Source: Citromicrobium bathyomarinum (lineage in GTDB: Bacteria; Pseudomonadota; Alphaproteobacteria; Sphingomonadales; Sphingomonadaceae). Taken from it: a DNA stretch of 64,000 nucleotides. The stretch's first letter is position 1. Every line of letters begins with the position of its first letter. The stretch lies in the NCBI GenBank assembly GCA_001306305.2, contig CP155577.1, positions 310,001 through 374,000 of the forward strand. The letters run 5' to 3'. Below the pieces are notes generated by a model. It worked only from the letters and a program-made list of their open reading frames with translations. It ran no database searches and was not told the origin of the DNA. Positions 1 to 64,000 of the stretch are shown here, one piece after another. The translations under genes and the position numbers were made by a program.

Positions 1-2
1 AG

Positions 3-2120
3 ACGGGCCAGGTGGACCTCGGCGAAGCGATCCGCAACCTACCCCAGAATTTCTCGGGCGGTCAGAACCCTGGGGTTGGTTCGGGCGGCGGCATCGGCAA
101 TGAAAATGTAAATTCAGCATCGTCTCCCAATCTGCGCGGGCTTGGGCCCGATGCGACGCTGACATTGCTCAACGGTCATCGCCTTCCATACAACTCGGCG
201 TCCCAGGGCGTCGACATCTCCGCCATTCCGCTCGCCATTGTCGACCGGCTCGAGGTCGTCCCCGATGGAGCTTCAGCGCTCTATGGCTCGGACGCGGTTG
301 GCGGCGTTGTGAACGTCATCCTGCGCCGCGACTTTGAGGGCGTGACAACCTCGGCCCAGATTGGAGCGAGCACCGATGGAGGCAACTTTCGCCAACAGGC
401 CGACATAGTCGCAGGCACAATCTGGAACAGTGGCGGCTTCGTCTTCGCCTACGACTTCGCGAACAATTCCGGGATTGAGGCGAGGGAGCGCGCCTATGCA
501 GGATCACTGCTACCGGAAACCTTGCTTTATCCCTCAAACCGGCGCCACGCCGTAACATTTTCGGCGCACCAGAGCTTGTCAGAAGGCGTGGAGGCCAATC
601 TCGACGCGCTCTATTCGTATCGCGAATCAACCACCATTGATGGCACGCCGGCCCAGCGCATTCGGCGTGAGCCCGACCTCGAGACCTTTTCCGTAGCGCC
701 GTCGCTGCAGTTTGACCTTGGGCCGAGTTGGAAGGCCAATCTCGCGGGTGTCTTCGGGCGCGATCGAACCCGCTTCCAGACCAGTTTCATTCCAGAGACA
801 GGTCCGGCGCGCGTCTCTACGGGAAGCTACCTGCATCAGATCACCTCGCTGGAAATGGGTGCGGAAGGCCCGGTTATCACTCTTCCCGGCGGCGAGACGC
901 GCTTGGCTGTCGGCATCGGATTTCGTAACAATCGACTCGAGTACTCTCTGGAAAGCGCGATCCTCAATGCGCAATTCGATGCAACGCAGCGGGCTCGCTT
1001 CGCCTATGCGGAACTGTATGTTCCATTCGTGTCGGGTCGGAACGCCGTCGATGGAATCGAGCAGCTAACGCTATCCGCTGCAGTTCGCTACGAAGACTAT
1101 CCCGGACTCGACCAGCTCGCCACCCCGCGCCTTGGGATTACCTATTCGCCAAGTGGTGATCTGATGTTCAGAGCGAGTTGGGCACGCTCGTTCAAGGCTC
1201 CCACGCTTTTCCAGCAAAACATCTTTTCTCAGGCCATTCTGGTGCCTGCTGCGGTGTTCGGAGCGGGCACCGGCTCCGACACAGTCTTTCTGAGCGGGGG
1301 CGGCAATCCCAACCTCCGTCCCGAGCGCGCCCGAAGCTGGACGGCGGGATTCGAGTTCCAGCCTGCGGCAGTCCGAGGATTGACCGCCTCCGCGACGTGG
1401 TATGATATCCGCTATGACAACCGCGTCGTTGCGCCGATCGCTGGATCGATCGCAGCTGCTATCAACAATCCGGGCTATGCCAGCCTCATCGATTTTTCAC
1501 CTGATCCGGCCGATTTGGCCGAACTCATCGCGGGTGCCCAGTTCGGATTGGAGAACTTTACAGGCCGCCCGTTCGATCCTGCAGATGTTGTCGTTCTGTT
1601 CGATAACAGGAACATCAATGTCGCGGCGTGGAGCGTAGAAGGGCTGGATGCCAGGATTGCCTGGAACCGCGATCTCGGGAATGACCGCTCGATAGGATTG
1701 GATCTCAACGGCAGCTGGTTGCGCAGCAGGCAAACCATCACATCCGAACTACCTGAAGTCCAGCTTGCCGGTACGACTTTCAACCCGCCCCGCTACCGCG
1801 CGCGTGGAGCAGCAAGATATCGGGCAGGCCGCCTTACCGCCAATGCGGCAGTCAGTTATATCGGTGCGCTCGTCGACAGACGGCTTGCAACCGTGCAGCG
1901 GCTGTCACCAAGCGCAACTGTCGATCTTGGCATGCACTATGCGGTCATTCGCGGCGACGACCGTGATCCCGGCCTCGAGTTCTCGTTGACCATTCAAAAC
2001 CTGTTTAACGATAAGCCGGACGTGATCGGCCAAACCGGTCCCAACACAACACCCTACGATTCAACCAATTATTCTCCGATCGGGCGCTTCATCGCGTTTG
2101 GCGTAAGGAGGCATTGGTAA
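3..2120 (+). CDS. TonB-dependent receptor, 5' end outside window
   Basis: Outer-membrane TonB-dependent receptor, probably for uptake of a ligand tied to the adjacent lasso-peptide isopeptidase. The reading frame is open from base 3, and the signal peptide and start of the plug lie outside the window. The visible plug carries LRGLGPDATLTLLNGHRLP and the segment VDRLEVVPDGASALYGSDAV, typical of receptors of the CirA/FecA kind. A long beta-barrel follows, with the usual PRLGITYSP, SFKAPTLFQ and NPNLRPE segments, and the protein ends in FGVRRHW. Its stop codon (2118-2120) overlaps the isopeptidase start, so the two are translationally coupled. In Sphingomonadales such receptors commonly flank lasso-peptide isopeptidases. 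The ligand cannot be read from sequence. Confidence 0.92.
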   Translation, partial: TGQVDLGEAIRNLPQNFSGGQNPGVGSGGGIGNENVNSASSPNLRGLGPDATLTLLNGHRLPYNSASQGVDISAIPLAIVDRLEVVPDGASALYGSDAVGGVVNVILRRDFEGVTTSAQIGASTDGGNFRQQADIVAGTIWNSGGFVFAYDFANNSGIEARERAYAGSLLPETLLYPSNRRHAVTFSAHQSLSEGVEANLDALYSYRESTTIDGTPAQRIRREPDLETFSVAPSLQFDLGPSWKANLAGVFGRDRTRFQTSFIPETGPARVSTGSYLHQITSLEMGAEGPVITLPGGETRLAVGIGFRNNRLEYSLESAILNAQFDATQRARFAYAELYVPFVSGRNAVDGIEQLTLSAAVRYEDYPGLDQLATPRLGITYSPSGDLMFRASWARSFKAPTLFQQNIFSQAILVPAAVFGAGTGSDTVFLSGGGNPNLRPERARSWTAGFEFQPAAVRGLTASATWYDIRYDNRVVAPIAGSIAAAINNPGYASLIDFSPDPADLAELIAGAQFGLENFTGRPFDPADVVVLFDNRNINVAAWSVEGLDARIAWNRDLGNDRSIGLDLNGSWLRSRQTITSELPEVQLAGTTFNPPRYRARGAARYRAGRLTANAAVSYIGALVDRRLATVQRLSPSATVDLGMHYAVIRGDDRDPGLEFSLTIQNLFNDKPDVIGQTGPNTTPYDSTNYSPIGRFIAFGVRRHW

Positions 2121-4267
2121 TGACTGCGCTCCTTACCCTAGCGCTCAGCCTGACGATCGTGCCGACAGCTGAAGATCCGCCATCGGCCGAAGATCCGTGT
2201 GATGCACTGCCCATCGCCCAGGAAACGGCAAATGCGGAATTAGGTGAGTGGACAGTGGACGGACAAGTCCGGATTGCGGATATTGGCGCACCGGTCGGAA
2301 CTCCCAATCGAAGTGTATTTGGCATCTCGCCTGACGACAGCCAAATTGCCTTCACCGTCCGTCGCGCAATTCCCGAGACGAATAGCTATTGCCAAAGACT
2401 GCTGGTCGCGCCGTTGAACGGCGAAGGTTCTCCAATCGAGGTGGCGCGCGGCGGGGAATTCATTCGCGACGATTTCCGGCTTCGCGACTTCACCGCGATA
2501 CTGGCCGGTTGGCCTAGGACAAGCGCGCCGCGATGGTCGCCGGATGGCATGCGAATTGCGTATCTGAGGAGAGAAGCCGGTTCGACACAGGTTTGGTTGG
2601 CCAGCCCAACCGGGCAAACGGGTGCGGTCCGAGCAACCAATCTGGCCGACGATGTCGACGATTTCGCCTGGGCTCAGGACGGAATGGGTCTCATTGTCAG
2701 CACAAGGCCTGCAATTCGCCTCGCCGCCGCGGCAATCGCCAGCGAAGGCAGACGCGGCTTTCTCTTCGACGCGCGGTTTGCGCCGCAGGCAGCCGACCGA
2801 CCGATACCGACCGGCCATGCCGATCCGATCTATACATGGGTTTCGCTTCGGGACGGGTCATCGCGACCTGCAACCGAAATGGAGCAGGTGCTTATTGCCC
2901 CGCCGCGACCGGCAGCGATACCGGACAACGCACGAAATGTTCGATCAGGAGAGGGCGGATTTTCGGCCTGGCTCGAAGCAGAGTTCCCCGAGCGTCTCCT
3001 CAGCCCGACGCGGCTGGTTCTGGCCGCTCCGGACGGCAGCCGAAAAGTCTGCCCTGTCACGCAATGCGACGGCATCCGAGAACTGTTCTGGTCGGCCTCG
3101 GAGCGCGCCCTTTTCCTCGTCCAGCGTACTGGATGGGCCGACAGCCAGACGGCATTGTTGCGCTGGGATCCCCGCGATGCTGCGCCTCGCCAAGTCCTGA
3201 TTTCCGATGATGTGTTCATCGGGTGCGCCCCTCATGCCAACGAACTTATTTGCGGGCGTGAGGGCAGCACACAGCCTCGCCGATTAGTGGCGCTCGACAT
3301 GCGAACGGGATCAGAACGACTGATCCACGATCCAAACCCGCAGCTTGAGAACATGGAGTATGGCTCCGTCCAGCGTTTCCGCTTCCGCCTGGCAAGCGGT
3401 GTCGAGAGTTTCGCCGACCTTGTCCTGCCGCCCACTCATCGACCTGGCGAACTGCATCCCCTGATCGTGGTGCAGTACCGGAGCCGGGGCTTCCTTCGCG
3501 GAGGAACCGGGGACGAGGTTCCGATCCAGCCTCTCGCCGCACGCGGATTCGCGGTCCTCAGTTTCGACCGGCCTGATTTCCCGCCAGAGGCGTATCTGGC
3601 AACAACCGATGCAGAAATACGGACATTGAGCGAAGATGACTGGGCGGACCGGCGCCAGGTGCAGGAAGCACTAGAGCTCGCTGTACGACGCGCCGTCGAG
3701 ACTGGTGCGGTCGATCCAACGCGCATGGGGATCAGCGGATTCAGTGATGGCGGATCGACCGTCCAGTGGGCGCTGATCAACTCGGACCTTTTCCAGGTCG
3801 CTTCGATGGGATCGTGCTGCGAGGATCTCTACTCCTTCGCTCTCGCTGCAGGGCCACGGTTTACCGAGTATTTGCGGGACATGGGTTATCGCTATTTCGA
3901 GCCCGGTGCCGAAACATTCTGGGAGCCCATGTCGCTCATACTCAATGTGGACCGGATCGATGTTCCAATTTTGATCCAGGCAGGGGACAGCGAGTACGAA
4001 GGCAGCCTCGATGTCGTTGAAACCTTCTCGCATAACAATAAGGCTATCGAACTCTACGTGTTCCCCGATGAGTCTCATGTCAAATGGCAATCGTCGCATC
4101 GCCTGGCGATGTACGAGCGCGTCGTCGAATGGTTCGAGTTCTGGCTTATGGGCAGGCTGAACTGCAATCCTTCAAGAGAAGCACAGTACGCCCGCTGGAG
4201 CGCCATGGAGGGTGCCCCGCCCACACGCGACCTTCGCTGCCATGCTGAACCATTAGCGGGTCCATGA
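2120..4267 (+). CDS. Lasso peptide isopeptidase, AtxE2-like S9 family
   Basis: Predicted alpha/beta-hydrolase of the prolyl-oligopeptidase (S9) family that opens the isopeptide ring of a lasso peptide. The 715-residue protein has an N-terminal secretion-like segment, a beta-propeller half and a C-terminal hydrolase. The nucleophile is S542 in GFSDGG. The acid is probably D623 (QAGDSEYEGS) and the histidine H653 (DESHVKW), with spacing like prolyl oligopeptidases. The ATG at 2120 is chosen because AAGGAGG lies 8 nt upstream and the ATG overlaps the receptor's TAA; a TTG at 2114 is possible. It converges on, and overlaps by 15 bp, the lasso cyclase fragment. The isopeptidase call rests on family plus context (receptor and cyclase); a general S9 peptidase is the alternative. 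Confidence 0.85.
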   Translation: MTALLTLALSLTIVPTAEDPPSAEDPCDALPIAQETANAELGEWTVDGQVRIADIGAPVGTPNRSVFGISPDDSQIAFTVRRAIPETNSYCQRLLVAPLNGEGSPIEVARGGEFIRDDFRLRDFTAILAGWPRTSAPRWSPDGMRIAYLRREAGSTQVWLASPTGQTGAVRATNLADDVDDFAWAQDGMGLIVSTRPAIRLAAAAIASEGRRGFLFDARFAPQAADRPIPTGHADPIYTWVSLRDGSSRPATEMEQVLIAPPRPAAIPDNARNVRSGEGGFSAWLEAEFPERLLSPTRLVLAAPDGSRKVCPVTQCDGIRELFWSASERALFLVQRTGWADSQTALLRWDPRDAAPRQVLISDDVFIGCAPHANELICGREGSTQPRRLVALDMRTGSERLIHDPNPQLENMEYGSVQRFRFRLASGVESFADLVLPPTHRPGELHPLIVVQYRSRGFLRGGTGDEVPIQPLAARGFAVLSFDRPDFPPEAYLATTDAEIRTLSEDDWADRRQVQEALELAVRRAVETGAVDPTRMGISGFSDGGSTVQWALINSDLFQVASMGSCCEDLYSFALAAGPRFTEYLRDMGYRYFEPGAETFWEPMSLILNVDRIDVPILIQAGDSEYEGSLDVVETFSHNNKAIELYVFPDESHVKWQSSHRLAMYERVVEWFEFWLMGRLNCNPSREAQYARWSAMEGAPPTRDLRCHAEPLAGP

Positions 4268-5436
4268 GCGAGCCCAATTCTCGGCTTCGAGCAGGTCAAG
4301 TATGCGACCGAACATGCTGTTGTCGTCTCGTTCATCAGTGCGCAGCGCGGCTTCCACGGCATGGCGGTCGATTACCCCGTTCGCGGCGAGCAACCCATCC
4401 AGCAAGCGCTCGGCGATCGAATTTCGGTTCAGGGCGAAAATTTGCCTTACGAAGCTGTCGGGTCCGGCCTTCGATGTTCTGGCCAGCACGGCAGGCGGCA
4501 ATTCCTGTGCGAATGCCGCCCGGGCCAAAGCGCGGTTCCTGCCGCCGTGTGCCCATATCCAAGTCGGAACACCGAGACAAAACTCCATGAGCGGCTGACT
4601 CATTAGTGGCGAAAATCGAGGCGGGCCGGCGGCCAGTCCATGAATGTGGTTCTGTGCCCGCATGATCAGGACCATATGGTCGCGTTTTCCCGAACCTGAG
4701 ATCCCTAGAGGACTCAGCCAGGGCACGAGTGGCTCGCTGTACGCAGCGTCAGTTCCGCAGGTAAGCAGACTCGCATCGACCGGCCAGCTTTCCCTCGTTC
4801 CCTTACCAAGCCGTCTGCGAAGAACTGCGGCGACCATGGTGGGGACCGAGCATCCGGTGATATGGCACATGTCAATCAGGGAGCGCAGCACGCCTGTCCC
4901 CAGACCCTCCGCTGCCAGCCGGTCGGCTACCGGCGCAGAGGAATGGAGGAAACAGAACAGATTGTCGCCTCCGTTGCCATCGTAGATGACCGAGGCGCCG
5001 AGGTCCGCCATCGCATCGACAAGCAAGGCGTCAAGAATGTGCTGGAATGAACGTCGGGCCGGTCGCGGCAACCCCCGGGAGGAAGACCTCGAAGGATCGT
5101 AAAACGCCGGGTCGTATATCCGTTCGACACACCGAACCCCGAACCATTCCGCCACGCGATTGGCGTATATGCGCTCGTCGCCGGACGGATCCGGAGTGGC
5201 GAGAGTAACGCAATCGAAGCGTTCGCCCGAATGGGCCAGAGCAGCGCAAATGAATGACGAATCGACGCCGCCCGATGCCGCTACGCTTGCTCTTCCAAAC
5301 ATGCCGCTCCAGCTTTGCAGCACTGCGGCGCCGAGCTCCTTCAGTTGCGCGGCGTAATCCGTGAATGCCGGGATCGGCATTCGTGGGAGAAAGTCGGTTG
5401 CATGCCATATCCTACGGATCTGCAAACCCTGGCGCG
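4253..5436 (-). pseudogene. Lasso peptide cyclase (asparagine synthase-like), N-terminally truncated
   Basis: C-terminal ATP-dependent domain of an asparagine-synthetase-like lasso cyclase, the enzyme that forms the macrolactam. The ATP-pyrophosphatase loop SGGVDSS is present, followed by the conserved DGNGGDNLF segment. The linker IWHATDFLPR is where the N-terminal glutaminase-like domain should join, and those roughly 200 residues are absent. Upstream of about 5436 the DNA becomes traG in another frame, so the reading frame that continues to 5530 is a chance fusion. An internal ATG at 5380 could start a 375-residue fragment. Lasso enzymes normally need both domains, so the gene is most likely dead. 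The precursor and leader-peptidase genes are not in the window. Confidence 0.8.
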
Positions 5437-6564
5437 CGGCTTGGTGCGGCTGATGTCGGAGGGCGGGACGACGAGATAGAGTGTGACCGGTCGGCCCTGT
5501 GCCACCAGGTCCGCGATACGCCATTCGCAATGCCGGGTGACCCTGGCGATCACCGGATCGCGGTACAGCCCAAGGAACGACATGGCGGTCGAGAGCACGC
5601 CCGAGCGTTCGTTCTCCGACTTGTTGAGCAATTCTCTCGCCGCGCTCGCGACAACCGGATGGATGCCGTCTTCCCCCAGATGCGGCGTGTGCATCATGGC
5701 GGTCAATGTCGCCTCGATCGATCGGCGCGGATCGGAGAGGAAGTTCGCCACACCGGCGAGCGTCTTGTCAGGCTCGGCATAAAGCACATGCAGAATGGCC
5801 CCGACGAGAAGCGCATGGCTGGTCTTTTCCCAATGGTTGCGCCGTTCGAGCGAGCCTTCCGGGTCGACCAGCACGTCGGCAATGTTCTGGACGTCGCGCA
5901 CCTCGTTGATGCCGCGCCGCACTTCCATCAGCGGATTATAGGCTGCCGACGCTTCATTGGTCGGATCGAACAGAAGCGTGCGGCTGAAGCTGGACCGGAA
6001 ACCAGCGGTCAGCTCCCAGTTCTCGCCCTTGATGTCATGGACGATCGCCGAGTGCGGCCAGGTCAGCAGCGTCGGCACGACAAGGCCGACCCCCTTGCCG
6101 CTGCGCGTCGGTGCGAAACAGAGTACATGTTCTGGCCCGTCGTGGCGAAGATAGAGATTGGCGTGTTGGCCGATAATGACGCCCTTGCCCGCCAGAAGGC
6201 CAGCGCGCGCGATTTCGGAACGGGTCGCCCAGCGCGCCGAGCCATAGGTCGCGCTGTTCCTGATTTCTCGGGCGCGCCAGACCGACATGCCGATCGCGAC
6301 CACGACCGACACGAGACCGCCCGATGCAGCAATCATTCCGCCGGTTTCGAAGATGCGCGGCGCATAGGCTTCGTAGCTGAACCACCACCAGAAGATGGCA
6401 TAAGGCGGATAGACAGGCGCTCCGGAAACACTGAACCACGGCGCGCCCAATTGCGCCTGATAGCCGAGCGCGTATGCCGTCCACTGAGTGCCCGCCCAGA
6501 CGCCTGCGAGCGTGAGAGCGAAGACGACGAGTATCTGACCCCACAATATCCGGGTTGCCGACAA
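5437..6564 (-). pseudogene. traG: Type IV coupling protein TraG/VirD4, C-terminally truncated
   Basis: Inner-membrane ATPase that couples the relaxosome to the mating channel. About 376 genuine residues remain: N-terminal membrane segments (near residues 8-28 and 74-94), the conserved YGSARWATRSEI segment, and the Walker A loop PTRSGKGVG at about 152-160. Homology stops after VPPSDISRTKP. At about 5436 the sequence crosses into the lasso cyclase in a different frame, giving an unrelated 32-residue tail that ends at 5341. The Walker B half (normally near residue 400 of a roughly 650-residue protein) is missing. The element should therefore be transfer-defective unless another coupling protein exists elsewhere. 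The trb mating-pair genes expected next are not in the window. Confidence 0.88.
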
Positions 6565-6664
6565 GGCTGTCTCCTTTCGTGAAAGGCAGCACGGCGGCTT
6601 TGCATCGCATATTCAAGTCAGAAGCTGCGTGATCGCAGGCTGGCGTAGCGAAAGCGGGAAGCGG

Positions 6665-7366
6665 CTAGATTGCTTCCCAATCAAAGGCAGGATTGCCGGA
6701 CCAGGTCAGGCGATACATCGCCCCTTGCGCGACCGATTGCACGACATTGGGCCACAAGGCCGCGATGCAGGTTCCGCCCGCATGGCGGACCGAAGAATAG
6801 ATAATCCCGTTATGGCCGGCGGCGCGCGCCTGCGCCGCTAGAGCATTGCCGACCGGATAGCCTTTCGTCTTGTCCGGATCGAGTGCGGGGTGATCAGGCA
6901 CGCCGCGCAGATCGATAAAGACCCCCGCCATGCTGGCGATCATCTCGCCATATTCGACAACGGCATCGAAATCGTCGGCATCGGCGAGCGCCTGCGTCAG
7001 GTGATGACCGACCTCGGCGATGCAGGTCTCGACATCGAGCGCGGCATACCATGCGCCGCGGTTCGCGGGGTTGAAGCGATTGGGCTCGCGCGGCTTGGCA
7101 TAGGCGAAGCTCGCATTGATAAATCTGGCATGCGGCACGCCGTGAACCAGCTCGTCGGCTGTCAGCCCGCCAAGCCCGCGCTCTTCGGCGATCAGGCGCG
7201 AACTCGTCGCCCCCTCGATTTCAGCGAGCAGCGCAAGCTCTTCACCATTGTCGGCTAGCGGAGCCATGACCGCTTCGCGCAAACGCGCGCTGGAAACGAG
7301 CCGGACCGTCCGCTCGAAGGCTTCGCGGATCTGCGGCGGCTCGCCCTCCTCCTCAGAGCCCGCCAC
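6665..7366 (-). CDS. RES-domain toxin (NAD+ phosphorylase family)
   Basis: Toxin of a type II toxin-antitoxin pair. RES toxins deplete NAD+. The 233-residue protein carries the RES hallmarks: RFN with a downstream arginine and WYAALD (conserved Arg, Tyr and acidic residues), and the IIYSSVRHAGG segment holding the conserved serine. The start is GTG at 7366, inside the last codons of the antitoxin gene, so the two overlap by 14 bp and are coupled. It sits between the relaxase and traG and may act as an addiction module for the element. It is longer than minimal RES proteins (about 150-200 residues) because of a helical N-terminal extension. Confidence 0.9.
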   Translation of the reverse strand: MAGSEEEGEPPQIREAFERTVRLVSSARLREAVMAPLADNGEELALLAEIEGATSSRLIAEERGLGGLTADELVHGVPHARFINASFAYAKPREPNRFNPANRGAWYAALDVETCIAEVGHHLTQALADADDFDAVVEYGEMIASMAGVFIDLRGVPDHPALDPDKTKGYPVGNALAAQARAAGHNGIIYSSVRHAGGTCIAALWPNVVQSVAQGAMYRLTWSGNPAFDWEAI

Positions 7367-7784
7367 GAAGCGCGTCGATATATTGCCTAGTCTCTAACAT
7401 GCGCGGAATACCGCCTTCGATCATTGCCTGGATGGGCGAGCGGCGATCGAAGACCGGAGCCCTGTTTTCGAGTTTCGGCCAGCGGTCGGCCATGTCGTTG
7501 GCAAACAGCAGGTGCAGCCCCTTGAACAGGCCGATCAGCGCCGACGCGCGGGTCAACTGGTCCTGACCGAGCGAGCCCTCCCATGTTCCGGCTTTCATCC
7601 GGTCCCAGGTGCTTTCGGACACGCCGAGCAGTGCAGCACCGTCGGCGTTGCTCGCACCCCAAGCCTCGATGAGCCGCAGCACGGCTTTTACCGCAGCGCT
7701 GGTGAGGCGGCTGCGATCACCGTCGCTTGCAAAGGTCTGAAGCCCCGGGGGAGCTTCGGCATGTTGAATCGCTGCACTTACCAT
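7353..7784 (-). CDS. MbcA/ParS/Xre-type antitoxin of the RES pair
   Basis: Antitoxin partner of the RES toxin: 143 residues with an N-terminal helix-turn-helix-like region (GASNADGAALLGVSESTWDRM) and a C-terminal MbcA/ParS/Xre toxin-binding domain (LIGLFKGLHLLF, then NRAPVFDRRSPIQAMIEGG). The ATG at 7784 is preferred over an in-frame upstream start at 7832 because AGGAGA (7791-7796) lies 6 nt before it. The AT-rich segment just upstream, including CATATG near 7816, is a plausible autoregulatory site. Its ribosome-binding context (ATCAGGAGA) matches that of other minus-strand genes of the element. Confidence 0.87.
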   Translation of the reverse strand: MVSAAIQHAEAPPGLQTFASDGDRSRLTSAAVKAVLRLIEAWGASNADGAALLGVSESTWDRMKAGTWEGSLGQDQLTRASALIGLFKGLHLLFANDMADRWPKLENRAPVFDRRSPIQAMIEGGIPRMLETRQYIDALRGGL

Positions 7785-7858
7785 ATCGCATCTCCTGATG
7801 CGTTTATAAGCATCATATGGTGCGTTTGTCAAGATTTCCGTTTAGATGCCGGTGCTCA

Positions 7859-9601
7859 TCAAACCGCCGGCCCGCGCGAGCGCGCAAAGTTCCAATCGAC
7901 ACCGCCGCGTGCATTAACCTTGCCAGCGACTTCTTTTCCAAGATGCCGCTCGAGGTCTTGCCTCCAGGGCACGAGCTGGAAACCCACTCCGTCATCGATC
8001 ATGGCGAAGCGACCCGACGCCAGCGAAATGCGCTCGCGGTAGATGCCGGAAATGTGATCGCCTTCCGTTACCGGATTTGCCAGACGACCATGACGCGCAG
8101 CCAGCGCTTTACCTGCCGCGTCCAGTTCCTGCTTGCGGAGCGCTCCGAGAAGGTTGCGCACCAAGGTCACGCTCCTACCATGTCGCTTCGCAAGACTTTG
8201 ATCGACGAGCCAGTCACGGCGCTCGTCAAGAGCCTTCCGGACTTCATTGCCGAAGCCGCCTCCCAGCGACGCGGCTCGTGCCGACAGCAGCTGCCGGTCG
8301 AGCCAGGTCGCCCCGCGCGCGTCAATCTGCCGCTCGAGCGGCAGGTCCGAGCGCACCAGCAGGCTTTCGCGCCGCCGCCCCTTGCGGTCGGTCCATTCGC
8401 TTGTCTCGACGATCGCGCCGGGTGCTGCATCGCTCGTCTGGTCAAGATCGGGGAAGCGAAGATAGTGGGCGCGACCGTCCACTCCTTCGACGATCGCATA
8501 AGCCTCGCCTGTCAGCTCGTTATGGAGACCGCGCTCGACCAACCTGCCGATGACTCGGCGGTTCTCGTCTTCTCCATGCAGCGCTAAGGATGCAAGGGCG
8601 CCTTGTGCGCCGCGTCCACTCATCGCCTTGTGCAAGGTCTTGATGATGTCGCCGCGCTCGCCAAGCGCGCGCAAGGTCGGTTCGAGATCTGCGGCCAAGG
8701 TCCAGCGCGCCGCCCCGATCCGCTCGGCCAATCCCATGCGTTCGAGCGTTCGTGCGCGGCCGATAAGGAATGCGCGGTTGCTGCGCCGTGTCGCATCGAC
8801 TTCGGGGGACAAATCGACCACGCCGAGATCGTCGCGTTGCTTTTGCAGCCGGCGGTCGAGTGAGGTCCAGCGCTCGGCATCGACCTCGCGGCGAAGCGCT
8901 AGCTGAATATCGCGCTCGCTGCGCGGCCCGAGTTCGATAGTGACGCGCTCCTGGGCACGGGCCCGCATGCCTTCGCTGATATAAGAGCGATCAATCACCA
9001 GGTCCCTGCCATCCGAGGCAACGCCGCGGACCAGAACATGGACATGCGGGTTGTCGGTATTCCAGTGATCGACCGCCACCCAGTCGAGGCTGGTGTCGAG
9101 GTCGCTCGCCATATCTTCAAGGAGCTCGCGCGTGAAAGCGCAAAGGTCAGCCATCTCGCTCGCGTCTTCCGGCGACACGATGAAGCGGAAGTGATGCCGG
9201 TCGTCTCCGCAGCGCGCGGCGAAGGCATCGCCATCGACCTCATCCGACGAGGCATCGAACATCTGGGCATCCGATCCGTCACGGGTGACGCCGTCGCGTT
9301 CGAGATAGGCGATGTGGCGAGCGAGCGGTGCAGAGCGGAAGCGGCTGCCGCCATGACGAACGACGCGCGCCTTGATGATGACCCGCCGCTGGAAAGCATG
9401 GGGGCGGCCTCGGAACGCAGCCCTTTTGCCGCGTCCCAGATGTCCGGTTCCGCCGCCAGCCCGGCCTCGCGTGAGCGGTGTATAGCCTGACCGGCGCGAA
9501 ACCTGCAGCACGCGTCCGACCAGCGAACCGGCCTTGCGATAGGCGCGCGCATCGCTGTCTCGCGACTGACCCGGCCTGATGTTGATTTCATCGTCAGCCA
9601 T
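7859..9601 (-). CDS. Conjugative relaxase, DUF3363 family
   Basis: VirD2-like relaxase that would nick oriT and lead the transferred strand. The 580-residue protein starts with the family's MADDEINIRPG segment and a basic N-terminus. It has HHFRFIVSPED, the metal-binding motif HWNTDNPHVHVLVRG (histidine triad region), then the long C-terminal DUF3363 region. The ATG at 9601 is the only start that keeps the conserved N-terminus. It lies upstream of the toxin-antitoxin pair and traG on the same strand. The 240-bp gap before it (9602-9841) is the natural place to look for oriT. Confidence 0.93.
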   Translation of the reverse strand: MADDEINIRPGQSRDSDARAYRKAGSLVGRVLQVSRRSGYTPLTRGRAGGGTGHLGRGKRAAFRGRPHAFQRRVIIKARVVRHGGSRFRSAPLARHIAYLERDGVTRDGSDAQMFDASSDEVDGDAFAARCGDDRHHFRFIVSPEDASEMADLCAFTRELLEDMASDLDTSLDWVAVDHWNTDNPHVHVLVRGVASDGRDLVIDRSYISEGMRARAQERVTIELGPRSERDIQLALRREVDAERWTSLDRRLQKQRDDLGVVDLSPEVDATRRSNRAFLIGRARTLERMGLAERIGAARWTLAADLEPTLRALGERGDIIKTLHKAMSGRGAQGALASLALHGEDENRRVIGRLVERGLHNELTGEAYAIVEGVDGRAHYLRFPDLDQTSDAAPGAIVETSEWTDRKGRRRESLLVRSDLPLERQIDARGATWLDRQLLSARAASLGGGFGNEVRKALDERRDWLVDQSLAKRHGRSVTLVRNLLGALRKQELDAAGKALAARHGRLANPVTEGDHISGIYRERISLASGRFAMIDDGVGFQLVPWRQDLERHLGKEVAGKVNARGGVDWNFARSRGPAV

Positions 9602-9770
9602 AGACAGGAAAATCGGCAGACGGCGCTTTCAGCATTGAAAAGCCTAAGGATTTCGGTCCAAGCGCCTGCAGGCGCACAGCAGAGATGGCGCATAATCTCC
9701 CGCAAAACCAACCACCTGCACCCCGACCGACGGCGGTGCTTTTATCTCGCCATCCCTCCTTTCTTTTGAT

Positions 9771-9792
9771 GCGTAAGTCTCCGCTTATACGC
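9771..9792. other. Candidate oriT inverted repeat
   Basis: GCGTAAG (9771-9777), TCTCCG spacer, then CTT-AT-ACGC (9784-9792): an inverted repeat with a two-base bulge. It sits in the 240-bp non-coding gap between the relaxase and the lytic transglycosylase. TAAG followed by a C-rich stretch resembles nic regions of some relaxase families. Position supports oriT; the motif match is weak. Confidence 0.35.
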
Positions 9793-9841
9793 CCGGTTTC
9801 GCCTGGAAACGCATGCCTGCGCGAAGGTGCGAGGCTCGCTT

Positions 9842-10522
9842 TCATTGGGAGGAGACCGTCGAAGCAGGCGCGAATAGATCGTGCGCGGGCTGTTCCGGAC
9901 GCGCGAAGGGGTTCGCTGCGGGACCGGGCATAGCCACCTCGTCCAACTCTTCTCGCCCAGCGCGGGGCGCCTGCAAGACGCCAGCCGGAGCATTCCCGGC
10001 TTGTAAAGGCACCGCCGCAAACATGCGCTCGGACTGCAACAGCGGCGCAATCCGGGCGACATAGAGGCGTGTTTCGAGTGGCAGCGAACGCCGTCCGGCA
10101 AGCCAGTCTTCGTAGCGTCCCGGACCCGCATTGTATGCAGCGAGGAAGCCTTGCGCGCCGTAGCGATCGTACATTTCGCGCAGGTAAGACGTGCCGGCCA
10201 GAATGTTGTCGCGCGGGTCGAACGGGTCTTGCCCGAGGGAGAACCGGGCGCGCTGCCGCGACCAGGTTCCGGGCATGAGCTGCATGAGACCCATCGCTCC
10301 TGCTCTGGAAACCGCCCGCACCCGGCCCGCACTTTCGGCGCGGATCACCGCGTAGATCCAGTGCTCGGGAATGCCGAATTGCTGCGATGCTTCGCTGACA
10401 TGCGTCGCAATCTCGACGCGCGGGGAAGGTCGGACAAACTGCTCCGATTGTGCAAAAGCCTGCCCGGGACTCGCCGCCAGCATGGCGGCCAGGATCCCCG
10501 GCAGAAGATGCGGGCGGAGCAC
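9842..10522 (-). CDS. Lytic transglycosylase, VirB1/TrbN-like
   Basis: Peptidoglycan lytic transglycosylase that opens the wall for the mating channel. The 226-residue protein has a signal peptide ending near QAFAQS. The SLT domain carries the catalytic glutamate in IRAESAGR, then GAMGLMQLMPGTW and LAAYNAGPGRYE. A low-complexity tail follows. The start is GTG at 10522. It lies 4 bp downstream of the DUF736 gene in the run traF-DUF736-SLT-relaxase, the usual order in this family of elements. Confidence 0.92.
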   Translation of the reverse strand: MLRPHLLPGILAAMLAASPGQAFAQSEQFVRPSPRVEIATHVSEASQQFGIPEHWIYAVIRAESAGRVRAVSRAGAMGLMQLMPGTWSRQRARFSLGQDPFDPRDNILAGTSYLREMYDRYGAQGFLAAYNAGPGRYEDWLAGRRSLPLETRLYVARIAPLLQSERMFAAVPLQAGNAPAGVLQAPRAGREELDEVAMPGPAANPFARPEQPAHDLFAPASTVSSQ

Positions 10523-10526
10523 GGAA

Positions 10527-10859
10527 TCAGTCCTTTGCCGGGCGGCGCGCGCCGCGCGACCATATCAGGACATGGCTCTGGTCGTCAGAACTGAACAGAT
10601 TGGCGCGCAGGGGCCGCGGCAATACCGGATCGTCGATGACGAGCGTGACGAAATCGCCTGCCTTGTCGCCGACATGTTTCCAGCCTGCACCCACCTCGTA
10701 GGTTTCCTCGCCTTCGCCTGCCATGATGCGATAGTCCGGGGCGTTCTCGGTGTCGCCGGGGTCGGCGGCCACCAGGGTCAGCGGTGCGTCGATGGTCAGG
10801 GTTTGCAGCCGCCCTTCAAAGCCGTCGGGTGTGGCTGCAAAAGTGCCGATACAGGTCAT
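10527..10859 (-). CDS. DUF736 family protein
   Basis: Conserved conjugative-element protein of 110 residues; the molecular role of DUF736 is not established. The family start MTCIGTFAATPDGFEG is followed by the conserved WKHVGDKAGDFV segment and a C-terminal VLIWSRGARRP. The ATG at 10859 overlaps the traF stop codon (ATGA), showing translational coupling. It is nearly always found between traF and the transfer genes in such elements. Confidence 0.92.
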   Translation of the reverse strand: MTCIGTFAATPDGFEGRLQTLTIDAPLTLVAADPGDTENAPDYRIMAGEGEETYEVGAGWKHVGDKAGDFVTLVIDDPVLPRPLRANLFSSDDQSHVLIWSRGARRPAKD

Positions 10860-11437
10860 TGTGCGTCTCCATCATTTACGTTGGGAATGGGAAAGTCGGC
10901 GGGCGAGGCGAGCAGGACATAGTCCCCGTCGCCCGCTTCGTTGGTCCAGACGGGCCGCGCGCGCCCGATGACATCGGCGCGTGCGACCGGGCCGAAATAA
11001 CGCCCGTCAAAGCTGCCGGGGGCGCGCCTGTTCATCACGAACAGTTCATCCGCAGCGATAGTCCGGCATCCTTTCCAGACGGGCAGTTCGCGTCCAAGGC
11101 TGTCGCGCCGACGCGCCGAGCCCGCAGGTGTCCCATTGATCTCGATGAGCAGGTCGCGCCGGCAGACCGTATCCCCGCCAAGCGCCGCAACCTCCTTGAT
11201 GAGCGGAACGCCCGCAGGAAGATAGCCGCGCGAGGCGAGGTATTTCTGCAGCCTGAAAGCAGGATCGATCGCGACGCGGTCGCCCCTCTGGAGACCGGTC
11301 TTTCCGCCGATTGAGTACAGTCCAACCGGCACGCTGGCCGTCACGTTCCAGACCAAAAGTCGCGAGAACGGGATTGCGATGCTGGCCAGTGTCGCTGCCG
11401 CGACCATGCCTGCCAGAAAGGCGGTGCGCCGCCTCAT
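10856..11437 (-). CDS. traF: Conjugative signal peptidase TraF (S26)
   Basis: S26 serine protease that matures and cyclises conjugative pilin. The 193-residue protein has one N-terminal membrane segment (about 7-27). The catalytic serine is in NVTASVPVGLYSI and the lysine in PLIKEVAALGGDTV, both in family order, with a final NRRAPGSFDGRYFGPV segment. The ATG at 11437 overlaps the end of the DUF2840 gene. A longer open frame upstream is out-of-frame DUF2840 sequence and is not used. Confidence 0.92.
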   Translation of the reverse strand: MRRRTAFLAGMVAAATLASIAIPFSRLLVWNVTASVPVGLYSIGGKTGLQRGDRVAIDPAFRLQKYLASRGYLPAGVPLIKEVAALGGDTVCRRDLLIEINGTPAGSARRRDSLGRELPVWKGCRTIAADELFVMNRRAPGSFDGRYFGPVARADVIGRARPVWTNEAGDGDYVLLASPADFPIPNVNDGDAQ

Positions 11438-12102
11438 GATTGCAGCTTTCGCCGCCGCAGCCAGTCGCGATGGCGCGCAGGGGAATAGAAACGTACTTGC
11501 ATGCCCCCTGCCAGCCTGTTGTGGACATGATGCCAGTGGTCGGGAGCTACATCGCAGGGATCGATGCCAACGTCCTCGATCGCATCGATCAGCGCAAAGA
11601 CCTGGCGAACCTTTGGCCAGCTTCGCACCGAGAGCAGGATTTGCGCGCCAGGATCGACCTGCGGCAGAGTGGTGAACGGCTCGCCGAAACCGGCGGCTTG
11701 GGCGATCGTGAGTGTGGAGCCAACGGTCCCGTAGTCGTTCGAAGCCCACCGAACCAAGGCAAAGACCTGTCCCGGAGCATAGCTTTCGATACGCGTCCGG
11801 CGATCGAGGATGCGCTCTGCAACGGGCTTGCCGAACCGAAGCCAGTCTTCCTGCACGCCGCCGCGCCACACCAGCGTGACATGCGTAAGTGGCGGATCAC
11901 CGGAACCTGCCTCGACCGGTTCCGGAGGCGGAAGCGAAGCGCGCGCTGCGCTTTTGCACAGGCGTGGCTGTGTTAGCAGGAATCTGAAAGATTCCTTGTT
12001 AGCATTGTTAAGGGCTTCGCAGGCGCCGCGTTTTCGGCGAGTCGCGCAGGCTCCCGGTTCCCGATAGTCCGGGAATAGGGTTCCCGATCGTCCGAACGTC
12101 AT
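11434..12102 (-). CDS. DUF2840 domain protein
   Basis: Element backbone protein of unknown function. The conserved DUF2840 core covers the last 150 residues, from LTHVTLVWRGG through LRFGKPVAERILDRR and RWASNDYGTVGS to VRFYSPARHRDWLRRR. The 5' end is unclear: no ATG, GTG or TTG lies close to the core, and the nearest in-frame ATG (12102) places about 70 residues of unlikely sequence across the iteron-like repeats. The true start may be a rare codon, or the N-terminus may have been lost. The gene overlaps traF by 4 bp. Confidence 0.75.
   Translation of the reverse strand: MTFGRSGTLFPDYREPGACATRRKRGACEALNNANKESFRFLLTQPRLCKSAARASLPPPEPVEAGSGDPPLTHVTLVWRGGVQEDWLRFGKPVAERILDRRTRIESYAPGQVFALVRWASNDYGTVGSTLTIAQAAGFGEPFTTLPQVDPGAQILLSVRSWPKVRQVFALIDAIEDVGIDPCDVAPDHWHHVHNRLAGGMQVRFYSPARHRDWLRRRKLQS
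11978..11996. repeat. Inverted repeat next to iteron array
   Basis: AGGAATCT (11978-11985) and AGATTCCT (11989-11996) form a perfect 8-bp inverted repeat with a GAA loop. It is flanked by direct copies of TGTTAGCA (11971-11978, 11997-12004) and a related TGTTAAG (12006-12012). It is AT-rich for this region and adjoins the repeats at 12056-12120, as expected for a replication origin. Confidence 0.5.
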
Positions 12103-12120
12103 GGTTCCCGATAGTCCGAA
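12056..12120. repeat. Three iteron-like repeats beside repA (candidate oriV)
   Basis: Three direct copies of GGTTCCCGATAGTCCGAA occur at 12056-12073, 12079-12096 and 12103-12120. Each has at most two changes and spacing is 23-24 bp. They abut the 3' end of repA (stop at 12123). A repeat about two helical turns apart beside an initiator gene is the signature of iterons bound by RepA. They overlap the doubtful 5' end of the DUF2840 frame. Confidence 0.7.
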
Positions 12121-12122
12121 CA

Positions 12123-13004
12123 TCACGCACCCTTTTCCACAGGGGGCAGCCCGATACGGCGCCGCGCGGACGCGAAGGGATCGACAGGCGCTGCAACGAA
12201 CAGGAGCCGCTCGCGGCCGAACTGGTGCTCAAGAGCGAGATTGTAGCCGGGGAGCGACTGGCGGCGAACGATGGCCCGCACTTCGAAAGCGAAACGCTTC
12301 AATGGCGAGAGCGCGCCGGACTTCAAATGCAGGTGCGAAATGTCGAAACTCCACCCGCCCTTCTGCTTCCCGCCATGCTTGCGTACGATGCGATAGAGCC
12401 AGCGCTCAAGACCGCCGGTAAGCGCGAAATAGGCCGGGTCGATGGTCAGGACGAGCGCACGATCGAGCACGCCCTCGTAGAGCCAGTCCGGCACGATCAT
12501 TTCGATGCCGAGCGCGCGCCCGTTGTCGTCGAGCCGTTCGCGCCATTCGTTGATCCAGGAAAATCGTCGGCGGCGTCGCGCCCCGGCCTGCCGGATGGAG
12601 GTGGCAATGCTGGTCGACTGCAAGCGGTCGAGCGCCGCCTTCAGGCGCTCGTAGCCAGCCTTTCCGGTTCCGCGCCGGGTGAAGGTAAGGATTTCATGGG
12701 GCGTCGCCGCGATAAGGCGCGAGGTGGCTTTGCCGGCATCGCGCGCCTCGACGATCTGGCTCGCTACCCAGATCAGTACATCGGCGTCCCAGATGGTGGC
12801 CATGCCATGTTCGGCGGTCGCTTCGACCAGAATGGCGACCTCGCCCATACGAAAGTCGATCGGCTGCACCCGCTTCGTCTTGGCGAGGCTGAAGAAAGGC
12901 CAGGCCATCAGATCCTGCGCATCGCGCGCGGCGATGTCGCTGCCCGCGCCGACGAACAGGTCGAGCTGTCCGGCCCCGCCGTCCGATGTCTTCAAGGAGC
13001 GCAT
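12123..13004 (-). CDS. repA: Replication initiator protein RepA
   Basis: Plasmid-type replication initiator of the RPA family, expected to bind the repeats at its 3' side. The 293-residue protein includes MAWPFFSLAKTKRVQPIDF, then IWDADVLIWVASQI, TGKAGYERLKAALDRLQST and the winged-helix region ERWLYRIVRKHGGKQKGGW, all usual for the family. The ATG at 13004 lies 9 bp after the AlpA-like regulator. A parA gene that often accompanies repA in related elements is not seen here. Confidence 0.9.
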   Translation of the reverse strand: MRSLKTSDGGAGQLDLFVGAGSDIAARDAQDLMAWPFFSLAKTKRVQPIDFRMGEVAILVEATAEHGMATIWDADVLIWVASQIVEARDAGKATSRLIAATPHEILTFTRRGTGKAGYERLKAALDRLQSTSIATSIRQAGARRRRRFSWINEWRERLDDNGRALGIEMIVPDWLYEGVLDRALVLTIDPAYFALTGGLERWLYRIVRKHGGKQKGGWSFDISHLHLKSGALSPLKRFAFEVRAIVRRQSLPGYNLALEHQFGRERLLFVAAPVDPFASARRRIGLPPVEKGA

Positions 13005-13013
13005 GGTACCGCT

Positions 13014-13286
13014 TCAGCGCCGGACCGGACCGGTGTAGCCGTCGATCCGCTTGGCAGGATGAACGACGCCCTTGCCCGGATCGCTGGTGGAACGGCGCAA
13101 GCCCTGCTCGGCCCAGGCGTCGAGATCTTCGGGCCGGTAAACGATGCGGCCGCCGAGCTTGTGGTAGACCGGCCCTGTTCCATAGCATCGGTGCTTTTCG
13201 AGCGTGCGCGGCGAAAGCCCCAGATGCACCGCGGCATCCGGGGTGCGCAGGTAGCGGGGACGGACCGGATCGGGAACGGCGGGCAT
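13014..13286 (-). CDS. Helix-turn-helix (AlpA/MerR-type) regulator
   Basis: Small DNA-binding protein (90 residues) with an excisionase/AlpA fold: RYLRTPDAAVHLGLSPRTLEKHR is the helix-turn-helix, and GGRIVYRPEDLDAWAEQGL is the wing typical of this family. A GGAG lies about 10 nt upstream of the ATG at 13286. It is immediately upstream of repA on the same strand and probably co-transcribed. A role in control of repA or element excision is inferred only from position. Confidence 0.88.
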   Translation of the reverse strand: MPAVPDPVRPRYLRTPDAAVHLGLSPRTLEKHRCYGTGPVYHKLGGRIVYRPEDLDAWAEQGLRRSTSDPGKGVVHPAKRIDGYTGPVRR

Positions 13287-13858
13287 GGGGTTAGCTCCAG
13301 GAGGCTTGGGTGGCTGCGGCTAACTGCCGCTGATTGCGGAGGGTGATGGCGCATGCCCTGGCAATGGGGGGAGCGACACGATGCCGCGTTCGGATTTGTC
13401 GCCCCTACCGATCTGAGCTCGGCAGGATCGAGGAGGGGCGGCATCCGCGCAGAACCCGACGCTATCGCGCTGCCCGGCAGGCTTTCGGCTGCAATGCCGA
13501 AGGCTCAGAGCAATGAACCGCACCTGCGAGAGAGGCAGTGGCCAAGGGCCTGTGGGAAGCAAGGCAAGCGGGACCTGTCGCGGCCGTAGCTTCCCGCTCG
13601 CCCGACCCGCTGCCGGTTCGCAAGTGCATGCGGGGCCCCAAAAACACGTAATGCCGCACCCTCAGGAGCGTATCGCCAGATGCGCGGGACAGAGTGCGTC
13701 CCCAGCCCCGCTCCATTTATCCCGATCGCCAGTTGGCCAAGCCGATGTTTGGAGAACCGCCGATTGCTGCTGGATCGAAACTTGAACCTGTAGCTCAGCC
13801 CATAAGAGACACGAAAAAAGGGCAGGAACCGCTGCCGGTCCCTGCCCTGCAGAATGCC
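13287..13858. other. Non-coding region upstream of the repA operon
   Basis: About 570 bp with no convincing gene on either strand; the short open frames here lack start signals and family similarity. It holds the terminator at 13814-13848 and must contain the promoter of the AlpA-like/repA operon. In related elements other small genes sit here, so a deletion is possible. Confidence 0.5.
13814..13848 (-). terminator. Rho-independent terminator after the 73-residue protein gene
   Basis: On the minus strand a stem of 8 bp, one G-U pair and 4 bp (arms 13819-13831 and 13836-13848, loop 13832-13835) is followed by a run of six T (13819 to 13814). The single plus-strand A-C mismatch (13827/13840) becomes a G-U pair only in the minus transcript, fixing the direction. 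It ends the gene at 13859-14080. Confidence 0.85.
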
Positions 13859-14080
13859 TCAGAATTCGTCGAGCATTCCGCCATGGACGGTATGAACGAC
13901 CCGGATCGCAAGATGCGGGGGCAGCGCATTGTAGTCGCCTTCGTCGACCGCGCGATATCCGAGTTCGTCATCCTCGATAACATGCTGGTCGAAGAAGCTG
14001 TGCAAGGCCCGTTGCTCAGCTGTTTCCAGAGCCTCGAAATAATTGCGCGAAGGCAGTGTGCATTTCGTGAAATAGGTCAT
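13859..14080 (-). CDS. Small hypothetical protein (73 residues)
   Basis: Not recognised as a named family. It is acidic and histidine-containing, starting MTYFTKC, with DDELGYRAVDEGDYNALPPH in the middle and ending GGMLDEF. No membrane segment or signal peptide. It is a convincing gene: AGGAGG (14087-14092) lies 6 nt before the ATG, a clean terminator follows, and it has its own 350-bp structured leader. Its placement next to ssb among the stand-alone genes suggests a role in element establishment, which is inference only. Confidence 0.75.
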   Translation of the reverse strand: MTYFTKCTLPSRNYFEALETAEQRALHSFFDQHVIEDDELGYRAVDEGDYNALPPHLAIRVVHTVHGGMLDEF

Positions 14081-14195
14081 GATAATCCTCCTGAAATCTG
14101 TCGCGAGACGACAGGAGGTTGGCCGATGGGCCCGGGCAGACCGGGTCACAGGATCGCCTGACAGGGCGACCGCGAAGCGGCGCAGGGGGAAACGG

Positions 14196-14234
14196 TTTTG
14201 TCCGGTGCCGGATGCAATCCGGCGGCGGACAAAA
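14196..14234. other. Large near-perfect hairpin in leader
   Basis: TTTTGTCCG (14196-14204) pairs with CGGACAAAA (14226-14234). Inside it, CCGGAT (14208-14213) pairs with ATCCGG (14217-14222) around a GCA loop, with 3-nt internal loops on each side. It lies in the 400-bp non-coding stretch 14081-14480, about 115 bp upstream of the 73-residue protein gene. It has no T-run and is far from any stop codon, so it is not a simple terminator. A structured single-strand promoter or priming site is one possibility. Confidence 0.6.
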
Positions 14235-14428
14235 TGGTGGGGCCCCTGCCGTCCTTGATGCGGGCGGCGCGGGACCATCATGCTGGAAATGCGGTAAGCC
14301 AGGCCAATCCAGTCCACCTCAAACGACCGTTTCAGATGATCGCTGCCATAATGGGTCGGGCCCTCCGGGCAGCGCCTGGCTATTCCCCGGAGAAAAGACC
14401 GAGCGAAAGGAAGGGTGAACAGCGAAAG

Positions 14429-14454
14429 AGGCCCTGCCGTTTCCGGCAGAGCCT
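14429..14454 (-). terminator. Terminator-like stem after ssb
   Basis: On the minus strand AGGC-U-CTGCCG pairs with CGGCAG-G-GCCT around a 4-nt loop (14440-14443), followed by CTCTTTC. The one plus-strand mismatch (C14433/A14450) is a U-G pair in minus RNA. It lies 27 bp after the ssb stop. The T-run is weak. Confidence 0.65.
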
Positions 14455-14480
14455 CCTTTGGCTGGTTCGATGGCGCCGGA

Positions 14481-14867
14481 TCAGTCGATCGGAGGGGCGT
14501 CCTGGTTGTCGCCGCCATTGGCCCGCGAGAGGAAATCGACCTTGTCGGCAAGGATCTCCGAGCCATACCGCGTCACACCGTCCTGGTCTTCCCACTGCGT
14601 GTAGTGGATGCGGCCCTGGACCGAGACCAGCTGGCCTTTCGAGCAGTACTGACCGACGGTCTTGGCGAGGCCGTTGAAGCAGGTCACACGGTGGAATTCG
14701 CTGTCCTTGGCGGTGTAGCCGTTCTCGTCCTTGTAGGTCTTGCCGTCCTTGTCGCGTGCAGGACGATCGGTGACGACGGTGATCCCGGTGACGCTGGTGC
14801 CGCCCTTGGTCTCGCGGGTGTCGGGATCGCGGGCGATGCGGCCGGTGAGGATTGCGATATTGGTCAT
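14481..14867 (-). CDS. ssb: Single-stranded DNA-binding protein
   Basis: Element-encoded SSB (128 residues) that would coat the transferred strand on entry. The OB-fold is complete: MTNIAILTGRIARDPDTRETKGG, then EFHRVTCFNGLAKTVGQYCSKG and LVSVQGRIHYTQWEDQDG. The acidic C-terminal tail ends DAPPID, close to the usual DDxPF-like tip but lacking the final phenylalanine. It is shorter than chromosomal SSB (about 160-180) because the linker is short. It stands alone between its own leader and terminator. Confidence 0.93.
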   Translation of the reverse strand: MTNIAILTGRIARDPDTRETKGGTSVTGITVVTDRPARDKDGKTYKDENGYTAKDSEFHRVTCFNGLAKTVGQYCSKGQLVSVQGRIHYTQWEDQDGVTRYGSEILADKVDFLSRANGGDNQDAPPID

Positions 14868-15135
14868 GATGAAATTCCTTCAGTTCCTCAAACCGGAGAC
14901 CATCTCCGGCTTGCGAACATCCAGAAGAAGCAGGGCATGGGAGGACTGCACCGCAGGCCTGAAGGGCCGAAGGGAAACCTGTTCATGACGAGTGGTGCGG
15001 GCAGGCGGCGAAGCCGCCAACACGGCCGGAAAGGAACGGGTTGCGGCTCCTCAGCTGACCTGGTTCAGGACTGTTCGCGAAGAAAGCCGGATGGGTATCG
15101 GGTGCGGGTCTGAAGGTGCCAGGACCCTGCTGCAA
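14868..15135 (-). promoter_or_regulatory. Long structured leader of ssb
   Basis: 268 bp without a gene. It contains GGCGGC-TTC-GCCGCC hairpin arms near 15008-15022 and CCGGAGA-CCA-TCTCCGG near 14895-14912. A stretch at about 14968-15046 shares GCAACC, GGCC-GTGTTG, TGCCCGC and AGGTTTCCC in the same order with the leader of the DUF2493 gene at 59170-59228. Shared structure between distant units suggests a common regulatory element. Confidence 0.5.
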
Positions 15136-15405
15136 TCAGCTTACCTCATTGCCTTCCGATGCCGCCAGGAGATCCATGAAGTTGCGGGCTGCTTCCCGGT
15201 CTTCCTCGTTCTCGAAGGCCACGTCGAGGTCGGGGGCAGACCCGAGCAGGTAGAGCATGGCCCACAGGGCAAAGCGTTTTCCCCGGTCCTGCTCCAGACC
15301 GAGATCGACCTGGCATCGCTCGATCCCCGAGGCCAAGGTTTCTGCGCCAACCGCTCCAGGATCGGCAGTGCCAAAATAGCGCATGAGAAGCGTATCGAGG
15401 TCCAT
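15136..15405 (-). CDS. Hypothetical element protein (89 residues)
   Basis: Unrecognised acidic protein with no signal peptide: it starts MDLDTLLMRYFGTADPGAVG and has a middle helix (KRFALWAMLYLLGSAPDLDVAFE). It is rich in leucine and glutamate and likely all-helical and cytoplasmic. Codon usage fits its neighbours, and the ATG at 15405 has GAAAAGAG upstream. It lies 71 bp downstream of another unrecognised gene on the same strand and probably forms a unit with it. Function unknown. Confidence 0.7.
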   Translation of the reverse strand: MDLDTLLMRYFGTADPGAVGAETLASGIERCQVDLGLEQDRGKRFALWAMLYLLGSAPDLDVAFENEEDREAARNFMDLLAASEGNEVS

Positions 15406-15476
15406 CGCACTCTTTTCGGATCATCGGTCGGGCCGCGGCGAGGAAGGCCAGCATTCGTGGCCCGGTCATGCGTCGC

Positions 15477-15830
15477 TCAATCAGCGGTGGGTTGCTCGCG
15501 AAGCCGCCGGGCGCGCTCGACGAAGTGCTCCATCTGGGTGGCGGCATGCAGGGTAAGCGGATGCGGCTTCGCATCGGCACGCGGGGATATGAATTCCGCG
15601 ATTTCTTCGATTGCTGCAAGCTGATCGGCGCTGGCCTTCGACAGAAGGCCGAGCACCATGTTCTCAAGGGCGATCACCCTGATGCGCAATTGGATGATCT
15701 CGGCATCGGAAAGTGGCGGAATATCCCATTTCTCGCAATCGGCAGCGAGCGCTTCCTGCGGCCCGCAGGGCAATGCCCCGCCTTCGTCTTCCCAGCGCGA
15801 CAGCGCCCCGGCTTTTCCCGTTTCCGACAT
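15477..15830 (-). CDS. Hypothetical element protein (117 residues)
   Basis: Unrecognised. The N-terminus MSETGKAGALSRWEDEGGALPCG is followed by a predicted helical hairpin (LSDAEIIQLRIRVIALENMVLGLLSKAS) that could form a coiled coil, then a polar C-terminus. No membrane segment. AAAGGAA precedes the ATG at 15830. It is the last backbone gene before the metal cargo. The 280 bp upstream (15831-16113) carry a large inverted repeat and a gene-start remnant. Confidence 0.7.
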   Translation of the reverse strand: MSETGKAGALSRWEDEGGALPCGPQEALAADCEKWDIPPLSDAEIIQLRIRVIALENMVLGLLSKASADQLAAIEEIAEFISPRADAKPHPLTLHAATQMEHFVERARRLREQPTAD

Positions 15831-15936
15831 ATGCGGTTCCTTTCATAGCCAACGAGGCGATCGTCTGCACGCTGCTCACATAGCACAAAGCCCTACCGGG
15901 ATGCGCCTGGCACGGCGACAGCGAAGCCGGGCAAAC

Positions 15937-15972
15937 GGAACCCCGCGCGGGTTGGTCTTCACGCGGGGTTCC
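15937..15972. repeat. Perfect 11-bp inverted repeat in leader
   Basis: GGAACCCCGCG (15937-15947) and CGCGGGGTTCC (15962-15972) are separated by 14 nt. It lies 107 bp upstream of the gene ending at 15477, within non-coding DNA between the backbone and the cargo. No T-run follows on either strand, so a regulatory stem is more likely than a terminator. Confidence 0.6.
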
Positions 15973-16113
15973 TGAACGACCCCTTGGGGGCACCTGCGAC
16001 CCGCAGGGCTTCGGGGGGAGGCGGGGCCGTCCTTTCCTGATCTTGCGTTGTTCGTTGCGGTTTCCTGCCCAGGGTATCTCCTGAATAGCCGTGTCACCGG
16101 GGAACGCGCCCGA

Positions 16114-16521
16114 TCACATGCTGTCCATGTCGTGATCGGCCATCGAGGACATGTCATGGCCCGCATGGGGATCGGCGGGCGGGGTCGCCTCGCTCGCGGG
16201 TTGCGTGCGCGTTGCTGGCGCTGCGGGTGTGGCAGTTGCGCGTGATGCGGGCGGGACAGCGCGCCGTGACGCAGGCGTGGCGGCGCCAATTGTCGAAAGA
16301 GCGTCCTGACGTGCGGCCGCTGCCTCATTTTCGGAGGGAGAGGTTGCCGGGTCTGCAAGACCCGCCTCGGGTGCCGTGCCAGGCATCACCGCAGTTCCGC
16401 CCATAGGCGAAACCTCAGCAGCCGGTGTGCTCTCCTGCGCTTGGTCACAAGCGGCGAGAGCGAACGTCAATGGCGCGGTCGCGAGAAATGCTATCGCGGT
16501 GTTCGATTTCAGAATTCGCAT
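16114..16521 (-). CDS. His/Met-tailed lipoprotein
   Basis: Predicted periplasmic lipoprotein of 135 residues. The signal peptide ends in a lipobox (FALAAC, Cys25). The middle is low-complexity Ala/Pro/Thr, and the last 17 residues form a metal-binding tail (HAGHDMSSMADHDMDSM) rich in His, Met and Asp, like copper-handling proteins. No catalytic domain is visible. It lies 14 bp after the DUF2231 gene and so probably belongs to the unit driven from the promoter-like site at 17258-17282. A copper buffer role is inference. Confidence 0.72.
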   Translation of the reverse strand: MRILKSNTAIAFLATAPLTFALAACDQAQESTPAAEVSPMGGTAVMPGTAPEAGLADPATSPSENEAAAARQDALSTIGAATPASRRAVPPASRATATPAAPATRTQPASEATPPADPHAGHDMSSMADHDMDSM

Positions 16522-16535
16522 GTTATTCAACTCCT

Positions 16536-17207
16536 TCAGAGCCACGAAACGCCAAGATGGTCCGGTCCGTGCGCGAGCTCGCCGCCAAGGAACCCCTGGA
16601 TGAGAACGAGTGCCGCCATGGAGAAGATCGACGCGCGCAACCATGCGCGGCTCTGGCTCGGCCTGCTCGCGAGGTATGCCATCGCAATACCGAGAACCGC
16701 GATCAGCATACCGGTCCATCGATGGACTTGCATGACAGTATCGCCGCCGAACCACAGACCGGTGTGAATCCATCCGAACAGAACTGCGACGACTGCGCCG
16801 ATTGCTCCGCCGTAGACGAGTACGCGCACCGCACTTTCCAGGCCCGCTCCTTTCCGGCGCATCACGAACAATTCGGTGGCCGCAGCCATGAGAAACAAGG
16901 CGATCGGGAAATGGATCGTTGCCGGATGCAGCTTCTTCAGTACGGCCATGACGCCGGCTTCGCCCTCATTCGCATGGCCACCGGCCTCGTCATGACCTCC
17001 GCCCGCTTCATCGTGCGCGCCGGAGGACTCGCCAGCATCCGCAGTCTCGCCCATCTGCGCCATGGCCGCCTGGTCGTGCACATCGCCATTGGTGGCAGCA
17101 GGCGCGGCGCTCGCCTCTTCGCCGTGCTTTTCGTCGCCATGAGCCTGAACTGGTCCGACGAAGAGCAGGCTTGCGGCGAGCAGCGCCAGAAATGAGGGGG
17201 CTTTCAT
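16536..17207 (-). CDS. DUF2231-type membrane protein with His-rich N-terminus
   Basis: Inner-membrane protein of 223 residues. A signal peptide (to about VQAHG) leads into a His/Glu/Gly-rich periplasmic segment (several AHDEAGG repeats). About four membrane helices follow, starting at LHPATIHFPIALFLMAAATELFV, the DUF2231 hallmark with a conserved HPATIHFP. Function of the family is unknown; a heme- or copper-linked role has been suggested by histidines within helices. The ATG at 17207 is 50 nt downstream of a site matching the candidate ECF promoter, separate from the upstream copAB-PepSY unit. Confidence 0.8.
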   Translation of the reverse strand: MKAPSFLALLAASLLFVGPVQAHGDEKHGEEASAAPAATNGDVHDQAAMAQMGETADAGESSGAHDEAGGGHDEAGGHANEGEAGVMAVLKKLHPATIHFPIALFLMAAATELFVMRRKGAGLESAVRVLVYGGAIGAVVAVLFGWIHTGLWFGGDTVMQVHRWTGMLIAVLGIAMAYLASRPSQSRAWLRASIFSMAALVLIQGFLGGELAHGPDHLGVSWL

Positions 17208-17257
17208 GTCTCGTATGTCTTCCGACCCTGCAGTTAAAGTGCGACCTATGTGCCTGA

Positions 17258-17282
17258 TACGCACGGCAGCCGCGTGCCCCTC
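17258..17282 (-). promoter_or_regulatory. Candidate ECF promoter, site E (DUF2231 unit)
   Basis: On the minus strand GAGGG (17282-17278), 16 nt, then CGTA (17261-17258), followed by TC. The -10-like CGTA is 50 nt before the DUF2231 ATG. Same elements and same spacing as the sites before the anti-sigma gene, copA, the methyltransferase gene and the APC-permease gene. Confidence 0.65.
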
Positions 17283-17437
17283 ACATTAATTTGATGGTAT
17301 TGGCGCGACAGAAGAGCGTCTGCGGGATCAGGTCCGATGCCGGCACGATCGCGATCGTCGAACGCATTCGGCTCCTGGCCCGTTGGGCCTGGCGAACGGG
17401 GGTAAGGCGTTCGCCCACGCACATTAGCCCCATGGGC

Positions 17438-18169
17438 TCAGGCGAGCTTGCTCTTCTTTGCGCGGCGGCGCAGCCTCGGCATCCGGTTCGCCAGCAGGAC
17501 GAAACCCGACAGGGCTATGATCGTGCCGCCAATACCGAACAGGAGCAGCCACCAACTGTTGATGCGGTCGCGCTCGGTCCAATCCATGATGTGGAGGCCC
17601 CAGATGAAATCGAACAGGCGCCATGTATCACTACGCGCCGGCCCGAGGGTACCGCTGCTGGCATCGATGTAGAGGCGCGTCGAAGCCTCGTCAGCATAGG
17701 TGACCTGCCAGGCCGGAAAAGGGCCGCGAAACTCGGTTCCGACGGGGTCATCGACGATCCGTGCGGCCTCGATGGTCGTGCGCGGCCCGGTCCATGCGCG
17801 CAAGGCGATGGATTTTGCCGTTGCCGCCGAGATGGGGGAGAGTTTACGCCCAGTCACCGGATCGTGGAGGCTCACGCTACCGTCAACCTTGCGGACCTCG
17901 GTCACGGCATCGCCGTCGAGCGAACGTGTCGTTACCGCTGCAAGAGTACCGTCGTTTGCGACCCAGGCCGGGAGCGGGGCATCGGCGGGCAGCGCCTCTT
18001 GTTCACGCGAAACGACATGTTCGGAGCGAACTTCTTCCAGGTCGAGAAACGACATGAGGGCGCCGGTTCCCATCCACAAGAGAACCTGGACACCGACGAA
18101 AATCGCCAGCCATTTGTGGATCTTGCTGCCGAGCACATGCAGGCGCAGCTTCAGCGACGGCGTTGCCAA
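17438..18169 (-). CDS. PepSY-domain membrane protein
   Basis: Membrane protein of 243 residues with a PepSY-type architecture. An N-terminal helix (KWLAIFVGVQVLLWMGTGALMSF) is followed by periplasmic PepSY repeats (AWTGPRTTIEAARIVDDPVG, WQVTYADEASTRLYIDASSGT) and a C-terminal WGLHIMDWTERDRINSW segment leading to a last helix. Relatives occur beside copper and iron transport genes, and some reduce metals. The start is TTG at 18169, with GAGG about 9 nt upstream; no ATG fits. It lies 27 bp after the NTF2-like gene and is probably co-transcribed with copAB. Confidence 0.82.
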   Translation of the reverse strand: MATPSLKLRLHVLGSKIHKWLAIFVGVQVLLWMGTGALMSFLDLEEVRSEHVVSREQEALPADAPLPAWVANDGTLAAVTTRSLDGDAVTEVRKVDGSVSLHDPVTGRKLSPISAATAKSIALRAWTGPRTTIEAARIVDDPVGTEFRGPFPAWQVTYADEASTRLYIDASSGTLGPARSDTWRLFDFIWGLHIMDWTERDRINSWWLLLFGIGGTIIALSGFVLLANRMPRLRRRAKKSKLA

Positions 18170-18196
18170 CCGGTGCTACCTCTTCGAAAGCCGTAA

Positions 18197-18715
18197 TCAG
18201 TTGCGCGGCGCGCGCGACGAGGAATGGTACTGGACGATTCTCCAGCCGTCCGCATCGTGAGCAAGCACCGATGTCGCCACGCCGTCGCGCTCTATCACCC
18301 GGCCATCGGTAAGTTCGATGCGATAGCCATACGTCTCATTAGCATGGGCCATGTGCCCCATCCGGGTGACGGTCAGCGTGGGGTCGGTAAAGGTGAAGCT
18401 CACAATCGCGTCGAGCTCGGGGCCCAAATGGTGCTCCATGTAATTGGCAAAGCTTCCTTCCGCCTTGCCATTCTCGAAGATCGCCGAGTCCTCGTCGAAG
18501 AGCGCACGCATTGCCTGCGCGTCGCGCGCTTCAAGAGCGGTGCGATAGGCCTTGAGGGTTTCTTCAGCGCCCGCGACATCGTCCGCCGAAGCGTCCATCG
18601 CGTGCATCTGATGGTTCGCATGGGAAGAGTGGTCCATCTGCTGCGCGAAGGCTGGCAGCGGTATCAGCGTGGCAACAAGCGCAGTCGCCGCGATGCGTGT
18701 CAAAGTCTTGGTCAT
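18197..18715 (-). CDS. NTF2-like secreted protein with HxxM-rich N-terminus
   Basis: Periplasmic protein (172 residues): a signal peptide to PAFAQ, then a His/Met stretch (MDHSSHANHQMHAMD) suited to copper, then an SnoaL/NTF2-like domain (AYRTALEARDAQAMRALFDEDSAIFENG, VATSVLAHDADGWRIVQYHSS). Such DUF4440-type proteins often follow copB in sphingomonads. No catalytic role can be assigned. It starts 24 bp after copB on the same strand. Confidence 0.82.
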   Translation of the reverse strand: MTKTLTRIAATALVATLIPLPAFAQQMDHSSHANHQMHAMDASADDVAGAEETLKAYRTALEARDAQAMRALFDEDSAIFENGKAEGSFANYMEHHLGPELDAIVSFTFTDPTLTVTRMGHMAHANETYGYRIELTDGRVIERDGVATSVLAHDADGWRIVQYHSSSRAPRN

Positions 18716-18739
18716 GGAAGTTCTATCCTTTTTGAGATT

Positions 18740-20053
18740 TCAGAACCAGAATCGCACACCGACGACATAATTGGTGACGCTCGGATCCTCTCCGGCGGCC
18801 CGCGCAAAATCCGCGCTGTCGCCGATGCGCCATTCCTGGGAAACGCCGACATAGGGCGCGAATTCGCGTGCGAACTCGTAGCGAAGACGCAGACCTGCCT
18901 CGATCCGGTCGAGGCCAGCGCCAATGCCGAGTTCGGGAATATCCTGAGCGGAAAGTGCGATTTCGGCACGCGGTTGAAGGATCAGCCGCTGCGTGATGCG
19001 CTGATCAAGTTCGCCCTCAAAACGCGCCGTCACATCGCCCTTGGTGGAGACGAAGGCCGCGGCATCGACCTCGAACTGGTAAGGCGCGATCCCTTGGATA
19101 CCGATAACCGCGTGCGTGCGTTCCGGACCGGTCAGGTCCTGGCGAACACCCGCCTGGAAATCGAAGAAGGGCGCAATGGCGCGGCTCCAGAGCGCCTGGA
19201 CCTCGGCGCCTTCTATGGGTTCGCCGAAGCTGCCCTCACCCTCGGACTTGAACCAGAATTTGTCTGTGTCGCCGCCATAATATCCCTGGATGTCCCACAG
19301 ATATCCATCCTTCCCCTCGCGGGCGCGGTACTCGAGCCGGTCGCCCTGAAACCAGAAGCGCATTCCTCCGTCGGTCTCGCGGACAAGCTCGCGGCGCGCT
19401 TCGTTCATGGCTTCCTCGCCCCAGATGGCGACCGCCGCGCGCGCTGGGCCGCTCCCTGCTTCTGGAGGAGGCGGCAGCAGCGGGATATCATCGTCCGAGC
19501 CCATCTGCATCGCCGAATGGTCCATGCCCTGCCTGTCCTGCGAAGGCGTCTCCCCATGGTTCATCTGGCTGTGATCCATCTGCCCATGGTCCATCGACGA
19601 ACTGGCCTCCGCCTGACCCATCTCGCCGTGATTCATCTGCGAATGATCCATCGCGCCTTCGGCGGGCTTGCCCTGCGGCATCGAGCCGTGATCCATTCCT
19701 TCATGACTTTCGGGCGATGCCTGTGGACGGGCAGCGTCCACAGGCATTGTCATGCCAGAATGGCCATCCTGAGCGGTCATCGCACCATGATCCATGGTTG
19801 AGTGATCCATCTGCGAGCGGTCCATGGCGGCTTCAGGTTGAGCAGCCGGTTCGCATGCTCCATCTGCAACCGGATGCCCCATCGCGCGATGGCGCTCGGC
19901 TTCTTCCTCGCACTTCGTCTTCGCGTCAGCCTGCGCCTCGGCGCTTTGCTGCGGCTCCGCCGGCGAATGACCGGCATGCTGCGCCGCCGCGGGGGAGGCG
20001 AGAACTGAGCCGGCTGCGACCGATGCGAGCAGGCTGACAATACGAATTTTCAT
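18740..20053 (-). CDS. copB: Copper resistance outer-membrane protein CopB
   Basis: Outer-membrane copper resistance protein of 437 residues. After a signal peptide the N-terminal half is a long His/Met/Asp region made of repeated MDHSQMNHGEM-like units, thought to bind copper in this family. The C-terminal half (from about 210) is the CopB beta-barrel (WGEEAMNEARRELVRET, YYGGDTDKFWFKSEGEG, RYEFAREFAPYVGVSQEWR) ending in FWF, a porin-type terminus. The ATG at 20053 overlaps the copA stop by 4 bp. Confidence 0.93.
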   Translation of the reverse strand: MKIRIVSLLASVAAGSVLASPAAAQHAGHSPAEPQQSAEAQADAKTKCEEEAERHRAMGHPVADGACEPAAQPEAAMDRSQMDHSTMDHGAMTAQDGHSGMTMPVDAARPQASPESHEGMDHGSMPQGKPAEGAMDHSQMNHGEMGQAEASSSMDHGQMDHSQMNHGETPSQDRQGMDHSAMQMGSDDDIPLLPPPPEAGSGPARAAVAIWGEEAMNEARRELVRETDGGMRFWFQGDRLEYRAREGKDGYLWDIQGYYGGDTDKFWFKSEGEGSFGEPIEGAEVQALWSRAIAPFFDFQAGVRQDLTGPERTHAVIGIQGIAPYQFEVDAAAFVSTKGDVTARFEGELDQRITQRLILQPRAEIALSAQDIPELGIGAGLDRIEAGLRLRYEFAREFAPYVGVSQEWRIGDSADFARAAGEDPSVTNYVVGVRFWF

Positions 20054-21858
20054 GCTTCGCTCCCGTCGGGATTGGCGACCGTGACGATCTGAAACATCCC
20101 GGCATGCATGTGGTAGAGAAGGTGACAGTGGAAGGCCCAGTCGCCCGGCTCGTCCGCCGTCAGGTCGAACTGCGCGCTGCCACCCGGCTGCAGGATTACC
20201 GTGTGCTTGAGCGGTTGACGATCGGCCGGCGCGCCATTGACCAGCTCGAAGAAATGACCGTGCAAGTGAATGGGGTGCGCCATCATCGTGTCGTTGACGA
20301 GCTTCACGCGCACGCGCTCGTTATAGGCGAAACGGATCGGCTCGTCTGAGACGGCGGAGAACTTCTTGCCGTCGAACGACCACATGTAGCGCTCCATATT
20401 GCCGGTCAGATGAATTTCCATTCGCCGGGACGGCGTGCGGCCCTCGCGGTGTGGAGTCAGAGCGCGCAGCTTGCGATAGTCGAGCGTACGATGCGGCACA
20501 TCGGCGAGACCGATGCCGGGATCGCCCATGCGGTCGACCGGGTTCATCGAGACCATGTCGAGACCGGGCCCGACCTTCACATCGGGCGGCAGAAGCGACG
20601 TGTCGCGCATCTGCATCCCCGACATGCCGGCCATGCCTGCCATCTCGGATTGGCCGGACGAACCATGATCCATCCCCGCCATGTCGCCGCCACTTCCGTG
20701 GTCCATGCCCGACATGCCGGCATCGCCAGACGAGCCGTGGTCCATGCCGCTCATGCCCATGTCGGCCATGGTCAGAAGCGGCGGATCGCGCAGCGGCGGA
20801 ATGGCGGCGCGCGCGCCGGGTGCGCTCGCGAGTGTGGCAATACCCATGCCCGAGCGGTCCATCGACTCCGCGACCAGCGTGTAGGCTTGTTGCGCGCCCG
20901 GCGTCACGACGACGTCGTATGTCTCGGCCACACCGATCTGGAACTCGTCGACCTCCACCGGCTCGACGTTCTGCCCGTCCGCCTGAACGATGGTCATCGG
21001 CAGGCCGGGAATGCGAATATTGAAGAAGGTCATGGCGCCGGCATTGATGAAGCGCAGCCGCACGCGTTCGCCCGGGCGGAAGAGGTATTCCAGATTGTCG
21101 AGCGGGCCATGGCCGTTCAGAAGATAGGTATAAGCCGCGCTCGACACGTCGAGGATGTCCGTCGGCATCATGCGCATTTTCGCCCACATCCGGCGATCCT
21201 CGCCCGAAAGCGGGTAATCGTCGGTCCAGGTGTTCTGGTTGTAGTTGAAGTAGCCTTCGCCCTTCTTGAGCTTGTCGAAAATCGTGTGGGGCGACATTTC
21301 GCTGAATTCGCTCAGCACCACGATATATTCGCGGTCGGCCTGGACCGGATCGGGTCCGGCGGGGTCGACCACGATCGCGCCGTAATGCCCGGCCTGTTCC
21401 TGCAGGCCGCTATGCGAGTGCCACCAGTAGGTACCCGACTGGCGAACCGGAAATTCGGCGGTGAAGGTCTCTCCCGGTTTGACGCCGGGAAAGCTCACGC
21501 CAGGCACTCCATCGAGCTGAAACGGCACGAGCAGACCGTGCCAGTGGATCGAGGTATCTTCCTCGAGCTGGTTATGGACATTGAGCCGGACGGTCGTGCC
21601 TTCCTGCAATCGCAACAGCGGACCGGGGATCGTGCCATTGACGGCGATCGCGCCGCCGCGCCTGTTGCCGGTCGCGAAGGCCGATCGGGCAACGGTGAGG
21701 TCGATATTGGGGCCGGATATCTCGTCCAGCCCCTTGCGGGCGTTACCTGCGAGGATGTCCGCGCCCCGTGCCCAGGCAGGCATCGCCCCGGCAAGGCCGA
21801 GCAGACCCATTCCTCCTGCTCCGGCTCCGAGAAACTTGCGTCGATTGACGGCGATCAT
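20050..21858 (-). CDS. copA: Multicopper oxidase CopA
   Basis: Periplasmic multicopper oxidase (602 residues) that oxidises or sequesters copper. A Tat signal (NRRKFLGAGAGG) starts it. The four copper-binding motifs are complete: SIHWHGLLVP, YWWHSHSG, HPIHLHGHFFEL and WAFHCHLLYHMHAGM. Near residues 375-425 is a Met/His/Gly insertion with repeated SGMDHGS units, typical of CopA rather than laccases. The ATG at 21858 is 33 nt after CGTA of a candidate ECF promoter that overlaps the sigma-factor stop codon. Confidence 0.95.
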   Translation of the reverse strand: MIAVNRRKFLGAGAGGMGLLGLAGAMPAWARGADILAGNARKGLDEISGPNIDLTVARSAFATGNRRGGAIAVNGTIPGPLLRLQEGTTVRLNVHNQLEEDTSIHWHGLLVPFQLDGVPGVSFPGVKPGETFTAEFPVRQSGTYWWHSHSGLQEQAGHYGAIVVDPAGPDPVQADREYIVVLSEFSEMSPHTIFDKLKKGEGYFNYNQNTWTDDYPLSGEDRRMWAKMRMMPTDILDVSSAAYTYLLNGHGPLDNLEYLFRPGERVRLRFINAGAMTFFNIRIPGLPMTIVQADGQNVEPVEVDEFQIGVAETYDVVVTPGAQQAYTLVAESMDRSGMGIATLASAPGARAAIPPLRDPPLLTMADMGMSGMDHGSSGDAGMSGMDHGSGGDMAGMDHGSSGQSEMAGMAGMSGMQMRDTSLLPPDVKVGPGLDMVSMNPVDRMGDPGIGLADVPHRTLDYRKLRALTPHREGRTPSRRMEIHLTGNMERYMWSFDGKKFSAVSDEPIRFAYNERVRVKLVNDTMMAHPIHLHGHFFELVNGAPADRQPLKHTVILQPGGSAQFDLTADEPGDWAFHCHLLYHMHAGMFQIVTVANPDGSEA

Positions 21859-21890
21859 AAAGGGCTCCTGACTTGGCGTTTACCGTTACT

Positions 21891-21915
21891 TACGCGCGCG
21901 CCCAGCCAACCCCTC
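21891..21915 (-). promoter_or_regulatory. Candidate ECF promoter, site B (copA)
   Basis: On the minus strand GAGGG (21915-21911), 16 nt, CGTA (21894-21891), then AG. The -35-like element overlaps the stop codon of the sigma gene (21914-21916) and is preceded by TTT, as at sites C and D. It would let copA be transcribed apart from the sigma operon. Confidence 0.68.
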
Positions 21916-22474
21916 AAAGTTTTTCGAAGCGCTCCTTCAGCCTGTTGCGCGCGCGATATACGCGGGTTTCGATCGCCTTTTCGGTCGTTCCGAGAAGATC
22001 GGCCGCCTCGGCCTGGCTACGCCCCTCGATGGTCACGAGCACAAGCGCTTCGCGCAGCCTTACAGGCATTCGCGCGATCTCGGCCTGAACGAGATTGAGC
22101 TCTTCCCTGGAAACGGCCAACGCTTCAGGACCCGGCAAATCGTCGGCGATGGAATGGAGTTCGTCATCACCCGACAGTCCGAAAAAGCCCGCGACCTTGC
22201 GCCTGCGCAAACGGTCCCGGCAGCGGTTGAGGACGACGGTTGTCAGATAGGGTCCGATCGGCTTGTTCGGATCGAGCCGATGGCGCGTCAGCCACACCGA
22301 AGCGAGGCTGTCCTGAACAACGTCCTCTGCCTGAGAAGGAGAGGAAAGCATGCGTGTCCCCAGCGCGAGAAGCCGACCCGTTTCATACTCGACGAGTTGG
22401 CTGAAAGCCCGCTTGTTTCCAGCCCTCGCCTGCGAAACAAGGGCCTCATCTGGATTGTCGCCCGCCCCCGACAT
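21914..22474 (-). CDS. ECF sigma factor, CnrH-like position
   Basis: Group IV (ECF) sigma factor of 186 residues. Region 2 is seen in ALVSQARAGNKRAFSQLVEYETGR and DVVQDSLASVWLTRHRLDPN. Region 4 is seen in PVRLREALVLVTIEGRSQAEAADLLGTTEKAIETRVYRARNRL. A short linker joins them. It directly follows a CnrX-like sensor (6-bp gap) and a small membrane anti-sigma candidate, the order found in cnrYXH of Cupriavidus. The likely targets carry the GAGGG-N16-CGTA sites. Which subgroup it belongs to needs a phylogeny. Confidence 0.93.
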   Translation of the reverse strand: MSGAGDNPDEALVSQARAGNKRAFSQLVEYETGRLLALGTRMLSSPSQAEDVVQDSLASVWLTRHRLDPNKPIGPYLTTVVLNRCRDRLRRRKVAGFFGLSGDDELHSIADDLPGPEALAVSREELNLVQAEIARMPVRLREALVLVTIEGRSQAEAADLLGTTEKAIETRVYRARNRLKERFEKL

Positions 22475-22480
22475 GGCGCT

Positions 22481-22915
22481 TCAGTCGCGCGGGTCGCGGG
22501 TCAGGGCGTCGGAGACCTTGCGGTCGAACTGGCGTTGCTGCTCGGGTTCGAGAATTGCACGCATGTCGAAGACATGGCGCACCGTTGCCTTCTGCAGATC
22601 GCCCATGCGTGCATGCACCTCGTCGATCGCGGCCGAGACCTCGGGGCCGTATTCGTGCTCGCTTTCCATCGCCTGGGCGAGCCGGGCATTGGCTGCGCGC
22701 GCCGATCCTTCGAGCCGTGCCCTTTCGACCGCGAAACGGGCCTCGAGCGCATCGAGACGCTGCTCCTGGTCGGCCGTCAGGGTGAGCTCGTCGTGCACGA
22801 AATCGTGGAGGCCGGAGCCAGCCTCGTGATTGGCCCAGCGATCCGCGGCAATCGCGCCGAGGCATCCTGCAAGTGCTGCGAGAAGCACCGCGAGAACGAT
22901 ATGCGTCGTCTTCAA
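22481..22915 (-). CDS. Periplasmic metal sensor, CnrX-like
   Basis: Membrane-anchored periplasmic sensor (144 residues), one N-terminal helix and a four-helix hairpin of the CnrX/Spy/CpxP fold. The CnrX metal ligands H42, H46, E63, H119 and M123 correspond here to H37, H41, E58, H114 and M118, all present at a constant offset of five. Start is TTG at 22915, three bases after the stop of the preceding gene (TAA-GGT-TTG), so it is coupled to it. CnrX senses nickel and cobalt, while the genes downstream are copper-type. Confidence 0.87.
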   Translation of the reverse strand: MKTTHIVLAVLLAALAGCLGAIAADRWANHEAGSGLHDFVHDELTLTADQEQRLDALEARFAVERARLEGSARAANARLAQAMESEHEYGPEVSAAIDEVHARMGDLQKATVRHVFDMRAILEPEQQRQFDRKVSDALTRDPRD

Positions 22916-22918
22916 ACC

Positions 22919-23215
22919 TTATTGCTCCACATGGAGGAGCGCCGATGGGGACAGCTGTTCGCCGAGGATAAGACTCTCGCCAAATGACGCGGAAGACGTG
23001 CCATAGCCGCCGGGCCAACCGCTCGTTCCGGCGCCAGCTCCAAGCCCGACGACGAACAGACCGACGAACAGAGCCGTCCTGCGGCGTCGGTCGGCGATTT
23101 CGCCAAGCTGTCCGGCGCGCTGCCAAACGCCATCCATGAAGTCGGCGGGGACCTCGCTGGTGGTGGTGGCGGAAAGGGTTCCGAGCACCGCATCAAGAGA
23201 GTGATTGTCACGCAT
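22919..23215 (-). CDS. Small membrane anti-sigma factor, CnrY-like
   Basis: 98-residue protein with about 45 cytoplasmic residues (MRDNHSLDAVLGTLSATTTSEVP...), a basic stop-transfer RRRR, one membrane helix (TALFVGLFVVGLGAGAG) and a short periplasmic tail. Size and layout match CnrY (95 residues), which holds its sigma factor at the membrane until CnrX senses metal. Sequence similarity cannot be judged by eye. It is the first gene of the anti-sigma, sensor, sigma run. A competing open frame in the same place has no membrane helix and is rejected. Confidence 0.75.
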   Translation of the reverse strand: MRDNHSLDAVLGTLSATTTSEVPADFMDGVWQRAGQLGEIADRRRRTALFVGLFVVGLGAGAGTSGWPGGYGTSSASFGESLILGEQLSPSALLHVEQ

Positions 23216-23247
23216 CCGAAAAACTCCTGTGGGTTCCACGTGCCCTA

Positions 23248-23272
23248 TACGCGCTCGCCTGCACAATCCCTT
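23248..23272 (-). promoter_or_regulatory. Candidate ECF promoter, site A (autoregulation)
   Basis: On the minus strand AAGGG (23272-23268), 16 nt, CGTA (23251-23248), then TA; 33 nt before the anti-sigma ATG at 23215. The IS5 target duplication (23271-23273) supplies the first bases of the -35-like element, so the element is kept but its upstream DNA is now the IS end. Confidence 0.65.
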
Positions 23273-23273
23273 A

Positions 23274-24228
23274 GAGCCTGTCTTCAAAAGTAGTTGGGAG
23301 ATATCAGCTGGTTGCGCTTGACGCGCTGGTGCATCGCTGATTCCGGGGTTTCGCCAGAAACGACCGAGGAATAAGCGATGTGGACCGATACCTCCCGGCA
23401 GCAGCATAGCCGCCCGGGTCTACGTTATCCAAGCGATTTGCGCGATGCCGAGTGGGCCTTGATCGAGCCTCTGTTGCCGCCCGCGAAACCTGGCGGCAGG
23501 CCGCGCTGCGCCGACCTGCGCGAGGTGATGAACGCGATCCTCTATCTGGCAACAAGCGGTTGCCAATGGCGGATGCTGCCCAAGGATTTCCCTCCGCTCT
23601 CGACGGTTCAACGCTATTTCTATGCCTGGCGCGACAGCGGCCTATGGCAGACGATCAATCACCTGCTGGTGATGGCTGCGCGCCAGATCGAAGGGCGCGA
23701 GGCCAGCCCCAGCGCCGGGGTGATCGATAGCCAGAGCGTCAAGACCACCGAGAGTGGCGGCCCACGGGGCTACGATGCGGGCAAGAAGATCATGGGACGC
23801 AAGCGTCACATCATCACCGATACGCTCGGACTGATGTTGTTCGTCACCATCCACGCTGCCAGCATTCAGGATCGCGACGGGGCGGTCGATCTCATCAAGG
23901 CAATCCGCTACCGCTTCCCGTGGCTGCGCCACCTCTTCGCCGATGGGGGCTACGCAGGCGACAAGCTCATCGGCGCGCTTCAAGGGCATGGGCAATGGAC
24001 GCTCGAGATCGTGCGCCGCTGCGACACCGCCAGGGGCTTTGTTCTGCTCCCGCGCCGCTGGGTGGTCGAGCGCACCTTCGCCTGGCTCGGCAGATGTCGA
24101 CGGCTCGCAAAGGACTGGGAAAGAACTATCGAAAGTTCCACCGCATGGACTACCATCGCCCACATCCGCCGCCTCACCCGCCTCATCGCAAGCCACTGCC
24201 AGATCGCATAAACTTCTGAGTCAGGCTC
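23274..24228 (+). mobile_element. IS5-family insertion sequence, 955 bp
   Basis: Ends are imperfect inverted repeats: GAGCCTGTCTTCAAAAGT at the left and, read inward, GAGCCTGACTCAGAAGTT at the right (14 of 18 identical). Both flanks carry TTA (23271-23273 and 24229-24231), a 3-bp target duplication. The element contains one complete transposase and appears intact. It lies between two divergent candidate ECF promoters, whose -35-like elements would be about 15 bp apart without it. Confidence 0.9.
23378..24211 (+). CDS. IS5-family transposase
   Basis: DDE transposase of 277 residues in a single frame. The N-terminal DUF4096-like region reads YPSDLRDAEWALIEPLLPP. The catalytic region includes GVIDSQSVKTTESGG (first Asp), LFADGGYAGDKL (second Asp) and WVVERTFAWLGRCRRLAKDWE (Glu in the family's YREK-like segment). 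There is no frameshift, so it may still move. Its stop is 17 bp inside the right end of the element. Confidence 0.94.
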   Translation: MWTDTSRQQHSRPGLRYPSDLRDAEWALIEPLLPPAKPGGRPRCADLREVMNAILYLATSGCQWRMLPKDFPPLSTVQRYFYAWRDSGLWQTINHLLVMAARQIEGREASPSAGVIDSQSVKTTESGGPRGYDAGKKIMGRKRHIITDTLGLMLFVTIHAASIQDRDGAVDLIKAIRYRFPWLRHLFADGGYAGDKLIGALQGHGQWTLEIVRRCDTARGFVLLPRRWVVERTFAWLGRCRRLAKDWERTIESSTAWTTIAHIRRLTRLIASHCQIA

Positions 24229-24245
24229 TTAAACTTCTTTTTTTT

Positions 24246-24270
24246 GAGGGAATGTCCCCCGCCATACGTA
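24246..24270 (+). promoter_or_regulatory. Candidate ECF promoter, site C (methyltransferase unit)
   Basis: GAGGG (24246-24250), 16 nt, CGTA (24267-24270), then AT. A run of T directly precedes the -35-like element. CGTA is 37 nt before the methyltransferase ATG. It faces away from site A across the IS element. Confidence 0.66.
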
Positions 24271-24307
24271 ATCGAGACGGGTCTGCCAGAATCGGGTCGA
24301 ACCCGGG

Positions 24308-25012
24308 ATGAATGGGAGCGAACGCGTGAACAATATCACCGCGCCTGAAGATCACGGCGAATTCACGCCTCTTCTTGGCAAGAGCTTTCTGACGCCGCTT
24401 TACGACCGGGCGCTCGGTCTGTTCACCCGCGAACATCTCTGGCGACAAAAGATTGTCGAAGAGCTGCACCTTGTCCCCGGCGACCGGGTGATCGATGTCG
24501 GCAGCGGAACCGGTACACTTCTCAAGGCCTTGATGACGGATTGCCCGGAAGCGGGTCTGATCGGTGTCGAACCCGACCAAGAGGCGCTCGCGCTTGCGCG
24601 GCGCAAGTTTGGGGCGGGAGCCGATCTCGTCAAATGGCACAATGGCTTTCTCGAAAGCCTCGAGCTGCCCGCAGGGTGGCAGCCGAACAAGATCGTCAGC
24701 AGCCTCGTCCTTCACCAAGTTCCCTTGCGCAAGAAGCAGGCAATCCTGGAAATTATCGAAAGCTTGCTCGTGCCAGGCGGAACCGTCTTGATCGCCGATT
24801 ATATGAAGCAGGAGAGCCCACTCATGCGGAGCCTCTTCCGGGCGACCGTCCAGTCGCTTGACGGCATTAGCGACACGCAGCCCAGCGCCGACGGCGAAGT
24901 CGAAAAACTGTTCGCCGAAATCTTCACCGAGCCATGCCTGCTCCACCGGCTCCCGACGGTGACCGGGACGATCTCGCTATGGCGCGGATACAAGAAAGGA
25001 ATTGCACAATGA
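24308..25012 (+). CDS. Class I SAM-dependent methyltransferase
   Basis: 234-residue cytoplasmic methyltransferase. The SAM-binding glycine motif is VIDVGSGTGTLLKAL, followed by the acidic residue at the end of strand 2 (GVEPDQEAL) and a motif IV region NKIVSSLVLHQVP. A late PGGTVLIADYM strand completes the Rossmann fold. Closest in style to UbiE/arsenite-type and small-molecule methyltransferases, but the cysteines of arsenite methyltransferases are absent; substrate unknown. Its stop overlaps the DUF411 start (ATGA), so a metal-linked role is likely by context. Confidence 0.85.
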   Translation: MNGSERVNNITAPEDHGEFTPLLGKSFLTPLYDRALGLFTREHLWRQKIVEELHLVPGDRVIDVGSGTGTLLKALMTDCPEAGLIGVEPDQEALALARRKFGAGADLVKWHNGFLESLELPAGWQPNKIVSSLVLHQVPLRKKQAILEIIESLLVPGGTVLIADYMKQESPLMRSLFRATVQSLDGISDTQPSADGEVEKLFAEIFTEPCLLHRLPTVTGTISLWRGYKKGIAQ

Positions 25013-25473
25013 TCTGGAAAAAGCCTGCCCTGTTCCGGCGATCGGTTAGCGGCGCGGCCTTGCTCGTGCTGGCAGCCTGTTCGAACGTGGCTCAGGCAGC
25101 GACCTATACGATGTTTAGGGACCCCGGATGTGGATGCTGTCTCAACTGGGCAGGCCATCTTGAAGATGGGATGAACGCGAAGGTGGCATCGGTCGATAGC
25201 AACGACATGGCGGCGATCAAGACAGCGCGCGGCGTACCGGAAGAATTGTGGTCGTGCCACACGATGGAGGTCGATGGATACATCATCGAAGGTCACGTGC
25301 CCGCCGAAGCCGTCGCCCGACTTTTGCGCGAGCGGCCCGACGGCGTTGCCGGTCTAGCGGTTCCGGGAATGCCTCTGGGATCGCCCGGCATGGAGGCCGG
25401 AAACCGGATCCAGCCCTATGAGGTCATCGCCTTTGGTCCGACCGGACAGAGCGTCTTCGCATCTTATCGGTGA
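25009..25473 (+). CDS. DUF411 periplasmic metal-binding protein
   Basis: Secreted protein of 154 residues with a lipoprotein-like signal (LLVLAACSNVAQA). The DUF411 motifs are clear: FRDPGCGCCLNWAGHL (CxCC), then VPEELWSCHTMEVDGYIIEGHVP with Cys and His, and a C-terminal GMPLGSPGME. Family members (for example CopG) bind copper or silver in the periplasm. It overlaps the methyltransferase by 4 bp. Confidence 0.92.
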   Translation: MIWKKPALFRRSVSGAALLVLAACSNVAQAATYTMFRDPGCGCCLNWAGHLEDGMNAKVASVDSNDMAAIKTARGVPEELWSCHTMEVDGYIIEGHVPAEAVARLLRERPDGVAGLAVPGMPLGSPGMEAGNRIQPYEVIAFGPTGQSVFASYR

Positions 25474-25604
25474 TTGTAAGGAACTGACGCCAGTGGCCGC
25501 GCGAGAAATAAGGGCGATGTCTCGTTGAAGAACAATCGCGCGAGAATAACACAGAAGCCCGGGACACCGGGACGGGCGCTAAGATGCCTGTCGATCATCC
25601 CGCT

Positions 25605-25640
25605 GGGTCCGGGGCCGGCTGCCCCGACGGTCCCGGACCC
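25605..25640 (+). terminator. Terminator-like hairpin after DUF411
   Basis: GGGTCCGGG (25605-25613) pairs perfectly with CCCGGACCC (25632-25640) across an 18-nt GC-rich loop, followed by TTCCGTTT. It lies 130 bp after the DUF411 stop and 45 bp before the next gene. The T-run is poor and the loop long. Confidence 0.45.
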
Positions 25641-25684
25641 TTCCGTTTGCATAATTTTAGGACGCACGAAGTGGGAGAAATGCG

Positions 25685-25957
25685 ATGGTAAAAGGATCAA
25701 TCAAGAACTCGATATTCGCATGGGGCTGGACGCTCAGCGTGTTCCTGCTTGTCAGCTACCTCCTATGCATTGCCTTCGGAGTCCTCGCACCCGAGCGGTT
25801 TCACATGCACCAAGCCTGGGCTCCGTTGCTGCCATGGTTCGAATGGCTGACCCTGTCGGGATTTCTCGCAGGAGCGGTGGGCAGTTTTCTCTACGGCTGG
25901 TACATCGCACTCATCGCGGTCCCGCTGCACCGGTTTTTCCAGGCCCGGTTTTCCTGA
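25685..25957 (+). CDS. Small two-helix membrane protein, DUF5676-like
   Basis: 90-residue membrane protein with two helices (TLSVFLLVSYLLCIAFGVL and FEWLTLSGFLAGAVGSFLYGWYIAL). The APLLPWFEW and SFLYGWYIALIAVPLHRFF segments resemble DUF5676 proteins, which occur beside copper and silver efflux genes. GGGAGAAA precedes the ATG at 25685. It probably forms its own short unit, since a hairpin separates it from DUF411 and no ECF-type site lies before it. Function unknown. Confidence 0.78.
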   Translation: MVKGSIKNSIFAWGWTLSVFLLVSYLLCIAFGVLAPERFHMHQAWAPLLPWFEWLTLSGFLAGAVGSFLYGWYIALIAVPLHRFFQARFS

Positions 25958-26121
25958 TTTGACGCGCTGAATATTAGGCGCACTCAGCGTGGACTGCCGT
26001 GCCTTGACGCGCCGCCATCGGCATCGCTGCAGGAAGAAAGAGCGCGCCGCCGGAAATCGATAGCTCATCGCGATTCCGGGGCCAGCCCAAGGATGGCTCA
26101 TGCCCCGCCAGAAAATTTTTT

Positions 26122-26146
26122 GAGGGGTGAGCCGCTTCGCAACGTA
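26122..26146 (+). promoter_or_regulatory. Candidate ECF promoter, site D (APC permease unit)
   Basis: GAGGG (26122-26126), 16 nt, CGTA (26143-26146), then CT, preceded by a T-run as at site C. CGTA ends 50 nt before the TTG start of the permease. It lies in a 239-bp intergenic region with no other obvious signal. Confidence 0.65.
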
Positions 26147-26196
26147 CTGCTTGTCGTGATGTTTCTCGGACGGGAGGACATCGACAGGGGAAAGAC

Positions 26197-27546
26197 TTGC
26201 AGACAGATGGCAACGATCAACATGGGAAGAGTGCTGGATCGATAACGCTGCTTGGCGGTGTCGCAATGGGAACCGGCGTCATGATCGGCGCTGGTATTTT
26301 CGCACTGACCGGCCAGATTGCCGAACTGGCTGGACCGCTATTTCCGCTTTCTTTCATAGTCGGCGCCCTGGTCACTTCCCTAGCCGCCTACAGCTACATC
26401 AAGATGTCGAACCGCTGGCCCTCCTCTGGCGGCATCGCGATGATTCTTCAGAAGGCCTACGGACCGGGTGTTGTTGCAGCATCGGCATCGCTCCTGATGG
26501 CGCTGTCGATGGTCATCAACGAAAGCCTGGTCGCTCGGACCTTCGCGACCTATGCCTTGCGGCCCTTTGGGCTCGAGAGCAGCGGCATTCTGGTTTCCGT
26601 CGCAGCGCTTGCGCTCATCGTCTTCGCCTATTTCGTGAATGCGGCAGGCAACAAATCGGTCAGCGGTTTCTCTCTCGTCATGTCGGCGATCAAGATCGGC
26701 GGCATCGCCCTGTTCGCGATTGCGGCGATCTGGGCCAGCGGCTTTTCGGGCGGCGCCTTCTCAGAGCCAGTCGCGCTTTCAGGTCTCGACGCGTTGCTCG
26801 CGTCGGTCGCCTTCTCGATCCTCGCGTTCAAGGGTTTCACCACCATCACCAACAGCGGCGGCGAAATCATCGATCCGCACCGAAATGTTGGCAGAACCAT
26901 TATCATTTCGATCACAGTATGCGTGGTCGTCTACCTTCTGGTCGCGGTGGCGGTCGGAGCCAGCCTCGGCACTTCGGAAATAGCCCAAGCACGCGATTAC
27001 TCGCTTGCGGCAGCTGCGCGCCCCGCGCTCGGAGAGCTTGGGTTCTATTTCACAGTCGCAATCGCGATCGCAGCCACGACCTCGGGTGTCATCGCCAGCG
27101 TTTTCGCCGTTTCGCGAATGCTGACGATGCTGACCGAAATGAAGATGATCCCGCATAGCCATTTTGGGATGAAGGGACCGATCCGCAGTCACATGCTGGT
27201 CTATACCGTCGTGGTCGCCGGCACGCTCGCGGTCCTGTTCGATCTTTCGCGGATCGCCTCGCTCGGAGCGTTCTTCTATCTCGTAATGGACATGCTCGTG
27301 CATTGGGGCGTGCTGCGCGGTTTGCGGGAAGAGATAGGCGCGCGTGCCTGGATCCTCTGGTCGGCGCTCATGGCGGACGGCGTAGTCCTGACAGCTTTTG
27401 CCCTCGCCAAGCTTAAAACCGACCCTGCGGTCGTTGCCTATGCGGTCGCAGGTATTGCCGCAGTGTTCGGAGCCGAATGGTTCTATCTACGTCGGAATCC
27501 TGCGCTGCGTGAAATGCCCGCCACAGACGATGGAGATCATCGATGA
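26197..27546 (+). CDS. APC-family amino acid/polyamine permease
   Basis: Inner-membrane transporter of 449 residues with about twelve helices. The APC signature is at the start: ITLLGGVAMGTGVMIGAGIFALTGQIAELAGP. Helix 6-8 segments (AFSILAFKGFTTITNSGGEI, SLAAAARPALG) also fit. Substrate cannot be told. Start is TTG at 26197 with AGGGGA about 6 nt upstream; no ATG in frame fits. It overlaps the channel-like gene by 4 bp and opens a four-gene coupled run. Its presence in a copper-type ECF regulon is unusual. Confidence 0.86.
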   Translation: MQTDGNDQHGKSAGSITLLGGVAMGTGVMIGAGIFALTGQIAELAGPLFPLSFIVGALVTSLAAYSYIKMSNRWPSSGGIAMILQKAYGPGVVAASASLLMALSMVINESLVARTFATYALRPFGLESSGILVSVAALALIVFAYFVNAAGNKSVSGFSLVMSAIKIGGIALFAIAAIWASGFSGGAFSEPVALSGLDALLASVAFSILAFKGFTTITNSGGEIIDPHRNVGRTIIISITVCVVVYLLVAVAVGASLGTSEIAQARDYSLAAAARPALGELGFYFTVAIAIAATTSGVIASVFAVSRMLTMLTEMKMIPHSHFGMKGPIRSHMLVYTVVVAGTLAVLFDLSRIASLGAFFYLVMDMLVHWGVLRGLREEIGARAWILWSALMADGVVLTAFALAKLKTDPAVVAYAVAGIAAVFGAEWFYLRRNPALREMPATDDGDHR

Positions 27547-27956
27547 TCGCCGCACTAATTCTCGCCATTGCACTTTTCCTGGCCTCGGTCGGCGTGCATC
27601 TGTCGATCCTCGGCGCCGGGCATCGCCTGCTCCACGCACCCGGAAATTTCTCCGCCAAGCTTCGGGTCGCGCTTCTCGTCCTGGCATCGCACCTGCTTGT
27701 CGCGACGCTCTTCGCTGGCGGTTTCTGGCTGGGCGCGGAGCTGGGCCTCGGCGGGTTCGACAAGACGCCGGCGATGAGTGCGATGGACTATTTCTATTTC
27801 TCGCCGATCAACGTGACCACGCTGGGGCTCGGCGACATCTACCCGACCGAGCACCTGCGCGTCATTGCCGGCGTCGAAGCCTTGACCGGCTTCGCGCTCA
27901 TCAGCTGCTCGGCACAATTGTTCTGGACCATGATGAAGGAAGGAGAAAACGCATGA
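27543..27956 (+). CDS. Potassium-channel-like membrane protein
   Basis: 137-residue membrane protein with two N-terminal helices, a re-entrant pore-like segment and a final helix (ACTGFALISCSAQLFW region). The pore segment FSPINVTTLGLGDIYPT resembles the K+ channel filter TTxGYGD but with GLG in place of GYG, so selectivity may differ. There is no cytoplasmic regulatory domain. The ATG overlaps the permease stop (ATGA), and its stop overlaps the DUF305 start. Confidence 0.75.
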   Translation: MIAALILAIALFLASVGVHLSILGAGHRLLHAPGNFSAKLRVALLVLASHLLVATLFAGGFWLGAELGLGGFDKTPAMSAMDYFYFSPINVTTLGLGDIYPTEHLRVIAGVEALTGFALISCSAQLFWTMMKEGENA

Positions 27957-28480
27957 CTGAAAGCTCATCCCACTCGGATAAGGGAGGGGGCGGCAACTAC
28001 TGGCGGTTTATGGCCATGGTATCGACCTCGACCGTGATCATGTTCTTCCTGATGTACGCCAACAGCTTCGACATGGACGACGTGTTCTGGAGCGAGACGC
28101 GCTTCTGGATGATGTTCGTCATGGGCGCGATGATGATGGTGGTCATGCTGCTCTTCATGTGGGGCATGTACAAGGACCGGACCAAGAATTTAATCATCCT
28201 GGGTGTCGGAGCCGTCGTTTTCGCACTCGCGCTATGGCTCGTACGCAGCCAGACCACGGTCGACGACACCGAATACATGGCGGCGATGATCCCGCACCAC
28301 TCGATCGCGATCATGACCAGCGAGAGAGCGAGCCTGAAGGATCCGCGTGTCCGCGAACTTGCTCAGGCCATCATCGTCGCGCAGCGGCGCGAGATCGCCG
28401 AGATGAAATATCTCATCCAGGACATCGAGGAGAACGGTCCGCGCACCGAAGAACGCCTGCCCGAGGAGATGCAGCAATGA
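27953..28480 (+). CDS. DUF305 membrane protein
   Basis: 175 residues: three N-terminal membrane helices rich in Met (FWMMFVMGAMMMVVMLLFMWGM), then a periplasmic DUF305 domain with EYMAAMIPHHSIAIMTSERA and AQRREIAEMKYLIQDIEENG. The HH and Met pattern is the family's likely copper site. It overlaps its neighbours on both sides by 4 bp, so the four genes are translated as a block. Confidence 0.9.
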   Translation: MTESSSHSDKGGGGNYWRFMAMVSTSTVIMFFLMYANSFDMDDVFWSETRFWMMFVMGAMMMVVMLLFMWGMYKDRTKNLIILGVGAVVFALALWLVRSQTTVDDTEYMAAMIPHHSIAIMTSERASLKDPRVRELAQAIIVAQRREIAEMKYLIQDIEENGPRTEERLPEEMQQ

Positions 28481-28965
28481 ACAAGATCGCACTTCTGACG
28501 CTTGCAGCCCTCCCGCTGGCGGCCTGCAACACCAATACCGCCATCGGCAATGATCGCGAAGCGCAGCTCGATCCTCCGGCAACGGCGGCGCCGATAGAGA
28601 GTGCTGCGAGCGCTCTTGCCAATCTCAGCCCCGGCCTCATGTTGCCCGAAACGATGAGCGACGCGGATCTTACCGCGCTGGGAGCCGAGAACACGTGCCA
28701 GTTCCGCCTGACCGAGGTCGCGTTCCCGTCGTTCGTCTACGACAACAGCGGTCGCGGGGCGATCAAGATCAATGGCAAACTGATCCCGGTCACGGCAAGC
28801 GCTTCGGGTGAGTATGCGGATGGTGAGCTTCGTATCCGTACGCGCCTTCTCGATGACGAGGGAGACGCGGGCCTGCAGATGCAGGAGCTGATCGTCGCCG
28901 GACCCCGGATGAAGGACGAGTTCGGGTTCTGGGGTTACACGACCTGTGGCAACAGCGAGGCGTGA
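28477..28965 (+). CDS. Secreted lipoprotein of unknown function
   Basis: 162-residue lipoprotein with lipobox LPLAAC (Cys17). After a linker rich in Ala and Pro, the folded part runs from ALGAENTCQFRLTEVAFPSF to FGFWGYTTCGNSEA, with two cysteines that may pair. The beta-rich DNSGRGAIKINGKLIPVTAS segment recurs in sphingomonad copper islands, but I know no assigned role. It overlaps DUF305 (ATGA) and ends the coupled run. Confidence 0.72.
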   Translation: MNKIALLTLAALPLAACNTNTAIGNDREAQLDPPATAAPIESAASALANLSPGLMLPETMSDADLTALGAENTCQFRLTEVAFPSFVYDNSGRGAIKINGKLIPVTASASGEYADGELRIRTRLLDDEGDAGLQMQELIVAGPRMKDEFGFWGYTTCGNSEA

Positions 28966-29058
28966 AGACGAGCGAGCGGGCGCTAGCGTCCGTCGGTGCC
29001 CGCTCCACGATCACGATCAGCCCGGCACGCGCCGCCGAATTCATAATGAGGTACGACC

Positions 29059-29778
29059 GTGGAAGCTGAACCTGTGACCGATGCAGCCCCCCTTGCGGTC
29101 TTCGGTGCCGGAGGAAAGACCGGCACGGAAATATTGCGCCATGCGGTCCGCAAGGGCATCGCGGTACGAGCGTTCGAACACACCCTGCCCGAACCATCGG
29201 ACAGGGTCGACAATGTCGAGTATTTCCAGTGCGACGTTCTCAATGACGACTTCAGCAGCGAGCTCGAAGGTTGCCGTGCGGTCATTTCCGCACTCGGTAT
29301 AGGATTTAGCCCATCCACGGCGATCGATCCGCCTCCGCTTTACACGGAGGGAACCCGCAGGCTGGTGGAAGCGATGTCGGCGACCGGCATTTCCCGGATC
29401 GTCGTGATATCGGCGGCGTTCGTAGAGCCGCAGCCCAGCGTTCCTGCATGGTTCGAGCTCACAGCAAGACCAGCCTTGCACAATATTCTCGAACAGATGC
29501 GCGCCATGGAAGATCTTCTGGAGCGCGCGACAGGCCTGGAATGGACGGCGGCGCGACCGGGCTGGCTCCTCGACGAACCCTATACGGGCGAAGCCGTCAT
29601 TTCCGACGAGCGTCTTGCCGAGGGTTGCTTTCGTTGCCGGCATGCCGACCTCGCGGCAGCGATGCTCGAATTCGTCTGCGAGAACACCTGGGTCAACGCC
29701 AAGCCCGCTATCGCCCGGCCAGAAGCAGACCGCTTCGAGAATGTCTCGGCACTCAAAGCCGAACTCGGGATCGACTAG
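29059..29778 (+). CDS. NAD(P)-binding (NmrA/SDR-like) protein
   Basis: 239-residue atypical short-chain dehydrogenase. The dinucleotide motif is VFGAGGKTGTEILRHAVRKG (GxxGxTG type). The middle CRAVISALGIGF and VVISAAFVEPQP strands follow the fold, and the classic YxxxK is missing, as in NmrA-type proteins. Start is GTG at 29059, 8 nt after AATGAGG. It is 93 bp after the lipoprotein gene and 43 bp before the MBL-rhodanese gene. A sensor or quinone-reductase role is possible; not decidable. Confidence 0.8.
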   Translation: MEAEPVTDAAPLAVFGAGGKTGTEILRHAVRKGIAVRAFEHTLPEPSDRVDNVEYFQCDVLNDDFSSELEGCRAVISALGIGFSPSTAIDPPPLYTEGTRRLVEAMSATGISRIVVISAAFVEPQPSVPAWFELTARPALHNILEQMRAMEDLLERATGLEWTAARPGWLLDEPYTGEAVISDERLAEGCFRCRHADLAAAMLEFVCENTWVNAKPAIARPEADRFENVSALKAELGID

Positions 29779-29821
29779 ATCGACGCGGTCTCACGGAAAC
29801 ACTCCAACAACGAGGCAAAAT

Positions 29822-31171
29822 ATGCTGCTCGAGAAGATAAAGACCCCCGGTCTCTCCCACCTTTCCTATCTGATTGGTTCGCAGGGCAAGGCAGCGGTCA
29901 TCGATCCGCGCCGGGACTGCGAGATTTATGTCGAGCGTGCCCGCGCCGAAGGGCTGGAGATCACGCATATCTTCGAAACGCACAGGAATGAGGATCTCAT
30001 CACGGGATCGCCGGTATTGGCCAAAATGACCGGTGCCCGCGTTCTGCACGGTCCAAACCCTGCGGACGAGATTGTTTTCGCCGACACCGCGCGAGAGGGC
30101 GACGCTTTCGAGATCGGGAAGTTGCGGATTTCGGTGCTCGAAACTCCCGGTCACACCGACGATCATCTCGCCTTCGTCTTTCACGACGACGATTATCCCG
30201 AAGGACCGGTCGGCGTCTTCACCGGCGATGCGCTCTTCGTGGGCGACGTCGGCCGAACCGATTTCTATCCCGAGCGCGCGCGGGAGGTCGCGGGCCTCCT
30301 GTACGATTCATTGCAAAAGATTTGCGCTCTGGGTGACCAGACGATCATTTACCCCGCGCATGGTGCAGGCTCCGTCTGCGGTTCGGGAATGGCGGACCGC
30401 GAATTCTCGACCATAGGCCACGAACGTCGCAATAATCCGCGGCTCCAGATCGCCGATCGCGAGGAATTCATCGAGGCGAAGCTCGCCGAGCATCATTATC
30501 AGCCGCCCTATTTCAGGCTGATGGAACGCCTGAATGTCGAGGGAACATCTCCCGCGCCACGGATCCTGCGACCAAAACGCCTCATGCTCTCGGACATTCG
30601 CGAAATCGACGCCGATCATGTCGTCGACGTGCGGGATCCGCTTGCATACGCAAGCGGGCATCTGCCCGGTTCGATATGCCTTCCGGTCGGCATGATTTCG
30701 GCGTTTGCGGGCTGGTTCATCGGAGAAGGCGACACAATCGCACTCGTCGGATCGGCGGAAGACCAGCTGGCATCGGTCATGACGCACCTCGTGAGGATCG
30801 GGCTCGATTCGATCGTCGGCGGCTATGTCGGTATCGTCCCGGCTGCTGCGCAAGGAATGGAGATAGCGAGCCTGCCGATGATCGGGACGAGCGAGGTTCA
30901 GGATCGTCTCGAGCGCAAGCGCGACAACTGGACCTTGCTCGACGTGCGTGACCTCGATGAGCGGCGCAGCGGCGCGATCGAGGGATCGAAACACATCTAC
31001 GTGGGCGAGCTCAATTCCCGCTTCGCCGAGCTCGATCGCGAACGCGCCTATACCGTCATGTGCGCCAGTGGCATGCGTGCCAGTGTGGCTGCGGGCTGGC
31101 TGCAAAGCAAAGGATTCGAAAAGCTCGACGTATATCTGGGCTCGATGGGTGCCTGGCAGCACGCGTCGTGA
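29822..31171 (+). CDS. MBL-fold hydrolase fused to two rhodanese domains
   Basis: 449-residue protein combining an ETHE1-like persulfide dioxygenase domain with sulfurtransferase domains. The MBL part has FETHRNEDLITGS (in place of THxHxDH, as in some BLH-type enzymes), LETPGHTDDHLAF, FTGDALFVGDVGRTDFY and IIYPAHGAGSVCGSG. Rhodanese 1 (about 260-345) lacks a catalytic cysteine. Rhodanese 2 (about 355-449) carries the active loop CASGMRAS. It probably detoxifies reactive sulfur released during metal stress. A Cys next to Gly at the loop base supports an active sulfurtransferase. Confidence 0.88.
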   Translation: MLLEKIKTPGLSHLSYLIGSQGKAAVIDPRRDCEIYVERARAEGLEITHIFETHRNEDLITGSPVLAKMTGARVLHGPNPADEIVFADTAREGDAFEIGKLRISVLETPGHTDDHLAFVFHDDDYPEGPVGVFTGDALFVGDVGRTDFYPERAREVAGLLYDSLQKICALGDQTIIYPAHGAGSVCGSGMADREFSTIGHERRNNPRLQIADREEFIEAKLAEHHYQPPYFRLMERLNVEGTSPAPRILRPKRLMLSDIREIDADHVVDVRDPLAYASGHLPGSICLPVGMISAFAGWFIGEGDTIALVGSAEDQLASVMTHLVRIGLDSIVGGYVGIVPAAAQGMEIASLPMIGTSEVQDRLERKRDNWTLLDVRDLDERRSGAIEGSKHIYVGELNSRFAELDRERAYTVMCASGMRASVAAGWLQSKGFEKLDVYLGSMGAWQHAS

Positions 31172-31590
31172 TGAACCAGCGCACCGGACTGGAGGTCCTT
31201 GTCTTGCGCTCCTCAAAGCTTTACGCCCTTTTTATGCGAGTCTTGCGCTCCCTTGGACTGTTACTGATCGCTTGCGGGCTGTTCGTTCAATCGGCAGCGC
31301 ATGCGTCTGCCCTGCCTCAGGCGCTCGATGCAGGCAAACCGACCTGCGCCGAGATGGAGATGATGGCGGGAGCAGCTTCCATGGACGATCATGACGGCGT
31401 GCCTTGCAAGAACCTTCGGCTGGATTGTCTCGTGGCATTCGGCTGCATCCCGCCCCTCGTTCCAGGGGGTGATGCGAGCCTGGTCGGAGAAAGACCGGCG
31501 CAGGCTGCTCAATTCAGCGGTTTGATCTCCAATTCGCTCGCAGCCATAGGACTGGGGCCAGAGCCGCCACCTCCGCAATTTCCGGCATGA
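31171..31590 (+). CDS. Small secreted protein of a metal-efflux operon
   Basis: 139 residues starting at the ATG that overlaps the preceding stop; an in-frame ATG at 31234 gives a cleaner signal peptide (MRVLRSLGLLLIACGLFVQS-AAHA). The mature part has KPTCAEMEMMAG, HDGVPCKNLRLDCLVAFGCIPP with four cysteines, and a Pro-rich C-terminus. It resembles the small Cys/Met/His proteins that precede Cus- and Czc-type tripartite pumps. Function unknown; metal binding is inferred. Confidence 0.7.
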   Translation: MNQRTGLEVLVLRSSKLYALFMRVLRSLGLLLIACGLFVQSAAHASALPQALDAGKPTCAEMEMMAGAASMDDHDGVPCKNLRLDCLVAFGCIPPLVPGGDASLVGERPAQAAQFSGLISNSLAAIGLGPEPPPPQFPA

Positions 31591-31597
31591 CCCGCGT

Positions 31598-31613
31598 GCA
31601 GGCTTAAGCCTGC
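31598..31613. promoter_or_regulatory. 16-bp perfect palindrome before the cus-type operon
   Basis: GCAGGCTTAAGCCTGC lies 7 bp after the stop of the small secreted protein and 86 bp before the tolC-type gene. No loop and no T-run follow, so an operator for a dimeric regulator is as likely as a terminator. Confidence 0.45.
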
Positions 31614-31699
31614 GCGCTCCTGCCTCTGGATGAACGGCCTGCGCTTGACGCGAGCCGGTGATCCGGAACGCGTGCCTGACGCGCTCCTTTTGCGGATGA

Positions 31700-32941
31700 A
31701 TGATCATGAAACGAATAAGCTGGACCGCGCTTCCGGTCCTGCTGGCCCTCGCGCCGGCGAGTAATGCCCAGTCGGTGGGCTATGAAGAAGCTTTGCGAGC
31801 AGCAACGAGCAACCAGCCCCAGGTTCGAACAAGTGAGCTGCGACTGGACGCCCGGCGCGAGATCGCCGACGCTGCCGATGAACTGCCAGACCCGCGCCTT
31901 CGCGCGGGCATCCAGAACCTGCCGGTAAGCGGGCCGGCTGCGTTCGAGCTGGATCGCCAGCTCCCTACGCAAATCCAAGTCGGTATCGAACAGGAGATCC
32001 CCAATCTCGCGAAACGTCGGGCCCGGTCCGGAATCGCGGACGCCGACATCGACCTTGCCGCAGCACAGTTGCGTCAAACAAGTTACAGGGTGCGCGTCGG
32101 AGCAGGAATGGCATGGATTTCGTTGGCTTATGCCCAACGGGCTCTGACGGTCGCCGACGATGCACTTGCTGAAATCGAGAGGCTCCTACCATTCGCGCGC
32201 AGTTCTGTCGCCGCCGGTTCGGCCAGACCCGCCGAAAGTCTGGAAGTACGCCGTGCCGTGCTCGAAGTCGAAGACATGCGGACCAGGATCGAAGCCGACC
32301 GAGAGACCGCTCAGGCCATGCTGTCGCGCTATACGGCTCTGTCGAACGCTACCGCGACCGGAACCATTCCTTCGGCCGATCTCGATCCCGAAGGTTTGCG
32401 GGCCATGCTTCAAAGCAATCCGGAGCTTGTCGTGGCGCTTGCGCAGGTCCGTCAGGCGGAAGCGAGAAGTGATCTTGCACGATCGGAAAGGCGTCCGGAT
32501 TTCGGCGTCAACGTGAGTTATGGGCGGCGCGATCCCGACTTTGGCGATGCGATCTCGCTGATGGGTTCGATCACGCTCCCGATTTTCGCCGACCGGCGCC
32601 AAAACCCGCGCATAGCCGCCGCCGAAGCCGAAGCGGCTGCGGCACAGTCCGCCAGAGCCGACCGGCTGCGTGAACTCGAAGCCCAGTTCGAGACCGATCT
32701 CGCCGCATGGCGCAGCGCTTATCGACAATGGCAGCGCGCGACGGACGAATTGCTCCCGCTTGCCGAAAGCCGCGTGGACCTCGAGCGCGCGAGCCTTGCC
32801 GCGGGCCGGGCCGAACTGCTCGATGTCGTCGACGCCATCAAAACGCTCGCCGTGCTGCGGGTGGACATTCTGCAACGCGAGGAGGCGACCGTCGAAGCCG
32901 CCGCGCACCTGCGACTGACCTATGGGGAGTATGGCCGATGA
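31700..32941 (+). CDS. TolC-family outer-membrane efflux protein (CusC-like)
   Basis: Outer-membrane channel of a tripartite copper/silver pump, 413 residues. Signal peptide to SNAQS, then the TolC coiled-coil repeats: YEEALRAATSNQPQVRTSEL, ELPDPRLRAGIQNLP, QIQVGIEQEIPNLAKR, and the second half DFGVNVSYGRRDPDFGDAISLMGSITLPIF. The ATG at 31700 or 31706 could start it. It overlaps the adaptor gene by 4 bp. Confidence 0.92.
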   Translation: MIMKRISWTALPVLLALAPASNAQSVGYEEALRAATSNQPQVRTSELRLDARREIADAADELPDPRLRAGIQNLPVSGPAAFELDRQLPTQIQVGIEQEIPNLAKRRARSGIADADIDLAAAQLRQTSYRVRVGAGMAWISLAYAQRALTVADDALAEIERLLPFARSSVAAGSARPAESLEVRRAVLEVEDMRTRIEADRETAQAMLSRYTALSNATATGTIPSADLDPEGLRAMLQSNPELVVALAQVRQAEARSDLARSERRPDFGVNVSYGRRDPDFGDAISLMGSITLPIFADRRQNPRIAAAEAEAAAAQSARADRLRELEAQFETDLAAWRSAYRQWQRATDELLPLAESRVDLERASLAAGRAELLDVVDAIKTLAVLRVDILQREEATVEAAAHLRLTYGEYGR

Positions 32942-34446
32942 GAGCCACAATGGGAGCCGCGTGGCACAGGCTGTCGCCGCGCCAGAAATCCTGGACGATG
33001 GCAGGCACAATCGCGCTCATTAGTCTTGCCGCCGGCTATGGTCTCTCGCAGCTCGGTGAAGGCCAGGGTGGTGCAGGCGACGCGGGCGGCAGTGCGACCG
33101 AATGCGAGGAGGTCCTTTACTGGTACGACCCGATGGTACCGGGGCAGCACTTCGACGAGCCGGGCAAGTCGCCCTTCATGGATATGCAGCTGGTGCCAAA
33201 GTGCGCGGGCGAGGAGGCAACCGCAGGTGTCAGGATCGATCCCGGCCTGGTGCAGAATTTCGGCATCCGCACCGCCGAAGCCGAGTACGGTGTTCTCGAG
33301 CCGGAAGTAACCGTCACCGGCGTTCTGGCCTACAACGAACGCGACGTCGCGATCGTCCAGCCACGTGCCGGAGGCTATGTACAAAGAACCTATGGCCGCG
33401 CGCCCGACGATGTCGTTGGACGGGGCGCTCCGCTCGCGGATATTTTGGTTCCCGAATGGGGCGGAGCGCAGCAGGAGTATCTGGCTGTCCTGAATAGCGG
33501 TGATCAAGAACTTGCGCAGGCCATGCGCGAACGCATGCGCCTTTTGGGCATGCCTCCAGGCCTGATCTCATCGGTAGGGCGCAGTGGACGTCCGCAGTCC
33601 ACGATAACCGTTACCGCGCCGATTGGAGGTGCTATCACATCGCTCGGCGTGCGACCGGGGATGACAGTCATGGCCGGACAGACGCTCGCCGAGATAACCG
33701 GTTTCTCACCGATCTGGCTCGAAGCCGCGGTGCCTGAAACGCAGGCGGCGAATGTACGCGTCGGGCAACCTGTCAGCGCGACGCTGACCGCATTCCCCGA
33801 GGAACGCTTCTCCGGACCCATTGTCGCTATCCTGCCGAGCGCGGAGGATGCAAGCCGTACGATCACCGTTCGTGCGCAACTGCCCAATGCATCCGGTCGC
33901 CTCAAGCCGGGCATGTTCGCACAGGTCTCGCTGACCCCGGACACACGCCGCGCGCTGCTGGTGCCGTCCGAAGCCGTTATCAGGACCGGACGTCGAACCA
34001 TCGTGATGGTGAAGCAGGACGAGGGCGGTTTCATGCCCGCCGAGGTCCGGATCGGCCGCGAAGCGGGTGGCAGGACCGAGGTTCTGGCCGGTCTGTCGGC
34101 CGGCGAACAGGTCGTGACATCGGGTCAGTTCCTGCTCGATTCCGAAGCAAGCCTTACCGGACTCGACGTCCGTCCGGTCGATCAGGCAGATGACGCTTCC
34201 ACCGGCGGCGAGGACGAACCAGCGACCTTCGGTGCCACCGGCACGATCCAGTCGATCGCCAATGGTTCGGTGACGCTGCGGCATGGTCCTGTGCCCCGGC
34301 TCGATTGGCCCGCGATGACCATGACCTTCCGCACGAAGAGCGCGGCGCAAATGCGCGGGCTCGAGACGGGCGACAGGGTGCGCTTCACCTTCACCCAGCA
34401 GGATGCCGGCCCCCGGATCGAGTCTATCACGAGGGCCGGACAATGA
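32938..34446 (+). CDS. cusB: RND periplasmic adaptor with HMBD and CusF domains (CusB-like)
   Basis: Membrane-fusion protein, 502 residues. After one N-terminal helix comes a heavy-metal-binding domain ([20 protein letters not shown] and [11 protein letters not shown]). The adaptor body includes [14 protein letters not shown], a short hairpin, and [26 protein letters not shown]-terminal CusF-type domain is fused on ([27 protein letters not shown]), so chaperone and adaptor are one polypeptide. Overlaps both neighbours by 4 bp. Confidence 0.93.
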
Positions 34447-37400
34447 TTGCTCGGATAATTGATGCCTCGATCGCCAACCGCCTGTTTATCGTTCTCGCCG
34501 CCGTCGCGGTAACGCTGGCCGGTTTCTGGGCGGTGCGCACGACGCCGGTCGACGCGTTGCCCGATCTGTCCGATGTGCAGGTTGTGGTCCGGTCAAACTA
34601 TCCGGGGCAGGCCCCCCGGATCGTCGAGGACCAAGTCACCTACCCCCTGGCAACGACCATGCTTTCGGTGCCGGGGGCGAAAACCGTCCGCGGCTACTCG
34701 ATGTTCGGCGACAGCTATGTCTATATCATCTTCGAGGACGGTACCGACCTCTACTGGGCGCGATCGCGTGTGCTCGAATATCTCAACCAGGTGCAGAACC
34801 GCCTGCCCGATGGCGTCACGAGCACGCTTGGGCCCGATGCAACCGGTGTGGGGTGGATCTACGAATATGCGCTCGTCGACCGGACCGGCGGGCACGACCT
34901 TGCCGGACTGCGCAGCCTGCAGGACTGGTTCCTGCGCTACGAGCTCAAGACGATTCCCGGCATTGCCGAGGTCGCCAGCGTCGGCGGAATGGTCAAGCAA
35001 TACCAGGTCGTGCTGGAACCTTACCGGATGGCATCGCTCGGCGTGACTCACGCCGAGATCGTGAGCGCAATCCAGGCCGCCAACCAGGAAGCGGGCGGCT
35101 CGATCGTCGAGATGGGCGAAGCCGAATATATGGTCCGCGCCTCGGGCTATCTCGGCGACCTCGAGGATTTTCGGCAGATTCCACTACGCACTGCGAGCGG
35201 CGGCATTCCGGTCACGCTTGGCGACGTAGCGACAATCCAGGTAGGCCCCGAGCTGCGCCGTGGCATCGCCGAGCTCAATGGCGAAGGCGAGGTTGCCGGG
35301 GGCATCATCGTTCTGCGGCAGGGCGCGGATGCGCGAAGCGCGATCCAAGCCGTGGAACTCAAACTCGACGACTTGCAGGCAAGCCTTCCCGAAGGCGTCG
35401 AGATCGTCACGACCTACGATCGCTCTCAGCTCATCGATGCGTCTATAGAGAACCTCACCACGAAGCTCATCGAAGAGTTTATCGTCGTGGCGCTCGTATG
35501 CGCGCTGTTCCTCTGGCACGCGCGTTCGGCACTTGTCGCCATCATCACCCTGCCTTTGGGCGTGCTCGCGGCCTTCATCGTGATGCGCATCCAGGGCGTT
35601 AATGCCAACATCATGTCGCTGGGTGGAATAGCCATCGCGGTCGGTGCGATGGTCGATGCCGCCGTCGTCATGATTGAGAACGCGCACAAGCATCTCGAGC
35701 GATGGGAACACGAGAATCCCGATACCGCGCTCGCGGTGAAGGAACGCTGGCGGATCATCGCCGATGCATCGAAGGAAGTGGGACCGGCGTTGTTCTTCAG
35801 TCTGCTGATCATTACGCTGTCGTTCCTACCGGTCTTCACCCTGCAGGCGCAGGAAGGGCGGTTGTTCGCTCCGCTCGCTTTCACCAAGACCTATGCCATG
35901 GCGGCCGCGGCCATTCTGTCGGTAACGCTGGTGCCGGTAATGATGGGATGGCTGATCCGTGGGAAGATCCCTTCGGAGGATTCCAATTTTCTCAACCGCT
36001 GGCTGACGAAAATCTATCGTCCGGGGCTCGACTGGGTCATGCGGCGCCCAAAGGCAACGCTGGTGATCGCGGCGCTGATCTTCCTGACCACCGCGATCCC
36101 CTTCACCCGGCTTGGCGGCGAGTTCCTCCCGCCGCTCGATGAAGGCGATTTGCTTTATATGCCGAGCGCGCTGCCCGGCCTTTCCCCCGGCGAGGCTTCG
36201 GCGCTGCTGCAGCGCACCGATCGCCTGATCAAGTCGGTCCCCGAGGTGGAAACGGTGTTCGGCAAGGCGGGGCGCGCCGATACAGCGACGGATCCGGCTC
36301 CCCTGACGATGTTCGAAACGACGATCCGCTTCAAGCCGCGCGAGGAGTGGCGCGAGGGAATGACGCCCGATCTGCTGGTCGAGGAACTTGACCGGGTCGT
36401 TCAGGTGCCGGGCCTCGCCAATGTCTGGGTGCCGCCGATCCGCAACCGGATCGACATGCTCGCGACCGGGATCAAGAGCCCGATCGGGGTCAAGGTTTCA
36501 GGCGACGATCTCGATCAACTCGAACGCGTTGCACTCGATGTGGAGCGTATCGCCAAGACCGTGCCTGGCGTGAGTTCCGCCCTGGCGGAGCGCCTGTCGA
36601 GCGGTCGCTATGTCGATGTCGATATCGACCGGATGGCGGCCGCGCGATACGGGCTCAACATTGCCGACATCCAGCAGATCGTCTCTGGTGCAGTTGGCGG
36701 TGCCAATGTCGCACGGACGGTCGAGGGGCTGGCGCGCTATCCGATCAATGTGCGCTATCCCCGCGAAATCAGGGACAGCGTCGAGGAACTCAGGGCCTTG
36801 CCGGTTCTGACGCCGTCCGGCCAACAGATCACGCTTGGCACTGTCGCCCGTATCGCCGTCAGCGACGGTCCGCCCATGCTCAAGAGCGAACAGGGCCGAC
36901 TGACCAGCTACATCTACGTCGACGTCCGGGGCCGCGATCTTACTTCGGTGGTCGCCGATCTGCAGGAGGTCGTCGCCGCGGGTGTCGATCTTCCTGCCGG
37001 CGTCAGCCTGTCCTATGCGGGCCAGTTCGAATATCTGACGCGCGCCTATGAGCGACTGAAGGTCGTGGTTCCCGCGACGCTTGCGATCATTTTCCTGCTG
37101 CTCTATCTCATTTTCCGGCGCTGGGACGAAGCCTTGCTGATCATGGGCACGCTGCCCTTCGCGCTGACGGGCGGATACTGGTTGCTCTATCTGATGGGCT
37201 ACAACCAGTCGGTGGCGACTGCGGTCGGTTTCATCGCGCTTGCCGGCGTCTCCGCCGAATTCGGCGTAGTGATGCTGATTTACCTGAAAGCCGCACTGGA
37301 GCGGCGACGCGGTGATCTGAGCGCCGAAGAAGTAGACGAGGCCATCCGGGAAGGCGCGCTCCTGCGCGTGCGGCCCAAGGCGATGACCGTCGCAGTCATC

Positions 37401-37610
37401 CTTGCGGGTCTCTTTCCGATCCTGATCGGCACCGGCGCGGGCTCGGAAGTCATGAGCCGCATCGCCGCGCCGATGGTTGGCGGCATGATCACCGCCCCGC
37501 TCCTGTCCATGTTCCTGCTTCCCGCCGCCTATCTGTTGTTGCGGCGCCCCCGTCCGGAAAAACCGGCCAACCCTCAAGGAGAAGAAGAGTGCGTACCCCA
37601 ACCTACATGA
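34443..37610 (+). CDS. cusA: Heavy-metal RND efflux pump (CusA-like)
   Basis: Inner-membrane proton-driven exporter of copper/silver type, 1055 residues with twelve helices in two repeats. It opens [20 protein letters not shown] with [13 protein letters not shown] (HME-RND signature). The proton-relay helix reads [19 protein letters not shown]. The periplasmic parts carry [17 protein letters not shown] and, in the second half, methionines and [18 protein letters not shown] usual for CusA. The ATG at 34443 overlaps the adaptor stop, and the 3' end overlaps the next gene by 22 bp. Confidence 0.95.
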
Positions 37611-37975
37611 TCCTGCTCGCGGCACCGCTGGCGCTTGCAGCCTGCGACGCTGCAGACGACAGCTCAGAGACCATGATGTCAGACGACATGGCGAACTCGG
37701 ACAGCATGCCCATGTCAGGCGAAATGCCGATGGCGGAGGAGACCGGCGGCGAGCAGAGCGCCAGCGCGGAGGGAACGGTTACAGCCATCGATTCCGAGGC
37801 GGGCACGGTGACCATCGAGCATGGTCCGGTCGAAAGTATCGGATGGCCCGCGATGACCATGACCTTCGAAGCCGACGCGCAAATCCTCGAACAGGTCAGT
37901 GTCGGTGAGGGAATAGCCTTTGAATTTCGTACTGGAACCGAAGGCAGCGTCGTTACCTCGGTAACGCCGCGATAG
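37589..37975 (+). CDS. cusF: CusF-like copper-binding lipoprotein
   Basis: 128 residues. A lipobox (LALAAC) is followed by a Met/Asp/Ser stretch and a CusF beta-barrel: [22 protein letters not shown] and [11 protein letters not shown], with the Met-Trp-Met copper(I) site partly visible (W, M, M; the histidine is in IEHG). Start is GTG at 37589, with AAGGAGAAGA upstream, inside the end of cusA. It duplicates the CusF domain fused to the adaptor. Confidence 0.9.
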
Positions 37976-38033
37976 GACGGTGGGTGGGAGGCGCTCGGTT
38001 GCGCCGGTGCCTCCCACGCAAAAACAGGTGAAT

Positions 38034-39575
38034 ATGCCAGGTATCGACAGGCCCGACTTTAAGGATCGCCGCGACTTCATCAAGAGCGCCGGCCTCGCGG
38101 CGACGGGTTTCGCCGCGCTGCCGCTGCTGGGTTGCGGTACGCAAAGCAGGATGTCGCTCGATCAGGGAGGCGAAAGCAATCCTCTTGCCATACCTCGGCT
38201 ACAGGCAGGAACGATCGAACGGGGCGAGCGTGTCTTTCGCCTGTCCCTGACACCGGGCGAGAAAGAATTCGTGCCCGGCACGGCGTCACCGACGATCGGT
38301 ATCGACGCATCCTATCTCGGCCCGACCCTCGAAATGCGCCGCGGCGAACAGGTTCGCTTTCACATCGACAACAAGCTTGCCGAAGATGCGACCGTTCACT
38401 GGCATGGTTTCGAACTTCCCGCCACAGCGGATGGCGGGCCGCACCAGCTCATACGGCCCGGTGAGCGCTGGAGCCCGTCCTTCGAAATACGCCAGCGCGC
38501 TTCGTTATACTGGTATCATTCGCATCTGCATCGCCGGGCCGGACCACAGGTCTATGCCGGACTTGCTGCCCCGATCTACGTGCGCGACGAGGAAGAGGAT
38601 CGCCTCGATCTGCCGAGCCGGTACGGTGTAGATGACATACCGCTCGTCGTGCAGGATCGCGTGATCGACGGCGCGGGCCGCCTTGTTTACCCGCTCGATA
38701 TGCACTCGCGGATGATGGGGGTGATGGGTGAGCGCATCTATGTGAACGGAACGGCCAATGCCGTTTTCGAGGCCGCCGCCGGTCCGCTGCGCCTGCGGCT
38801 TCTCAATGGATCGAATGCGCGGTTCTACACCTTCTCGCTCGAAGGTGATCGTCCGATGCAACTCATCGCAAGCGATGGCGGCCTGCTTGCCGCGCCAAGC
38901 GAGGTTCGCAGTCTTACCCTTGCCCCAGGCGAACGCGCACAAGTGATCGTCGATCTTTCCGAAGGGCGCCCGCTCCGGCTGATTGCCAGCAGCCCTGCTA
39001 ACGCCATGGGCATGATGGGCGGGCAAGGCGGGGGTATGATGGGCGGCGGAATGATGGGAAACCGGGCCGATCGCGAGAGGCAGGGGCGCACGTTTTCGAT
39101 CCTCGATATGCGCCCCTCAGGCGCGTCAACTCCAGTAATGCTCCCGCCCACTCTGGCCGCGCTTGCTGCGCCAGACCCCTCACTCGCCGTTCGCAGCCGC
39201 CGTTTCGTGCTCGATATGGGCATGATGGGCCGGGGCATGTCGATCAACGGCGAAACCATGGACATGGACGTCATCAATCAGCGCGTACCGGTGGGTCAGT
39301 GGGAAATATGGGAAATCGCCAACGCATCGATGATGGCCCATCCCTTTCATATTCATAACGTGCAGTTCCGCTTGCTCGACCGGGACGGTCGGCCTCCGCG
39401 GGCGGAAGAGGCGGGCTTCAAGGACACCGTAATCGTCAACCCGCGTGAACAGGTCAGGCTGCTGTTGCGGTTCGAAGAAAATACCGATCCCGACACTCCC
39501 TACATGTATCACTGCCATATCCTCGAGCACGAGGACGCAGGCATGATGGGGCAGTTCGTGGTGATGGCCAATTAG
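38034..39575 (+). CDS. Multicopper oxidase (CueO/CotA-like)
   Basis: 513-residue periplasmic oxidase with a Tat-like signal ([16 protein letters not shown]) followed by LLGC, possibly a lipobox. Copper sites are complete: [29 protein letters not shown] and [18 protein letters not shown] Met-rich loop ([17 protein letters not shown]) near residue 325 resembles the CueO copper-sensing loop. It is distinct from CopA above (no SGMDHGS repeats). It lies 58 bp after cusF and 13 bp before the ATPase gene. Confidence 0.93.
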
Positions 39576-39588
39576 GGGAGAACGACAG

Positions 39589-41928
39589 ATGAGCGATGGG
39601 CACAATGCAATCGAGGGTATGGCGACCGACCCCGTTTGCGGAATGAGCGTGAAGATGGACGGCGCCCGCTTCGTCGATCGACACGAGGGTGGCGACCATT
39701 ACTTCTGCTCCTCGCGCTGCCTCGACAAGTTCCGCGCGGATCCGGAGATGTATCTTTCGAAGGCGCACCTCGATGCTGTCGAGGATGTCCCGGAAGGTAC
39801 CATATACACCTGTCCGATGCATCCGGAGATCCGGCAGCCGGGGCCGGGCTCTTGCCCGATATGCGGGATGGCCCTCGAACCCGAAACGGTCACTCTGAAC
39901 GAGGGCCCCGATCCCGAACTCGTCGACATGCGGCGAAGGTTCTGGTGGAGCGCGCTCTTCACGCTGCCGCTCTTCGCCTATGCGATGGGCGACATGATCC
40001 CGTCGCGACCGTTCGATCAGGTCATCGAACCCGCTATCGCGCAGTGGCTGCAGCTCCTGCTGGCAACTCCGGTGGTGCTTTGGGGCGGCTGGCCCTTCTT
40101 CACCCGCGCGCTGCAATCGGTCCGGACCATGAACCTCAACATGTTCACCCTGATCGGCTTCGGCGTCGCCATCGCCTATCTGTTCAGCCTTGTGGCAACC
40201 CTCGCCCCGGACATCTTTCCCGAGGCATTCCGCGATCATGCGGGCCGGGTCGGCGTCTATTACGAGGCCGCAGCGGTTATCACGACCCTCGTGCTGCTCG
40301 GGCAGGTGCTCGAGCTCAAGGCGCGCGGATCGACATCGAGCGCCTTGCGAGCGCTTCTCGAACTCGCACCCCCGACCGCGATGAAGATCTTCGGTCGCGG
40401 GGACGAGCGCGAAGTACCGCTCGATGAATTGACGTCGGGGGACCTGCTGCGCGTGCGTCCGGGCGACAAGGTCCCCGTCGATGGCACGCTCGAGGATGGA
40501 AGCAGTGCCATCGACGAATCCATGATCAGTGGCGAACCCATTCCCGTCAAGAAAAGCGCGGGCGATCCCGTGATCGGGGGCACCGTAAACCAGACCGGCA
40601 GCTTCACCATGCGCGCGACGCAGGTCGGCGCGGACACCATGCTCTCGAAGATCGTGCAGATGGTCGCGGAGGCCCAGCGCAGCCGGGCACCGATCCAGCG
40701 GCTCGCCGACCAGGTCACCGGATGGTTCGTACCCATCGTCGTCCTTGTCGCTATCGTGAGTTTTGTCGTCTGGGCCATCTGGGGACCGGCACCGGCCCTT
40801 GCCTACGCGCTCGTCAACGCGGTCGCCGTTCTGATCATCGCGTGTCCCTGCGCGCTCGGACTGGCGACGCCGATGTCGATCATGACCGGTACCGGCAAGG
40901 GCGCGCAGCACGGGATCCTGATCAAGAACGCCGAAGCGCTCGAAACGCTGGAAAAGATCGATACGCTGGTCGTCGACAAGACCGGAACGCTGACCCGGGG
41001 CAAGCCTGATCTTGTCGACGTAAAACCGCAGCCAAATTTCGACGAGCAGGAATTGCTGAGCCTTGTCGCTGCCGTTGAGAGAGGAAGCGAGCATCCGCTC
41101 GCCCACGCGATCGTGGAAGGGGCTCAAAACAGGGGCGCTGCCATTCTCGACGCTTCCGATATCGAATCCGTGACCGGCGAAGGTATCCAGGCAAATGTCG
41201 ACAAGCGCCTGGTCGCGATCGGGAATGAAAAGATGATGGAGCGTATAGGGGCGCTCGAAGAAGGCTGGCGGTCAACGGCGGACGAAGGCCGAAGCCTCGG
41301 ACAGACGGTGATGTTCGTGGCCGTGGACGGGGCACCGGCAGGCCTTATCGCGGTCGCCGATCCGATCAAGGCAACCAGCCGCACCGCTATTGCCGCGTTG
41401 CATGAGCGCGGCATCAAGATCGTGATGCTTACCGGCGACAGCGAAGCCACCGCGCGTGCGGTAGCAAGCCAGGTCGGTATCGACGAAGTCGAAGCGAACG
41501 TCTCGCCCGAGGACAAACATCGCAAGATCGAGCAGTTGAAGAGCGATGGTCGCCGGGTCGCTATGGCCGGCGACGGCATAAACGACGCACCCGCGCTTGC
41601 CGCTTCGCATGTCGGCATCGCGATGGGAACGGGTACCGATGTCGCGATCGAAAGCGCGGGCGTGACATTGGTGCGCGGCGACCTCGTCGGCGTTGTTCAG
41701 GCGCTCGTCCTGTCTCGGGCCACTATGCGCAACATCAGGCAGAACCTGTTCTTTGCCTTTGCGTATAATGCGCTCGGCATACCGGTCGCAGCAGGTGTCC
41801 TCTATCCATGGACCGGGTTGCTTTTGAACCCGATGATCGCGGCCGCAGCGATGAGCCTGTCTTCGGTATCGGTGATCGGCAACGCCCTGCGCCTGCGCGG
41901 CCTCGCTCTTCCCAAATTCGATACCTGA
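39589..41928 (+). CDS. copA-type ATPase: Copper-exporting P1B-ATPase with YHS and HMBD domains
   Basis: 779-residue transporting ATPase. In place of HMA domains the N-terminus has a YHS domain ([29 protein letters not shown]) and a heavy-metal-binding segment ([20 protein letters not shown]). The transport motif is CPC (419-421), the phosphorylated residue D463 in DKTGTLTRG, with [11 protein letters not shown] in EHPLAHAIV, and [10 protein letters not shown]. These mark a copper/silver pump. It is co-directional with cus and the oxidase, giving cytoplasm-to-outside copper export. Confidence 0.94.
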
Positions 41929-41972
41929 GCGATGGGGACGGGACGGAGATCGCAGGAGTGACGAATCAGACG

Positions 41973-42449
41973 ATGCAGGATCAGGACCAAATCTCTGAGG
42001 AATCGCGCGAATGGCGCGGTGCTCATCCAGCCCTCTGGATCGCGATATTCGGAATTCTCATCGCTTTCGCCTGGGAGATGCTCCAGCTTCCTTTCTACCA
42101 GTCGGGAGGTCTGTCGCCTGCCGAGGCAGCACGTCGCTGCGGCCTGGCCTCGTTCGGCGATGCCGGGATCATGGTGGCCGCTTATCTCGGCGCCTCTGTC
42201 GGCAGTGGTAAAACGCCGTGGCTCGTAGACTGGCCGATCTCGCGTTTTGTCGTGTTCCTGGGAATCGGCCTGGGCATTACTGCCATGGTCGAAGTGCTGG
42301 CTGTCGGTGCCGACTGGGGGTGGTCCTATAGTGCAATCATGCCGCTGGTGCCCGGAACCAAAATCGGTCTCATACCGATCGCGATGTGGGTCGCGGTTCC
42401 CACAGCCTCCTTGTGGCTCGCGCGCCGTCTCGGCACCGGACCCCGCTGA
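41973..42449 (+). CDS. Four-helix membrane protein, unknown
   Basis: 158 residues with four predicted helices (ALWIAIFGILIAFAWEMLQLP, GDAGIMVAAYLGASVG, FVVFLGIGLGITAMVEVLAVGA, IGLIPIAMWVAVPTASLWLA). The WEMLQLPFYQ and DWGWSYSAIMPLVPG segments recur in small proteins near copper ATPases, but no function is known. A GTG at 41958 is also in frame, with CAGGAG close by; the ATG at 41973 is chosen for spacing. It follows the ATPase by 45 bp and converges with the iron-permease gene. Confidence 0.72.
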   Translation: MQDQDQISEESREWRGAHPALWIAIFGILIAFAWEMLQLPFYQSGGLSPAEAARRCGLASFGDAGIMVAAYLGASVGSGKTPWLVDWPISRFVVFLGIGLGITAMVEVLAVGADWGWSYSAIMPLVPGTKIGLIPIAMWVAVPTASLWLARRLGTGPR

Positions 42450-42466
42450 TCGCAAACCGGGATCAC

Positions 42467-44419
42467 CTATCCCTCGACAGCTGCCGGCTGCGGTCCCGAT
42501 GGTGATCGACTTATCCGAAATCCGGCAATCAGAGCGAGCAGCGTGAGCAATTGCGCGCCGATCGTCTCGACAGTCGGGAAGAAGCCGAGTTCGGCGAGGC
42601 GCGGCAAGCCGGCAATGAAAGTGGCGGAAAGAACTCCGGCCTCCTGGAAAGCGCCCACGCCCTTGCCCGCGAGAATGACCGCAAGGATCGCAATCAGGAT
42701 AGCACTATAGCGGAAGAACTGGGTGATCGGCAGTTTGCGGCTGTAGCGCAGCATAACCCATGCGATGAACGCTAGCAGCGCGACTGCGGACAAGGCACCT
42801 GCCAATATGATGCCGCTGCTCTGCGGGTTCCACAGGGCAGCGTAGAACAGAATAGTCTCGAACGCTTCCCGGTAGACGACCACGAATGCAAGACCAAAGA
42901 GAAACCATGCCGATCCGCGCGAAAGCGCCTTGCCCATTTTTTCCTGGATATAGCGCCGCCACTCCTCGGCCTGGGATTTGCCGTGCATCCAGATCCCGAC
43001 CGATACGAGAATGACAGCCGCAAGCAGCGCGCCGATCCCTTCGGTCATCTCGCGGCTCGCCCCGCTGATGCTTACGAAGTAGGTTGCTACGACCCAGGTG
43101 GCGACACCTGCGAAAAGAGCAGCGATCCACCCACCATGGATATAGGGCAATACCTCGGAGCGCTGCGACTTTTTCACAAAGGCGATCATGGCGATCACAA
43201 CCAGAATTGCTTCGATCCCCTCGCGCAGGAGAATGGTGAACGCCCCGAGAAAGGTCGAGATTTCGCTGGCCGCCTCAGGAGCCAACGCTTCCTCGGCTCT
43301 TGCCAGCAGACTATCGATGCGAGCCCTTAGTTGCTGTAGTTCGGATGGATTCGCACCGGACTCTATTCCGGCCCGGAATTGCCCGAGCGCCTGTTCTACC
43401 TCCCGCATCAAACCGCCATCGCGCGTTGCCAGGAGGGCCTCCAGGGGTTCAAACCCGTCGAGATAGGCAGACAGGGCAAGCTGCCGCGCTTCCTCTCGGT
43501 TGCCAGCCCGATAAGCTGACAGGCTGCGATCGAGCGTATCGCGAACGAAGGCGAGCGAACCTGCGTCATTTGCCTGTCCCACCGCATCGGGATTGGCGCG
43601 AAGATAGGCCATGACGGCGAGCGCACGGTCCTCACCGATCTGCTCGGCCAGACTTTCCGGTGTGAGCGCGGCGAGCGTCTCGAGATCGGGGACAAGCTGG
43701 CGTATGCCATCATCTTCCCGCCAAATACGCTCGCCCTTGGCCACATCTTCAAAAGCAATGCTGCCGGCATGGAATGCAAGCGCCCAGCGATCCTCGTCGG
43801 ACAGCGATGCGAAGCTGGCCATGGACGTTCCTTCCAGCCCTTGCGTGATGACCTGGTAAAGCCCGAACGCACTGCGCTGCCGCGCCCGGTCGATATCGGT
43901 GAAGTCGATCGGCGGGGGATCAAGTGCCTGCATTGCGGCCGGTGGCGCACTTCCGGCGGCGCCGTGACACGAGGCGCAGTTCTGCGCGAAGAGAGTGCGG
44001 GCGCGGTCAAGGTCGGGCGCTTGCGAAGGGGCAAGCGGAACCGGGTAGGCTGTCAGCAACGAGGCTGCCAGCGCGCGCGCTAAGCGCCCAACTCGCTCGG
44101 CGGGTTCCTTATTGGCGATCAGAGCTCGCAGCTGGTCCGATCGGCGGATGAGTGCTTGATTGTCTTTAGTATCCGGCAATGCAGCGATCTGCCGCGCCAC
44201 GACATCGGAAAACTCCACCATTTCGCGATATTCGAATTCGTCGGCAACACGTCCCTCGGAAACGGCGGAGGCGTAGTCGACCGCGATATAATCGAGCAGA
44301 CGCCATGTGGTTCGCACGTCGGGTTCTTCCGCGTTCGCGGTGACGGACAGACACAGCGCAAGCGCCAGCAGAATGAGCCGCAGTGCCGGATGGACGGTGG
44401 CGGAGACGATGCGATGCAT
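42467..44419 (-). CDS. Cytochrome c-FTR1 family iron permease fusion
   Basis: 650 residues: signal peptide, a periplasmic part with one heme motif CASCHG (about residue 150), a long helical linker, then the seven-helix FTR1 permease. The ferroxidase-coupled iron motifs are LLREGIEAIL and VVYREAFETILF (each REXXE). The cytochrome may accept electrons from ferrous iron before transport. A palindromic iron-box-like sequence (44438-44454) lies just upstream of the ATG. It converges on the membrane protein gene with a 17-bp gap. Confidence 0.91.
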   Translation of the reverse strand: MHRIVSATVHPALRLILLALALCLSVTANAEEPDVRTTWRLLDYIAVDYASAVSEGRVADEFEYREMVEFSDVVARQIAALPDTKDNQALIRRSDQLRALIANKEPAERVGRLARALAASLLTAYPVPLAPSQAPDLDRARTLFAQNCASCHGAAGSAPPAAMQALDPPPIDFTDIDRARQRSAFGLYQVITQGLEGTSMASFASLSDEDRWALAFHAGSIAFEDVAKGERIWREDDGIRQLVPDLETLAALTPESLAEQIGEDRALAVMAYLRANPDAVGQANDAGSLAFVRDTLDRSLSAYRAGNREEARQLALSAYLDGFEPLEALLATRDGGLMREVEQALGQFRAGIESGANPSELQQLRARIDSLLARAEEALAPEAASEISTFLGAFTILLREGIEAILVVIAMIAFVKKSQRSEVLPYIHGGWIAALFAGVATWVVATYFVSISGASREMTEGIGALLAAVILVSVGIWMHGKSQAEEWRRYIQEKMGKALSRGSAWFLFGLAFVVVYREAFETILFYAALWNPQSSGIILAGALSAVALLAFIAWVMLRYSRKLPITQFFRYSAILIAILAVILAGKGVGAFQEAGVLSATFIAGLPRLAELGFFPTVETIGAQLLTLLALIAGFRISRSPSGPQPAAVEG

Positions 44420-44437
44420 GAGGGGTCTCTATATCTG

Positions 44438-44454
44438 TTGCAATTAATTCGCAA
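44438..44454 (-). promoter_or_regulatory. Fur/Mur-like palindrome before iron permease
   Basis: On the minus strand TTGCGAATTAATTGCAA, an imperfect palindrome of 17 bp with TTGC/GCAA arms, 19 nt before the ATG at 44419. AT-rich, in the only gap before the iron permease. Similar in form to alphaproteobacterial Fur/Mur boxes; not proven. Confidence 0.5.
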
Positions 44455-44515
44455 TAGCAGGGTGTAGACGGAAATGTATTTCCTCCAACCCCCGATCGCG
44501 GGGATATTCTGGAGT

Positions 44516-45133
44516 TTAGGTAGAGCGCAGTTCGCCACGGGCCTGTTTGGAGACTTCGGCACTTCCCCACACCGCCAGTCCTGCCATGATGCTCGCCACA
44601 ACCAGATCGGGCCACGCACGGCCGGTGCCGAAAACGCCAATCGCTGCCGCCAGCACGGCGATATTACCGATCGCGTCGTTGCGCGAACAGATCCACACCG
44701 AGCGCATGTTCGCATCGCCCGAGCGATACCGGAACAGCATCGCGGCGACGGCGAGATTTACCGCCAGAGCAAGAGAACCGATGGCGCCCATCGTTCCCGG
44801 GTCGGGCGACGCCCCGACAAAGAAACCCCAGATGGCCGAGCCGAGCACCCACAGGCCGAAAGCCAGCATGGTCGCCGCCTTTACGAGAGCCGCACGCGCG
44901 CGCCAGACGAGCGCCATCCCCGCTACACCGAGACTGATAGCATAGTTTGCCGCATCACCGAGAAAGTCGAGCGCGTCGGCCTGCAAGGCGCGCGAATCCG
45001 CAGCAATGCCTGCCACGATCTCCACGCCGAACATGATTGCATTAAGGCCCAGTGCGATCCACAGAATGCGCCGCCATGTCGGATCGTTGTTGTTTGCACC
45101 GGCCTCATCGGGGCCGCAGCAGGTCTTTCCCAT
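44516..45133 (-). CDS. CDF cation efflux transporter
   Basis: 205-residue cation diffusion facilitator with six helices and no C-terminal cytoplasmic domain. The N-terminus has MGKTCCGPDEAG, with a Cys pair that could bind metal. Site A reads ADALDFLGDAANY (DxxxD) and the second half NDAIGN. Such short CDFs next to CadR/PbrR-type regulators export Zn, Cd, Pb or Co. It is divergent from the merR gene and read from the promoter at 45160-45190. Confidence 0.9.
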   Translation of the reverse strand: MGKTCCGPDEAGANNNDPTWRRILWIALGLNAIMFGVEIVAGIAADSRALQADALDFLGDAANYAISLGVAGMALVWRARAALVKAATMLAFGLWVLGSAIWGFFVGASPDPGTMGAIGSLALAVNLAVAAMLFRYRSGDANMRSVWICSRNDAIGNIAVLAAAIGVFGTGRAWPDLVVASIMAGLAVWGSAEVSKQARGELRST

Positions 45134-45159
45134 TTACTCGACTCCTTGCGTCGATCCGC

Positions 45160-45190
45160 CCTATGCGCCTTGTAGTAACTACAAGGTCAA
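45160..45190 (-). promoter_or_regulatory. MerR-type operator-promoter of the CDF gene
   Basis: On the minus strand TTGACC (45190-45185), a 19-nt spacer, then CATAGG (45165-45160). A perfect palindrome CCTTGTAGT-A-ACTACAAGG (45168-45186) fills the spacer. The overlong spacer with a dyad inside is the signature of MerR-family activated promoters. The merR start is 19 bp to the right. Confidence 0.85.
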
Positions 45191-45208
45191 GCGGCAGGAG
45201 CCTTTGTC

Positions 45209-45607
45209 ATGAGAATTGGTCAACTTGCCCGGATAACCGGCGTCAAATCCGAAACAATCCGCTTCTACGAGCGTGAGGGTATCCTCGCTGCCCCTCCACG
45301 CACGCGGGCCAATTATCGCGATTATGGACCAGCAGAGGAAGCGCGCCTTAACTTCATACGGCGCGCGCGTGATCTCGGCTTCTCCATGGCACGCATCAGG
45401 GAATTGCTCGATCTCTCCGATGATGCCGACCGGTCCTGCGCGGGCATCGACGCTCTGGCCAGAAGCCATCTCGGCGAGGTCGAGCGCAAGATCGCGAGCC
45501 TGGAGGCGTTGCGGACGGAACTTGGGCGTATGATCGCTGCCTGCGAGCAAGACACTGTAGGCGATTGCCGCATCATCGATGCACTTGCGGGTACCGCCGA
45601 GCCTTGA
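45209..45607 (+). CDS. MerR-family metal regulator (CadR/PbrR-like)
   Basis: 132-residue dimeric regulator that twists overlong promoters when metal binds. HTH MRIGQLARITGVKSETIRFYERE, wing ANYRDYGPAEEARLNFI, then a dimerisation helix. Cysteines C77 (SCAGID), C112 and C120 (CEQDTVGDC) fit the Cd/Pb/Zn group; CadR and PbrR use C77, C112 and C119, so the last loop is one residue longer. It should control the divergent CDF gene and itself. CueR-type copper sensing is unlikely, as the C-terminal spacing differs. Confidence 0.9.
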   Translation: MRIGQLARITGVKSETIRFYEREGILAAPPRTRANYRDYGPAEEARLNFIRRARDLGFSMARIRELLDLSDDADRSCAGIDALARSHLGEVERKIASLEALRTELGRMIAACEQDTVGDCRIIDALAGTAEP

Positions 45608-45744
45608 TGTCCGCGCCTCGTGCGCCAGTTCGGTCAGGCTCGCCAATGCACGGCTTTTGTCGGCCGCCCATAAGAGACTTAACTTCGGGAAAGGCCGACG
45701 AGTGCGAAGCTGCCCGTGTCGCCATCCCGGGTCTGTCGAACGGG

Positions 45745-47139
45745 CTATGATGCCGCCGCAGGCCAGTTCCAGACGGCCATTTTTTCAATGCTCATATCCG
45801 CCATAGTGTAGGGGATCCCGCCGACGCCAAGCCCGGAGCGGCGCAGCCCTGCAAAAGGCATCCAGTCCACGCGGAATGCCGTATGGTCGTTCACCATCAC
45901 AGCCGATCCCGCCAGAGACTGTATGCAATGATTGGCGATTGACAGCCGATCGCTGAATACAGCGGCCTGAAAGGCGTAAGGCAGGGCATTGGCCTGCTCG
46001 ATAGCCAGGTCGATATCGTCATAGCCATACACGCAGATCACGGGGCCGAAGATTTCTTCCCGGGATATCTTGGCACTTTCGGGAGGATCGACAATGACGG
46101 TCGGGGAGAAAAGAGTGTCACTCAGACGGCTTCCCCCGCACACCAGGGTGCCTCCTGCTGCGATGGCTTCATCGACCCAGCGTTCGACGCGGTCAACTTC
46201 CTCCGTTCGGATCAGGGGTCCGCATTGGGTCTCAGCATCGGCGGGATCGCCCACTACCAGCTTTTCGGCAGCTCGCCTTAGGTCATGAGCGAAGTCTTTC
46301 AATTCTGCAGCAGGGACGTACACGCGCTGCACGGAAACGCAGACCTGACCCGAATGATAGAACCCGCCTTTGAGCAACGAGGCGATCACTGCTGCGCGCT
46401 CCACGCCGCTGTCCACGATTACCGGCGCCGCGCCGCCGTGCTCGAGAGCAATGCGGGTTCCCGGCGCCAGCTTCGAGCGAAGCATCCAGCCGATCTTCGC
46501 AGAACCGATGAATGAGAAGAACTCCGTGCGCGGATCGGTTACCATTCTTTCGGCAATATCGTTGCCGCAAGGTGCGAACCGGCACCAGGCCTCGGGCAGG
46601 CCGGCTTCATGAAGAATGCTCACAAAGCTCTGGCATGACAGAGGCGTTTCCAGCGCAGGCTTGATGAGAACGGGGCACCCGGCTGCTACCGCCGGTCCAA
46701 CCTGATGGACGATCAGGTTGAGCGGGTGATTGAATGCCGAGATCGCCACGACAGGACCGATCGGCTCGCGGAAGGTATATGCCGTCCTTCCCGCACCCGC
46801 TTCTGTCAGGTCCATGGGGATCTCGTGACCGCCGCCATCGCTGAGCGCCTGAACGCATAAGTCGACGCTGTTGATCGCGCGACCGGCTTCCACGCGCGCA
46901 TCGACCAGCGGTTTGCCGCCCTCCCTGACGATCTGGAGAGCCAGATCCTCGGCTCGTTCGCGCATGATATCCGCAGCCCGCCGGAGGATGGCGACACGCT
47001 CGTGCACGGCAAGCCAGCCATGGCGGTCGCGGTGGAGCAACTGCGCTTCATTCAGCCATTCATCGATTTGAGGCCAGTCGACAAGCGGCACTTCTGCAAC
47101 CGGCTCGCGGTCGAACGGATTGTGAACGATCGTCTTCAT
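45745..47139 (-). CDS. NAD(P)+-dependent aldehyde dehydrogenase
   Basis: 464-residue aldehyde dehydrogenase. Catalytic cysteine in FYHSGQVCVSVQRVYV, the general-base glutamate in ALEHGGAAPVIV (LELGG is more usual), and SAFNHPLNLIVHQVGPAVAAGCPVLIKPA for cofactor. The C-terminus WMPFAGLRRSGLGVGG is standard. The ATG at 47139 overlaps the stop of the TPP-enzyme gene (ATGA), so the two work together: perhaps oxidation of an aldehyde made or used by that enzyme. No metal function is known; it is an oddity inside the metal cargo. Confidence 0.9.
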   Translation of the reverse strand: MKTIVHNPFDREPVAEVPLVDWPQIDEWLNEAQLLHRDRHGWLAVHERVAILRRAADIMRERAEDLALQIVREGGKPLVDARVEAGRAINSVDLCVQALSDGGGHEIPMDLTEAGAGRTAYTFREPIGPVVAISAFNHPLNLIVHQVGPAVAAGCPVLIKPALETPLSCQSFVSILHEAGLPEAWCRFAPCGNDIAERMVTDPRTEFFSFIGSAKIGWMLRSKLAPGTRIALEHGGAAPVIVDSGVERAAVIASLLKGGFYHSGQVCVSVQRVYVPAAELKDFAHDLRRAAEKLVVGDPADAETQCGPLIRTEEVDRVERWVDEAIAAGGTLVCGGSRLSDTLFSPTVIVDPPESAKISREEIFGPVICVYGYDDIDLAIEQANALPYAFQAAVFSDRLSIANHCIQSLAGSAVMVNDHTAFRVDWMPFAGLRRSGLGVGGIPYTMADMSIEKMAVWNWPAAAS

Positions 47140-48776
47140 AGCTCGCACACCTTTGCGCCGAGTTCGTCGATCAGCACCTTCTTGTTTTCGGAGTAGTCGA
47201 CGGGCAGATCGACAAGGTGCACGCCGCCCGCCTCGAATGCGGCGTTCAGGACCGCCACAAGATCTGCGCTCCGCTCGACCCGGTGACCGGTCGCTCCATA
47301 GCTTTGTGCGTAGGTGACGAAGTCGGGATTGGAAAAGGTTAGGCCGTAGTCCGGAAAGCCGAGCTGGTCCTGCTTCCAGCGGATCATGCCGTATGCCGCA
47401 TCGTTCAGGACGAGTACGACGAGGTTCAGGCCCAGCCTGACGGCCGTTTCCAGCTCCTGCGAGTTCATCATGAACCCGCCATCGCCGCATACCGCGAGCA
47501 CTCTGCGCCCCGGCGACAGCATCGCCGCCATCATGGCCGATGGAAGGCCTGCGCCCATCGTCGCCAATGCATTGTCGAGAAGGATGGTACCCGGTTCATT
47601 CGCAATGTAGTTTCTGGCGAACCAGATCTTGTAGATACCGTTGTCGAGCGCAACGATATCATCGCGCGCCATTACGCTGCGTACGTCGGCAACCACGCGC
47701 TGGGGGACCATCGGAAAACGTTCGTCGTCGCTGGTCTCGGAAATGTGCGAAGCAATCTCGTGGTGCAGCACAGTGTAATAGCTGCGATCGCACTGCAGCT
47801 TGCCATCCAGACGGTTTCCCAGCCGCTCGACCGATCCGGCGATGTCGCCGATGACCTCGAGCTGCGGGAAGTAGACCTGATCGACTTCGGCTGCCTTGTA
47901 ATTGATATGGATGACGGTCTGCCCGCCCGGCTCCATGAAGAAGGGCGGCTTCTCCACCACGTCGTGACCGATATTGACGATCAGATCGGCCTTTTCGATT
48001 GCGCAGTGAACATAATCGCCCGACGATAGCGCCGCGGTGCCCAGATAGAGCTCGCTATCTTCATCGACCACGCCCTTGCCCATCTGGGTGTCGAAGAATG
48101 GAAAGCCGGTATCAGACACGAACTTGCGCAACGCTTTCGAAGCGCGGCGGCGGTTCGCTCCGGCACCGATCAGGAGCAATGGCCGCTCAGCCGCGATGAT
48201 GCGCTCGGCCGCTTCGTCGAGCGCAGCATCTCCGGCGACCGCATAACGCCTGTAATGCGGAGGTATGACCGGTTCGATCGTTTCCTCTTCAGCGATATCT
48301 TCCGGCAGCTCGAGCAGTACAGCGCCCGGCCTTTCTTCCTGCGCCAGACGGAAACCTTCGCGAACGAGCGAGGGAATGCGATTGCCGTTCACGATCTGGG
48401 TCGAAGCCTTGCAGAGCGGCGTAAACAGGGAAACGACGTCGACAATCTGGAACTGGGCCTGTTTCGATGTCTTGATCGGTTTCTGCCCAGTAATAATGAC
48501 GAGCGGAAAGGCCCCGAGCGCGGCATAGGCCGCCGGTGTGGTCAGGTTCGTGGCACCAGGCCCGAGCGTTGCCAGGCACACACCTGCCTTGCCGGTCAGG
48601 CGGCCATAGGTCGCCGCCATGAAGCCAGCGCCCTGTTCGTGACGGGCCAGAACCAGCGTGATGGCGGAAGTTCGCAGCGATTCCAGGAGATCCAGGTTCT
48701 CTTCGCCTGGAACGGCGAAAACATATTCGACGCCCTCGGCCTCGAGCGCGGCGACCATAAGATCGGAAGCTTTCAT
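47136..48776 (-). CDS. Acetolactate synthase-like thiamine diphosphate enzyme
   Basis: 546 residues, full length for the large-subunit family. The cofactor-activating glutamate is in LARHEQGAGFMAATYGRLTG; the diphosphate site is VCGDGGFMMNSQELETAVRLG with LNDAAYGMIRW. The VPGEENLDLLESL start is common in the AlsS-like branch without a regulatory subunit. No small subunit is nearby, so catabolic acetolactate or another carboligation is likelier than isoleucine/valine synthesis. It is coupled to the dehydrogenase downstream. Confidence 0.88.
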   Translation of the reverse strand: MKASDLMVAALEAEGVEYVFAVPGEENLDLLESLRTSAITLVLARHEQGAGFMAATYGRLTGKAGVCLATLGPGATNLTTPAAYAALGAFPLVIITGQKPIKTSKQAQFQIVDVVSLFTPLCKASTQIVNGNRIPSLVREGFRLAQEERPGAVLLELPEDIAEEETIEPVIPPHYRRYAVAGDAALDEAAERIIAAERPLLLIGAGANRRRASKALRKFVSDTGFPFFDTQMGKGVVDEDSELYLGTAALSSGDYVHCAIEKADLIVNIGHDVVEKPPFFMEPGGQTVIHINYKAAEVDQVYFPQLEVIGDIAGSVERLGNRLDGKLQCDRSYYTVLHHEIASHISETSDDERFPMVPQRVVADVRSVMARDDIVALDNGIYKIWFARNYIANEPGTILLDNALATMGAGLPSAMMAAMLSPGRRVLAVCGDGGFMMNSQELETAVRLGLNLVVLVLNDAAYGMIRWKQDQLGFPDYGLTFSNPDFVTYAQSYGATGHRVERSADLVAVLNAAFEAGGVHLVDLPVDYSENKKVLIDELGAKVCEL

Positions 48777-48868
48777 TCGTTGGTCCTCATTTTACGGGTT
48801 GCAGGGCGGTTCATGTCGTGCGCTGCCAAGCAGCTTACCCACAGCGACCGACCCGATCGCCGCGCTTG

Positions 48869-49828
48869 TCAATGGTCGCGGTCATGGTCGTGATGATGGT
48901 TCTTCTCGACCTGATGGTCCGGGATCATGTCGGGATCACAGTCTGCAGCGAGACAGGCTTCGAACGTTGCATGGGCGATGGCGTGCTGCGTCTCGAGCAT
49001 ACCGCGAGCCCGCGCCTTCACATCCTCGAAAGCCTGCAACGAAGATTCGGCAGGAACGATATGCGCCTCAAGCGCGCGATAATGCTCACTGATGCTCCAG
49101 ACATGGACGTGATGGACGTCGGCCACGCCTTCTGTGTCACGCAGGTCGCTCACAATGCGATCGAACTCGCTTTCGTCCGGCACCGCACCCATCAAGAGCC
49201 GCACCGTGCGAGGCAACAAAGTGACGCCCTGCCAGATCACATAGGCAGCAATGACCACAGTGATGATCAGATCGGCAATATAAAGTTCGTATCGCAGAAT
49301 GAGTACGCCAGCCACGATCACACCGACCGACGCCAGCGCATCGGACACATTGTGCAGAAAGGCGGCTTTCATGTTGAGGGAGTTCTTCGAGCTGGCGTAA
49401 ACCATCACCGCCGTAACCACGTCGATCACCAGCGCTATCCCGGCGACCCAGATTACGGTCCACCCCTCAACGGGTTGAGGGTCTGCGAAACGGTTGATCG
49501 CCTCGACGAGCAGATAGAAACCGATGATAAGCAAAGTCGTCAGATTGATGAGCGCCGCCACGACTTCCGCACGAGCATAGCCGAAGGTCATAAGCTTGTC
49601 GGCTGGCCGGCGCCCGATCCGCCTCGCAAACAGAGCCAGTCCAAGCGATGCCGCGTCGCTGAAATTGTGCAGCGCATCGGCGATCAGTGCGAGCGAACCC
49701 GACAATATCCCCCCGATGATCTGGGCGACAGTCAGCAGGACGTTGAGGGCGACGGCCAATACAAGGCGGCCGTCGCTCATGCTTTCTTCGCCGTGACTGT
49801 GCCCGGCATGACCGCCCGATTGTGCCAC
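48869..49828 (-). CDS. czcD: CDF cation efflux transporter (CzcD/ZitB-like)
   Basis: 319-residue Zn/Co/Cd facilitator. His-rich N-terminus (GGHAGHSHGEES) and C-terminus (HHHDHDRDH). Six helices carry HNFSDAASLG and HNVSDALASVG (HxxxD sites of zinc-type CDFs). A cytoplasmic domain with HHVHVWSISEHYRALEAHI follows. Start is GTG at 49828 with AGGAGG 7 nt upstream; it shares the G of the upstream gene's TAG (TAGTG). Last gene of a minus-strand run of four. Confidence 0.92.
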   Translation of the reverse strand: MAQSGGHAGHSHGEESMSDGRLVLAVALNVLLTVAQIIGGILSGSLALIADALHNFSDAASLGLALFARRIGRRPADKLMTFGYARAEVVAALINLTTLLIIGFYLLVEAINRFADPQPVEGWTVIWVAGIALVIDVVTAVMVYASSKNSLNMKAAFLHNVSDALASVGVIVAGVLILRYELYIADLIITVVIAAYVIWQGVTLLPRTVRLLMGAVPDESEFDRIVSDLRDTEGVADVHHVHVWSISEHYRALEAHIVPAESSLQAFEDVKARARGMLETQHAIAHATFEACLAADCDPDMIPDHQVEKNHHHDHDRDH

Positions 49829-50697
49829 TACCTGCCTCCTTTTTCTGTTCTCTTGGTCGTCGTAACGGACTGCGCGGGGGAATGCTGGAACGTGCTGTTC
49901 GAGACATCGAGTTCGCGCGACAGTTCTCCAAGCGCCGAGATCGCGAGGCCGAGCAGCGCGAACCCTCCGACGAATGCCAGGAGCGTAATATGATTGGCGG
50001 CGACCGATCCGGTTCCCATGCGAAGCAGCGCGCGCGCCGATGCAACTATAAGAAAGCCCGGGATAATAGCCGCTAGCCAACCTCGCCCGTTGTCGGTGAA
50101 TCCGTGCAGCGCCCAAAAGGTCAAGAGAGCGATCCCGATGAAAAACAGGGAAAAGAGGACAAGTAGCGCAAGCTGGTCCATCCTGCTCACTTGGGCGGAT
50201 CGGTATTCATCGATCGCCTGGCGTCCTATTTCCAGGTTCGCAAAAACAAGCGCTGCAGACACCGCCATTGCTGTCGTCGCGGATGCAGCAGCGGCAGCAC
50301 CCAAGATAACGCTGTAAGGCAGGATATCGGACGCCATCGACACCGAGATGCGACGTACCAGGGTTGGCCTATCGGAGCATCGCTCAGGTCCGTCATCATC
50401 CGGTCTGAGTTTTGCGTATCGACCAAGCTCGTTGAAAATCAGAAGCAGCAGGCCGCCCGCCAGCATCAAACCAGTGAGTGTCCAGCGGGTGAGAGGAGAT
50501 TGTCCCAGCGGAAGAGTTAGCAAGACGGCAAGGGCGGCAAAAGCACCCGAAACGCCGCCCGGCAGGAGCGGATGCAGGAAGCTCCAACTGCCTTTTGCCA
50601 ATTTGCCGCCAATCATGACCCCGATGCCTGATAGCATCGCCAGGACAAGGACCCGCGAAAGGTCCTGCGCGGCAAACAAGGTATCGATTAGCGTCAA
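49828..50697 (-). CDS. Polytopic membrane protein between two CDF genes
   Basis: 289 residues with about eight helices. Not firmly recognised: the helix pair MASDILPYSVILGAAAAASATTAMAVSAAL and the overall 2 x 4 layout hint at a ZIP-like or other metal transporter, but the conserved ZIP HxxxD/E motif is missing. Start is TTG at 50697 overlapping the stop of the upstream CDF gene (TTGA). Tight coupling on both sides makes a metal-transport role likely by context only. Confidence 0.7.
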   Translation of the reverse strand: MTLIDTLFAAQDLSRVLVLAMLSGIGVMIGGKLAKGSWSFLHPLLPGGVSGAFAALAVLLTLPLGQSPLTRWTLTGLMLAGGLLLLIFNELGRYAKLRPDDDGPERCSDRPTLVRRISVSMASDILPYSVILGAAAAASATTAMAVSAALVFANLEIGRQAIDEYRSAQVSRMDQLALLVLFSLFFIGIALLTFWALHGFTDNGRGWLAAIIPGFLIVASARALLRMGTGSVAANHITLLAFVGGFALLGLAISALGELSRELDVSNSTFQHSPAQSVTTTKRTEKGGR

Positions 50698-51323
50698 TTC
50701 CTCTTCTCGCCGTGGACGGTTCCCGCCTCGTCGTGCACATCCATATGCGTATCGCGCAGGATCTGCACTCCGCCGTAAAGCGCTATGCAGGCGACCGCTA
50801 TTCCGACCACTAGGTCGGGCCAGTTGGCACCGGTAATCAGCACAACGATGCCGGCGATGATGATCCCGCCATTGGAGATGAAGTCGTTGAAGCTGAAGGT
50901 TGTCGCCGCCCGCATATTGACGTCCTTGTTCTCCACCTTCTGCAACAGGCGCAGGCAATAGAGATTCACCAGTCCCGCGACGAACGCCATCGCCATCATC
51001 AGCATGCCGCCCGGATCGGAACCTTCCACGAACCGTCGGTAAGCATCGAAAATGACCCCAGCGGAGAAGACCAGCAGCATGATGCCGGAGAAACGCGCGG
51101 CCCCGCGTTTCCAGGTCCGCGAGCGGGTTAGCGCAAGCAGGCTGAGCGCATAAACGATTGCATCCGATGAATTATCGAGGCCGTTTGCCAACAGCGCGTT
51201 GGAATCGGCAAAATATCCGACCGCGAAGAAGCCGATCGCGATGGCGACGTTAAGCCACAGGACAACCCACAGGGTCTTGCGCTTTTCGGGCGACCCGGCA
51301 TCGACCTCATGACCGCCACTCAT
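50694..51323 (-). CDS. CDF-like cation transporter, short form
   Basis: 209 residues with six helices and no large C-terminal domain. The metal sites read ANGLDNSSDAIVY and FSFNDFISNGG, aspartate/asparagine-based and lacking the zinc-type histidine, as in Co/Fe/Mn-like members. Ends in a His/Asp tail (DTHMDVHDEAGTVHGEK). Overlaps its neighbours by 4 bp on each side. Confidence 0.87.
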   Translation of the reverse strand: MSGGHEVDAGSPEKRKTLWVVLWLNVAIAIGFFAVGYFADSNALLANGLDNSSDAIVYALSLLALTRSRTWKRGAARFSGIMLLVFSAGVIFDAYRRFVEGSDPGGMLMMAMAFVAGLVNLYCLRLLQKVENKDVNMRAATTFSFNDFISNGGIIIAGIVVLITGANWPDLVVGIAVACIALYGGVQILRDTHMDVHDEAGTVHGEKRN

Positions 51324-51691
51324 GCTGTGTCCTCCCCGGTTCGTACCCAGCTTTCCGCATGACTACGCTGTGATGGCCGGAAGAACTTCATTTCGGCGCG
51401 GAAGAGCGAGGATGACATTTTCGTGCCCCACTCTTCCCATTTGCTGTCGCCGATTATGGCGATCCGGCCGAAGCAGTCCTTATGCCGGACGTCGAACTTG
51501 AGATCGCGCCAGAGACCTCCGAGGTCCCAGCCCGAAAAGTCAGGCGCGAGCTCGATTACCATCGGGACGGTGCCGGCCTCGCGCTCTGCGATACGTTCGA
51601 ATTGGGGAACAAAGCGGTCATAGTCTTCATCCCCAAGCCTGCCTCCGGCGCGTATCCAGAGCAGTCCGTTCTCTTCCTTCAGTGCCAGCAC
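51320..51691 (-). CDS. STAS/SpoIIAA-like protein
   Basis: 123-residue cytoplasmic protein of the SpoIIAA-like group. It starts MLALKEENGLLWIRAGGRLG, has MVIELAPDFSGWDLGGLWRDLKF and FGRIAIIGDSKWEEWG, and ends in a helix with FRAEMKFFRPSQ. These lipid-binding-like proteins are common beside stress and transport genes; their role is unclear. It is the first gene of the coupled STAS-CDF-membrane-CDF run, 22 bp after czcA. Confidence 0.85.
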   Translation of the reverse strand: MLALKEENGLLWIRAGGRLGDEDYDRFVPQFERIAEREAGTVPMVIELAPDFSGWDLGGLWRDLKFDVRHKDCFGRIAIIGDSKWEEWGTKMSSSLFRAEMKFFRPSQRSHAESWVRTGEDTA

Positions 51692-51713
51692 CGTATTCTC
51701 CTTTCCCGATCGG

Positions 51714-54700
51714 TCATGCGATGTCCTTCAGCTCGGCCTCTTCATCGCTCGTCACATTGCGACGCGGACGGTCCCACCACTTCTCGCGCCAGCTCCGCCC
51801 GTCGTCGGAACGGTGCAGTACAAGCCGCGCGATTGCGGGTAGGACGAACAGCGTGAGCGCGGTCGCCGTGATCAGACCGCCAATGACGACCGTAGCCAAA
51901 GGACGCTGCACTTCGGCCCCTGTTCCGGTTGCGAGAGCCATGGGTACAAAGCCGAGCGAGGCCACCAGCGCGGTCATCAACACCGGCCTCAGGCGCGCGA
52001 GCGCACCATCGGCGATTGCCTCATCAAGCGGCATACCGCTTTCAAGGCGCTGCCGGATTGCAGTCATCATGACGAGACCGTTGAGCACAGCCACACCGGA
52101 CAGGGCAATGAAGCCAACCGCCGCCGATACCGAGAAGGGCATGCCTCTCAACACGAGAGCAAACACACCGCCCGCCAAGGCCATCGGGATGGCGCTGAAC
52201 ACCGCCAGGGCCGGAACCCATCCACCAAGCGCCATGTACAGCAGGAGCAGGACAACGGCGAAGCAGATGGGCACCACGATCGCGAGCCGAGCCTGCGCTT
52301 CCTGCAGGTTCTGATACTGCCCGCCCCACTCGATGAAGGAGGCAGGGGGCAGATCGACCTGGGCCGAAACACCTTCCTGCGCTTCTTCGACGAAGGAACC
52401 GAGATCGCGTTCGCGGACGTTGGCGGAAACGATGACGAGCCGGCGACCCTGTTCGCGCCGGACTTCGGCGAGACCATCAACAACCTCAAAATCGGCCAGC
52501 GTTCGCAGCGGAACCGTGACGCCGTTTTCAAGGACGATCGGCAGGGCTCCTAGCTGGTCGAAATCGTCGCGCGTTGCGTCTGCCAAGCGGACGACGACAT
52601 CGAAGCGGCGGTCGCCTTCGAACACCAGGCCCGCCGGTCGGCCGCCAAGCGCGATGGCAACGGATTGCGCCACGTCCTCGACCGTGAGACCGTACCGCGC
52701 GATGGTGGGACGATCGAAAGCGATGTCGAGCGTCGGAAAGCCCGTCACCTGCTGCACCTTCACATCGGCCGCACCCTCGACAGCGCGAAGTACGCCTGCA
52801 ACGTCGCCCGCCGCTTCGGTCAGTGCGGTGAGATCGTCGCCGTACAGTTTGACCGCCACATCGCCGCGTACGCCTGCGATCAGTTCGTTGAAACGCAGTT
52901 CGATAGGCTGACTGAACTCGTACAGGTTCCCGACAAGACCGCCAAGTGCACTCTCCATCTCGCCAACGAGTTCATCCTTTGGCAAATCCGGGTCTGGCCA
53001 CTCCTCACGCGGTTTCAGAATGACATAGGCATCCGATGCGTTGGGCGGCATGGGATCGCTGGCGACCTCTGCCGTACCGGTTCGCGAGAAGACCAGCTCG
53101 ACCTGCGGAAACTCCTCGAGCCTGTCTTCGACCCGCCGCTGCATCGCCAACGAGCGTTCAAGCGAGGTCGAAGGAATCCGAAGCGATTGCACCGCTATGT
53201 CGCGCTCGTCGAGCTGGGGAGTGAACTCACTGCCAAGAAAGCCGAACATTATTGCCGCGACTGCAAACAGGCCAGCACCAGCACCGATAACCGGCCAAGG
53301 GCGCGCAATGGTCTTGCGAATAGCGGGACCGTAGCGACCCTTTGCCATACGGATCGGTTTCACCTCCTTCTCGGTCAGCTTCTTGTTAAGCAGGACCGCG
53401 ATCATGGCGGGCACGAAGGTGAGTGACAGCACAAAGGCCGAAGCCAGCGCTAGCATGACCGTAATCGCCATTGGCGAAAACGTCTTGCCCTCGACCCCGG
53501 TGAAGGTGAGCAGCGGCGCATAGACCAGCAAAATAATTGCCTGTCCGTAGACCGTCGGCTTGATCATCTCCTGCGCGGCAAGCCGCGTCTCGGTAAGGCG
53601 TTCGCCCAGGCTGAGCAGCCGGCCTTCGCGATGCTGGCGCGCGGCAAGCCGCGCGACACTGTTCTCGACGATGATCACCGCGCCATCGACGATCAGGCCG
53701 AAGTCGAGCGCGCCGAGGCTCATCAAATTGCCCGAGACGCCCAGCCTGTTCATGCCGATGGCCGCCATCAGCATCGAGATCGGGATGACCAGGGCCGCGA
53801 TGATGGCGGCCCGGATATTGCCGAGCAGGAGGAACAGCACCGCGATAACCAGCAAGGCGCCCTCGACTAGGTTTTTTTCGACCGTGGCGATCGTCGCATC
53901 GACAAGCGAAGAGCGGTTATAGACAATTTCTGCCACCACGCCGTCGGGTAGCGATGCGCGCACCTCTTCCAGTCGGTCTGCCGCCTGAGCCGATACGGTG
54001 CGGCTGTTCTCTCCGCTGCGCATCAACACAGTGCCGACGACCGCTTCCTCGCCATTCAGCGAAGCAGCCCCCGTGCGCAGATCGCCCCCGATTTCGACAT
54101 TCGCTACATCGCCGATGCGGATGGGTACACCCTCGCGCGTCGCGACGACAGCCTCCTCGATATCGGCGATTCCGCCCAGTCGGGCATCGACGCGAACGAG
54201 CAGGGCTTCATCGGCCCGGTCCACGAAATTGGCGCCCGCCGCGAGATTGGCGGCCTCGAGCGCATTGATCAGGGAGTCGAAAGACAGGCCGTAGCCTGTA
54301 AGCCGTGCCGGGTCGGGCTGAACGAGGAATTGCTTCTCGAATCCACCGATGGAATCGACCCCGGCCACGCCGTCGATCGAGCGCATGAGGGGTGCCACGA
54401 CCCAGTCCTGCACAGTGCGCAGATAGGCAGCCTTGGCGACCTCGCTTTCCAGCCGGTCGCCGCGCTCGGTTATGAAGCTGCCATCTCTTTGCCAGCCAGT
54501 CTGGCCGCCTGTGGTCGCTCCCTTGCCGCCGGGATGCTCGTATTCGATCGTATACATGAGCACTTCGCCAAGCCCGGTGGAAATTGGCCCCATGGTCGGC
54601 TCCGCCCCTTCAGGCAGCGAGGCGCCGATCGGCGCGAGACGTTCGTTCACCTGTTGGCGAGCGAAGTAGATGTCGGTGCCTTCCTCGAAGATGGCGGTGA

Positions 54701-55031
54701 CCTGGCTGAAGCCGTTGCGCGAAATCGATCGGGTCATCTCCAATCCCTCGATCCCGGCAAGCCCGGTTTCGATTGGAAAGGTCACCTGCGTCTCCACCTG
54801 CGAAGGCGAAAGCGCAGCCGCGCTGGTATTGATCTGCACCTGTGTGTTGGTGATATCCGGCACCGCGTCGATCGGCAGGCGCAACAGATTGAATGCGCCA
54901 TAGATTGCCGCGAAAATGGTGAGGACGATAATCGCCCAGCGGAATCGCACGGCAACATCGAGAATCATCCCGATCAGGCCATGGTGGTGGCTACCCTCGT
55001 CCGAATGGGACGACGTTTGATCAATGGCCAT
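51714..55031 (-). CDS. czcA: Heavy-metal RND efflux pump CzcA
   Basis: Proton-driven Co/Zn/Cd exporter, 1105 residues with twelve helices. The HME-RND opening VRFRWAIIVLTIFAAIYGAFN is followed by LPIDAVPDITNTQVQI. The proton-relay helix is LDFGLIVDGAVIIVENSVARL (DFG...D...E, as in CzcA rather than CusA). The second-half segment FLGSEFTPQLDERDIAVQSLRIP fits. It overlaps czcB by 11 bp. No two-component regulator of the czcRS type is nearby. Confidence 0.95.
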   Translation of the reverse strand: MAIDQTSSHSDEGSHHHGLIGMILDVAVRFRWAIIVLTIFAAIYGAFNLLRLPIDAVPDITNTQVQINTSAAALSPSQVETQVTFPIETGLAGIEGLEMTRSISRNGFSQVTAIFEEGTDIYFARQQVNERLAPIGASLPEGAEPTMGPISTGLGEVLMYTIEYEHPGGKGATTGGQTGWQRDGSFITERGDRLESEVAKAAYLRTVQDWVVAPLMRSIDGVAGVDSIGGFEKQFLVQPDPARLTGYGLSFDSLINALEAANLAAGANFVDRADEALLVRVDARLGGIADIEEAVVATREGVPIRIGDVANVEIGGDLRTGAASLNGEEAVVGTVLMRSGENSRTVSAQAADRLEEVRASLPDGVVAEIVYNRSSLVDATIATVEKNLVEGALLVIAVLFLLLGNIRAAIIAALVIPISMLMAAIGMNRLGVSGNLMSLGALDFGLIVDGAVIIVENSVARLAARQHREGRLLSLGERLTETRLAAQEMIKPTVYGQAIILLVYAPLLTFTGVEGKTFSPMAITVMLALASAFVLSLTFVPAMIAVLLNKKLTEKEVKPIRMAKGRYGPAIRKTIARPWPVIGAGAGLFAVAAIMFGFLGSEFTPQLDERDIAVQSLRIPSTSLERSLAMQRRVEDRLEEFPQVELVFSRTGTAEVASDPMPPNASDAYVILKPREEWPDPDLPKDELVGEMESALGGLVGNLYEFSQPIELRFNELIAGVRGDVAVKLYGDDLTALTEAAGDVAGVLRAVEGAADVKVQQVTGFPTLDIAFDRPTIARYGLTVEDVAQSVAIALGGRPAGLVFEGDRRFDVVVRLADATRDDFDQLGALPIVLENGVTVPLRTLADFEVVDGLAEVRREQGRRLVIVSANVRERDLGSFVEEAQEGVSAQVDLPPASFIEWGGQYQNLQEAQARLAIVVPICFAVVLLLLYMALGGWVPALAVFSAIPMALAGGVFALVLRGMPFSVSAAVGFIALSGVAVLNGLVMMTAIRQRLESGMPLDEAIADGALARLRPVLMTALVASLGFVPMALATGTGAEVQRPLATVVIGGLITATALTLFVLPAIARLVLHRSDDGRSWREKWWDRPRRNVTSDEEAELKDIA

Positions 55032-56184
55032 GTTCTGCGCCCTCCTTTTCGAGCTCGGCTTTCAGCAGGAAGGCGTTGGCAGTTGCGATCTGCTGGCCCG
55101 GCTCAAGCCCGGACAGGATCGTCACCATTCCAGCGGAACGGCTGCCAGTTTCTACCGCGCGCGCCTGGAAGCCGCGACGCGTTCGGACAAACACGACGTC
55201 GCGTCCCTCGAACGCCTGCACTGCATCTTCAGGAACCGCGATAAGGGTCTGATCCACTTCTCCCGAAGGGCGGATACGAGCCTGAAGGAACGAGCCAGGC
55301 TGAAGACCTGGAACAGCGCGCGAGATGCTGAGAACAGCTGTCGCGCTTCGGCTTTCAGGATCGAGCGAAGGCGTGACAGAGCGTACGCGCGCGCCGATCT
55401 CGCGACCATCGCCAACAATCAGTGCTGCCTCATCGCCGGGCTGGATGCGCGAGGCATCTTCCGAAGGTAGTGCGACTTCGACCTGGAGACCGTTCGGATT
55501 GACGATCTGATACAGTTCCTCGCCGGCATCGACGAAGGAGCCGAGTACGATCGGCGCAGCCGTGACGCGTCCGGATAGGGGACTAGTGACGGCGAGCGAC
55601 CGACCGTCACCGCTTACCCCGGCAGCGCTGACCGCGGCCTGGGCCCGGTTAAGCTCGGAACGGGCAACATCGAGGTTGGCACGGGCAGCTTCGAGATCCT
55701 GCCGGGCAGTTACATTCGCTTCGAAAAGGCGACGTTCACGATCAAATGCCGACGACAGTTCGGTCACGCGAGCACGAGCTGCACTGAGCTGCGAGGCGAG
55801 CGCAGCAGCATCGGCGCTTTCAATCCGTGCAACGGTCTCGCCCTGGCGGACATAATCACCAAGCGTCTTGCCCACAGTGCGTACCACACCCGATGCGCGC
55901 GCATCGATACGCGCACTTGCGGTCGGACTAGCGGCTATCGTGGCCGGAAATACCAGGTCGACGGATGCACCATAACGTACAGTACCGATTACAATTTCGG
56001 CAGCCCGAATCTGTTCTTCGCCGATCAGAACGAGGCCCTCTGGCAATTCTGTGTCGGCTGCTTCTTCGACGCCACCGGTTTCGACTTCACTGTCAGGCCA
56101 GAGCATCAGCAGCAAAGCTGCAGCGAGAATGACGATTCCGGCGATGATCGCCAGTTTCTTGCGGTTCATTTGAATATTCCTCAT
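55021..56184 (-). CDS. czcB: RND periplasmic adaptor CzcB
   Basis: 387-residue membrane-fusion protein with one N-terminal helix, an acidic linker, the lipoyl/hairpin region (RIDARASGVVRTVGKTLGDYV, RESADAAALASQL coiled coil) and a beta-barrel ending LKAELEKEGAEHGH. An ATG at 56169 (MNRKKLAI) is an alternative to the one at 56184. It overlaps czcC by 4 bp and czcA by 11 bp. Confidence 0.93.
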   Translation of the reverse strand: MRNIQMNRKKLAIIAGIVILAAALLLMLWPDSEVETGGVEEAADTELPEGLVLIGEEQIRAAEIVIGTVRYGASVDLVFPATIAASPTASARIDARASGVVRTVGKTLGDYVRQGETVARIESADAAALASQLSAARARVTELSSAFDRERRLFEANVTARQDLEAARANLDVARSELNRAQAAVSAAGVSGDGRSLAVTSPLSGRVTAAPIVLGSFVDAGEELYQIVNPNGLQVEVALPSEDASRIQPGDEAALIVGDGREIGARVRSVTPSLDPESRSATAVLSISRAVPGLQPGSFLQARIRPSGEVDQTLIAVPEDAVQAFEGRDVVFVRTRRGFQARAVETGSRSAGMVTILSGLEPGQQIATANAFLLKAELEKEGAEHGH

Positions 56185-57434
56185 TGTGCGGCCAGCCGGA
56201 TCAATTCGGCAGCAGCCTGCCCCCGGTCCTGCTGGGCAGCGATCAAGGCTTCACGAATTGCATCGCGCGCTTCGGCAGCGCTCAACACCTCGATCAACGG
56301 AAAGCGGCCGTTGCGGTAGCCGATGCGGACAAGCCGCAGCGCCTCTTCGGCCTGGGGCAGCGATGTCCGGGAAAGCGTTTCGACGCGCGCCTCAGCAGCG
56401 AGATACTGCGCCCGCGCCCGGGTTACTGATTGTTCAAAATCCGCCAGTGCCACGGCCTCGCGTGCATTTGCGGCTCGAAGCCTCGCTTCTGCAGCCGCGA
56501 TATTGCCCTGATTGCGATTGCTGAACGGAAGCGGGATCGAGACGCCTACAAGGAATGCGCTGTCGTTGCTTTCTTCGAAACGGCGCACACCGGCGGAGAC
56601 GACCGGATCGGGAACGCGCAAGCTGCGCTCACGATCGATATCTGCCGCAGCAGCCCTGCTTTCAGCGCGCGCCACCCGCAACTGGAGCCCGCTCGCCGCA
56701 GCCAGTGCAGCTCCAGGTGGCCGGATGTCCGGAAAGTCCGCCGGGACTACAGGGGGCACGTCCTGAACGCCCCAGAGAGAAGCGAGAGCAGTGCGCGTCG
56801 CGAGACTGGCCGCTTGAGACGCTTGCAATTCGGCGCGCGCCTCTGCCAGGGCCGCCTCTGCACGCAAGGCGCGCAAAGGTGGCTCACGGCCTACTTCGAC
56901 CAGCAGTCCTGCAATGCGGGCGAGCTCTTCGTTCCGTTCGACCACATCGCGGGCCAGTTCCACGCGCGATGCAGCGGCCGCCGCTGCGACATATCGCTCG
57001 CGGACGAGGTAGCCGAGTTCGACATCGGACAGGTCGGCGCGAAGGTTTGCAAGCTGTGCTTGCGCCCGGGCAGCTTCGACCCGGGCCCCCCGCTTGTTGC
57101 CAAGTTCAAGGCGCTGCCCCACCGCAAGCGTGTATTCGGTAGCCCGCAGTCCGGAAAAAGCGCCGCTTCCGGCGATATTCTCGACCTCGAGCGAAACTTC
57201 GGGGTTCGGTCGGAGACGCGCCTGCCTGACGAGCGAGCGAGCGGCATCCGCTTCGGCGCGCGGTCCCACCATACGCGGGTTCGCGGAGATTGCATCGACT
57301 TCGCCCGTTACACCTGAGCGGCTCAGCGCGTCTTCAAGCGTCAGAAGCTCCTGCTCCTGCGCGGCCACGGACGTGGCTGTTGCGACGAGAAACAACCCTG
57401 CAATCAGGGTGTCTCGCCAATAAATGGCTGACAT
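56181..57434 (-). CDS. czcC: TolC-family outer-membrane protein CzcC
   Basis: 417-residue outer-membrane channel. Signal peptide to TSVAAQE, the CzcC-type LTLEDALSRSGVTGEVDAIS start, helical repeats with NPEVSLEVENIAGSG and PLPFSNRNQGNIAAAEARL, and a QAEEALRLVRIGYRNGRFPLIEVLSA end. The ATG at 57434 lies 64 bp after the small His-rich protein. It forms a czcCBA operon read leftward. Confidence 0.93.
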   Translation of the reverse strand: MSAIYWRDTLIAGLFLVATATSVAAQEQELLTLEDALSRSGVTGEVDAISANPRMVGPRAEADAARSLVRQARLRPNPEVSLEVENIAGSGAFSGLRATEYTLAVGQRLELGNKRGARVEAARAQAQLANLRADLSDVELGYLVRERYVAAAAAASRVELARDVVERNEELARIAGLLVEVGREPPLRALRAEAALAEARAELQASQAASLATRTALASLWGVQDVPPVVPADFPDIRPPGAALAAASGLQLRVARAESRAAAADIDRERSLRVPDPVVSAGVRRFEESNDSAFLVGVSIPLPFSNRNQGNIAAAEARLRAANAREAVALADFEQSVTRARAQYLAAEARVETLSRTSLPQAEEALRLVRIGYRNGRFPLIEVLSAAEARDAIREALIAAQQDRGQAAAELIRLAAQ

Positions 57435-57498
57435 TTTGGAAGAATTCCTCTGCTAACAATCGAACGGGCGCTGCACCGGGGCAGCGCAACGACGATTG

Positions 57499-57870
57499 TC
57501 AGTCGCGAGGAGGACGTTTCAGTCGGGTACTGACATCCGAGACGGATGCCGCAACAGGAGGCGCTGCAAGAATGACCGACGCAAGTGGAACCTGTTCTTT
57601 GTGGATTCCGCCAGCAAAGCTCGCGCCGTGATGACAATGACCATGACCGCAAACGCCGTGTTGATCGGCTGGCACTTCGGGATCGCCCTGATCGCCATCG
57701 ACATCTGAGGTTGCCGATCCCTCGTCAGCTGCAATCCATGCCGCCGCATCGCCCGGAGCCACTTCCGAGCCGCAGGCAGCTGCATCCGCCGCAGTCGCAA
57801 AGATCATCGCGACCAGCATGAGCAGGACGACGAGCGGGTTGAGGACAAGGCGGCGATAACTGTAAGTCAT
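57499..57870 (-). CDS. CzcI-like small secreted His/Cys protein
   Basis: 123 residues; an N-terminal helix/signal (VVLLMLVAMIFATAADA) leads to an acidic mature part with CGSEVAPGD and HGVCGHGHCHHG, a clear metal-binding patch. It occupies the place of czcI upstream of czcC. CzcI-type proteins are thought to modulate the pump. Sequence similarity to classical CzcI is not obvious. Confidence 0.75.
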   Translation of the reverse strand: MTYSYRRLVLNPLVVLLMLVAMIFATAADAAACGSEVAPGDAAAWIAADEGSATSDVDGDQGDPEVPADQHGVCGHGHCHHGASFAGGIHKEQVPLASVILAAPPVAASVSDVSTRLKRPPRD

Positions 57871-57941
57871 GAATTTGGGCCGCCATTAGCAAAGACAAAC
57901 CGAGCTGCCTAGTGTAATATTCTGTCAGCGTAGATCCATTA

Positions 57942-57960
57942 TTGTGATACTATAACACAA
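57942..57960. promoter_or_regulatory. Operator-like palindrome upstream of czc genes
   Basis: TTGTGATACTATAACACAA has TTGTG/CACAA arms around an AT core, 72 bp before the czcI-like ATG. Its minus strand contains TTATAGTAT, a possible -10. It lies in the most AT-rich stretch (57900-57960) of the right cargo edge. The rest of 57871-58118 shows nothing recognisable. Confidence 0.5.
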
Positions 57961-58118
57961 CACCAGTGCTCTTATATTGTCGAAGGAGGACCCGGCGGGG
58001 GCGTAAAGCCAGGCGAATTTGCATCGGACTGCAAGAGGCAGCTGGCCTACCGCACGAAACAAGAACCAATTAGCGCGCCAGCGACATAATCGTCGCCGGC
58101 GCGTAGCAAGTTCGACGT

Positions 58119-59060
58119 TCAATCATATCGTTTTGGGATGCTTGCACCCAAGCTGCGCCGGTCAACGACGGTGATACGCCGGGCCTTGGCGTCAATCACT
58201 AGACGCTCAAGAACGCCATTGCCGGGAAGCGCGACCACATAGCGCGGATTCATCTGAAGCATCTGCTCATTGCGCTTGAACCCGGCTCGTGCCCCCAGCC
58301 GTCTGTCGAGTGAAAATACCAATTGCTGTATATCGTGCCGTTCGGCCCAGCTGGCCGCAAGCCGATCAACGCCTTTGGTGTCGCCGCCGTGCACCAGAAA
58401 CATGTCGGGCACATGATCACGTACCTTGTCGAGCGTTGACCAGACCTTGGAGGCGAAAGCCTTGGCGTCTTCCGCGGTGGCAAACGAAGACCGGCCACCG
58501 GAAAAGACGATTGGCGTGCCTTGCGGTGTATTGGCATCCCGGCGGCGCTCTGCACGAGCCCGCAGGAAGTCACGTGCATTGACGACAGCGGACGTCATAT
58601 GGGCAGCGTGGTTCGAACGCGAACCGGTCGTGGGACGCCAGGACGATCCGATCTCTTCAAGATAGAGCGTAGCGGCGGTTTCGCGCATTTTCTCGAATGC
58701 GACCATGCTGGCTTCGGCGGCCTGGGCACGTTCGACCTGCTCTTCCAGATTGCTCGTGTGTACTTCCGAGCCGTCGGCAGAAGCTAGCAATGCTCGAATT
58801 TCGTCGCTGGCGCGGTCGAGCCGCGAAGACTTCCGACTTGCTGCACGGTGGAAGAGATTGACGAAACCCCAGGCGATATCCTCGGCATCCGCCTCCAGGG
58901 CCGTGTCGGAAAAGATCGCGAAGAGGTCGGACCATACGGCGCCAAGCGTCTGCTCGATCGCGTCCTCGCACGGAAAGTCGGTCTGGTTGAAGGGGGCCGG
59001 CCTGATGCTGAGGCCTGAAAGGTCAAGGCCGCTCAATTGATCAATGAAGCTGTCGTACAT
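58119..59060 (-). CDS. DUF2493 (SLOG-like) domain protein
   Basis: 313-residue cytoplasmic protein. The N-terminal half is helical (from MYDSFIDQLSGLDLSGLSI) and may coil (SNLEEQVERAQAAEASMV). The C-terminal DUF2493 part has PIVFSGGRSSFATAEDAKAF, DMFLVHGGDTKGVDRLAASWAE and LDRRLGARAGFKRNEQML, a nucleotide-binding Rossmann-like fold of the SLOG superfamily. Common on conjugative elements; role unknown. The ATG at 59060 follows ATCAGGAGACACCCC, like other minus-strand backbone genes. Confidence 0.88.
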   Translation of the reverse strand: MYDSFIDQLSGLDLSGLSIRPAPFNQTDFPCEDAIEQTLGAVWSDLFAIFSDTALEADAEDIAWGFVNLFHRAASRKSSRLDRASDEIRALLASADGSEVHTSNLEEQVERAQAAEASMVAFEKMRETAATLYLEEIGSSWRPTTGSRSNHAAHMTSAVVNARDFLRARAERRRDANTPQGTPIVFSGGRSSFATAEDAKAFASKVWSTLDKVRDHVPDMFLVHGGDTKGVDRLAASWAERHDIQQLVFSLDRRLGARAGFKRNEQMLQMNPRYVVALPGNGVLERLVIDAKARRITVVDRRSLGASIPKRYD

Positions 59061-59171
59061 GGGGTGTCTCCTGATCGCGCGGACATGGAGAGGAGGCACC
59101 ATTGCCTCGGCCCTGTCCGCCGGAGCCCGATCAGGGCCGGGACAAGGGGCATGACGCACCGCGTAGCGGGA

Positions 59172-59224
59172 AACCTGCGGCCCTAAGGCTGGCGCGGGCA
59201 ACACGGGCCGACGGGCCGCAGGTT
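59172..59224. repeat. Perfect 12-bp inverted repeat in DUF2493 leader
   Basis: AACCTGCGGCCC (59172-59183) and GGGCCGCAGGTT (59213-59224) with a 29-nt loop, in the 220-bp leader 59061-59280. The whole stretch shares ordered blocks with the ssb leader (see 14868-15135), where one arm is not kept. Confidence 0.65.
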
Positions 59225-59280
59225 GCGGCGCGCCCCGACCGGCCCAAGGGCCTCTCCCGGCGGACAGGGATGAGGCAGGA

Positions 59281-59721
59281 TCAGGACCCGACGTCGCTAT
59301 CAGGGCAGGAGCGCTCGAAGATCGCTTCGCCATTCGAGAACCGACCTACCAGGCGCAGCTCGCCGAACAGGTCGATGAACCTTCCTGACACCTGGGCGAG
59401 CCAATGCCGTGCCCTCGGCACGCGCGGGTTGTAGAGATCGGCTTCCCAGTAGCGAGCGTCATCGCGCTCGGCGAGCCAGATCGCGGCGAGCCCGCAATAT
59501 GTCGATATGCCGCAATCGGCGAAGGCGTTCCGCAGGAGGATGCAATCCTCGCGGCCGCGCCATCCTTCGAAGCGTTCAAAGGAAGGAAAGGTCGCCTTCG
59601 CAGTATCGATGATCTCGTCGACGAGGCACTCGTAGGCCCAGTCGACATCTGCGTCTTCGCCGTCGTCGAGCAGACGAAAGGCAACCACGGATCCGGCCGG
59701 ATAACTGACAGAACGTCCCAT
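59281..59721 (-). CDS. Hypothetical element protein (146 residues)
   Basis: Unrecognised cytoplasmic protein. Starts MGRSVSYPAGSVVAFRLLDDG, an acidic beta-rich opening, then VDEIIDTAKATFPSFERFEGW and YCGLAAIWLAERDDARYWEADL, ending RSCPDSDVGS. Three to four cysteines and several tryptophans; no signal peptide. It starts 11 bp after the ArdC stop on the same strand and is probably in its operon. Function unknown. Confidence 0.75.
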   Translation of the reverse strand: MGRSVSYPAGSVVAFRLLDDGEDADVDWAYECLVDEIIDTAKATFPSFERFEGWRGREDCILLRNAFADCGISTYCGLAAIWLAERDDARYWEADLYNPRVPRARHWLAQVSGRFIDLFGELRLVGRFSNGEAIFERSCPDSDVGS

Positions 59722-59732
59722 CTCACTGCTCC

Positions 59733-60662
59733 TCAGGCTGCATCAGCGAGATCAATGTCGGGCTCGCTTTCGTTGGATTGGTGACCCCCAAGGTCAAGCA
59801 ACAGGCTGGCCGCTTCCTCGGCCTTGGCCGCAGCGGTCAGGATCGCGCGCTCATCCGATTTGAGGATCTTGAGCCAGGACGCGATGTAGCTGGCGTGATG
59901 GTCGAGGTGGGTGACCGGCAGACCCAGTTCTGCCCCAAGGATGGCCGAGGACAGTTCGGCGATCAGTTCTTCGGCAGCATAGGCGTCGCTGCCGAAGCGG
60001 TTCTTGAGATCGCGGTCGAGCCGCGAGGAATGCCCCGTCCAGTGCGACAGCTCGTGTGCAAGCGTCGCGTAGTAGTAATCATAGGCTTCGAAGAGTTCGG
60101 CTGGCGGCATCGTGACGCGGTCGCGCAGCGGTTCGTAGTAGGCCTGGGCACCATGATGGCGCAGGTCTGCGCCGACTTGACCGAAGAAGGCATCGAGCCG
60201 GTCTTCGCGTCCTTCAGGCTCGAGCGCGGCAACCAGCGGCTTGGGATGATAGAATGCGGGGAGGCCGTCGCACTGGTCCGCGTTGAACACGGCATAGGCC
60301 TTGAGCACGCGCCGGTTCTCGGTGTCCGTGTCGCCTTCGGCGTTCTCGACCTCCTTGGTATAGCTCTTGTAGAAGATCGCGATGGTCGATTTCTCGCCCT
60401 TGCGGACCTGTCCGCCTAGCTTCTGGCACTGGCGGTACGTCATCCAGTACGGCGAAGCGAAACCGCAGCCATCGGCCACCATCCAGAGCCAAAAGGTGTT
60501 CATTCCGCGATAAGGCGTCCCGCAGGAGCGCAAGGGCCGCGAGACGGGCACACCGCGCCACGGCTTGACCCAGGGCTTTGTGCCTTGCTCGAGCTTTTCG
60601 ATGATCGCGGCGGAGATGCGCTGGGCAGGCGATGTCGAAACGGTGCGGCGGGACTTGGTCAT
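59733..60662 (-). CDS. ardC: ArdC-like antirestriction/ssDNA-binding protein
   Basis: 309 residues. The N-terminal ArdC domain (about 10-125) contains PWVKPWRGVPVSRPLRSCGTPYRGMN and YRQCQKLGGQVRKGEKSTIAIFYK, a single-strand-DNA-binding fold. The C-terminal zincin-like part has TLAHELSHWTGHSSRLDRDL (HELSH) and AEELIAELSSAILGAELG. ArdC proteins protect incoming DNA from restriction. The ATG at 60662 follows ATCAGGAGATCTCCC. The upstream 380 bp hold a complex control region. Confidence 0.93.
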   Translation of the reverse strand: MTKSRRTVSTSPAQRISAAIIEKLEQGTKPWVKPWRGVPVSRPLRSCGTPYRGMNTFWLWMVADGCGFASPYWMTYRQCQKLGGQVRKGEKSTIAIFYKSYTKEVENAEGDTDTENRRVLKAYAVFNADQCDGLPAFYHPKPLVAALEPEGREDRLDAFFGQVGADLRHHGAQAYYEPLRDRVTMPPAELFEAYDYYYATLAHELSHWTGHSSRLDRDLKNRFGSDAYAAEELIAELSSAILGAELGLPVTHLDHHASYIASWLKILKSDERAILTAAAKAEEAASLLLDLGGHQSNESEPDIDLADAA

Positions 60663-60707
60663 GGGAGATCTCCTGATCGCCGGAACGGAGTTGTCCCGGC
60701 TCAGGAA

Positions 60708-60735
60708 GAGCAAAGCTCCCTCCTCTCTCCTTCAA
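60708..60735 (-). promoter_or_regulatory. Mini-hairpin in ardC leader
   Basis: GAGC-AAA-GCTC (60708-60718) followed by CCCTCC, TCTC and TTCAATG. The parB-like gene has AGCCC-AAA-GGGCT (63694-63706) followed by nearly the same bases. The stems differ while the loop and flank are kept. Confidence 0.5.
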
Positions 60736-60779
60736 TGATGACCGCAATGCGCCCTCAATTCGGGACGTTCAGGCTTCCT

Positions 60780-60915
60780 GCGGATGCCTGAAAGCGGCCC
60801 GGCAGCTTTGCTCCGGTAATGATTACCGCGAATGTCCGATTAGGACTCGTTTGCAGTCGGGCCGCTTTTGCAGTCGGGCCGCTTTTATCGTGTGTGTGCG
60901 ATTAGCGGACAATCA
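60780..60915 (-). promoter_or_regulatory. Repeat-rich control region upstream of ardC
   Basis: Contains a 17-bp tandem duplication TGCAGTCGGGCCGCTTT (60852-60868 and 60869-60885) and an inverted partial copy AAAGCGGCCCG (60791-60801) that can pair with either. It also holds a perfect 7-1-7 palindrome CGGTAAT-G-ATTACCG (60814-60828). This is more structure than an ordinary promoter needs. With the 60663-60780 leader it makes up most of the 377-bp gap. Confidence 0.6.
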
Positions 60916-60979
60916 GCTTTGAGGCGCTCCGACAACACGCGGAAAGGTCTGAAACGGGGGGAACGGAATGTCTAATTTG

Positions 60980-61008
60980 TTGTTTATTTTGGTCAAAGCA
61001 GACATAAA
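60980..61008 (+). promoter_or_regulatory. Sigma-70-like promoter of the GNAT gene
   Basis: TTGTTT (60980-60985), 17-nt spacer, CATAAA (61003-61008), 31 nt before the GTG start at 61040. AT-rich relative to its surroundings. Confidence 0.55.
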
Positions 61009-61039
61009 AACACCTACCAGTCAGTTTTGAGGACCTACA

Positions 61040-61468
61040 GTGAACATCGAGATCGAGCGGAACCCTTCGAAAGCTGAGGCGGACCTGCTCAGTCGCGGGA
61101 TTAAGTCATTCAACGAAGAAACCGTTCGCGATCTCGAGCCGGCCGAGGAAGAGAAGCGGTTTCACGTGATGGCTCGAGATGACGAGGGATCATTACAAGG
61201 TGGCATCCGCGCAACATGCTATTGGAATACCCTTCACATCGAACTTCTTTGGATTTCCGAGACTGCGCGCGGCAGTGGAATCGGGCGTAAGCTGATACAG
61301 AAAGCCGAGGCTTTTGCGCGCGACAATGGTTGCGAAAATGCTTTAGTTGAAACGACCAGCTGGCAGGCAAGGCCATTCTACGAAAAGAACGGCTACAACC
61401 ACATGGCGACCCTTTCCAACCGACCCAAGGGACACTCTTCGCACTATCTCAAGAAGGTGCTGATTTGA
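61040..61468 (+). CDS. GNAT-family N-acetyltransferase
   Basis: 142-residue acetyltransferase. The acetyl-CoA loop is ISETARGSGIGRKLIQKAE (RxxGxG), followed by NALVETTSWQARPFYEKNGY. Start is GTG at 61040; the next ATG is too far inside. It is the only plus-strand gene in this block, has its own promoter, and its bases are less GC-rich than its neighbours, suggesting a later arrival. No adjacent antitoxin, so it is not a typical TacT-type toxin. Substrate unknown. Confidence 0.85.
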   Translation: MNIEIERNPSKAEADLLSRGIKSFNEETVRDLEPAEEEKRFHVMARDDEGSLQGGIRATCYWNTLHIELLWISETARGSGIGRKLIQKAEAFARDNGCENALVETTSWQARPFYEKNGYNHMATLSNRPKGHSSHYLKKVLI

Positions 61469-61600
61469 TTTTCGGGCGTCCGCTTTCGAGGTAGTTTCCG
61501 CTCAAGTTAAACAACCGCGCTTAGGGTCGTTAGCCGAACGGCAGCTTTCAGCATTCAGCCACCTAAAAGCGGACCGTCTTCAACCGGCCGAAAATTTGAC

Positions 61601-61638
61601 ATGGAAAAGGCGGCCCGTCCCGATTGGGACGGACCGCC
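61601..61638 (-). terminator. Rho-independent terminator after parB-like gene
   Basis: On the minus strand GGCGG-U-CCGTCCC pairs with GGGACGG-G-CCGCC around a 4-nt loop (61622-61625), followed by TTTTCC. The plus-strand C61614/A61633 mismatch is a U-G pair in minus RNA. Same design as the terminators at 13814 and 14429. Confidence 0.85.
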
Positions 61639-61668
61639 CGCCGAGTGACCTAGACCTGTCAGGAGGGG

Positions 61669-63642
61669 TCAGGCAGCCTGCTCGGCAATTTCGTCAGTCG
61701 CGTCGTCGCTGACCGGCTCGTCACCTTCAGCGGCAACCGGTGCGACCTGCTCGGAACCGGCGAAACGCATCATCGGCGGAACCCAAGCCTGTGCCCGTTC
61801 CTTGACCTCGGCCTCACCGATGAAGTTGCCGGAGAATATGCGCTCGGCAGCGCTCGCCAGTTCGGCCTTCTTCGATGCGGCATAGCGACTGACGAGTTCG
61901 GGACCACCGGCGGCATCGAGCGCCTCGAGCGTGCGAGCCTTGGCCACACGATCGAAGTAGTTCGCCGCCGTGGGACGCCACCAGTGTGCGGTCTCGATTT
62001 CGAGCAGTGAGCCCAGCTCCTCGTGCAGTGGCACCGAGCGCTCCCCTTGGCAGGCAAGGCTGGCAACCAGAGTGCGCGAGACGACATGGCCAAGCCAGTC
62101 CGAGCGTGCCTCGTCGGAAAGCGCCCGGAACCTGGCAAACCGCTCGACATCGCTTTCACCAGCACGCCAGCTTTCATCGAGCGACCCGGCGAACTCGGCC
62201 AAGGCAGCGCTCGCCGGTGCATCCTTGGCCTCGAACCCGGTGACAGGCCCAGCCGCAACCGATCCGACCAGCGTCGACGCATTCTTGGCGCGCCAGTCGT
62301 GTCCATCTGCATCTGCGAGCGTGAAGACCATGAAGTCGAGCGCCAGTGCCGGATCGTTGGCGAGGTGGATCGCCAGGATATCGCGGCGCTGCATGGCCAG
62401 TTCGTCGAGTAGGCGTTGCGACAGCGAACTTCCTTTGGGCTTTGCCGCGCCACTTTCCTCGATGGCCTCGACAACGCCTTCGTCAGCGATGACTTCGGTT
62501 TCGGTGTAGTACTGTGGGACCAAGGTCGGCTCGCCATTGCGCGAGAGGACGAGGAAGGCGCCGGCCTCCGGTTTCAGTTCGTCGGCGAGTACCGGCGGCC
62601 GGTCATTGATCGCGCGCATGGCGCGGTCGATGACGACGAGTTCCTGTTCTGCCTTGGCGACCTGGTCCTCATCGCTTTCCTCGTCTTCGAGCACGGCGGC
62701 GACGCGGTCGCAGTCGGCCTCGAGCTCGCCGAGCTCCTGCACTTCCCGGTCGGTCATTGGCGCAGGCTCGCAGGGCAAGCGATTGAGGCCGTCGACAAGG
62801 TCATGACTGACATAGGTGCCAAGCGTCGGCCGAACCCAGGCAAGGCCATATTCGATCGCGACCTTTTCTGCGGCTTCTTCCATGGCCTTGTGTGCGAGGT
62901 CCTCGAGCAGCGCGACATCGATCCAGCTTTCGCTGGCATCGTCGTCGAACAGTTCGCGTTCGATCCGGCCACCCGCAGTGAGGTAGGCATCGCGTCCGAC
63001 GAGAACCGCTCGCGGATCGGAGCCACGAACAGTTGCGTCGAGCACCATGCGGCGGATCGTGTCAGGCGTGATCTGGTACCAGGCGTCCTGCAGCTCGGCA
63101 TAGACATGCGCTTGGCGCTCCACGTCGGAGATCGCGCCGTAGGCTTTGGCCATGTCGAGCGTAATCGTGCCTTCGGCGAGCGCTTCGAAGACGCAGGGTG
63201 CGAGACTTGCTAAGCGCAGACGCCCTTCGACGAATCGGACGGTGAGGCCGAAGCGGCGCGCCACGTCTTCGGTGGTAGCGCCTGCCTCGATGATCGCCGC
63301 GAAAGCCTGCGCTTCGTCGGCCGGGTTCATCGCGAGACGCTGGAAGTTCTCGGCAAGGCTGGCCTCGCGAACTTCGCTTTCCTCGCCTTCGATGACGAGG
63401 CAGGTGACCTCATGGCTTTCGGACAAGGGGCCCTCTTCGGCCAGTGCCTGCAGCGCGGCGAGACGCCGGCCGCCGGCCTCGACCTCGAACTTGCCGCGCT
63501 TTCCTTTGCGCACGACGAGGTTCTGCAGCAGACCGCGCGCACCAATGTCTGCCCGCAGCTGGAGGTCAGCCAGCACATCGCTCGACTTGCGAACGTTGCG
63601 CGGGCTCGGGACGAGCTTCTTCAAGGGAATCGACTGGATCAT
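61669..63642 (-). CDS. Large ParB/RepB-family protein
   Basis: 657 residues, twice the length of a partition ParB. N-terminal ParB domain: IPLKKLVPSPRNVRKS, GLLQNLVVRKGKRGKFEVEAGGRRLAAL and SLAENFQRLAMNPADEAQAFAA. A KorB-like HTH follows (GATTEDVARRFGLTVRFVEGRLRLASL). The long acidic C-terminal half (300-657) is typical of ParB-like proteins on conjugative elements. No parA is beside it, so transcriptional control or a nuclease-like function is as likely as partition. The ATG at 63642 follows ATCAGGAGAACACCC. Confidence 0.9.
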   Translation of the reverse strand: MIQSIPLKKLVPSPRNVRKSSDVLADLQLRADIGARGLLQNLVVRKGKRGKFEVEAGGRRLAALQALAEEGPLSESHEVTCLVIEGEESEVREASLAENFQRLAMNPADEAQAFAAIIEAGATTEDVARRFGLTVRFVEGRLRLASLAPCVFEALAEGTITLDMAKAYGAISDVERQAHVYAELQDAWYQITPDTIRRMVLDATVRGSDPRAVLVGRDAYLTAGGRIERELFDDDASESWIDVALLEDLAHKAMEEAAEKVAIEYGLAWVRPTLGTYVSHDLVDGLNRLPCEPAPMTDREVQELGELEADCDRVAAVLEDEESDEDQVAKAEQELVVIDRAMRAINDRPPVLADELKPEAGAFLVLSRNGEPTLVPQYYTETEVIADEGVVEAIEESGAAKPKGSSLSQRLLDELAMQRRDILAIHLANDPALALDFMVFTLADADGHDWRAKNASTLVGSVAAGPVTGFEAKDAPASAALAEFAGSLDESWRAGESDVERFARFRALSDEARSDWLGHVVSRTLVASLACQGERSVPLHEELGSLLEIETAHWWRPTAANYFDRVAKARTLEALDAAGGPELVSRYAASKKAELASAAERIFSGNFIGEAEVKERAQAWVPPMMRFAGSEQVAPVAAEGDEPVSDDATDEIAEQAA

Positions 63643-64000
63643 GGGTGTTCTCCTGATGGAATGAAGGCGCAGGTGAGGATCACGAGGCCCACAAGCCCAA
63701 AGGGCTCCCTCCACTCTCTTCAATGGCTGTGGCGACCATCTATACGACCGGGATGGGGCGATCAGGGATCGGCTGAGATCCGTCCATGAGAGCAGTTGTT
63801 CTCGATGCGCGAACTCATCCGCAGGCCAGTCAGCACCGGGCACAGGCAGATTAGTCGCCCGGACTTAAGGAAGGACGTGATCAGGCTCTGACGCTACGCG
63901 ACACGGGAACTTGTCGATTCATTCAGTCACACGGAGGGGAGGAGAGGAAGGGAAACTAGGGCGCAATCGGAGGCAGCGCTCAGATTCATTCGGACCCTGA
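63643..64000 (-). promoter_or_regulatory. Leader and promoter region of the parB-like gene
   Basis: 358 bp with no gene. It holds the Shine-Dalgarno AGGAGA, the mini-hairpin AGCCC-AAA-GGGCT (63694-63706), and a -10-like TATAGA on the minus strand (63744-63739) with CTGATC 16 nt upstream as a weak -35. Nothing else recognisable to the window end. Confidence 0.5.

Follow-up and report, generated by a model that had tools for sequence, protein, structure and literature searches.

The TonB-dependent receptor and lasso-peptide isopeptidase genes at the start of the 64,000-nucleotide stretch analyzed here (the window, bases 310001-374000 of the single 3.30-Mb contig of a Citromicrobium bathyomarinum genome) are most likely the surviving half of an AtxE2-type cluster that was carried as cargo beside trbI in a conjugative element and was cut by one deletion, which would make the pair a recent leftover and not a trait kept by selection. 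The gene architecture, the deletion, the missing synthesis genes, the intact frames and the active-site residues are read directly from the sequence.

An intact receptor-isopeptidase pair

The two genes of the pair lie on the forward strand.

1..2120, + strand: TonB-dependent receptor; the window contains the final 705 of its 784 codons and the stop; start at G000:C1:309766 of the window genome
2120..4267, + strand: AtxE2-family lasso-peptide isopeptidase of 715 aa, from the ATG at 2120 to a stop codon whose last base is 4267

The receptor frame is open at the window start and stops at 2118-2120. It begins at an in-frame ATG at L003:13766, 235 bp upstream of window base 1, which gives a protein of 784 aa whose Pfam matches are Plug and beta-barrel domains and nothing else. 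The isopeptidase scores 762.5 bits against NCBIfam model NF033523 (cut-off 400), over model positions 2-638 of 638, and matches AtxE2 (PDB 5txc) with an E value of 3e-129. Ser, Glu and His are invariant across 13 aligned isopeptidases, that of the window included, in columns that match the active site of 5txc; we take these columns to be the corresponding individual active-site residues of AtxE2. As expected of an isopeptidase-type lasso cluster, a TonB receptor gene adjoins the isopeptidase gene in the window. In the available sections of PMC9266682, AtxE2-type clusters are described with a TonB transporter beside the isopeptidase, as here, and the triad of isopeptidases as Ser-His-Glu/Asp.

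The receptor TAA and the isopeptidase ATG overlap by one base. Across the loci that we scored, the nearest in-frame start overlaps the receptor stop by 1, 4 or 7 bases in 126 of 155 (157 were read and two dropped because they had no usable receptor end; ATG was preferred, and other starts were taken only if there was no ATG), arguing that coupling of receptor and isopeptidase is general. If the two proteins are made, they should be functional, the receptor importing and the isopeptidase then opening the cognate peptide. We infer their production, as well as their ligands and the ring of the peptide.

A deletion joint between the cyclase gene and traG

The isopeptidase gene faces what is left of a lasso cyclase gene, which abuts part of a conjugation gene.

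4253..5438, - strand: lasso cyclase gene (C), 3' part; about 180 N-terminal codons gone; 15-bp tail-to-tail overlap with the isopeptidase gene
5436..5438, no strand: deletion joint, a 3-base overlap between flanks that are separated by 23.0 kb (G036) or 30.3 kb (G162) in relatives
5436..6564, - strand: traG, 5' part, matching positions 1-380 of the 667 in the profile of this conjugal coupling protein; stop codon of the frame at 5341

The cyclase remainder, the 3' two thirds of the gene, spans profile positions 114-507 of 507 and was scored as incomplete; in G162 and G249 the gene is full-length and 100% identical over the part searched. A TraG-cyclase fusion protein was considered and rejected, as the traG frame, which differs from that of the cyclase, reaches a stop some 32 codons beyond the joint.

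Seven related loci were compared with the window: G162, of the same species; G249, of the same genus; G036, of another genus; and the named records Erythrobacter sp. HI0063, Tsuneonella suprasediminis, Novosphingobium aquimarinum and C. bathyomarinum IOP_28. They amount to six independent loci, since G162 and IOP_28 are apparently one assembly. Over the shared stretch, identity to the window is 99.95% for G162, 99.96% for G249, 99.0% for G036 and 99.90-99.98% for the four named records, and all seven stop matching at base 5438. Past this base the relatives continue with the rest of the cyclase gene, the B protease, the precursor and trb genes. The cyclase is encoded in a single frame in six of the seven and is frame-shifted in G036; B (220 aa with PF13471 in G162) and a 45-aa precursor of invariant sequence are present in all seven. 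At the distances listed above, the loci of G036 and G162 match the window again in traG; the gene is full-length in G036 and has a match in G162. The joint at 5438 occurs in none of the nine other genomes of the genus.

A single deletion would thus account for the joining of traG to the cyclase gene. In one step it would have shortened traG by half and the cyclase gene by about one third and removed the trb genes, the precursor and B, leaving an element without trb genes of its own in a cell that is a non-producer. The receptor and isopeptidase genes would have escaped by virtue of their position on the outer flank. Formation of the joint in the sequenced stock or in the assembly is very improbable: the joint is private to one genome and its flanks share a mere three bases, as might be expected of an artifact, but the single-contig genome is given as 100% complete and a comparable break, joining the relaxase gene to trbL, is present in the same element of G249.

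Synthesis genes missing from the genome

A search for the B protein (Transglut_core3) gave no match in the window genome, G000. As a control, 60 of 62 other genomes, nearly all of them picked for having an isopeptidase, gave a match; the misses were G245 and G279. No lasso-type cyclase was found across the window genome besides the fragment; the other full asparagine-synthase gene (G000:C1:2254552) is a weak cyclase match, with an E value of 2e-5 and 30% identity. The 1.4 kb of DNA carrying precursor and B is absent from the window genome, whereas the same query matched at 100% in G162, G249 and G036. Nor was a precursor A, with its leader Thr two residues before the core, found in the window genome. 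The window strain is therefore very probably unable to make a lasso peptide of its own.

A preliminary description of this DNA, made from the letters of the window, had proposed that the receptor and isopeptidase are intact and translationally coupled, that the adjacent cyclase is broken and that the cell makes no lasso peptide itself. The full frames, the profile score, the aligned active-site residues, the shared base and the joint at 5438 agree with it on the first two points. Its third point depended on there being no complete lasso set elsewhere in the genome, and such a set is rejected, as B, a full or second lasso cyclase and the precursor-B DNA were all looked for there and not found. 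Its suggestion that a precursor gene be sought upstream of the pair proved misplaced: there is none there, and in the relatives the gene lies beyond the deletion, on the far side.

The cluster as probable cargo of a conjugative element

In the relatives, the gene order is sigma factor, receptor and isopeptidase, facing cyclase, B protease and precursor, followed by trbI, more trb genes and later traG; trb genes follow the cluster in all seven related loci (Pfam matches gave the names trbI, trbF, trbL and trbE, inspection by eye gave trbG and trbJ). The parts of the element that we recognized at the window locus are an integrase-like gene, the truncated traG and the following relaxase gene.

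7859..9601, - strand: RlxS-type relaxase of the same element, with homologous stretches in G249 and G036

The trb genes are absent from the 98 kb around the window locus, where five Trb proteins of G036 had no match. No tRNA that might mark the element ends was found in the 20-kb upstream locus or in the window. A RES-domain/Xre-like toxin-antitoxin pair lies between traG and the relaxase gene (window 6665-7832, - strand). A sigma-70-like gene is present upstream of the receptor; we spotted no FecR by eye among the upstream frames, which were scanned in part. Further genes upstream of the receptor encode an autoinducer synthase (PF00765; L003:2752-3462, - strand) and a LuxR-type regulator with an autoinducer-binding domain (L003:10935-11774, - strand). 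ACR3-type arsenite pump-, arsenate reductase- and glyoxalase-like genes, named by eye from sequence, are found at L003:8422-10501.

Three distant loci, with isopeptidases 56-78% identical to that of the window, also have trbI adjoining the cluster.

L127:15081-21960: cluster beside trbI
L128:13367-13777: cluster beside trbI
L137:14092-14349: cluster beside trbI

The position in the element is therefore no recent accident, and the site next to trbI appears to have served for cargo over a long time.

The element varies in other ways among the relatives. In G249 (L044:1308-2240), a separate deletion joins the relaxase gene to trbL; it cuts the trb series, and the lasso cluster is complete. In G036 (L065:9682-14843), a gene for an SMC/AAA-domain protein and a nucleotidyltransferase/HEPN gene are located between trb and traG, within the stretch that the window lacks. 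Elsewhere in the window genome there is a second full-length traG (1198 bits, G000:C1:694932-696914), with a TrbI gene 12 kb off at 682669-683202, and two more TrbI genes bring the number outside the locus to three. These genes suggest additional conjugation systems, by which the element might be moved in trans.

Frequency of synthesis loss among related loci

Of 397 genomes of the family, 59 contain matches to NF033523 above the cut-off, 70 loci in all. Around each of these, and around 7 weaker or broken ones, we examined 9-20 kb, or 34 kb in the case of the window, using profiles built from the loci. Complete, single-frame B and C genes are present at 60 of the 70, so that a complete cluster is the usual state; contig ends truncate another 2, and 8 are incomplete, namely the window and the following loci.

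G036: C frame-shifted; B and precursor intact
G245: neither B nor lasso cyclase found in the genome
G164 and G110: no B or C near the locus; full sets at other sites of the genome
G163: B and C on the same contig at a distance of 22 kb; receptor split (L194)
G200: C present, B missing; complete set on another contig
G279: C cut, B missing, receptor split; draft genome

Six of the eight have an intact receptor as well as an intact isopeptidase, and a FecR regulator is kept in three (G245, G164 and G110). Orphan pairs in related genomes, which the preliminary description had proposed to look for, thus do occur, as in G245. Among named records, we took the best 80 of the 205 loci found. Within these 80, B and C are present in 70 and neither is in reach in three: Novosphingobium sp. 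BW1, where an IS66 transposase gene follows, Sandaracinobacter neustonicus, and Sphingomonas populi, where the contig ends. In six others a contig end falls within B or C (L129, L132, L151, L158, L168 and L197), and in L181 both cyclase and receptor are split.

On a tree of the loci, the incomplete ones are scattered, and their seven labels need seven changes (the label set includes L061 and leaves out L051 and L092, which were classified later). In view of this scatter we reject membership of the window in an old orphan lineage. The window and G036 represent separate losses within one near-identical group.

Starting from the cyclase, we counted by hand 75 loci of at least 425 bits, three of which are broken themselves (window, G036 and G279). 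At the remaining 72, the isopeptidase is broken in two (G201, and the draft genome G384), displaced in one (G163) and affected by a contig end in one (G224); seven cyclase loci whose neighboring isopeptidase-like gene scores under the cut-off, at 146-158 bits, were counted as having one. Synthesis is thus lost in 7 of 68 loci (leaving out the displaced G163 and the two contig-end loci) versus a broken isopeptidase in 2 of 71 (leaving out G224), a difference with a Fisher p of 0.09 that is biased, the loci having been found by isopeptidase search. The contrast leans weakly to keeping the receptor-isopeptidase pair. In G201 (L118 and L119) the isopeptidase gene is split into halves that lie 87 kb from each other on a single contig, the 3' half next to intact B and cyclase genes and the 5' half next to the receptor gene.

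Predicted peptide and substrate

The cognate peptide predicted from the relatives is GAVGFYIDASGGQLANSPGLLDE, with a Gly1-Asp8 ring; the prediction places the leader Thr two residues before the core and uses the first acidic residue, at position 8. The predicted cores of L127 and L128 differ from that of L043 in the last residue only, and their isopeptidases are 76-78% identical to that of the window, which argues that the peptide is far better conserved than the enzyme that processes it.

According to the available sections of PMC9266682, the protease cuts the leader, the cyclase closes the ring and the isopeptidase opens threaded peptides only; the characterized isopeptidases open the peptide of their own cluster, and one enzyme assayed against 24 lasso peptides cut its own alone. 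The likely substrate is therefore GAVGFYIDASGGQLANSPGLLDE made by kin and not lasso peptides generally, as the preliminary description had envisaged, and the astexins that it named for an assay are probably the wrong substrate. For the same reason it is hardly credible that the pair serves to import and open the lasso peptides of other bacteria, for food or to disarm them, even with receptor and isopeptidase both intact. Protection fares no better in particular, as taking in an antibiotic peptide would be a poor defense, and the known isopeptidase-type peptides except astexin-1 are said in the same sections to be without antimicrobial activity (PMC9266682).

Remnant or selected trait

Compared with G162, G249 and three named relatives, the receptor and isopeptidase genes show 0-2 synonymous and 0-1 non-synonymous changes each. 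Relative to G036 there are 36 synonymous and 20 non-synonymous base changes in the two genes (L127 and L128 were dropped from the comparison, as they had no anchor). The G036 changes suggest purifying selection, which would mostly predate the losses. An attempt to measure selection from base changes was given up, those relative to the close relatives being too few. As the deletion is private (0 of 9 genomes) and the genes have barely changed, sequence does not distinguish a remnant from a selected trait. The preliminary description is supported in part: the cell very probably makes no lasso peptide, and pairs without synthesis genes occur in relatives too, but the private, recent deletion, the near-unchanged genes and the scatter of incomplete loci over the tree give no support to the pair having been kept as a source of nutrient or protection.

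We regard it as unlikely that loss of synthesis was itself favored, with uptake kept to use the peptide or its cargo from producers of the same species or producers carrying the element. A producer and a non-producer do occur in one species, with the rest of the locus 99.95% identical; the precursor is identical in the Erythrobacter, Tsuneonella and Novosphingobium records; and 6 of 68 resolved loci have intact receptor and isopeptidase genes without complete synthesis, those labeled on the tree being scattered. Isopeptidase clusters have also been likened to siderophore systems (PMC9266682 and PMC11006600, as far as their available sections go), which their neighboring transporter and regulators resemble (PMC9266682). 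All this would suit a cheater among kin, but the deletion is private and recent and bears no trace of selection, and the asymmetry between keeping and losing is not significant (p 0.09). Moreover, we know of nothing that would show the lasso peptide GAVGFYIDASGGQLANSPGLLDE to be a public good. In a broader version, to which we give little more credence, receptor-isopeptidase pairs would be uptake modules in their own right, which non-producers keep for a specific lasso peptide that the element spreads both within a species and between genera, like siderophore cheats. The window strain would then, with the same small probability, be a cheat of this kind; longer-lived cases would be G245, G164 and G110, with their FecR. 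A recent remnant left by the deletion thus remains our preferred reading.

Relation to known clusters and significance

The astexin-2/3 cluster of Asticcacaulis excentricus (AtxE2; PDB 5txc and 5txe) has an isopeptidase of the same family, NF033523, with aligned Ser, Glu and His. Unlike that cluster, the window has no precursor or B and a fragment of the cyclase, and the cluster of the relatives lies beside conjugative trb genes. The sphingocin cluster of Sphingomonas BPH comprises synthesis genes and an adjacent isopeptidase and TonB receptor, with a similar predicted core, GPGFINNDGVGGKLPFAGLSDD; it is complete, in contrast to that of the window, and a mutant in its B2 gene lost phenanthrene use, as reported in the sections available of PMC11006600. 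The window strain would in effect be a natural mutant of a sphingocin-related cluster. Homoserine-lactone/lasso clusters of Qipengyuania pacifica NZ-96 and Citromicrobium sp. JL477 have an autoinducer synthase nearby, as does the island of the window; in Q. pacifica B, C, isopeptidase and TonB receptor are all present (PMC9318849, sections available), whereas the window lacks B and a complete C. The Q. pacifica isopeptidase (L149) is 57% identical to that of the window. We found no report of orphan receptor-isopeptidase pairs in the non-subscription literature searched.

The role of isopeptidase-type lasso peptides is called enigmatic in the available part of PMC9266682. The window adds a case in which a deletion in a conjugative element can strip synthesis yet leave uptake, in a cluster that lies beside trb genes at 99.9% identity in records named for four genera. 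The leftover pair could let the window strain use the peptide made by its kin. A non-producer and a producer of one species with near-identical receptor and isopeptidase genes would provide a ready pair of strains with which to ask if the peptide is a shared good.
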